Shown here piece by piece: positions 1-34,073 of a stretch of DNA of 34,073 nt (position 1 is its first letter; the number at the start of each line of letters is the position of its first letter). Source of the stretch: Candidatus Obscuribacterales bacterium (GTDB taxonomy: Bacteria > Cyanobacteriota > Vampirovibrionia > Obscuribacterales > Obscuribacteraceae); NCBI GenBank assembly GCA_019748395.1, contig JAIEPM010000503.1:1-34073 (forward strand), given 5' to 3'. The position numbers were made by a program, and so were the translations under genes. The notes beneath the pieces were generated by a model. The model ran no database searches. It was not told the origin of the DNA and worked only from the letters and a program-made list of their open reading frames with translations.

Positions 1-1
1 G

Positions 2-84
2 TTTGAGCAGCCAGGGTGTTCCGCTGTTCGTGAGAGTCAATTTCCCCTGGTAACGGGCTTGGCTGACGCTTTGCGACTGCCCTA
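2..84 (+). CDS. possible C-terminal fragment of a CDS entering from the left edge (...FEQPGCSAVRESQFPLVTGLADALRLP*)
   Basis: Frame 2 is open from the window edge to TAA at 82-84; no family recognised and too short to be sure. Confidence 0.25.
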
Positions 85-173
85 ATGCTGAATCAGCGTG
101 GTTTTGGGACCGCAGCCCCGCTGGCTGCGCGACGCAGGCTGAGCCGACGGGCTCCTGTGATTGTAAAGCAGGC

Positions 174-210
174 GAAAAAAATCCCGGAGATACACGAATG
201 CATCTCCGGG
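174..210 (-). terminator. Rho-independent terminator downstream of tRNA-Lys
   Basis: Inverted repeat cccggagat (183-191) / atctccggg (202-210); on the minus strand it is followed by a T-run (complement of aaaaaaat at 174-181). Confidence 0.8.
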
Positions 211-217
211 AAAAACT

Positions 218-289
218 TGCGCCGGGTGCGGGTCGAACGCACGACCAATCGGTTAAAAGCCGAATGCTCTACCACTGAGCTACCAGCGC
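218..289 (-). tRNA. tRNA-Lys (anticodon UUU)
   Basis: Minus strand reads GCGCTGGTAGCTCAGTGGTAGAGCATTCGGCTTTTAACCGATTGGTCGTGCGTTCGACCCGCACCCGGCGCA: 7-bp acceptor stem, D arm TAGCTCAGTGGTAGAGC, anticodon loop CTTTTAA, T arm with GTTCGAC; CCA not encoded. Confidence 0.95.
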
Positions 290-308
290 GTGAGTGGTAC
301 GGTCATTC

Positions 309-338
309 ATCCTATCAACCATCATCTTTGGGTGTCAA
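309..338 (-). promoter_or_regulatory. sigma70-like promoter of tRNA-Lys
   Basis: Minus strand TTGACA (338-333), 18-nt spacer, TAGGAT (314-309), about 19 nt upstream of the tRNA 5' end. Confidence 0.6.
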
Positions 339-697
339 GGAACTGTTGCGCTGCTTGAACCGGCTTTACCCTAATGGATGTCCCCATGAGTCGGAATTGC
401 TTATGGAAAAGATTCAATCTCCGAATTTTTGTAATTGAACTTATTGGGTATCGAATCGCTTGACCATTGTTCACTTTTTTTCTGTGAGCAGAATCAGCTT
501 CAGCTGCGATGCCACCAGATGTGGTGCTGTTTTTGAGGGTGACATGAAGAAGCATTAATCTGCCTTTCTTGACGCTATATATCTGTATGAGTACTATTTG
601 TAAATTTAGGTGAAGGTAGCCGGTACATGCGTCGGTGATATGACGCTGCTTGACTTTGGCTTATCCTTGCCGCGATTGGGTTTTGGTCTTCTTATAA

Positions 698-2026
698 ATG
701 ACTGGAGGGCGTGTGAGCAATAACCTGGGGCGCGAAGAGCTCAAGAAGAAGCGCGATAAGTACATGGTTCCTGGCTTGAAGCATCTTTATGCGGAACCGC
801 CTCATTTCGTAAAAGGAAAGGCTCAGTTCCTCTACGACGAAAAGGGCAACGAATATCTGGATATGTTTGCCGGTATCGTCACTGTTTCCGTCGGTCATTG
901 TCATCCGAAAGTTCTGGAAGCGACGATGAAGCAGGTCCAAACTCTGCAGCACACATCGACAATTTTCATGACTCAACCCATGGTCGACCTGGCTGAAAAA
1001 CTGGCTGAAATCACGCCCGGCAGCTTGAGCAAGAGCTATATCACCAATTCCGGCACTGAAGCCAATGAAGCCGCGATCAGCATGGCTCGTCTGGCAACAG
1101 GACGCCATGAAGTCATCGTGCTCAAGCACTCTTATCATGGTCAGTCGCATTTAGCGACTTCCATGACTTCCAATCACAATTACAGGCAGGGCACCATGCC
1201 TGCTTCCGGAATCGCTTTTGCAGAAAACGGCTATTGCTATCGCTGTCCGTTCAAGAAAACACCGGACAGTTGCAATCTGGAATGTGCGAAAGATCTTGAA
1301 CGCGTGATTCAGACACAAACCAGCGGCGCACCGGCTGTAATGATCGCCGAACCTATTCAAGGTGTCGGCGGCGCCATCTGTCCTCCTGATGGTTATTTCC
1401 AGGAAGTCAAAAAGATTCTCGATAAATACGGCGCACTCTTTATTTCCGATGAAGTGCAAACCGGTTTCGGCCGCACCGGCAATCATATGTGGGGCATTCA
1501 GAACTGGGGCGTGCAGCCGGACATGATGACGATGGCTAAGGGGCTCGGCAACGGCTTCCCGATTGGCGCCTGCATCACCACTCCTGAAATCGCCGATAAG
1601 TCGCAGAAGGCAGTTATTAACACCTTCGGCGGCAATCCGGTTTCAAGCGCTACGGCAATTGCCGTGATTGAAACAATCATTGAAGAAAAATTGCAGGCCA
1701 ACTCGAAACTGGTAGGCGACTATCTCATTGACGGACTGAAAGATCTGCAAAAGAGCTTCCCGATCATCGGTGATATCAGAGGTAAGGGCTTGATGCTCGG
1801 TATCGAAATTGCCGATCCGGAAACTAAAGCGCAAATGCCTGCCGAGTGCGCCAAAATTGTTGAAACAGCTAAAGACGAAAAAGTTGTGATCGGCAAGGGC
1901 GGACTCTGGGGCAACACGATTAGATTGAAGCCGCCGATGTCGGTGACCAAAGCTGATGCCGACCGCTGCCTGGGTGCCATGCGCAAAGGTCTGGAAGCCG
2001 TATCTAAAGTCGCAGCCAGAAGCTAA
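698..2026 (+). CDS. class III PLP aminotransferase, AGXT2 / beta-alanine (3-amino-2-methylpropionate) transaminase-like
   Basis: 442 aa; motifs SYITNSGTEANEAAI, LFISDEVQTGFGRTG, MAKGLGNGFPIGA; Cys-rich insert CYRCPFKKTPDSCNLEC; first gene of a pyrimidine-catabolism operon. True start may be GTG at 713 (GGAGGG at 704-709). Confidence 0.85.
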   Translation: MTGGRVSNNLGREELKKKRDKYMVPGLKHLYAEPPHFVKGKAQFLYDEKGNEYLDMFAGIVTVSVGHCHPKVLEATMKQVQTLQHTSTIFMTQPMVDLAEKLAEITPGSLSKSYITNSGTEANEAAISMARLATGRHEVIVLKHSYHGQSHLATSMTSNHNYRQGTMPASGIAFAENGYCYRCPFKKTPDSCNLECAKDLERVIQTQTSGAPAVMIAEPIQGVGGAICPPDGYFQEVKKILDKYGALFISDEVQTGFGRTGNHMWGIQNWGVQPDMMTMAKGLGNGFPIGACITTPEIADKSQKAVINTFGGNPVSSATAIAVIETIIEEKLQANSKLVGDYLIDGLKDLQKSFPIIGDIRGKGLMLGIEIADPETKAQMPAECAKIVETAKDEKVVIGKGGLWGNTIRLKPPMSVTKADADRCLGAMRKGLEAVSKVAARS

Positions 2027-2080
2027 TTTCTTTTTGCTAAAACAATTACCGTTCATCTATATAGAAGGAGAACTCAGACG

Positions 2081-2968
2081 ATGCCACGCACAGTACGTTG
2101 TGGATTGACTCAGGTGAAAAATGATGTAGTCGCACCCTTGGGCGGCTCAGACAAAGCGACAATCGAGAAAATTGCCAAAGCTATGATGGATAAGCATCTG
2201 AAGCTGGTTGATGAAGCCGGCAAGAAAGGTGTGCAAATTCTTTGCTTCCAGGAGCTTTTCAACGGGCCCTATTTCTGCGCAGAACAGCAGCCTTGCTGGT
2301 ACGACCTGGCGGAAGAAATTCCGAACGGACCGACCGTAAAAGCCATGCAGGAAGCCGCTAAGAAGAACAACATGGTTCTGGTTGTGCCGATGTATGAGAA
2401 AGAGCAAACCGGAGTTTATTACAACACCGCTGCTGTTATCGATGCAGACGGCACCTATCTCGGCAAGTACCGCAAGAGCCACATTCCTCAAGTTAACCCG
2501 GGCTTCTGGGAGAAGTTCTACTTCCGTCCGGGCAACCTCGGTTATCCGGTATTTGAAACACGATTTGCTAAAGTCGGCGTTTATATCTGCTATGACCGTC
2601 ACTTCCCGGAAGGCGCTCGCGCTCTTGGTTTGAATGGTGCCGAGGTCGTATTCAACCCATCTGCGACAGTAGCCGGACTTTCCGAGTATCTCTGGAAGCT
2701 GGAACAACCGGCGCACGCTGCTGCTAACGGTTATTTCATCGGCGCAATCAACAGAATCGGCACCGAAGCACCCTGGGGCATCGGCGAATTTTACGGCTCA
2801 AGCTATTTCTGCAATCCCCGCGGTGAAATTGTTGCTCAGGCATCACGCGACAAGGAAGAATTGCTCGTGGCTGATTTGAATCTCGATCAAATCGAAGAAG
2901 TTCGCAACACCTGGCAATTCTATAGAGATAGAAGACCCGAGACCTATGCTGAACTGGTAAAGCTCTAA
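2081..2968 (+). CDS. beta-ureidopropionase / N-carbamoyl-beta-alanine amidohydrolase (nitrilase superfamily)
   Basis: 295 aa; CN-hydrolase motifs (FQELFNGPYFCAEQ, KYRKSHIPQVNPGFWEKFYFRPGN, GVYICYDRHFPEGAR); SD AAGGAG upstream of ATG. Confidence 0.88.
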   Translation: MPRTVRCGLTQVKNDVVAPLGGSDKATIEKIAKAMMDKHLKLVDEAGKKGVQILCFQELFNGPYFCAEQQPCWYDLAEEIPNGPTVKAMQEAAKKNNMVLVVPMYEKEQTGVYYNTAAVIDADGTYLGKYRKSHIPQVNPGFWEKFYFRPGNLGYPVFETRFAKVGVYICYDRHFPEGARALGLNGAEVVFNPSATVAGLSEYLWKLEQPAHAAANGYFIGAINRIGTEAPWGIGEFYGSSYFCNPRGEIVAQASRDKEELLVADLNLDQIEEVRNTWQFYRDRRPETYAELVKL

Positions 2969-3017
2969 AAAGACACGCCTGAAGTGAAGCTCAAAATATA
3001 GGAAGGAAAAAGTCTCA

Positions 3018-4436
3018 ATGGCCGAGCACTACAAACCCGTAAAATACAAAGCCTGGGAGCTGACTCTTGAAGAACGCTTTCAGGAGTACTACCCACCGCT
3101 GAGTGAGCGTGAAGCAGTTCTTGAAGCTAATCGCTGCCTTTACTGCCACGACGCACCATGCATGGTGGCGTGCCCGACGCATATAGACATTCCGACCTTC
3201 ATCAGGAAGATCGCTACAGGTAACACCAAGGGTTCTGCCAGAACAATTCTGGAGGCTAATTTACTTGGTGCTACCTGTTCGCGTGTCTGCCCTGTGGAAG
3301 AGCTCTGCGAAGGGGCTTGCGTCATGCGACATGACCACAAGCCTATTACAATCGGCCGCCTGCAACGTTATGCCATGGACTACGCTCAAGAGAAGAAAAT
3401 CAAATTCTTCGAAGCAGGCAAGCCTAACGGCTTTAAAGTAGCCGTAGTCGGCACCGGACCTGCAGGGCTCTCCTGTGCCGGTGAACTGGCTAAGCTTGGC
3501 TTTGACGTCACCTGCTTTGAAAAGAAAAAGATGGCCGGTGGTCTCAGCACCTACGGCATCGTCGTTTTCCGCGAACCGGTCGAAGTCAGTCTTGCCGAAG
3601 TCAAAAACATCGAAGATCTCGGCGTGAAAATCAAAACCGAATGCACAATCGGTGAAGACATCAAGTTTGAGGAGCTGATCGAAAATTATGATGCCGTATT
3701 CTTCGGTGTCGGACTTGGATCCGTGCCTGATCTGGCAGTGCCGGGGGAAGACCTCGAAGGTGTTGTCGACGGACTTGATTTTATCGAAGCCACCAAAGTC
3801 GATAAGCTTGATTCAATCAAATTCGGCAATCGTATCGCCGTCATCGGCGCCGGCAACACCGGCATCGACTGTGCCACGATTGCCCGCAGGCTCGGCGCTG
3901 AAAGAGTGACCATTGTTTATCGCCGTTCTGAAGCAGAAATGCCTGCCTACCATTTTGAATATCAATTCGCACTAGGTGAAGGCGTCAGCTTCATGTTCTT
4001 GACTCAACCTGTGGAAATCGTCGGCAAGGACGGCAAGGTTGAAGGCTTGAAGTGCTTGCGCATGGATCTTGGAGAACCGGATCATTCCGGTCGCCGCATG
4101 CCTGTTCCTGCTAAAGGCTCCGAGTTTGTGATTCCTTGCGACATGGTTATCAAAGCCATTGGTCAAAAGAAACATACGGACCTTTTGGGCAAGCTTGCCG
4201 AGTTTGGAGTGAAGTCGACAAAGAACGGCTATATCGCTGTTGCCGACGACACAAAACGCAGCGACCATCCAAAAATATTCGCTGGTGGTGATTGCATTCG
4301 CAGCAAAGGCGAAGCATCAACCGTCGCCGCTGTTCAGGACGGAAAAGTGGCTGCTGCTGCGATTTATCGTCAGCTGGTCGGCGCACCTTCGCCTAACGAA
4401 AAACATATAGAACCCGTTCTGTCACCGGTTAAGTAA
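3018..4436 (+). CDS. preT: NAD(P)-dependent dihydropyrimidine dehydrogenase subunit PreT
   Basis: 472 aa; N-terminal Fe-S Cys clusters (CLYCHDAPCMVACP, CSRVCPVEELCEGAC), FAD motif VVGTGPAGLSCAGELA, NAD(P) motif VIGAGNTGIDCA; adjacent to preA. Confidence 0.88.
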   Translation: MAEHYKPVKYKAWELTLEERFQEYYPPLSEREAVLEANRCLYCHDAPCMVACPTHIDIPTFIRKIATGNTKGSARTILEANLLGATCSRVCPVEELCEGACVMRHDHKPITIGRLQRYAMDYAQEKKIKFFEAGKPNGFKVAVVGTGPAGLSCAGELAKLGFDVTCFEKKKMAGGLSTYGIVVFREPVEVSLAEVKNIEDLGVKIKTECTIGEDIKFEELIENYDAVFFGVGLGSVPDLAVPGEDLEGVVDGLDFIEATKVDKLDSIKFGNRIAVIGAGNTGIDCATIARRLGAERVTIVYRRSEAEMPAYHFEYQFALGEGVSFMFLTQPVEIVGKDGKVEGLKCLRMDLGEPDHSGRRMPVPAKGSEFVIPCDMVIKAIGQKKHTDLLGKLAEFGVKSTKNGYIAVADDTKRSDHPKIFAGGDCIRSKGEASTVAAVQDGKVAAAAIYRQLVGAPSPNEKHIEPVLSPVK

Positions 4437-4454
4437 GAGGAAGAGGAAAAAGAG

Positions 4455-5792
4455 ATGGCAAATCTCGAAATTGACTTTTGTGGTATCAAGTCGCCAAATC
4501 CATTTTGGTTGGCATCGGCTCCTCCAAGCAACTCTGCTTATCAGGTGCAAAAAGCCTTTTCGCAGGGCTGGGGCGGCGCGGTCTGGAAAACAATTGGTGC
4601 TCCGGTACTGAACGTTTGCAATCGCTACGGCACCATCGATTACAAAGGGCAGAAGATCATCGGTCTAAACAACGTTGAGTTGATTAGCGATCGCCCGATT
4701 GAATTGAATCTGCGTGAAATTAAGGAAACAAAGAAAAATTTCCCGAATCACACAGTAATCGTATCAGTCATGGTTGAATCCAAAAAAGAAGCCTGGCAGG
4801 AAGTGATTAAGCGCGTAGAAGATACAGGCGCTGACGGATTCGAGCTGAACTTCGGTTGCCCGCACGGCATGTCCGAGCGCGGCATGGGCTCCGCCATGGG
4901 GCAGGTGCCTGAGTACACCTGCATGGTCACTGAGTGGGTCATGGATGTGGCCACCAAACCTGTAATCGTCAAGCTCACACCCAACGTTACAAATATTGTG
5001 GAACCGGCCCGGGCTGCCGTAAAAGGACGGGCTTCAGCTCTTTCTTTGATCAACACAATCAACAGTATTATGGGTGTCGACCTAGATAGCTTTGAGATCA
5101 AGCCTAACGTAGGCGGCAAAGGTGGACACGGCGGTTACGCCGGTCATGCCGTGAAGCCTATTGCTTTGCACTTGCTCTCCGCTGTTGCCAGCGATCCGGA
5201 AGTTCAAAAGGCCGGATTGCCCATCTCAGGCATCGGCGGAATTGAAACCTGGAGAGATGCGGTTGAGTTCATGTTGCTTGGGTCAACCTCCGTGCAGGTT
5301 TGCACTGCTGTAATGCACTGGGGCTTCCGCATTGTTGAGGATATGATTGAAGGCATGTCCAACTGGATGGACGACAAAGGTTTCAAATCCTGCCATGATT
5401 TCATCGGCAAGTCGCTGCCCCGCATTTCAAACTTCGGCGATTTTGATTTGGGCTTCCAAACAGTGGCTCGTATCAACCCCGACAAATGTATTCACTGCAA
5501 CCTCTGCTACATCGCTTGCAATGACGCTGCTCACCAGTGTATCGACATGAAGTCGCTCAAGCTGAACGGCGAAATGACTGCCAGTCTGCAGCCTGTTGTT
5601 AGAGAAGAAGATTGCGTCGGTTGTGATCTTTGCTCCAAAGTTTGCCCGGTTGACGATTGTATTTCTATGGTGCAAATCGACACTGGTCGCCCGCACATTA
5701 CCTGGAACGAACTAACCAAGAGTCGTCCGGAAGTGCTGGAGTGGGACAAGATGGAGCAATATCGCAAGGAAGCGAATATCCATATTCACTAA
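4455..5792 (+). CDS. preA: NAD(P)-dependent dihydropyrimidine dehydrogenase subunit PreA
   Basis: 445 aa; DHOD-like barrel (ELNFGCPHGMSERGMG, KLTPNVTNIVEPARAA, GIGGIETWRDAVEFMLLG) plus two C-terminal 4Fe-4S motifs (CIHCNLCYIAC, CVGCDLCSKVCP). Confidence 0.92.
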   Translation: MANLEIDFCGIKSPNPFWLASAPPSNSAYQVQKAFSQGWGGAVWKTIGAPVLNVCNRYGTIDYKGQKIIGLNNVELISDRPIELNLREIKETKKNFPNHTVIVSVMVESKKEAWQEVIKRVEDTGADGFELNFGCPHGMSERGMGSAMGQVPEYTCMVTEWVMDVATKPVIVKLTPNVTNIVEPARAAVKGRASALSLINTINSIMGVDLDSFEIKPNVGGKGGHGGYAGHAVKPIALHLLSAVASDPEVQKAGLPISGIGGIETWRDAVEFMLLGSTSVQVCTAVMHWGFRIVEDMIEGMSNWMDDKGFKSCHDFIGKSLPRISNFGDFDLGFQTVARINPDKCIHCNLCYIACNDAAHQCIDMKSLKLNGEMTASLQPVVREEDCVGCDLCSKVCPVDDCISMVQIDTGRPHITWNELTKSRPEVLEWDKMEQYRKEANIHIH

Positions 5793-5827
5793 TTTGATTG
5801 TGCCGTTTCAGTTAACTTGATTTCAAT

Positions 5828-5863
5828 GCCGATGGGGCAGCGACAGCGCTGCCCTGCTTCGGC
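5828..5863 (+). terminator. strong hairpin downstream of preA (putative terminator without a clear U-tract)
   Basis: gggcagcg (5835-5842) / cgctgccc (5847-5854) with loop acag; outer arms gccga (5828-5832) / tcggc (5859-5863). Confidence 0.5.
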
Positions 5864-5902
5864 TAAGCTTTAGAATCTAAATTGAGTTTCCGCAGGAATT
5901 AT

Positions 5903-6970
5903 ATGCAGTCTCCGCCTTACACAAAAAAGCGCCTTGGTGAAATTACAGTTCCTTCCGGAACGGTTCTGCTGATTGACTTTGGTTTGATGGATCTCTGGAC
6001 TCATGATCGTCCACCGCTAATCTTGCCTGGTATTTTAAGTGACGATGCTCTGGAATCGGCTAACAATGGTTCGGACTTCAAAATCGAGGGACCTGATGCG
6101 GCAGAAGCCGGAAGGCGCTTTGGAAGGCAGCCCAATCCGCACTATCTTTATGATATTCCTCGACATGGTGTTGAAGAACTGCGTGAAAGTTTTGAAAGCA
6201 GTATTAGTCAAGCCGGCTTTCGTTCAAATCTTGTGGCTCTAGCTGAGCGTGTGCCTCCAAGGCGACGTGTGGAGCAGGCTCTGGAATTCGGGCAGGGCGC
6301 CGGTGTCGTTTTCTTGCACGGTGTACATTCAATTGTAGTTTCAGGCTTGCCTCGGGACCGGGCTCTCATTGTTGAAGGACGAGCCATTGATAGCGGCGAA
6401 TTTCACGGACACTGGCAGGATATCAGTCTCCTTGTCAGTGATTCTGAAATTGCGCGCAGTTTGAGAATTGGTTATGTCGCAGTAGATATGGCACGTTTGA
6501 TGTTTTGCGATGTGGAAGCCGCCGGAAAGTGGCAGCATCACGAAACGATAGACGGGCTTGCCGATCTCGTATTTTGGGGAAAGGATGCTGCTCGACTGGC
6601 CAACAAATTTTCCGCGCCGATTCTTGATGGACATATTTATGGTTTTGTAGATATGCCGATTCAAGAAAGCATTGACCTGGCAATGAGAGTTCAAAGCCAT
6701 CTTGATCAACATCATCTGGTTGCTGCTATGGACTTCCGTCCACATACCGATCACTGGCGCATGCTAAAAGAATTAGCCGGTCATGAAACAGAATCGGGCG
6801 TGATTCAACTGGGTGATAGCCACTGTTGCGGCTTCATGACCGGCTGGGGCGATGGTTTCTTTCCTGTTTATTTAGAGCTCGACGCCGCCGCCAAAATCGT
6901 AGCTGTTCGAATTGAATTAGCTACAGAGGAAACCAAGAAAGGCATGCGTCGAGTCAACAACTTTGCTTGA
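5903..6970 (+). CDS. DUF4241-like protein
   Basis: ORF opens with TTG at 5882; ATG at 5903 is likelier (MQSPPYTKKRLGEITVPSG...). C-terminus CGFMTGWGDGFFPVYLELDAAAKIVAVRIEL resembles DUF4241. Confidence 0.6.
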   Translation: MQSPPYTKKRLGEITVPSGTVLLIDFGLMDLWTHDRPPLILPGILSDDALESANNGSDFKIEGPDAAEAGRRFGRQPNPHYLYDIPRHGVEELRESFESSISQAGFRSNLVALAERVPPRRRVEQALEFGQGAGVVFLHGVHSIVVSGLPRDRALIVEGRAIDSGEFHGHWQDISLLVSDSEIARSLRIGYVAVDMARLMFCDVEAAGKWQHHETIDGLADLVFWGKDAARLANKFSAPILDGHIYGFVDMPIQESIDLAMRVQSHLDQHHLVAAMDFRPHTDHWRMLKELAGHETESGVIQLGDSHCCGFMTGWGDGFFPVYLELDAAAKIVAVRIELATEETKKGMRRVNNFA

Positions 6971-6992
6971 TTTTTGAAGCAGCTGCCCGTTT

Positions 6993-7598
6993 TTATTTCT
7001 CGGACTTTTCGTCTAAATGTTTCCGCGATTGTCCACGAATTTGAGCTTTGACTTCTTTTACGTCTGCTGGTTTTGATTCTTGGGCACCAAAACTTTCGGT
7101 GAATTTGGACGCTGTTACTTTGCCTGCCGCATCGACTTTCAAGCTGACACCTGCTTTGAAGTCTTGCGTGTTGGTAGTAAGCACGGACATCGTCAGTTCT
7201 TTGCCGTTGTAGCTAATTGATACACCAGTCTTTTCTTTGATGCTTTTCAGAAGCTTGCCTTCAGCGTCGTCATCACCGGATTTTCTCAATTTGTCGAGTA
7301 CTTCTTTCAGCTCCTCTGGTTTGCCTCCGATTATTGCCTTGATTGCTTTTAGCTCCGGGGTTCCCTGGTCCACTGGAAGAAGGCAGCTTTTCCCTTCGAC
7401 TTCCTTAACTGAGCCTTTCTCTTCTTTCCCACTTGAGTTTTCGCTTGCACTGCCGAAGTCCAGTGAAAGTCCCGGAAGATGGTTTGTATCCTTGTTCTTC
7501 TCAGAGTTAATTTTCAGGTCCGATAAGAGCTGCAAACTGTCGAAACTGTTGGTGTTTTCCTCTTGTTTGGTATTTTCCAGATTTTCTAGTTTTTCCAT
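6993..7598 (-). CDS. hypothetical charged, low-complexity protein (201 aa)
   Basis: Intact ORF, Lys/Glu/Ser-rich; upstream aagaGGATcgc gives a weak SD; divergent from 7824..8558. Confidence 0.55.
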   Translation of the reverse strand: MEKLENLENTKQEENTNSFDSLQLLSDLKINSEKNKDTNHLPGLSLDFGSASENSSGKEEKGSVKEVEGKSCLLPVDQGTPELKAIKAIIGGKPEELKEVLDKLRKSGDDDAEGKLLKSIKEKTGVSISYNGKELTMSVLTTNTQDFKAGVSLKVDAAGKVTASKFTESFGAQESKPADVKEVKAQIRGQSRKHLDEKSEK

Positions 7599-7823
7599 TT
7601 TGCGATCCTCTTAGCGATTTCCGAAATCTTTGTGAATGCTAAATTCCAGATCTAACAAAGATGTTAAGAAGTGAACGGACCTCGTTTTTCCATGTCTAAT
7701 CGAGTTTTAGGCAAGGAGCTTGTTTAAGAGAAGCGACGACATGAAAATGATAACAGTCAAGTAAATGTCACATTGCGAATTTATTCTTTGCTCAAGCTAA
7801 GTTATTTCAGAGGAGAAAGGATA

Positions 7824-8558
7824 ATGGCAGAGCAATTTGACTACGCAGAGGACGACTGTGATTTTAGTAATGGGCAGAATCTGATGCCTGCTGACGGAGA
7901 AAATCGTCCTTTTGTGGATCTAAAGGAAATGCAGAGTTTTGTGCGGCCAGGTGTAGTCGCGGAGAATCCGGCAACTCTCTCCGGTAAAGGAGTGGCGGAC
8001 CAGTTGATCTCGAATTTTCAAAATGGGACTCTGGCTAATGATCTGAAAGATATTCTAGGAAATTTCCAGATTTCAGAGTCTGTCCAAAACGCTGGTGCTG
8101 CAATTGCCGATCTCGTGTCTAAGACCATATCCGGAGGTGACGGGACCCCGAAGACTGACCGGGGAGCTGAAAAGTCGAAGGTGTCCGAACTGATTGAAAA
8201 TCTTCGCCGTGATTATGAAGTGCCTGAAGCAATAACGCCGCATCAGAAAATGATGCGGCATTACAGAGATCAGGCTGTTAAAGAAATCAAGGCCGGTGAA
8301 TTGGGGGATGAGACAAAAGCTGCTCTGGAAATGGGTGTTCCAGGTGTTGAGGTTATGATCGAGCGAATTAACGAAAGACTGTCCGCAGAGGGGGTTCCTA
8401 AGCGTCTGATCGCCGAAAAGACAGGCTCCGGTGTGTCGAAAGATGGGCAAAAGTACGATGAGTACAAGGTCAAGGTCGAGTCAAATTCACCCGATAAGCC
8501 AAACGTAAAAGTACCAGAAATAAAGGTGCGACAAAACCGGGGCAAGGATACTCCATAG
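7824..8558 (+). CDS. hypothetical protein (MAEQFDYAEDDCDFSN...)
   Basis: SD aggagaaagg before ATG at 7824 (ORF-track start at 7773 probably too far upstream); followed by a clear terminator. Confidence 0.7.
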   Translation: MAEQFDYAEDDCDFSNGQNLMPADGENRPFVDLKEMQSFVRPGVVAENPATLSGKGVADQLISNFQNGTLANDLKDILGNFQISESVQNAGAAIADLVSKTISGGDGTPKTDRGAEKSKVSELIENLRRDYEVPEAITPHQKMMRHYRDQAVKEIKAGELGDETKAALEMGVPGVEVMIERINERLSAEGVPKRLIAEKTGSGVSKDGQKYDEYKVKVESNSPDKPNVKVPEIKVRQNRGKDTP

Positions 8559-8591
8559 AGAGCTTTGATTGAGCAGTTTGCAACTGTATGG

Positions 8592-8620
8592 GAGCCGGGG
8601 GCAATTCACCCGGCTCTTTT
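8592..8620 (+). terminator. Rho-independent terminator
   Basis: gagccggg (8592-8599) / cccggctc (8609-8616) followed by tttt. Confidence 0.8.
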
Positions 8621-8685
8621 CGTTTGCGATGGAGATTTTTGGATTGCCGAAGTTCTATTTGAGATAGTGGCAAATTCAGCAAAGG

Positions 8686-10554
8686 TCAGCTGTTAATCAA
8701 ATCAAGAAAGTGTTGACCTAGATCCTTCAGTTTGGCATCGCCGATACCGTATATTTGCCGCATTTCCACCAGCGTGCGCGGTTTCTTCTTTGAAAGTTCT
8801 CGCAGAGTAGCATCGCTGAAAATTACGTATGGTGGCACTCGGCGTTCTTCCGCCATTTCTTTGCGAAGTTGTCTGCAACGCTCGAAGAGATCTCTGTCCA
8901 CCCCTTCCCATGAACCGGCCTCGGATTTGGAGGCTTTTGATTTTTCACCTTTTTTCTTCTGTGTCGGTTGCATGAGTTTGACACTGCGCTCTTTACGCAT
9001 TAGTTCCCATGATTTCTCATTCAGCTTGAGAATCGGAAAGCTCATGCCGCCATATCCGCTCACTGTTTCTTGAGTTAAAACGCCAAGTCCGATCAGCTGA
9101 TATATCCAGTCGCGCAGGTCGTGTTGGCTGTGCTCTTTCATCAAGCCGTAAGTACTGAGTTGATCGTGCTGATAACGCGTTGCGTTATCGCTTTTTTCAC
9201 CACGCAGAACGGAAATTATGTAAGTGACGCCGAAATTTCCTTTTATTCTGGCAATGCAAGACAGAATTTTCTGAGCGATTGTATCGGCGTCCGCGACTGT
9301 CACTGTTTCGCCCAGGCAGATATCGCAAGCCAGGCAGCTTTCGCTGAGCAGCTCCTGTCCGAAGTAATTTACCAGCATTTCATGCCTGCATCCGGCTGAG
9401 CGGCAGAAGCGGTCCATTTCTTTTAGCTGTCCAAGCCCGGACTCCATTGCTTCCTTGTCGAAGTTCTCGTCATTGGATGCTTTTTCGATGATTGATTTCC
9501 ATGTAATAAAATCTGCGCCGGAATGAAGCAAAACGCATTCGGCTTCGAGCCCGTCTCGCCCGGCTCTTCCAGTTTCTTGCTGATAGCTTTCAATAGATTT
9601 CGGCATGCCGGTGTGCAAAACATAACGGACATTGGAGCGGTCTATTCCCATGCCGAAAGCCACTGTTGCCACGACGACATCGCATTTCTCTTCGGCGAAA
9701 GCTTCTTGTGTTTTTGCACGGGCTTCCGAATTCATACCGGCATGATAGGCGGCGACTTTGACTCCGTGCTTTTTTAGCTTGACGGTCAGTTCATCGACAT
9801 CTGATCTTCTGATGCAATAAATTATTCCGCCTTCGTTTTTGTGCCTGTCTATTACTTCAAGTATTTGTTTAAGTGAATCTCGACGGCTGTGTAAGCGATA
9901 AGTCAAATTTGGTCGGTCGAAATTACCAACTAGAATTTCCGGGTTTTCCAGATTCAATTGATTGCAAATGTCGCGTCGAACTCGCTCTGTCGCTGTTGCC
10001 GTGTAGGCATGCACTGAGACTTTCGGAAACATTTCTTTCAGTTTCTCAAGCTGTCGATACTCCGGTCTGAAATCATGACCCCAGTGGCTGATGCAATGCG
10101 CTTCGTCGATTGCAAATGAACGCAACTCCAGATCTCGCAGAGATTGGCAAAATTCGTTTTGTGCCAACCTTTCCGGTGAGACAAAAAGCAAATTGATCTT
10201 ACCGGCGTAAAGGTCACGCAGAATCGCAGTTCTTTCCGCCGGACTTTGAGAAGAATCAAGTTGAATTGCTCGGACTCCTTGAGAAAGGAGCCCGTCAACC
10301 TGGTCTTTCATCAGTGAAATCAGCGGTGAGACAACGATGGTCGTACCGCCTTGCATTATCGCCGGTGCCTGGTAGCAGAGCGATTTGCCTCCGCCTGTGG
10401 GCATGACTACCAGTGAATCCCGACCATCAAGTACGGATTTGATCGCGGGCAGCTGCAAGGGGCGTAGCTCTCTGATACCCCAATATCGAATAAGTATGTC
10501 TTGTAGCTCTGTGCTGGGCCCGGTCGATATTTGCATGAAGTTCCTCCGACCCAT
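8686..10554 (-). CDS. recQ: ATP-dependent DNA helicase RecQ
   Basis: 622 aa; Walker A MPTGGGKSLCYQ, DEAH, QQETGRAGRDG, zinc-binding Cys set (CRSAGCRH...CLACDIC), HRDC-like C-terminus. Confidence 0.93.
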   Translation of the reverse strand: MGRRNFMQISTGPSTELQDILIRYWGIRELRPLQLPAIKSVLDGRDSLVVMPTGGGKSLCYQAPAIMQGGTTIVVSPLISLMKDQVDGLLSQGVRAIQLDSSQSPAERTAILRDLYAGKINLLFVSPERLAQNEFCQSLRDLELRSFAIDEAHCISHWGHDFRPEYRQLEKLKEMFPKVSVHAYTATATERVRRDICNQLNLENPEILVGNFDRPNLTYRLHSRRDSLKQILEVIDRHKNEGGIIYCIRRSDVDELTVKLKKHGVKVAAYHAGMNSEARAKTQEAFAEEKCDVVVATVAFGMGIDRSNVRYVLHTGMPKSIESYQQETGRAGRDGLEAECVLLHSGADFITWKSIIEKASNDENFDKEAMESGLGQLKEMDRFCRSAGCRHEMLVNYFGQELLSESCLACDICLGETVTVADADTIAQKILSCIARIKGNFGVTYIISVLRGEKSDNATRYQHDQLSTYGLMKEHSQHDLRDWIYQLIGLGVLTQETVSGYGGMSFPILKLNEKSWELMRKERSVKLMQPTQKKKGEKSKASKSEAGSWEGVDRDLFERCRQLRKEMAEERRVPPYVIFSDATLRELSKKKPRTLVEMRQIYGIGDAKLKDLGQHFLDLINS

Positions 10555-10697
10555 GTTAACATGCCGCGATTAGCTCTATTTCTTGTCTGGCGCTGAAGCA
10601 ACCCTATTTCAAGCGTTTGAAAGAACTTTGAAATGAGGACCGGAATTTGATTTAATTTCCAGTAATTTATTTTTGTATCTTTGTATAATCGGACTTA

Positions 10698-11591
10698 ATG
10701 AAGAGTTGCTTTTCGTGGATCACTTTGTTAATTCCGACCCTGATTTCAGCGGACTTACTGCTGAATCAGGCAGTTTATGGATCTGAGAAAATGGAAGAAA
10801 TCGAGAATGCAGCTTTGAATGAAGGTCTAAATCCCAATCAAGCCCAAGTCAGAGCTCTAATAGAGTATTTTGTGAAAAACGGCTTGCGTTTGGAACATTC
10901 AGACGCAAGCTATTGGCGATTGCCTGTTGCCGATCAGGAATTGAGAGTAAGCATTAGAACTTTTCCTCGTCTTGCTACTGAGCAGCAAATGCGATCTGCG
11001 CTTTTGCGAATCAATTTAGCCTATATTTTGAACGCTGATGCAAAAATGGCAATGTCATATCCCGTAAGTAAACCTGAAAATGCGAGGATGCACGAAACTG
11101 CAGAGCGTTTGAAGAACTTATTTCTTGCATACAGGTTGCCGCTGATATACAAGCCGATTGTTTATTCTGCATACGACAAGAGCACTGGGATCGCTTCGCT
11201 TTATGCCAATGAGATCCTGCTAAAAGATTCCGAAAAGACGAATCTTGGATTTTCCTTGGTTGGACTCTGGAAATATGATGAAGCACAAAATACGTGGAGA
11301 AAAATCCCGTCTAAGAATTCTAGCGTCCAAATTCGGCCTGCTCAAAAAAGGCAGATTTACTCGCGCGCGACAGATCAACGGCTGCTGGACTTGACCGACG
11401 AGATAGGATTATTCTGGGTACGTTGGACTGAAGATGAAAAAGCAAATAGCAGCTTTGTATATTCCGGGCCGATTTTGTGTAATGATGTTGCTCTGGGCCC
11501 TGCACCAGAAGGACTGGTGGCGGTTTGTGTGCCGGCAGTCGCTAGCGCAAAAGCTATGTTTGTCCCGGACCCTAATCTCATTTGCAAATAA
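10698..11591 (+). CDS. hypothetical secreted/periplasmic protein with N-terminal signal peptide
   Basis: 297 aa; MKSCFSWITLLIPTLISADLLLNQAVYG hydrophobic N-terminus; convergent with the MNIO operon. Confidence 0.55.
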   Translation: MKSCFSWITLLIPTLISADLLLNQAVYGSEKMEEIENAALNEGLNPNQAQVRALIEYFVKNGLRLEHSDASYWRLPVADQELRVSIRTFPRLATEQQMRSALLRINLAYILNADAKMAMSYPVSKPENARMHETAERLKNLFLAYRLPLIYKPIVYSAYDKSTGIASLYANEILLKDSEKTNLGFSLVGLWKYDEAQNTWRKIPSKNSSVQIRPAQKRQIYSRATDQRLLDLTDEIGLFWVRWTEDEKANSSFVYSGPILCNDVALGPAPEGLVAVCVPAVASAKAMFVPDPNLICK

Positions 11592-11655
11592 ATGAGAGCC
11601 GCGCTACCGAGAATTTTGTTCGGGAGTCGAATCTTCCGCCGCTGCTTCTAGGACA

Positions 11656-12210
11656 TTAAGCTTTGACTCCAAGTTTTTTGGCAACTGCGGTCAATATTTC
11701 GTGGTTCTGTTTTGTTAGATTCAGGCTATATGAAAATACAGAGCTTGTTTTCGGTGTTTTTTCAGGAAGCGGTAAAGCAAGTTTTTTTGCGATTGAACGC
11801 AAAATTTCGTTGTTGTACTCATGAAGGAAGGAATTATTGACTCCTGAACTGCCTGATTGTCCTTCGTACTCTGTCGGCAATGGTGCCTCGAGCTTTTTTG
11901 CAGCCGCGGCGTAATAAATTTGGTCGGTCAGGGCCAAAAGGCTGTTGGCGCCCAGAGAGCGGTATTTAGGGACTTTGGGCACGTAGTAATCGACGCCCAG
12001 ATGAGTGAGTACCTTTTCAATAAGTTGTTGATTGGACAAGAGGGTCTTATGGTTCTCTTCGACAAGTTCGGCGTCGGCTTTTGATACGCGAGTGGCGGAA
12101 ATTAGTTCGACCTGCTCTTTACTGTCCTCGGCCGGTGCCGACGGGCACACGGCAGAGAGCATCGCCAGCATTATTGTTGCTGCTTTTAATACTTTGCTAG
12201 GTTTTTGCAC
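11656..12210 (-). CDS. exported protein with four ~36-aa repeats, last gene of the MNIO operon
   Basis: GTG start at 12210 preceded by AAGGAGG (12224-12218) with 7-nt spacing gives MQKPSKVLKAATIMLAMLSAVCPSAPA^EDS..., a good signal peptide. ORF-track start at 12273 would overlap the MNIO gene by 77 nt. Confidence 0.7.
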   Translation of the reverse strand: MQKPSKVLKAATIMLAMLSAVCPSAPAEDSKEQVELISATRVSKADAELVEENHKTLLSNQQLIEKVLTHLGVDYYVPKVPKYRSLGANSLLALTDQIYYAAAAKKLEAPLPTEYEGQSGSSGVNNSFLHEYNNEILRSIAKKLALPLPEKTPKTSSVFSYSLNLTKQNHEILTAVAKKLGVKA

Positions 12211-13078
12211 TGCTTGTCCTCCTTGTTGTACTTTCATAGCTTGCAGAAAATGCAATTTCTTTGATCTTTTCAATTTCGGATAAAATCATCGCAAACTTGG
12301 GAAAGAGCTGATCTCTCTCAAGCAGGATTGCTCGGGCTTCCGTCTTGCGGAGCGTGTGCGCCAGCAGATCGTAAACTGGTTGAATTATTCTTGCTCCGTG
12401 CGTGTCGATAATTACAGAGCCCTGTTTCTTGTGCCCGGCGATGTGTATTTCAACAACTCGGTCTAGAGGCAGTTGATTTATAAAATCGAATGGATCGTAA
12501 TTGTGATTGAAGGCGTTGACATAGACATTATTCACGTCCAGCAATAGTCCACAGTCGGCTTGTTCAACTACTTCAGTGATGAATTCTGCCTCTGAAAACT
12601 CGCTGCCGGGCATGCGCATGTAAGATGATACATTCTCCAGCAAGAATGGAGTTTCGATAAATTCTTGAATCACTCTGATGCGTTTTACAACATGGTCTAC
12701 TGCTTCCCGGGAAAATGGAAGCGGTAGTAGATCATGGAGGCGATTTCCCTCTACGCCTGTAAAGCTCAGATGGTCGCTCCACCATGGTGCGTTGATTCTT
12801 TTCAGTAATTGCTTGAGCTTTTTAAGGTAATCAAAATCCAGTTCAGCCACATTGCCTATTGATAGCTCTATGCCATGGGGAATTAATTGGAACTCTAGTG
12901 TTCTCTCAAGATCTCTCGATTCTGTTGGACCATTGAGCAAATAATGCTCTGTGATGATTTCGAGGAAATCAATTGAGTCGCGATTGATCAGGGTTTGCTC
13001 GGCTATTTCAGTGCGAAATCCTAGTCCGACTCCCAGCTTCGGCAAGTTCTTCTTAATTGCCTGAAAACTTTCAGTCAT
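12197..13078 (-). CDS. DUF692 family multinuclear non-heme iron oxidative enzyme (MNIO; BufB/MbnB/TglH-like)
   Basis: 293 aa; LGVGLGFRTE, DFLEIITEHYL, WSDHLSF, PFLLENVSSY, LLLDVNNVYVNAFNH, EIHIAGHK, DTHGARI, LLERD. Confidence 0.9.
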   Translation of the reverse strand: MTESFQAIKKNLPKLGVGLGFRTEIAEQTLINRDSIDFLEIITEHYLLNGPTESRDLERTLEFQLIPHGIELSIGNVAELDFDYLKKLKQLLKRINAPWWSDHLSFTGVEGNRLHDLLPLPFSREAVDHVVKRIRVIQEFIETPFLLENVSSYMRMPGSEFSEAEFITEVVEQADCGLLLDVNNVYVNAFNHNYDPFDFINQLPLDRVVEIHIAGHKKQGSVIIDTHGARIIQPVYDLLAHTLRKTEARAILLERDQLFPKFAMILSEIEKIKEIAFSASYESTTRRTSSAKT

Positions 13079-13922
13079 CTGTTGTCGCCTCTGTATTCAG
13101 CGGGATGCTTCCCAGCAGGATGCCGCAGTTGTTGAACTGCCTTAGCATCTCAATAACGGAGTTTCTTGTCCGGCTTAGCTTGTCATCGGGGAGTTCTTCA
13201 ACGGCATACTGAATTAGCTCTTCGTAGCTGCTCCGCCCCGAAATCATTACTTCCAGTAGTTTGTAAGCCAATTGACCTAGTCCCTGAATTCGAGTTTCCG
13301 TCCTGTCTTTGGGATCCTGGTAAACTGCCAGGTAAAAATCACCTGCTTCATATCTGTGTTTCCGCCAGCGACCAGCGGCCGTCCTGGATGCAATCTGATG
13401 CACCGGATAGCCAAAGCGCCTGAGTTTGATTGTCGCATTCGCAACGGGTTTGTGAAGCTGTCTTTTGCTGCTTGATTTTAGATCAATGAATGACCCGCAT
13501 TCCAGAATGGATGAGTCAAGTTGAAGTTCTCGTCTCATCCATTCGTACTCGGCTAAATCAGCCAGGTATGGAAAGTCCTTGAGTTCCTCGCATTCATCAC
13601 GCAAAAACTTTGGAAAATTTGCAAGTTCGAATATTGGATTGGAAGAGGAGCTTTTGTATTTCTCCCAGTATTTTTCAACTAATCCAGTTTTGTTTTTTCC
13701 GATTACTCTCAGCGTAAGCGAATAACAATTGCGAGTAACTTGCGCCCTGCGTGTGCTGACATCTTCAAAATAAAGCTTAACTCTGTTTGGGTCCAGCTGA
13801 CTCTCAAATTCGTTGCCTAAGCCCGGTATCTGTCCGGATTTAGCATAATCTTCGAAGCCTTTTCTAGAGCCCCAGATTCCGACCATTGCTTCTTGAATTT
13901 CTTTCAGGCTTGTCAAACTCAT
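13071..13922 (-). CDS. DUF2063-like MNIO partner protein (BufC-type, putative substrate recruitment)
   Basis: RNCYSLTLR...NFPKFLRDECEELKDFPYLADLAEYEWMRRE matches the DUF2063 hallmark; overlaps the MNIO start by 8 nt (ATGACTGA). ATG at 13922; the ORF track starts at GTG 13925. Confidence 0.75.
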   Translation of the reverse strand: MSLTSLKEIQEAMVGIWGSRKGFEDYAKSGQIPGLGNEFESQLDPNRVKLYFEDVSTRRAQVTRNCYSLTLRVIGKNKTGLVEKYWEKYKSSSSNPIFELANFPKFLRDECEELKDFPYLADLAEYEWMRRELQLDSSILECGSFIDLKSSSKRQLHKPVANATIKLRRFGYPVHQIASRTAAGRWRKHRYEAGDFYLAVYQDPKDRTETRIQGLGQLAYKLLEVMISGRSSYEELIQYAVEELPDDKLSRTRNSVIEMLRQFNNCGILLGSIPLNTEATTDD

Positions 13923-13961
13923 CACCAGCTTATGTAAGCCTTGGCTATCTTATCGTCAAGC

Positions 13962-14120
13962 TCAGGACTTTCCAGTTACCGACATGCAAACACAGAAAAA
14001 CGGGGGCTTGGCGCTTGATGCAACTTTTTTCATTGCTTGGCTGCTTTTATATTCCTGAATTCCAAACATTGCCTTTGAATTCCGAGCTTTTTTGCTTGCT
14101 TTGGCACTGTTCTTTTTCAT
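13962..14120 (-). CDS. candidate RiPP precursor peptide (52 aa): MKKNSAKASKKARNSKAMFGIQEYKSSQAMKKVASSAKPPFFCVCMSVTGKS
   Basis: Not in the supplied ORF track. Minus strand GCAGGAAGGAGTATTAATAC-ATG gives a strong SD; complete ORF to TGA at 13964-13962, 39 nt before the DUF2063 ATG; C-terminal CxC. Confidence 0.65.
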   Translation of the reverse strand: MKKNSAKASKKARNSKAMFGIQEYKSSQAMKKVASSAKPPFFCVCMSVTGKS

Positions 14121-14265
14121 GTATTAATACTCCTTCCTGCTTTTTAGTCCGCAAAGTCCGATTGTATACTGGAAATGTCGGATACCGGCCCCGCTGATTT
14201 ATAGATTATAGGTTAGTTGTGGGGGCTGCGTGAGGAAACTTGAGTTCCGGATATTCCCATTATTT

Positions 14266-15429
14266 ATGAATAGCAAAAATTACTTTGATGGTATTGTGAT
14301 GCCGGTTCACAGGGCGGCTGCTGGAGTAGGTTTACTTTCCGGGACAAGCTTTGTAGTAAAAGATCTTTTTGATGTGAGCGGGGAGCTGACCGGGGCGGGA
14401 ATACCTGATTGGGCAAAGACTCACCCGCCTGCAAGGAAAAATGCCGAAACAATTGATATGTTATTGGCTGCAGGAGCTGAATTAATCGGGAAAAGTTGCA
14501 CAGATCAATTGGCTTTCAGTACAGATGGTATCAATGGTGCTTATGGAATTCCGGTTAATCCGAATTATCCCGGGCATATTCCCGGAGGTTCTTCCAGTGG
14601 TTCGGCCTCTGCTGTAGCTGCGGGTTTGTGCGATTTCTCGTTGGGAACAGATACGCTTGGTTCAATCAGAATTCCCTCAGCGTATTGCGGCATATTCGGA
14701 TTTCGGCCAACGCATGGAATTATTTCAACCGAAGGAGTTGTGCCTCTTGGGCAGTCTTTTGATACCGTTGGCTGGATGGCCGGAAGCAGGCAGTTGTTGT
14801 TGAGAGTAGGCGCTGTGCTGCTAGCTGATTCGAGTTCAGCCTCTGTTACTTCTCATGAGTTTTGCTTCGTTTCTGATTTCCTTGATATTCTTCATCCTGA
14901 TTTGAAGGAGTCCTGGCTATCCGCTGCCGAAAAAATGCTTTCTAGATTCAGGCTGAAAGCAGTCGCTTTGCCGGATGGCGCGCTTCAAAAATGGTGTGCG
15001 TTAATGGATACGATCAGAAGTTATGAAGCCTGGGAGAATCATGGAAAGTGGATGACTGAAGTTGATCCGCAGATGGACGATTTGATCAAGGCGCGATTTC
15101 TCTTGAGCCAAAACGTGAGCAAGGAGAGTTGCTCGCAAGCTGAAGAAGAGAGAATATCTGTTCTTTCAGAACTCGATGAAATTATGGCAGAACGGATTCT
15201 TTGCTTTCCCACTGTCTGGAACTGGCCTCCCAGCTGTAACGCCTCTCGAGATGAGTTGCTTTCCAATCGAGCTCGCAACCACTTAATCAATATAACGGCA
15301 TCAATAGGTGGCTTGCCTCAGGTAAGCATACCAATTGAAATTGGCTTGAATTCTCCTAAATTCGCTCTCTCGCTTATGGCTGCTCGAGGAAAAGATATGT
15401 GGTTGCTAAAGGTTTTGGATGACTTGTGA
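14266..15429 (+). CDS. amidase (amidase signature family, AMI1-like)
   Basis: SFVVKDLFDVSG (catalytic Lys), GGSSSGSASAVAAG (cis-Ser), GTDTLGSIRIPSAYCGIFGFRPTHG (nucleophile Ser). Start uncertain: GTG 14230 or ATG 14266. Confidence 0.88.
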   Translation: MNSKNYFDGIVMPVHRAAAGVGLLSGTSFVVKDLFDVSGELTGAGIPDWAKTHPPARKNAETIDMLLAAGAELIGKSCTDQLAFSTDGINGAYGIPVNPNYPGHIPGGSSSGSASAVAAGLCDFSLGTDTLGSIRIPSAYCGIFGFRPTHGIISTEGVVPLGQSFDTVGWMAGSRQLLLRVGAVLLADSSSASVTSHEFCFVSDFLDILHPDLKESWLSAAEKMLSRFRLKAVALPDGALQKWCALMDTIRSYEAWENHGKWMTEVDPQMDDLIKARFLLSQNVSKESCSQAEEERISVLSELDEIMAERILCFPTVWNWPPSCNASRDELLSNRARNHLINITASIGGLPQVSIPIEIGLNSPKFALSLMAARGKDMWLLKVLDDL

Positions 15430-15439
15430 TCGAGAGGCG

Positions 15440-15883
15440 TTAAGCCGGGCTGATGCCGTTTCTTTTGGCGAAGCTTTTTGCATCTCCGCCCCAGATTTCC
15501 ACAGGTGGTTTGCCGAAATAATTTTCGTAGGCGATTAGAGTTTTGAGATAGCCCCTTTGGTCGTTGATTTTGGCATCGACTGTGTCAGGGGAAGGTTGAT
15601 GATGCAAGAATGGGATGCCGAGACCGTCCTTGCAATAATGCTGGTAGGCTCGCGTATGTAACAAATGCAGATGCCAAACAGAATCCACGCAAATGGAGGG
15701 AACCATATTGCCGGGGGAGAGTATCGTGAATTTTTTGTATTCCTGAATTGCCAGTTCACAAAAATCCAGTTCCCAGTCCATTTCGCCGGACAAAGAGTGT
15801 GCAAATGATTGCCAGAACCGCTTTTCAGCTGTATCGAAAGCGTCTATCTTTCGCTTGATGCTTTCAAGTTCTCTTTTGTTCAT
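15440..15883 (-). CDS. glycine-rich domain-containing protein-like (GRDP-like) protein
   Basis: SICVDSVWHLHLLHTRAYQHYCKDGLGIPFLHHQP...TLIAYENYFGKPPVEIW; ATG at 15883 (MNKREL) preferred over TTG at 15907. Confidence 0.65.
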   Translation of the reverse strand: MNKRELESIKRKIDAFDTAEKRFWQSFAHSLSGEMDWELDFCELAIQEYKKFTILSPGNMVPSICVDSVWHLHLLHTRAYQHYCKDGLGIPFLHHQPSPDTVDAKINDQRGYLKTLIAYENYFGKPPVEIWGGDAKSFAKRNGISPA

Positions 15884-15897
15884 AAGCGCATGTTGGA

Positions 15898-16068
15898 TTA
15901 TTTGCAAGAGCCGCTGCAGCTACTGTTGCATTTTGCTTCGATGCGCTTATCCTCTTTTGATGATTTACGAAGTCCAGAAAAAAAGTGACCATTTCCTGGT
16001 TCATTCAAAACTAATGATTTATTTGCGTCGGCGGGAGTTTGCTTTGAGTTTGTTTTATTGGGGTTCAT
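15898..16068 (-). CDS. small Cys-tailed peptide (56 aa, ...RIEAKCNSSCSGSCK)
   Basis: ATG at 16068 with AGAGGA upstream; ends 14 nt before the GRDP-like ATG; Cx3Cx3C tail. Confidence 0.5.
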   Translation of the reverse strand: MNPNKTNSKQTPADANKSLVLNEPGNGHFFSGLRKSSKEDKRIEAKCNSSCSGSCK

Positions 16069-16241
16069 AGACGCTAGTCCTCTCATCGGCCTACTGGAAC
16101 GCGTTTGAGTTTAGCTCATTGATAAGTAAATATCGGCTGACTTATGGCTTAAATTCAGTCTTTTGGGAAATTCTCTATCCGGAGGGGGAGGACAGGGATT
16201 CTCATCAGGATCATCTTTTTGTGAGTTGGACTAAACTGTTC

Positions 16242-16919
16242 TCAGTAGCTCTGGAATAGAAATTTGCCCATGCTTCCGTCAGGCGAGATAAACGCATAGC
16301 CAATCCCGCAGTCGCCGAAGTTTATGTAGAAGGGCACTTTCGTTGAATCGAGTTGTAGAAGCAAATGTCCGCTGGGAGGCAGCGCATCTTCTTGCAAAAA
16401 TGCAGGTGTGCCCCCGAATTTGTTGCCTTCAACTTCTTTCGAGTATTTCTCGAATATTGGATCTTCCATGGCAACACGGTGTGCTTCGTCAACGAAGTCC
16501 GGATCGCTTCGTCTGAAAACATCCACTAGAAACTCGCAAGAGCGAGGGTGCAGCATATCGTCCCCCGGGACTTCGACATATTCGTAAATCGTCGGTCCGG
16601 CTGTTGCTGCTATTGTTTTTACGCGCACAGGTCTTCCGGGTTGAATAATGACCGCATTCTCGCCTGCGTCCGGGTCCCACGCAGGGACGACTTGTTTTTC
16701 CAGATCCGTCATGAATATGTATGCCATGCGTCCTGAAACCTGCCCGAAAAGCTCGGGATAAAGCTGTATCTGGCAAATAAACTTCATTTGTTCGCCGGTG
16801 GATGCGCTCAATGGCCATTGCGGCTCCTGAATGAAAACAGGTTGCCCGCCGAATTTGGTGACGGGCTCGCGACAGGGTCCGGGCGAAGGTTTGAAGGCTA
16901 TTGAATAGGCTCGCTTCAT
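16242..16919 (-). CDS. DUF1963 / YwqG-like protein
   Basis: Two KFGGxPxFxQE-type motifs (VTKFGGQPVFIQEPQWP, GNKFGGTPAFLQEDALP) and FGDCGIGYAFISPDG. Confidence 0.7.
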   Translation of the reverse strand: MKRAYSIAFKPSPGPCREPVTKFGGQPVFIQEPQWPLSASTGEQMKFICQIQLYPELFGQVSGRMAYIFMTDLEKQVVPAWDPDAGENAVIIQPGRPVRVKTIAATAGPTIYEYVEVPGDDMLHPRSCEFLVDVFRRSDPDFVDEAHRVAMEDPIFEKYSKEVEGNKFGGTPAFLQEDALPPSGHLLLQLDSTKVPFYINFGDCGIGYAFISPDGSMGKFLFQSY

Positions 16920-17107
16920 CTCAAAAGCAATTATTTATTGACATCATGGGGCAGCTCGCCTAGAAAGTTTACAACGGATGTTCAAGTTCTGCCGACAGAA
17001 ATTATTGGCAATAGTCCATTGTATTTTTCCGACCTTTATTTCTCGTCTTGAAATCTGTGACGCTTTGGGGCTTTTGGGATATCATTAGATGCAAGGCGGA
17101 GCAATGT

Positions 17108-18196
17108 ATGGCTAGAGATTTGCTTTACGAGAAATTCTTGAGACCATTTTTTTTCGGGATGGATCCCGAATCTGTTCATGAGCTCGCCCATCATGCATTG
17201 AAAATGTCTTCACCGCTTCTTCCCGCATTGGGGCTTCGATATAAGAAGGATGATTTGCAGACTGAGCTCTTTTCGACAAGCCTGCAAAATCCAATCGGCA
17301 TTGCTGCCGGTTTCGACAAAAACGGTAATTTGATTGAAGCCCTTTCGTCCCTGGGCTTCGGATTCGCTGAAATCGGCTCGGTTTGTGCGCGTCCACACGG
17401 TGGCAATCCGAAGCCGCGCTTGTTTCGTCTGGAAGAAGATGCTGCACTTATTAATCGATTGGGCTTAAATGGCCTCGGCGCGGACGTAGTGTCGCGATTC
17501 TTGAAATCAAAAAGATTCGAACTGCCGGTCGGCATCAATATTGCTAAAACCAACGACCCTTCCATTAGCGCTTCTGATGCTGTTAAGGATATCGTTTATA
17601 CGTTTGAATGTGTTAAGTCTCTGCCGATCAAGTATGTGACTCTCAACACCAGTTGCCCAAACACAGCCGAAGGAGCTTTGAAGGAAAGTGAGCACTTGGA
17701 TCGAGTCCTCGATGCCCTTGCTCAATCGAACACGGCGGCTCTTCCCTTGTTGTTGAAATTGTCTCCTGATAGCGGCGATTCGTTTTTGCAGGAAGTGCTG
17801 AAGCAGTCCGAAAGATATAAGATCAGCGGTTTTGTTTGCGGAAATACCACCATTAGCAGAGCCGAGCTTAATACCCCGGCCGAGCGACTTAAAGAAATCG
17901 GAAACGGTGGATTGAGCGGGCGGCCGCTCAAGAAATTGAATCTTGAGCTTACAAGAAAAATTGCAGCTGAGAAAAAATCAGAGCAAATAATAATCGGTGT
18001 AGGCGGTATCATCACTGGTGCGGATGCTTTTGAATATCTTGATGCCGGAGCAGGCTATTTGCAAATATACACAGGCTTTGTATATAGAGGACCTTCGGCG
18101 GTCAGGCAAATTTGTGAGGAGCTTTCCCAAATACTAAAAGAAAAAGGTCTGAAGCTCTCTAGTTTTGCGGATAGATCTAAGACACTTGCTTCATAG
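17108..18196 (+). CDS. pyrD: dihydroorotate dehydrogenase (quinone), class 2
   Basis: NPIGIAAGFDKNGNLIEAL, IGSVCARPHGGNPKPRLFRLEEDAALINRLGLNG, NTSCPNT, GVGGIITGADAFEYLDAGA, QIYTGFVYRGP. ATG at 17108 gives the canonical N-terminus MARDLLYEKFLRPFFFGMDPESVHELAHHAL. Confidence 0.93.
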   Translation: MARDLLYEKFLRPFFFGMDPESVHELAHHALKMSSPLLPALGLRYKKDDLQTELFSTSLQNPIGIAAGFDKNGNLIEALSSLGFGFAEIGSVCARPHGGNPKPRLFRLEEDAALINRLGLNGLGADVVSRFLKSKRFELPVGINIAKTNDPSISASDAVKDIVYTFECVKSLPIKYVTLNTSCPNTAEGALKESEHLDRVLDALAQSNTAALPLLLKLSPDSGDSFLQEVLKQSERYKISGFVCGNTTISRAELNTPAERLKEIGNGGLSGRPLKKLNLELTRKIAAEKKSEQIIIGVGGIITGADAFEYLDAGAGYLQIYTGFVYRGPSAVRQICEELSQILKEKGLKLSSFADRSKTLAS

Positions 18197-18213
18197 TTCC
18201 AGATTCTCAATCT

Positions 18214-20427
18214 TTAGTTTTGCAGTTCAATCCTAGAGAGCTCAAGCTCGTAGTCTCCACCCGGCAAGTGAATAGCTAATTGCTTCACTAGCGGAGCGTA
18301 TGCCCAGCTTTTGTAGAGTCCGAGATTTGTTTCGAGTCTGTTATTGTTCAGCTGAATCGGTACAGCGGAAAGTTTCTTGGCTCCCTCTGTGAACCAGCAG
18401 ATGTTCAGAATCGGGGCTGTTCCGGCGATGCACTTGCAGTCGAGGATCAGTTTTTGTAGTTCACGAGGTGAGATTGCTTGCTCTGGAAATAGAACTGTAA
18501 GTCCACTTGTCCCTGGTCTGACTCGAAGCGCTCCTGTCTCACTGAGCTGGAAAGTCCTTCCGCCATCCTTTTCGAGAGTCCACTCTTTCAGATTCGCCAG
18601 TCTCGGCTTTTCTGCCTTGTCGGCGTCGAGTTTCTGAAAGTCGCTTCCTTCGGCATCGGGAACAAAGCGGCAGTTTTCATCGCTCAACGCAAAGGCTAGT
18701 GCTTTAGTCTCTGCACTCGGTTTCTTCCAGATTGCGAAACTTCCTGCTTCTTTCCGGCTTGTGGCGTCGTTCCATGTATAAACCTTGTCGATTTTCGGGT
18801 TTTGCAAAGCCGCTGAAAGAGCTTTCGAATAGTTGTAATTGCTTGCTTCTACCGGACTTGCAGTGTCCGGAGGCTCAAGGGTCATAACTTTTGATGAAAG
18901 ATCCTCTTTTGTATTGGGAGCTTGCAAAAGAAATTTCAAGTACTGTCCGCGAGTCAGCATGCCTGCGCCGGAGTAATCCGTCGGCAAGCTAAGAAGTAAA
19001 ATTGAATGCTCCGGCTTAAGTTCCTTGAGTTTTGAAATTAGCTCTTCCTGAAATTTTCGCATGGATGCACCGGCAACTAACCATGCTTGCATGTCGAAGT
19101 TCAACCAGTAGGACCAAATCGAGCTCAGGGTGAGCAGCGCCAGGCAACCAGCGACACTTAGAATTCTTGTAATTTTTGAAGAGACAATATCTATTGCGGG
19201 TAAAGCAAGAAAGCTGAGTAAGATCGCAAATGGAGCAGACGCTAGAAAAAACAGACGACTGCCGACAAGATTGGGGCTGATAAGCCAGATCTGGTATGTC
19301 GGCAAAACTGAGGCGAGAAGCCAGATTAGAAGAAAAAGCAGGATGCGCTTTGATGCACTCTGAATGAGCAATCTAAAAGCGCCGATTCCAAGAATGCTCA
19401 GGTATGCTCCTTTCAAAATACGAAGCAGCGCCTCTTTAAGATCCCATTCTCCAGTGCGAGAGAGAAGGTCCAGGTTTAGAGGGAACAGGATTTTGTCGAT
19501 ACTCTCTTTATTCAAAAAATTCTGAAGAGCATGAAGCCCGCCGCTTCCGTAGCCGCCAAACAGAGTCCCTAAACAAAATGTTCGCCAGGTCGCAAACAAT
19601 CCAAGCAAATACCAGTAGGAAAGCACAGCGGTGATGCGCTGACTGCGCTTCTGTTTGCTTAATTCCGGCGCCGACTTGTCGTCCCAGAATGGTGCCAATA
19701 AGAGCTCTGCGGCAGCGATTACAATCGGCAGTGTTACCGCCATTTCTTTAGAGAGCAGTGCCGCCAGAAATGCTAGAAGCGAAAGCTTAAAGTAGAATTT
19801 TTCACGTAAAAGACGGTAGCGAAAATAAGCAAATATGCTTGTCAGGTAGAAAAGAGTGCAGAGTAAATCAACTCTGCCGATGATCCAGGCACTGGCTTCC
19901 AGGTGAAGGGGGTAAACAGCGAAAAGCAGAGCGGCCCAGAAGGAAGCGGCTGCGCCTAATTTATTGCCGCGCATGCCTGTTAGTTCCATGCTGATCAAGC
20001 CGACGAGTACGCAGGAGCCCCAGTAAAGCAGGAGATTGCTCAGGTGATAGCCCCAGGAGTTTGCTCCCCAGACGGCGAAGTCGGTCAAAATGCTCAAGGA
20101 CACGAGCGGGCGATAGCTCTTCATTATTGGAGAGTTTGCCCAGTTGCCATAAAAATTGAATAGAAAAGAATCCCAGTTCCCGTGAAATGCTTTGCTTACG
20201 TAGTCCAGATGCAAGAAATCATCGAGCAAAAATCCGGCGCCTAGCGTCGGAGACATTGAGATGAAGCAAACCCCAAAAACAGCGAGGGCCGCAAAGACCA
20301 TCTGAACTTTTGCGGATCTGAAATCTATCCGAGCCGGTTTAAGAGTTAGCTTAGGCTCTTGCGAGCTTTTTGAACCATGTACTTCATTCACGATATTGCT
20401 GCCATCCGGTTTTCCGGCAAGGACCAT
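18214..20427 (-). CDS. GT-C superfamily membrane glycosyltransferase (TMTC-like), paralog 1
   Basis: 737 aa multi-TM; loop-1 acidic motif GFLLDDFLHLDYV, ASAWIIGRVDLLCTLFYL, ALLSKEMAVTLP; start codon uncertain. Confidence 0.75.
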   Translation of the reverse strand: MVLAGKPDGSNIVNEVHGSKSSQEPKLTLKPARIDFRSAKVQMVFAALAVFGVCFISMSPTLGAGFLLDDFLHLDYVSKAFHGNWDSFLFNFYGNWANSPIMKSYRPLVSLSILTDFAVWGANSWGYHLSNLLLYWGSCVLVGLISMELTGMRGNKLGAAASFWAALLFAVYPLHLEASAWIIGRVDLLCTLFYLTSIFAYFRYRLLREKFYFKLSLLAFLAALLSKEMAVTLPIVIAAAELLLAPFWDDKSAPELSKQKRSQRITAVLSYWYLLGLFATWRTFCLGTLFGGYGSGGLHALQNFLNKESIDKILFPLNLDLLSRTGEWDLKEALLRILKGAYLSILGIGAFRLLIQSASKRILLFLLIWLLASVLPTYQIWLISPNLVGSRLFFLASAPFAILLSFLALPAIDIVSSKITRILSVAGCLALLTLSSIWSYWLNFDMQAWLVAGASMRKFQEELISKLKELKPEHSILLLSLPTDYSGAGMLTRGQYLKFLLQAPNTKEDLSSKVMTLEPPDTASPVEASNYNYSKALSAALQNPKIDKVYTWNDATSRKEAGSFAIWKKPSAETKALAFALSDENCRFVPDAEGSDFQKLDADKAEKPRLANLKEWTLEKDGGRTFQLSETGALRVRPGTSGLTVLFPEQAISPRELQKLILDCKCIAGTAPILNICWFTEGAKKLSAVPIQLNNNRLETNLGLYKSWAYAPLVKQLAIHLPGGDYELELSRIELQN

Positions 20428-20435
20428 ATTATAAA

Positions 20436-20545
20436 CGCCCGGGGTCTCATCCCGAGCATGACAGGAGCCGTCACCGCTCGGGATGTAACGGCACCCGGAG
20501 CCGGGGCCTTCCGTGGGGCTGCTCTGCTGTCGCAGAGAAGGGCTT
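20436..20545 (-). other. GC-rich tandem-hairpin region upstream of GT-C paralog 1 (candidate structured leader)
   Basis: catcccgagc (20448-20457) / gctcgggatg (20476-20485); cccgg-ag-ccggg (20494-20505); ctctgc-tgtc-gcagag (20522-20537). Confidence 0.45.
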
Positions 20546-20754
20546 CCAGTGCTGATAATGCGTGATTTCGCTGTTTTAAGTTCTTCAAAAGGCTACAGCT
20601 GCTTGGTCTTGGGGGGATTTTAGTTCCTTCGCTTGGGCGCTTGTCGCTTCAACAGGCTCTTGAAGCCCAGTGTCAGGGAAATATTTTGGGTGAGCGAGAA
20701 AAGCTTGGCAACCCTGGGTATAACAAGCTCGTTCCTTATTGGCAGGGCTGCATC

Positions 20755-21444
20755 ATGGCTAGAAATGAACGAAGGCGGAGTATGCCGCTTGACGAAGCTT
20801 ATTTCTACTGTAGAAGACTTGAGCTCAAGCTTGAGCGCCCTGCTCTTTTCAAAGTTTGTAATGCGATCAGGACTATAGATCTGGCTCTGGATGACACGGA
20901 AAACCCGGGTTTCTCCTCGCATATTTCCGCCGAGGCCTGGTCTAGAATCAGAGATCAACTATTCAAGATTTTGATTAGCAGCTTTGCCGGTTACTTTCTC
21001 GTATACGAAAATGGGTCATCCGAACCACTTGAAGATGGCCGCCCCTGGCCGGAGCAAGGGCATATCGAATTTTATCCAGAGAAAATACTTCGTCGATTTG
21101 AAACCTACCAGTGTGATTTTTCGAGGCTGGACCCAAGCATAATGACACTCCTGCGGTGGTCATACTCACAGGAGCGGCATAACATCTCGCCTTCGCTCTT
21201 CAATACTGAAGCTGAGCTGGAGCCTGAATCAGAGTCGGCGCAAGATGAAGCTCTTGCATTCCTTGATCGCATGTATGAAATCTGCGAAGAAGAAGCTTCG
21301 GAAGGGAAAAAGAAGGCGCACCGCAAATGGTGGCAGCTTTATTGGGAAGCAAATGGCTGTCCGGATCGTCGAGCCCGCCATGAGCTGCAGAAGAAAATGC
21401 TTAGCCTTCAGTCTGTCTGGGGAAGACCTGCTCAATTAGTTTGA
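20755..21444 (+). CDS. hypothetical protein (ORF open from 20641; ATG at 20755 is one plausible start)
   Basis: Intact ORF without recognised domain; acidic stretch EAELEPESESAQDEAL; overlaps the 3' end of the convergent kinase by 9 bp. Confidence 0.5.
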   Translation: MARNERRRSMPLDEAYFYCRRLELKLERPALFKVCNAIRTIDLALDDTENPGFSSHISAEAWSRIRDQLFKILISSFAGYFLVYENGSSEPLEDGRPWPEQGHIEFYPEKILRRFETYQCDFSRLDPSIMTLLRWSYSQERHNISPSLFNTEAELEPESESAQDEALAFLDRMYEICEEEASEGKKKAHRKWWQLYWEANGCPDRRARHELQKKMLSLQSVWGRPAQLV

Positions 21445-23292
21445 AATTGATTTTTCCTTCTCCAGATATGCCCTGGCTTTATCCGGCTCGCCGCAGAGTT
21501 CGGCGTTAGCGGCAAGATTTTTGTAGCTTTCTTTTAGAATTTTTGTTTCCGCCTTTAGTTGAGGATCTTTTGCAAGGTCTAAGAGTGGCGCTTCCGTGGC
21601 TCGAAGCGGCGCGCTTTCTTGCGTCAGGTATTTTGCCAACTGGTTGTAAATTTCAAGGGCGTAAAGCTTGTCGACTTTGTTGCGAAGCGTCAGAGCCTGG
21701 AGCTTTCTTGAGACAAATCTCGCGTTTTCGACGCCTTTGCTTTCAAGTGAAAATCCTGGGCGGTTCAGAACTTCTCTTTCGGTAGCGTTGTGTACGAAGC
21801 CGTATTGAAACATTTTCTGCAGTGGTTTTTGCACGTTCTTTAGATCCGACTGCCGCAGCAAAAGTATGACTTTAAGTCTGGCTAAATCAGCAATGAAATT
21901 CGAGTCGTCCACCTTTGATTGCAAAGCGTCGTCTATTTGTTTCATAGCTTCGGAAATTTGATTGCGGTTAATTTTGTATTCTGCCTCGTATCGCCCGATA
22001 TAAGCTTTTGCGTCACTGTTTTTTCTTAGCCTGTCTATTTCCGGACCGATTTTTTCTGCCAGTGCAAAACTTGATTCTGCGTCGGAGAATTTTTTAGCTT
22101 GATATTGCAGAGCCGCAAGACCGAGCAGACCTTCCATGTAAAGCCATGCATCTCTGGTATTTGCTCCATGGCTTGCTTCGTAGGCGATTTTTGCTCTTTT
22201 GAGCAGGCGTTTCTGGTAATTGATTGCTCTTTCCGCAGAGTGATTTGATTCTATCTCAGGCGATCCTGCTTTCTTTTGGACCGTCAGCAAGGCGAAGATC
22301 AAAATCAAAAGGACTGCTGGAATGAGAAGCATGGAGGGCATTAAAGTTCTTTGCTTTTCCGTGTTGACTGCATTTGCAAAAAAACTTGAACTGTCGAGAT
22401 TCTTTTCCTGGAATATGCGATCAAGTTCTTCTTTCAAAGAACTTGCACTTGGTCTTTCCTCCGGATTCTTGTTCAGGCATTTCTCGATGAGTGTTGCCAG
22501 CCTGCGGCTGGATTCGTCGGAGGCAGCCGCGCTAAGCGGGTCTGGTTCATTGGAAATTTGTTTGTACATGATTTCCATGGCTGTTTCACCTTGATGTGGT
22601 GGTGAGCCTTTGATAGCTTCGTACATAACACAGCCAAGTGAGTATATGTCCGTTGCTTGAGTTAGTTCTGCGGCCTTGCATTGTTCCGGGCTCATATAGC
22701 TCGGGCTGCCGAGCACGGCTCTTGTTCTTGTTATGTCTTGAGATTCTCCTGCCGGATTTTGTGTACGAGCTATGCCGAAATCGATAAGTTTGGGGCAAAT
22801 GCCGCTTGATGTCGGACAGAGCATAATGTTGCTGGGCTTTATGTCCCGGTGGATGATTCCATTTTCGTGAGACTCGCTGAGACCGGCTAAGACCTGGCTG
22901 AATATACTGTAGAAACGGCTGGCGGAGAGGCGTTTGCTCTGCTCCAGTTCTTTGGATAGGGGCTGGCCTTCAAGATATTCGAGAACTTGAAATGAAGTTC
23001 CAGACTCGGTGACATCCCAGCTCAAGAAGCGGACAATATTCGGATGTCTAAGAGATGCAAGCAGCTTTGCTTCTCTGGCAAAGCGTGCAAGGGTGGTCTT
23101 GTCTTCTTCTCTTTGCATTTTAAGAATTTTTATTGCAACCTCTCTGTCGAGAAGCAACTCGCGAGCGTGCAAAACCGCACCCATACCGCCTTCGGCAATT
23201 AGACCTTTAATTTCAAAGCGCTCCGGCAATCCGTAAGTTTCAATTCTTATCGAACTGCGTTCGTTTTGCTTTTCGTCTTGTTTTTGATCCAT
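21436..23292 (-). CDS. PknB-type serine/threonine protein kinase with a TM segment and C-terminal sensor/TPR-like region
   Basis: LIAEGGMGAVLHA, VAIKILK, HRDIKPSNIML, DFGIA, SPSYMSPEQ; TM MLLIPAVLLILIFALLTV. Confidence 0.92.
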   Translation of the reverse strand: MDQKQDEKQNERSSIRIETYGLPERFEIKGLIAEGGMGAVLHARELLLDREVAIKILKMQREEDKTTLARFAREAKLLASLRHPNIVRFLSWDVTESGTSFQVLEYLEGQPLSKELEQSKRLSASRFYSIFSQVLAGLSESHENGIIHRDIKPSNIMLCPTSSGICPKLIDFGIARTQNPAGESQDITRTRAVLGSPSYMSPEQCKAAELTQATDIYSLGCVMYEAIKGSPPHQGETAMEIMYKQISNEPDPLSAAASDESSRRLATLIEKCLNKNPEERPSASSLKEELDRIFQEKNLDSSSFFANAVNTEKQRTLMPSMLLIPAVLLILIFALLTVQKKAGSPEIESNHSAERAINYQKRLLKRAKIAYEASHGANTRDAWLYMEGLLGLAALQYQAKKFSDAESSFALAEKIGPEIDRLRKNSDAKAYIGRYEAEYKINRNQISEAMKQIDDALQSKVDDSNFIADLARLKVILLLRQSDLKNVQKPLQKMFQYGFVHNATEREVLNRPGFSLESKGVENARFVSRKLQALTLRNKVDKLYALEIYNQLAKYLTQESAPLRATEAPLLDLAKDPQLKAETKILKESYKNLAANAELCGEPDKARAYLEKEKSISN

Positions 23293-23294
23293 CT

Positions 23295-25178
23295 TCAGGA
23301 GTCTGAATCGGCCGGTAATATGAAAAAACGCTTTTCTTGTTTATATCGACGCTGAATCGAGCGCAGTTCATTAGTTCTCTCTTTCAGCTTTTCAGTCTCT
23401 TTGTCGCTTTCCGGAATTGCTTTCAGTAGGTACTCGGCAGCCGCAAGCGACTGTTCGCAAACTGCTGATTGATAATCGAGGCAGATGCATGTGATCAGGT
23501 TCAAGAATTCAACGGCGCCATTAATTTCGTTCAGGCTTTCCAATTTTTGCTCTCTAAGCTCTGCTATGAAGTGCTTGCAATTTTTCATGAACCCGAAGTT
23601 CTTGATTAATTTGTGCGCTGCGTTTTTCTTTTGAAATCTTCCCATCATTTCGACTGACAGATCCGAGCGGTGCATCTCTTCGTTTGCTTTTTCAAAGCCC
23701 CAGATCTTTTCCAGATTCTTGCTTGCGTCCTTAAAATCGTGGGTGTTAATATCCAGCCCAATCTGCGCTCGGCAGATGTCTCCGCTGGTAAGGTCCGAGC
23801 CGAATTTGCAAGCTCGGGCCTTATCCAGAGATTTCTGCGCCCCTTTGTAGTCTTTCTCGTCTAGTTGGCAGCTGGCTATATTGTAGAGTGTCTTTGCCTG
23901 GCATTGCTCCGATTTTAAATCCAGAACTTTGCAAAGTGAAAGCGCTTCTTCTAGAGCTTGTTTTGCTTCAGAGCTCCGACCCATGCTCCTGAGCCCTTCG
24001 GAATATTCAAATATGCCATCCAGGTATTGTTGGGCCGATTCATATTTCTCGTCACCGGAAGGCGCTGAAAGGTAGCGTTTCCGGAATCTCTCCCTGTCTT
24101 TTTGCAAGCGCTCTAGACTTTTATCCGCTTCTTTGTTTAATGCCACGGGACTTGAGAGCTTTGGACTTCTGATTTTATTGCTGATTAGAAAGACCGTCGA
24201 TGTAATAGTGATTGCCAGAAGCAGAGCGCCGAAGAGAAGTGGGTGGTGAAGCTTTAGGATCTTCCCTTCTGCTCTTGTTCTGAAAAAATTCCCTGTTTGC
24301 GTAGATTCTCCTGAGATTTGCTTGAGGATCTCAAATAGTTCTTCCGCTGATTGTGGTCTTTTTGACGGATCAATGGATAAACATTCGTCGAGAACTTTTG
24401 CCAGTCTTTTCTCGGTATTTGAACTTGCAAGTTTATCGAGCGATGGAGCTTGCAAATTGCAGTGCTTATATTGAATTTCCATTGACGATTCTCCCCCATG
24501 CGGCGGGGCGCCGCTCAGGGACTCATACATTACGCAAGCAAGCGAATAGATGTCGGAGCTGGCTTTCAGCTCTTCGCCTTTGCATTGTTCAGGGCTCATG
24601 TAGACCGGGCTTCCTATGGCTGCGCCTGTTTTTGTAAGTGTTTCTGTTTTGCTGAATTCGGCTGATTCTGTTTGTGAGATGCCGAAGTCAATAATCTTGA
24701 CTTTTAGTTCGGTCTCTTTCCTTGAGAGAATCAGGTTCTCCGGCTTTAAGTCGCGATGGATGACTCCCTTTTGATGAGCATAGCTGAGCCCTTTCAAAAC
24801 TTGCAAGAATACTTCAAAAAAACTACCCGGTCCAAGCGGCTTTTCTTTAAGTTCTTCAGCCAGAGTTTTGCCTTCCAAGAGCTCCATTACGAGATAGATT
24901 TCACCGGAGGCGTTGCTTCCCCAGTTCATCAACTTTACTATATTTGGGTGCTCAAGTGAGGCGAGTATTTTTGCCTCGCGCATGAAGCGCTCTTCTGTCG
25001 ATTTGTCGGAGCTTTGCGAGAAATGCAGCATTTTTATCGCCATTTCTCGCTGCAGTTGCTTCTCGAAAACGCGGTAAACACGCCCCATTCCGCCTTCATG
25101 AAGCAAGCCTCGGTTTTCATAGCGGGCCGGGAAAAGTTCCGGGTCGTTCTGGCTTAGCGAAATGAGTTCTTCCGACAT
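23295..25178 (-). CDS. PknB-type serine/threonine protein kinase (tandem paralog)
   Basis: LLHEGGMGRVYRVF, MAIKMLH, HRDLKPENLIL, DFGIS, SPVYMSPEQ; TM LLFGALLLAITITSTVFLI; 2-nt gap to the next kinase. Confidence 0.92.
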   Translation of the reverse strand: MSEELISLSQNDPELFPARYENRGLLHEGGMGRVYRVFEKQLQREMAIKMLHFSQSSDKSTEERFMREAKILASLEHPNIVKLMNWGSNASGEIYLVMELLEGKTLAEELKEKPLGPGSFFEVFLQVLKGLSYAHQKGVIHRDLKPENLILSRKETELKVKIIDFGISQTESAEFSKTETLTKTGAAIGSPVYMSPEQCKGEELKASSDIYSLACVMYESLSGAPPHGGESSMEIQYKHCNLQAPSLDKLASSNTEKRLAKVLDECLSIDPSKRPQSAEELFEILKQISGESTQTGNFFRTRAEGKILKLHHPLLFGALLLAITITSTVFLISNKIRSPKLSSPVALNKEADKSLERLQKDRERFRKRYLSAPSGDEKYESAQQYLDGIFEYSEGLRSMGRSSEAKQALEEALSLCKVLDLKSEQCQAKTLYNIASCQLDEKDYKGAQKSLDKARACKFGSDLTSGDICRAQIGLDINTHDFKDASKNLEKIWGFEKANEEMHRSDLSVEMMGRFQKKNAAHKLIKNFGFMKNCKHFIAELREQKLESLNEINGAVEFLNLITCICLDYQSAVCEQSLAAAEYLLKAIPESDKETEKLKERTNELRSIQRRYKQEKRFFILPADSDS

Positions 25179-25231
25179 TTGCCCTCTCCGGCAAGTTCAG
25201 CATGCTTCGCGTCTAATTCCTTATGCCCGCT

Positions 25232-27646
25232 TTAGTTAATTTGCAGGTTAAGCGGATTCGAGCAAAATCCAATAACTTTGCCGGTCTTGTCCAAAGCGAA
25301 GCAACGCAATTCATAATAGGCGGATTCCGGAAAGTCGCTGCGTTTCAGTTTGAATGTTACTTTTTGTCCTGCCCGGCTCAGGCTCAAGCGAGTTTCTTTT
25401 GAAGGTTTTTGATCGCGTAGTGTGCCGCTGTAGTGTTCAAACCAGGAGTTGGCTTTCGAAATTTCAAGCAATATTTGACTGCTGCCTTCAAGTTTAGAGG
25501 CGTCTGCGCTCAGCTCGATTTCATCTTTAAGAGGTCTGTAAATGCCGTCGAGACCCTCCGCCATATTTTCTGTGTCGGCTTTCAGTTTCGGTATCAGTTT
25601 CTCTCCTGAAATTATTCGAAGTTCAGTCAATGGTCCTGCTGCATCATCGTGAGCCGGCTTATAAGTTGGCGGAAATTGCAGTCTCAGGCGTTCAATTTTG
25701 TTTGAGCAGAGCCATGACTTATGTTCGGAAACCGGAAAGAAATAGAGCTGCTCCTCGGAGGGCGGCTTTATAGGCAGGTTTAAGCTGCGCTCTGCTGAGA
25801 AAGAAGGAAAGTTTTCGGATGTCCAGTAGAGAGTCAGTAAGCCATTGGCGGAATTGTTTTTGCTGAGTTTGCAAACGACAAAATCTACTGCAAGTGAAGG
25901 CAGCTTCAGCAGCGGTGAATCAATGACGATAGCTGAATTTCGCTCCGCGTTTGCTTTAATTGCTTCATTCAAATCCTGAAGCGGAAAATTCAGGTTTAGG
26001 GCTTCTGCTTTTTGCGGAATGAATTTCACTAGTAACTTGCGGCTCATGTCCCAGTAAGTGATTTCTGTTTCTTGTTTTGCTTCTAAATCTCGCAATCTGT
26101 CGATGTTAATAAGGTCCGGGTCGCCGTAGGTTGGAGGTTCAAAACTAAGTATGCGATTTGCAATTGCCGGTTTTGAAAGTGGCTCGGACAAAAGAACGCT
26201 CAACATAGCTCCGTTGTATAGCATATGAGCGCCTTCCATCCTTTGAGGGGCGTTCAGTAAAATGATTTTTTGATCTGCTTGCAAGTTTTGGCAGGCAGAG
26301 CTCAGGGCTTTGCGGAACTCCCTAAGCTGGCTGCCGGCGTGAGCCCAGGCGCTGTTGTTCTTGATGCAGATCTGGCTGAATTGAAAAACAAAAACGCCTG
26401 TAATCAAAAGGGAGATGCGCTCCAAGCAGAGAGCCTTTAGCTTGTATTTGGGATTTTGACCCCACAAAGGACTGAGGCAAAGGGCTAATAAGAGGCAAAT
26501 GGGTGCTGTGGCAAAGTAGGCAAAGCGGCTGCACATCAAGCTGTCGGTTATGTTGAAAACCTGATATGTAGGCAGCAGAGAAAGCAGGAGCCAGAGCAGG
26601 CAAAATAGAGAGCTTTTCAGTTGGGGCAAATAATTGCGCAAAAGAATAATGCGCGCAGCCAGGAAAATTGCGCCGATTTTGTAGAGGCTGTAGAGATTCT
26701 TGCGCAAGCGGTCCGGTTCGGAAATGAGCTCGGCATTGAAGGGTTGAATTATTTTGATTGCAGATTTGAAGCGCTCGAAGAAAGAGGAACTCAGCCCCTC
26801 ACCGACAGAGCCGCCGTAACCACCTGTGCCGGTGCCCAGCGCCCAGCTGCGTATGCCGAAATAAAGCGCCAGCAACGCCCAGGCCGGGGCCGTATCTTTT
26901 GCGGCATTGACGATTCGTTTCTTTAGCTCTTTCTCTCTTGAGTAAAACAATTCGTATAGTACTAGAAGTGGTGGCAGTGTCACCGCCATTTCTTTTGACA
27001 GTAGTGCCAGTGCAAAGCAAAAAAGGCTCGCGCTGCCGGTCAGCTTGCCTGGCTTTTCTTTCCATCTCAAATAAAGCAAGAACGAGGACAGATAAAAGCA
27101 CAAGCAAACACCGTCGACTCTGCCGATTATCCAGCTTACGACTTCAGTGTGAAGAGGGCAGACCGCAAAGAACATGGCTGCCGAAAGTGCAGCTATGAAA
27201 CTCTGCTTTGCCTCGAAATCGCGCCAGAGGCGCCGGGAAATGAAAAACAGCAAAATGCTGGAAACGCAGTGATAAAGGGTGTTGCTCAAATGAAAGATCA
27301 GGGCGTTTCCACGGCCGAGCAAGTAATCAAATGCCAGAGTCAAAGAAATGAACGGACGATAAAACTGTGTTCCCCAGGCATGCATCCAATTGCCTGTGAA
27401 GTTTTCCAGCAGTTTCTCCGGATGCCCGTTGAAAACATCAAAAAGGTAAGCCACATGGACAAAATCGTCAGCCAGAAAATAGCCGTTCAATGTGCGTTGG
27501 TAGCAATATAAGTTCAGAAATATCAGGACTGCCATGGCTGCAGGCAGTTTCCAGGGCTCGTCCTTTATGGTGACAGATGGAGTCAAATTCGGTTCGGACG
27601 TCTCTGCAGAAGCCGAAAAGGAACTTAGATCTGTTCTTTGGGTCAT
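25232..27646 (-). CDS. GT-C superfamily membrane glycosyltransferase (TMTC-like), paralog 2
   Basis: 804 aa; YFLADDFVHVAYLFDVFNG, VVSWIIGRVDGVCLCFYLSS, ALLSKEMAVTLPPLL aligned to paralog 1. Confidence 0.75.
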   Translation of the reverse strand: MTQRTDLSSFSASAETSEPNLTPSVTIKDEPWKLPAAMAVLIFLNLYCYQRTLNGYFLADDFVHVAYLFDVFNGHPEKLLENFTGNWMHAWGTQFYRPFISLTLAFDYLLGRGNALIFHLSNTLYHCVSSILLFFISRRLWRDFEAKQSFIAALSAAMFFAVCPLHTEVVSWIIGRVDGVCLCFYLSSFLLYLRWKEKPGKLTGSASLFCFALALLSKEMAVTLPPLLVLYELFYSREKELKKRIVNAAKDTAPAWALLALYFGIRSWALGTGTGGYGGSVGEGLSSSFFERFKSAIKIIQPFNAELISEPDRLRKNLYSLYKIGAIFLAARIILLRNYLPQLKSSLFCLLWLLLSLLPTYQVFNITDSLMCSRFAYFATAPICLLLALCLSPLWGQNPKYKLKALCLERISLLITGVFVFQFSQICIKNNSAWAHAGSQLREFRKALSSACQNLQADQKIILLNAPQRMEGAHMLYNGAMLSVLLSEPLSKPAIANRILSFEPPTYGDPDLINIDRLRDLEAKQETEITYWDMSRKLLVKFIPQKAEALNLNFPLQDLNEAIKANAERNSAIVIDSPLLKLPSLAVDFVVCKLSKNNSANGLLTLYWTSENFPSFSAERSLNLPIKPPSEEQLYFFPVSEHKSWLCSNKIERLRLQFPPTYKPAHDDAAGPLTELRIISGEKLIPKLKADTENMAEGLDGIYRPLKDEIELSADASKLEGSSQILLEISKANSWFEHYSGTLRDQKPSKETRLSLSRAGQKVTFKLKRSDFPESAYYELRCFALDKTGKVIGFCSNPLNLQIN

Positions 27647-27707
27647 ACTTTGTTGTGAATAGATTTGATCAGTAGTAAGATGACAATAGGTCCTTACCCT
27701 GATTCTT

Positions 27708-27734
27708 AGCCCGGGCTCAGAATTCTGCTCGGGA
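27708..27734. promoter_or_regulatory. palindromic operator-like element in a divergent intergenic region
   Basis: Perfect palindrome cagaattctg (27718-27727) nested in cccggg-ctcagaattctgctc-ggga. Confidence 0.35.
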
Positions 27735-27819
27735 ACAATAGGGTCTCAATTATAATCCTTATAATGAGATTCCAAGATAAGGGCGGTTTTATTTCTTCAA
27801 GGCTATGGGTTAGGGTGCG

Positions 27820-29382
27820 ATGTCCACAAATTCAGAGTCGGCGGCTAGCAAAATAACGGAATCAGCGCTTCCAAATGGCGCTAGTGACTCTAATTCAGGA
27901 CCTTTTCCTGACGAATCGGAAGACCTGATTCATTTAGACGACGACTTAGCCGGCGCTCCCCTTGAAGCAGCAAGCACTAAGAACTTTTTTCATTTCCCGG
28001 AAGGTTTTCTCTGGGGAGTTGCAACCTCCCACTTTCAAGTGGAAGGGCATCCTGACGAAATCGGCAATCGCTTGTCGGACTGGGCGAAGTGGACTGAAGA
28101 GGAAGGGCGAATTTTAGATCGTTCGACCGCAGACAAGGCCTGTGAATTCTTTTCGCGTTACCAATCGGATATCGAACTTTGCGAGCAGCTTAATCTCAAC
28201 AGCTTCAGGCTAAGTTTGAACTGGCCTGCCATGTGTCCCGGTCCGGGTCATGTTTATCGAAAAGATGACGAGACTCTTGCTGTTTACAAAGACATGCTCA
28301 AGCTCCTCAAAGCAAAGGGCTTCAAAACTTTTGTGACGCTCTTCCATTTTTGCTTGCCGAGCTGGCTTGCTGAAATAGGCGGCTGGAACAACGAACAGAG
28401 CATTGATGAGTTCGAGCGCTTTGCTGATTTTGTCGCCGAAGAACTTGGTGAGTATGTTGATTTCTGGCTGACTCTTAATGAACCTCTGGCATCTGTTTAC
28501 CAGGGTTATGTTGCCGGACTTTGGCCGCCTGGTTATCAGCACAATTACATGGGTGGCTTTGAATGCTTGCGCAATTTATTGCGAGGTCATGCCAGAGCTT
28601 ACAAGAAGATTCACACTCGCATTCCTAATGCTCGGGTTAGCGTAACTCACCACTGGATGAGCTTTTCACCCAGGCATAAGTTCAACCCATTCGATCATCT
28701 CGTGCGTCATATGCGAGATTCCGTTTTCAATCACAGTTTCATGTCCGCTTTGCATACCGGTAAATTGAACTTCCCGTGGCCTGCAAGTTTGGATCCCCGT
28801 TTGCGAGATTTGTCCGGCGAAATTGAAGGACTGGCGGGCAGTATGGATTTCATCGGTATCAACTATTACACAAGACAGTTCTGCGAGTTTGAGTTCAAGT
28901 TTCCGATTGATATTTTTGGAGTTAAGTCGGAAATTGCTGAAAACGAGCTTTCCGGGCTGGGTTGGGAAAGTTATCCTCAGGGACTCTACAATTTACTCGT
29001 GCATGAGCTCAAGCCTTATCGATACGATGAAAATGGGCGTTTGCGAGATATCTATATTACCGAAAATGGGCACGCCAACATGTATGAAGCCGAGCTTGCA
29101 GAAGGCGACTGGTCGCTTGAAGATGCCGGGCGGATTCGCTACCTGGTATCGCATTTGATGTCACTTTATCGTGCTATTACAGACGGTGCAAATGTCAAAG
29201 GCTATTTGCACTGGTCTCTTATCGATAACTTCGAGTGGGCTGAGGGTCTGAGGGCTCGATTCGGCCTGGTGCGCGTCAGCTATCCGACTTTGCAAAGAAC
29301 CTTGCGCAAGAGTGCCAGAATTTACAGGCAGATTGCCGGAAAAAACGCTCTTGCTCCGCATTTTACAAGAAGCAAGCCCTGA
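27820..29382 (+). CDS. glycoside hydrolase family 1 (beta-glucosidase-like)
   Basis: FPEGFLWGVATSHFQVEG, WLTLNEPLASVYQGY (acid/base Glu), IYITENGHAN (nucleophile Glu), GYLHWSLIDNFEWAEGL. Confidence 0.92.
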   Translation: MSTNSESAASKITESALPNGASDSNSGPFPDESEDLIHLDDDLAGAPLEAASTKNFFHFPEGFLWGVATSHFQVEGHPDEIGNRLSDWAKWTEEEGRILDRSTADKACEFFSRYQSDIELCEQLNLNSFRLSLNWPAMCPGPGHVYRKDDETLAVYKDMLKLLKAKGFKTFVTLFHFCLPSWLAEIGGWNNEQSIDEFERFADFVAEELGEYVDFWLTLNEPLASVYQGYVAGLWPPGYQHNYMGGFECLRNLLRGHARAYKKIHTRIPNARVSVTHHWMSFSPRHKFNPFDHLVRHMRDSVFNHSFMSALHTGKLNFPWPASLDPRLRDLSGEIEGLAGSMDFIGINYYTRQFCEFEFKFPIDIFGVKSEIAENELSGLGWESYPQGLYNLLVHELKPYRYDENGRLRDIYITENGHANMYEAELAEGDWSLEDAGRIRYLVSHLMSLYRAITDGANVKGYLHWSLIDNFEWAEGLRARFGLVRVSYPTLQRTLRKSARIYRQIAGKNALAPHFTRSKP

Positions 29383-29480
29383 TTTAGATAGCTATTTTGG
29401 GATTTCCTCTTTTCTGCCTTTTTTAAGGCCGAAATCGGAACTTGATATAGAATAAGCTCTGTGTCCCGAGCGGTTATCCC

Positions 29481-31451
29481 ATGAACAAAAAAACTTTCCT
29501 GTACTTCAGTCGGCTTTTAGTTCTATCTTTACTAGCAATCGCGGTTTTTGCCCTCAGTCCCTCGACAAGCCAAAACACTCCCATTCTTTCCAGAGTCGAG
29601 GCTGCGGCTGATGAGTCGGCCGTAAAAGCTGTTTTGATTTCAAACTGCAAGACCATTAAAGCAGGCGAAAAATTCAGGCTTGGTGTGGAGCTGAATATGG
29701 CTCCCGGCTGGCATACATATTATCGGGAAAGCGGCGAGGCCGGAATGCCGACAAAAATCAGCTTTGAGCTTCCTGATGGATTCAAAGCTTCGGACTTGCT
29801 CTGGGAAAGACCACATAAGCTGGTTGATGCAGGTATTGTCACTTACGGATACAACGAACATACAGTGATCGCCGCTGAGCTTCAAGCTCCTGCTGATTTG
29901 AAAGCAGGTACTGAACTCAAGTTTCAAGCCACCGTCAAATGGCTGGCCTGTAAAGACGCCTGTGTCCCCGGTTCTGCCAAGCTGGAACTGACTTTGCCTG
30001 TGGCGGCTGAAGCTGTTGCGGATAATCTTGAAAAATTCGCGCCTGTCAACTTCAACGGTCCTGCTAAAGATGCTATCTCAGAAAGCGGTGCTGCTGCCAA
30101 TAATGGAGGTTCCAAGAGCGAGGGAAAAAAAAAGTCTCCGGACACTGAGTCCGGGACTCTGAAGACAGAGTCCAAGGCAGCTTCGGAAGGCATTTTGCCT
30201 TATCTTGGTTTCGCTTTTATCGGTGGCTTCATTCTTAATTTCATGCCCTGCGTATTGCCGGTTATTTCAATCAAAGTATTCAGTTTGATTCAACAAGCAG
30301 GCGAGGACAAAAAGCGTGTATTTCAACACGGTATCACTTTCGTATCAGGCATTGTTCTTTCCTTTCTGGCACTGGGGCTGGTGGTTATCGCAATTCAAGG
30401 CGCCGGTCAAAAAATCGGCTGGGGTTTTCAATTTCAGTATCCGGTTTTTGTTCTTTCGATGTCGGCGGTGGTCACTTTATTTGCGCTCTCCATGTTCGGG
30501 ATCTTCTATTTTGATTTGACTGCAGGCAAGAAATCTATTGATGAACTGGCCAGTTCGGAAGGTTTAGTCGGCACTTTTTTCAAGGGTGTACTGGCAACGG
30601 TGCTTTCCACTCCGTGTACGGCGCCTTTCCTGGGAACGGCTCTGGGATTTGCTTTTGTCCAACCATGGTGGCAGATTTTGAGCATCTTTCTGGTGATTGC
30701 CCTGGGCATGAGCTCGCCATATTTTGTTCTGGCCTTGCGTCCCGACTGGATGAAGTTTTTGCCGAAGCCCGGTACCTGGATGGAAAAATTCAAAGAATCC
30801 ATGGGCTTCCTTTTGCTTGCCACGGTCGTCTGGCTGCTTTCGGTTCTGGGCGGACTGGTTGATGCCGATGCTCTGGTTTCGGCAATCGGATTTTTGCTGG
30901 CGCTTTCGACCGCTGCCTGGATTGTCGGTGGATTTATCGATCTGACTTCCACCGGCAAGCGTCAAGCCGTGGTCTGGACTATTGCTCTCACTCTTTGTGC
31001 AGCGTCTTACTGGTTCTTGCTAAAACCCTATCCCGAGTTGTTCGGCACAAAAGCAACGATCGGCTCCCAAACAGAACGCAATGATAAAAACGGCATTCAA
31101 TGGCAGGAGTTCAAGCAATCCAAATTAGATGAGCTTTTAAAACAGAAGAAAACTGTTTTTATCGACTTTACTGCCAAGTGGTGCCTTACTTGCAAAGTAA
31201 ATGAGGCGACCATTATAAATACGCCTTCCGTCATCGCTAAGTTCAAGGAGCTGAATGTTGTGCCTCTCAAAGCCGACTGGACCGCTCAAGATGCGGAGAT
31301 AAGCGATCTTTTGCGCAAGTTCGGTCGCTCCGGCGTGCCTGTTTATGTTGTATATCCGGCGGAGCATCCCGAGCAACCCGTGCTTTTGCCGGAAGCCTTG
31401 AGCCAGGATATTGTGCTTGATGCTCTTAGCAAAGCTGGTGCGAGTCAATAA
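29481..31451 (+). CDS. dsbD: thiol:disulfide interchange protein DsbD-like (alpha, membrane beta and thioredoxin gamma domains)
   Basis: CKDACVPG in the N-terminal domain, membrane motifs NFMPCVLPVISIKVFSL and STPCTAPFLG, C-terminal FTAKWCLTCK. Confidence 0.88.
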   Translation: MNKKTFLYFSRLLVLSLLAIAVFALSPSTSQNTPILSRVEAAADESAVKAVLISNCKTIKAGEKFRLGVELNMAPGWHTYYRESGEAGMPTKISFELPDGFKASDLLWERPHKLVDAGIVTYGYNEHTVIAAELQAPADLKAGTELKFQATVKWLACKDACVPGSAKLELTLPVAAEAVADNLEKFAPVNFNGPAKDAISESGAAANNGGSKSEGKKKSPDTESGTLKTESKAASEGILPYLGFAFIGGFILNFMPCVLPVISIKVFSLIQQAGEDKKRVFQHGITFVSGIVLSFLALGLVVIAIQGAGQKIGWGFQFQYPVFVLSMSAVVTLFALSMFGIFYFDLTAGKKSIDELASSEGLVGTFFKGVLATVLSTPCTAPFLGTALGFAFVQPWWQILSIFLVIALGMSSPYFVLALRPDWMKFLPKPGTWMEKFKESMGFLLLATVVWLLSVLGGLVDADALVSAIGFLLALSTAAWIVGGFIDLTSTGKRQAVVWTIALTLCAASYWFLLKPYPELFGTKATIGSQTERNDKNGIQWQEFKQSKLDELLKQKKTVFIDFTAKWCLTCKVNEATIINTPSVIAKFKELNVVPLKADWTAQDAEISDLLRKFGRSGVPVYVVYPAEHPEQPVLLPEALSQDIVLDALSKAGASQ

Positions 31452-31462
31452 AAGGAGCAAGA

Positions 31463-31927
31463 ATGACTTCTCAGGAAGAATCTTTGATTGAACTTAAAGT
31501 CGGTGAAAAAGCTCCAGATTTTACAGTGACTCTTTATCCCTCAGGCAGTCTGAAACTGGCTGAGCTTCGGGGCAAGAAGAATCTGATTCTGGCTTTTTAT
31601 CCAAAGGACAGTACACCCGGTTGCAGCATTGAAATGTGCGCATTTAGCGAGTCCCTTGCTTCTTTTGAATCCGCAGATACCCTGGTTCTGGGTGTGTCTT
31701 GTGACAGTATGGAGAGTCATGAGCGCTTCAGCCGTAAGCATAACTTGAAACAAGCTCTGGTATCGGATACCAGCGGTGAGCTCGGGCGCCTTTACGGTGC
31801 CTTGCGTGAGGGGCATCGCAGCGCAAACCGCAAGCTGTTTCTTATCGATAAGAACGGCACAATTCGCCATATTCATAACGGCATGCCTGATATCAAAGAA
31901 TTGTTGGAATTATTGAAACTGCTTTGA
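31463..31927 (+). CDS. bcp: thiol peroxidase / peroxiredoxin, Bcp (PrxQ) type
   Basis: KVGEKAPDFTV, FYPKDSTPGCSIEMCAF, FLIDKNGTIRHI; 11 nt after dsbD. Confidence 0.88.
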   Translation: MTSQEESLIELKVGEKAPDFTVTLYPSGSLKLAELRGKKNLILAFYPKDSTPGCSIEMCAFSESLASFESADTLVLGVSCDSMESHERFSRKHNLKQALVSDTSGELGRLYGALREGHRSANRKLFLIDKNGTIRHIHNGMPDIKELLELLKLL

Positions 31928-31937
31928 ACTGATTCAA

Positions 31938-31977
31938 TAAAAAAAGAGAGGCTGCTTTAGGGCAGTCCTCTCTTTTT
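31938..31977. terminator. bidirectional Rho-independent terminator
   Basis: aaaaagagagg (31941-31951) / cctctcttttt (31967-31977) around gctgctttagggcagt, between convergent genes. Confidence 0.75.
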
Positions 31978-31991
31978 CTTGAACTTTTTTT

Positions 31992-34073
31992 CTAGCCTTT
32001 GACCGTGGTTTCAATGGCGTTCAGCAAGCCATCGACCTTTTCGACTCCGGCATTGTCGACAAAAACAGCCAGAATTCCAACTGCTACTGCCGTCATTACA
32101 GTCAGCTTGTTATCGTTGCAAACAAATACGGCTTGCTGTAATTTACCCTTTTCCATTTTCTTGCTGGCTACATCGAGATGGCTGTGGATGGCTGTGCAAA
32201 GCGCACCCATAACATCTTTGTCGACCCCGCCTTGCAGAGTTGATGCGATCACCATGCCGTCATGGCCGACAATTAAACTGCCAATCACACCTTCGTATGT
32301 GTCGACTTTGCTTAGCAGGGTTTTGATACCTTCGCCGCGAGCAGCGCTGATCACACGGGCTGTTGTCAGTCCCGAGCCGATTTTTTCGCGCTTCTCACCG
32401 GCTTTGATGATGTTTTCGACGGCCTGAACGTCGATTAGCTGTCTGCCGATCGCTTTCATCGCGCCTTCTGCACCGCCTGCATCCTGCTTGGATGCTTGCA
32501 CTGATAGCTTGCCGAACTCCTTCATTTGCTGAGGCGGCTTGCTGTCCTGCTTTTTCTTGTCCTTCTTGTCTTTCTTGCTTTCCGGCGGCTTTTCTTCTGC
32601 TACCGGCGCAGACTCGGCAGCTGCCGCTGCTTCTTGCTTTTGCGCTTCGGCAGGGCTGAAATCCATGGATTTCTTTTCGCCTGCATCTTCGCCGAGCAAA
32701 TTGTCGAAAAGATCTCCGACTTCTTTGTCTGAGACATTCAAGAGTCCGCCCGCTGCCGGAGCTGCTTGTGGAGCTGCTGCCGGGGCTGCTTCCTCTTCCT
32801 TTTTCTTGTCTTGAGAATCTTCGGAAAGCAAGTTATCGAAGATGTCGGACATTTCGTTGTCGGAAACATTAACCACTCCGCTTGCTTCCGCTGGAGGTGC
32901 GGCTACCGGTTCGGGAGCTGCGGCTTGCGGCTGAGCTGAGAGGTCCGGTGCTTCATCTTCGGTCGGTAATTCCGTATCCTGACCGGTAACGGCGGCATTT
33001 ATGTGCGCCATCAGGCGATCTAAAGTGGACGGATTCCATTCGCCGAACACAGCCAGGATTGCAGAACCTACGTCAACCATGATGTTGACTTTATCGCCTG
33101 ATTTCAATATGGCCTGTCTGAGCTCGCCCATCTGCAACTTGGCAGTGCCCAGGTTTGTTGTACTGTGCATGGCCAGGGAGAGAGGTCCAAAAACATACTT
33201 CATTGCTGATAATGATTCTGTGTTGCTCAAGAGCAGTCCGTCTTTGCCCATTAATAGAGCACTTTCAACGCCGGGGAAGCTGGCCAGTTTATCCATTAGA
33301 GCTTGCAGGTCGGCGCCGCGGTCTACGGTCAGGACTTTCCATTTCGAACCACCTTCACCCTTTTCGGCTGACTTGATGATTCTTTCTACCGCGCCGGTAT
33401 CAAGCAACATCTGTCCGATCGTTTTCAAAGTGCCTGCACTTTGCTCGGGCTTCGCTGCTGCTGTTGCGGATAACTTGCCGAACTCTTTGACTGCTGTTTT
33501 AGCACTGCTGCCGGACTCACCCATTTTCGGACCGAATGATTGGGTCGCTTCCGGTGCGGCCGGTGCTGCCGGAGGAGGCGCTTGCGGAGCCGGTTCCGGG
33601 CTAGGCTCCGGAGCTGGAGCTTCTGTTTTAGGCTCATCAGCTAGAAGATTGTCAAAGAGGTCTGAAACATCGTTGTCGGTGACATTGAGGAGTCCGCCTG
33701 CCGGAGCTGCTGCTTCCGGGGCTGCTTCAACTGCTTTTTCTGCTGCCGGACTTTCTGCCGGTGCGAAATCTTTTTGAGCTTCATCTCCGACTAATGAACC
33801 GAAAATATCTTCGATGTCGTTACTGACGTCTCCGAAAAGACGACCGGCAGCTTCTTCGGCGGGGCTGGCCGCCGGAGCTTGAGGCGCTTCTTCGGGCTTG
33901 AGTTCAGCCGGGACTTCTTCCGGCTTGAGTGCTGCCGGAACTTCTTCTTCTGCTGAGGGAGCTTCCGCTTCGGCTTGAACTGCTTGAGATTCTTCCTTGA
34001 AAGTCGGCAGCTGCTCTGGTGCTCTTTTTGAAGGAACGCTTCCTGCTGCCTGAGTTTCTTCAGCAAAGAGAGA
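31992..34073 (-). CDS. tandem Roadblock/LC7-domain protein with Ala/Pro/Glu-rich linkers (5' end beyond the window)
   Basis: ORF track starts at Met 33524, but the same minus frame has no stop from 33525 to 34073. Two EFGKLS...roadblock-like modules, each ending with ILAVF; [V/I]xD[I/L]FxxL[L/V] motifs in the linkers. Confidence 0.8.
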   Translation of the reverse strand, partial: SLFAEETQAAGSVPSKRAPEQLPTFKEESQAVQAEAEAPSAEEEVPAALKPEEVPAELKPEEAPQAPAASPAEEAAGRLFGDVSNDIEDIFGSLVGDEAQKDFAPAESPAAEKAVEAAPEAAAPAGGLLNVTDNDVSDLFDNLLADEPKTEAPAPEPSPEPAPQAPPPAAPAAPEATQSFGPKMGESGSSAKTAVKEFGKLSATAAAKPEQSAGTLKTIGQMLLDTGAVERIIKSAEKGEGGSKWKVLTVDRGADLQALMDKLASFPGVESALLMGKDGLLLSNTESLSAMKYVFGPLSLAMHSTTNLGTAKLQMGELRQAILKSGDKVNIMVDVGSAILAVFGEWNPSTLDRLMAHINAAVTGQDTELPTEDEAPDLSAQPQAAAPEPVAAPPAEASGVVNVSDNEMSDIFDNLLSEDSQDKKKEEEAAPAAAPQAAPAAGGLLNVSDKEVGDLFDNLLGEDAGEKKSMDFSPAEAQKQEAAAAAESAPVAEEKPPESKKDKKDKKKQDSKPPQQMKEFGKLSVQASKQDAGGAEGAMKAIGRQLIDVQAVENIIKAGEKREKIGSGLTTARVISAARGEGIKTLLSKVDTYEGVIGSLIVGHDGMVIASTLQGGVDKDVMGALCTAIHSHLDVASKKMEKGKLQQAVFVCNDNKLTVMTAVAVGILAVFVDNAGVEKVDGLLNAIETTVKG

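Follow-up and report, generated by a model that had tools for sequence, protein, structure and literature searches.

The 34,073-nucleotide window (the whole stretch of DNA analysed, from a Candidatus Obscuribacterales bacterium) contains an MNIO RiPP locus whose partner protein is PME-type-2-like, and a 52-residue peptide gene at its head, missed by the gene annotation, probably encodes the precursor (a probability of about 75% in our estimate). Its leader would be bound by the partner, the MNIO would oxidise one or both cysteines of a Cys-Val-Cys motif, and leader removal and export would follow. The evidence lies in the gene and its conservation, its linkage across the clade, the iron site of the MNIO, which is intact, the fold of the partner and the C39 exporters of the genome. 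With a conserved leader and a Cys-containing core, both predicted from sequence, the peptide has the form expected of the small precursor of an MNIO RiPP locus.

The peptide gene and its operon

Translation and coordinates bear out the initial annotation in its description of a 52-residue ORF (MKKNSAKASKKARNSKAMFGIQEYKSSQAMKKVASSAKPPFFCVCMSVTGKS) preceded by AAGGAG 9 nt before its ATG, with both cysteines within the final ten residues (C-terminal end CVCMSVTGKS). The proposal that this ORF comes first in the MNIO transcription unit also stands: the gene order is peptide-partner-MNIO, 36 nt separate the peptide stop codon from the partner start at 13925, the partner and MNIO genes overlap by 8 nt, and no terminator-like site was found between the peptide gene and the partner and MNIO genes. 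By inspection the peptide is basic, with no long hydrophobic stretch and no repeat. The MNIO gene is overlapped at its end by a further gene whose product is probably secreted and has no family, and which may be the fourth gene of the operon; a Pfam match to Fur_reg_FbpB in the downstream gene fell below cut-off and was set aside.

When the 304-nt gap was dinucleotide-shuffled 20,000 times, 1,414 shuffles contained an ATG ORF 52 or more codons long, 21 had such an ORF behind AGGAG, and a single shuffle had one that also carried two cysteines in its last 12 residues, by criteria set post hoc, once the ORF was known. Throughout the 34-kb window the peptide ORF is the sole ATG ORF of 40-70 aa with a Shine-Dalgarno (SD) sequence. 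Its codon score (0.056) lies between those of real gene segments (0.139 +/- 0.077) and of spurious ORFs (-0.056 +/- 0.090) and by itself does not decide the coding status of a 52-residue ORF; it is conservation among relatives that places the ORF in a family of real genes.

Table 1. Features of the window and of related loci.
Feature	Position	Strand	Basis or remark
Putative precursor peptide gene P0001, 52 aa	13962..14120	-	ORF read and homologues; ATG 14120, stop 13962
Shine-Dalgarno AAGGAG, 9 nt 5' of ATG	14130..14135	-	sequence
Conserved leader motif QEYKSSQAMKKV, residues 22-33	14022..14057	-	aligns with same-genus [KQ]ELKSSxALxK
Predicted core SAKPPFFCVCMSVTGKS	13965..14015	-	begins after degenerate GG-like site Ala34-Ser35
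Cys-Val-Cys, proposed modification site	13986..13994	-	TGT GTT TGC; resembles CVPC[LM]G
MNIO partner, 284 aa, PME-type-2-like	13071..13925	-	degenerate DUF2063 region and NGO1945_C/RRE-like domain; start GTG 13925 or ATG 13922
MNIO enzyme (PF05114), 293 aa	12197..13078	-	Pfam E 1.1e-96
Possible fourth gene of the operon	11656-12273	-	overlaps MNIO end
Tandem peptides G003A/B	G003:C9 113943-114352
Tandem peptides G002A/B	G002:C205 17911-18291
Own-genome (G000) member, PE/PPE-type or Gly-rich core	C633 L263:6586-6870	-
Own-genome (G000) member, PE/PPE-type or Gly-rich core	C587 L214:1489-1797	+
Own-genome (G000) member, PE/PPE-type or Gly-rich core	C644 L220:1333-1620	-
Own-genome (G000) member, PE/PPE-type or Gly-rich core	C45 L217:988-1275	+
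Own-genome (G000) member, PE/PPE-type or Gly-rich core	L263:8824-9174	-
Precursor, second MNIO clade	L106:3322-3645 (G002:C221)	+
Precursor, second MNIO clade	L105:3229-3609 (G003:C17)	+
Cys/Gly-rich SD-preceded ORF, 55 aa	L103:5243-5410 (G002:C80)	-	possible precursor

All nine iron ligands mapped from TglH (H71, H107, E151, D184, N187, H216, D229, H231 and E258; PMC10880893) are conserved in the window MNIO and its relatives. Among NCBIfam models the enzyme scores best with HvfB and BufB (285 and 281 bits, under the curated cut-offs of 360 and 310), while the ChrH and MbnB models reach only 67 bits against a cut-off of 600 and 55 bits against 325. The partner is HvfC-like at 68 bits, under the curated cut-off of 142. 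It passes the Pfam cut-off for NGO1945_C (29.7 bits), and the DUF2063 label given to it initially has to be withdrawn, as its score of 12.6 bits falls short of the 27.2-bit cut-off and does not make it a bona fide DUF2063 protein. Its AlphaFold model (pLDDT 89) has E values near 1e-6 in its matches to TglI (8hi7, 8hi7_A), the closest fold, and to NGO1945 (3dee); in the comparison with TglHI the partner identity is 10-11%. Fold and Pfam scores point to an RRE-containing, PME-type-2-like partner with an NGO1945/TglI fold and without the DUF2063 signature. All five partners of the window clade miss the DUF2063 cut-off, whereas all five tested partners of the same family from the paralogous MNIO clade pass it, a pattern that matches the published rule by which PME-type 2 partners, those that lack the DUF2063 signature, accompany precursors lacking a signal peptide (PMC12452194).

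Conservation of the peptide among relatives

The initial annotation had named absence of the ORF from related loci as the result that would speak against it. Querying 60 related genomes directly with the 52-residue protein did return noise only and no significant homologue; relatives were nonetheless found near the partner orthologues, by walking outward from them. The nearest of these (L049 and L050) have neither an adjacent peptide nor an MNIO and at first looked like counter-evidence, a view overturned when the loci were widened by 20 kb on each side and tandem peptide genes appeared. In G002 and G003, two genomes of the same genus, the distance between these tandem small genes and the partner orthologue is 9 and 5 kb, and the MNIO is linked neither to the partner nor to the peptides.

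The four same-genus peptides have in common a KELKxSxxL-type motif, of which the window version is QEYKSSQAMKKV, and the B copies G002B and G003B end in GCVPCLGQVKPQQ and RCVPCMGSIKPQQ. Their tails, of the form CVPC[LM]G, match the CVCM of the window peptide. The Smith-Waterman score of the window peptide against G002B is 50 (shuffle mean 23), a score that 0 of 5000 shuffles reach; the result for the score summed over all four peptides is again 0 of 5000. Between the G002 and G003 homologues pN is 0.24-0.33 and pS 0.75-0.93 (saturated); with pN well under pS, these peptides behave as selected proteins and are, by this measure, under purifying selection.

Trees of both MNIO and partner group the window with G002, G003 and two loci of genome G030 (seven-row MNIO node 92/75, partner node 100/98; L100/L113 and L101/L114 each represent one G030 locus that occurs in two collections). 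Both G030 loci have the order MNIO-partner-peptide, and their peptides are SD-preceded and end in ...GCVPCLGRVDKP and ...TTCLKCICIAYHRKN. The G030a core, GCVPCLGRV, resembles the GCVPCLGQV of G002B, and its CVPC[LM]G, like that of G002B and G003B, resembles the CVC of the window peptide. BLASTP of the window peptide against the G030 peptides gave no match, and these were used for architecture and core, not for leader homology. Across the approximately 630 kb of compared loci there are 35 distinct ATG SD-ORFs of 40-70 aa, four of which have two cysteines in the last 12 residues; the G030 peptides are two of those four. A genome-wide MNIO scan returned the G030 loci again, one further MAG of the same order and distant phyla. 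The relatives come from uncultured bacteria and their genomes are drafts (G003 70% and G030 66% complete); the comparative tests were devised in the course of the analysis. The leader/core RiPP architecture proposed from the outset draws support from the same-genus leaders and cores, the Cys-tail peptides at both other linked loci of the clade, the intact iron site and the RRE-type partner.

Several other MNIO loci were observed. The second MNIO locus of the window's own genome (L051, G000:C675), together with L052, L053 and L057, is a paralogous MNIO locus that pairs DUF2063 partners with secreted-looking, HvfA-like precursors, whose K/E-rich repeats are of the EGSCK/EKSCKKG type. In G002 and G003 a second and distant clade of MNIOs has precursors ending CLKCGRG and CVECGRG (L106 and L105, Table 1); it is similar to the ChrH-like mel system published for Melainabacteria (PMC12636315). 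Open frames, 768-858 aa long, that both the MNIO query and the partner query hit are apparent natural MNIO-partner fusions (G030:C15 and C60; G013:C5; G015:C14; G066:C104; G067:C8; G071:C18), and 5' of another G002 MNIO lies a Cys/Gly-rich ORF that is a possible precursor (GGSCSSGSGCGSSCGGGGCGGGCGGCGG).

A dispersed family of double-glycine-type leaders

A family HMM built from nine peptides, with matches listed at E up to 0.2, found matches, weak ones included, in G002 (25), G003 (11) and the own genome, G000 (4); it found none in G001 and in the other genomes of the family weak matches alone (E above 0.07). Besides the window peptide, 42 members were read out as ORFs in G000, G002 and G003, those of G000 resting on HMM searches and those of G002 and G003 lying at loci L167, L172, L200-L203 and L222-L244. 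The leader consensus is RKxLPKxKxLKNTq...GG. The cores are hypervariable and often contain cysteine (27 of 39 GG-defined cores, median length 22), which is the final residue in 11 of the 42 members. At the GG column most aligned relatives have GG or GA and the window peptide has Ala-Ser. Held out of HMM training, the window peptide scored E 0.05 in a set of 10,462 targets; three unlisted family members ranked ahead of it, every shuffle and every ORF from outside the family behind it, and it appears to be a divergent member of the family. When 38 and 8 family peptides were scanned against Pfam and NCBIfam, no family was named, PE/PPE slices aside. The family appears specific to this Obscuribacterales lineage, its leaders are of the double-glycine type, and neither database has a name for it. 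The initial view is refined accordingly in one respect: the leader looks like a double-glycine export type, with a degenerate site in this copy, and the peptide like one of a large dispersed family.

Other members in G000 carry slices of mycobacterial-type PPE or PE domains after the GG: PPE profile positions 1-59 (E 4.9e-21), 63-115 (E 1.3e-6) and 90-155 (E 1.3e-19), PE profile positions 1-39 (E 1.6e-5), and in addition a PGRS-like Gly-rich core. An apparent split of a PPE/PE domain across dispersed export peptides would be very unusual, MAG contamination and horizontal transfer being possible sources. Two of these members adjoin a PPIase, a C39 exporter and HlyD. G000 has four PF03412 matches, two of them belonging to ABC exporters about 1,015 aa long, and one C39 exporter stands beside the PPIase, HlyD and two leader-family members. 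C39 ABC exporters also occur in G002, G003 and G030; they are present in G001 too, so that their presence does not discriminate.

The dispersal of the family raises an alternative that we consider unlikely, namely that the window peptide is an unmodified or differently modified export peptide of the double-glycine family, bacteriocin- or signal-like, and that the true substrate of the MNIO pair lies elsewhere. The 42 further ORFs, many without cysteine, and the C39 exporter adjoining own-genome members favour it, as does the by-eye check of the large ORFs listed near the inspected dispersed copies, in which no RiPP modification enzyme was recognised. It has to contend, however, with the recurrence of CVC/CVPC-type tails beside this MNIO clade across genera despite differing leaders, and with the window copy being the only member found in G000 that has a core cysteine and the only one beside an MNIO. 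A regulatory upstream ORF, acting on the partner-MNIO operon by translational coupling or Cys-responsive attenuation, would suit a first gene 36 nt from a partner start without an obvious SD, but is very improbable: related peptides follow the partner in G030 or lie kilobases away in G002 and G003, where attenuation is impossible, amino-acid conservation falls in leader and core, and no terminator-like site follows the ORF. That the ORF is spurious and its features coincidental, as the failed BLAST search and intermediate codon score would allow, is scarcely credible given the shuffle tests, the leader homology and the clade-wide recurrence of SD-led Cys-tail ORFs.

Proposed maturation and comparison with known systems

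In the favoured reading of the peptide as an MNIO RiPP precursor, residues ~1-35 would form the leader, with the motif of Table 1, and the last ~17 residues the core, a boundary that we infer from the family alignment. By analogy with TglHI and MbnBC, in which the partner reads the leader (PMC10880893, PMC8888699), the RRE-like C-terminal domain of the partner would bind the leader and bring the core to the MNIO, and the di/tri-iron centre of the enzyme would oxidise one or both cysteines of the CVC motif. Leader removal would come next, the probable agent being an ABC exporter of the C39 type with its gene at another place in the genome, and the product, which may act in metal binding, signalling or antagonism, would be exported. 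C39 cleavage appears to be the weakest step for the window copy, because it has Ala-Ser where its relatives have Gly-Gly. Against the reading as a whole stand the many leader-family cores without cysteine, so that the leader alone does not imply an MNIO substrate. The empty direct search, the modest hold-out E value, the unlinked MNIO of G002 and G003, the Ala-Ser site and the intermediate codon score also weigh against it.

The closest published counterparts are adjamnio-7 and its kin with PME-type-2 partners (PMC12452194), which likewise have a Cys motif, no Sec signal (in the window peptide, by inspection) and a partner that is NGO1945/TglI-like yet lacks the DUF2063 signature; compared with their published description, the window differs in its double-glycine-type leader family, its peptide-partner-MNIO order and its dispersed paralogues, which are the new elements here. 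Assignment to the bufferins or HvfABC/oxazolin systems was rejected, although the MNIO scores best there and the partner is HvfC-like, all under curated cut-offs: the peptide has no Sec signal by inspection and neither buf Cys motifs nor EGKCG repeats, and the gene order is not A-B-C. TglA/TglHI (pearlins) have the closest partner fold, the same iron ligands and a short leader peptide modified at a near-C-terminal cysteine, but the window cysteines are genetically encoded, 8 and 10 positions from the end (inclusive), and not appended at the C-terminus. ChrH/MelH systems, including those of Melainabacteria (PMC12636315), have an MNIO that acts on a two-Cys C-terminal motif and come from the same broad lineage; a ChrH-like identity (chryseobasin, MelA) was nevertheless rejected, there being no CPxCGxG end, a separate MNIO clade and a ChrH score far below its cut-off. 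The MbnB score likewise excluded methanobactin (MbnABC).

A possible but doubtful extension is a distributed system, in which one MNIO-partner pair modifies many dispersed leader-family precursors in trans. Strong leader-family matches are confined to G000, G002 and G003, the genus members with this MNIO/partner clade, and G001, the fourth genus member, has neither. The cysteines found in 27 of the 39 GG-defined cores, and at the very end of 11 of the 42 members, would also agree with it. The distributed system fits this presence and absence, but the genomes are few and many cores lack cysteine. In prochlorosins (ProcA/ProcM), too, the precursors are many and dispersed, sharing a conserved GG-type leader ahead of hypervariable cores; the leader is different here and the window system uses an MNIO. 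If true, the distributed system would give a cyanobacterial lineage without photosynthesis its own counterpart, not based on lanthipeptides, of the combinatorial biosynthesis of prochlorosins.

The precursors of minor MNIO clades are elusive, being short, unannotated and poorly conserved, and their identification is not straightforward (PMC12452194). For one such clade the locus offers a defined precursor together with a likely core and a motif that is a candidate for recognition. It also brings to light a large peptide family of Obscuribacterales that has no name; a single MNIO pair may make its products, or they may serve C39 export.
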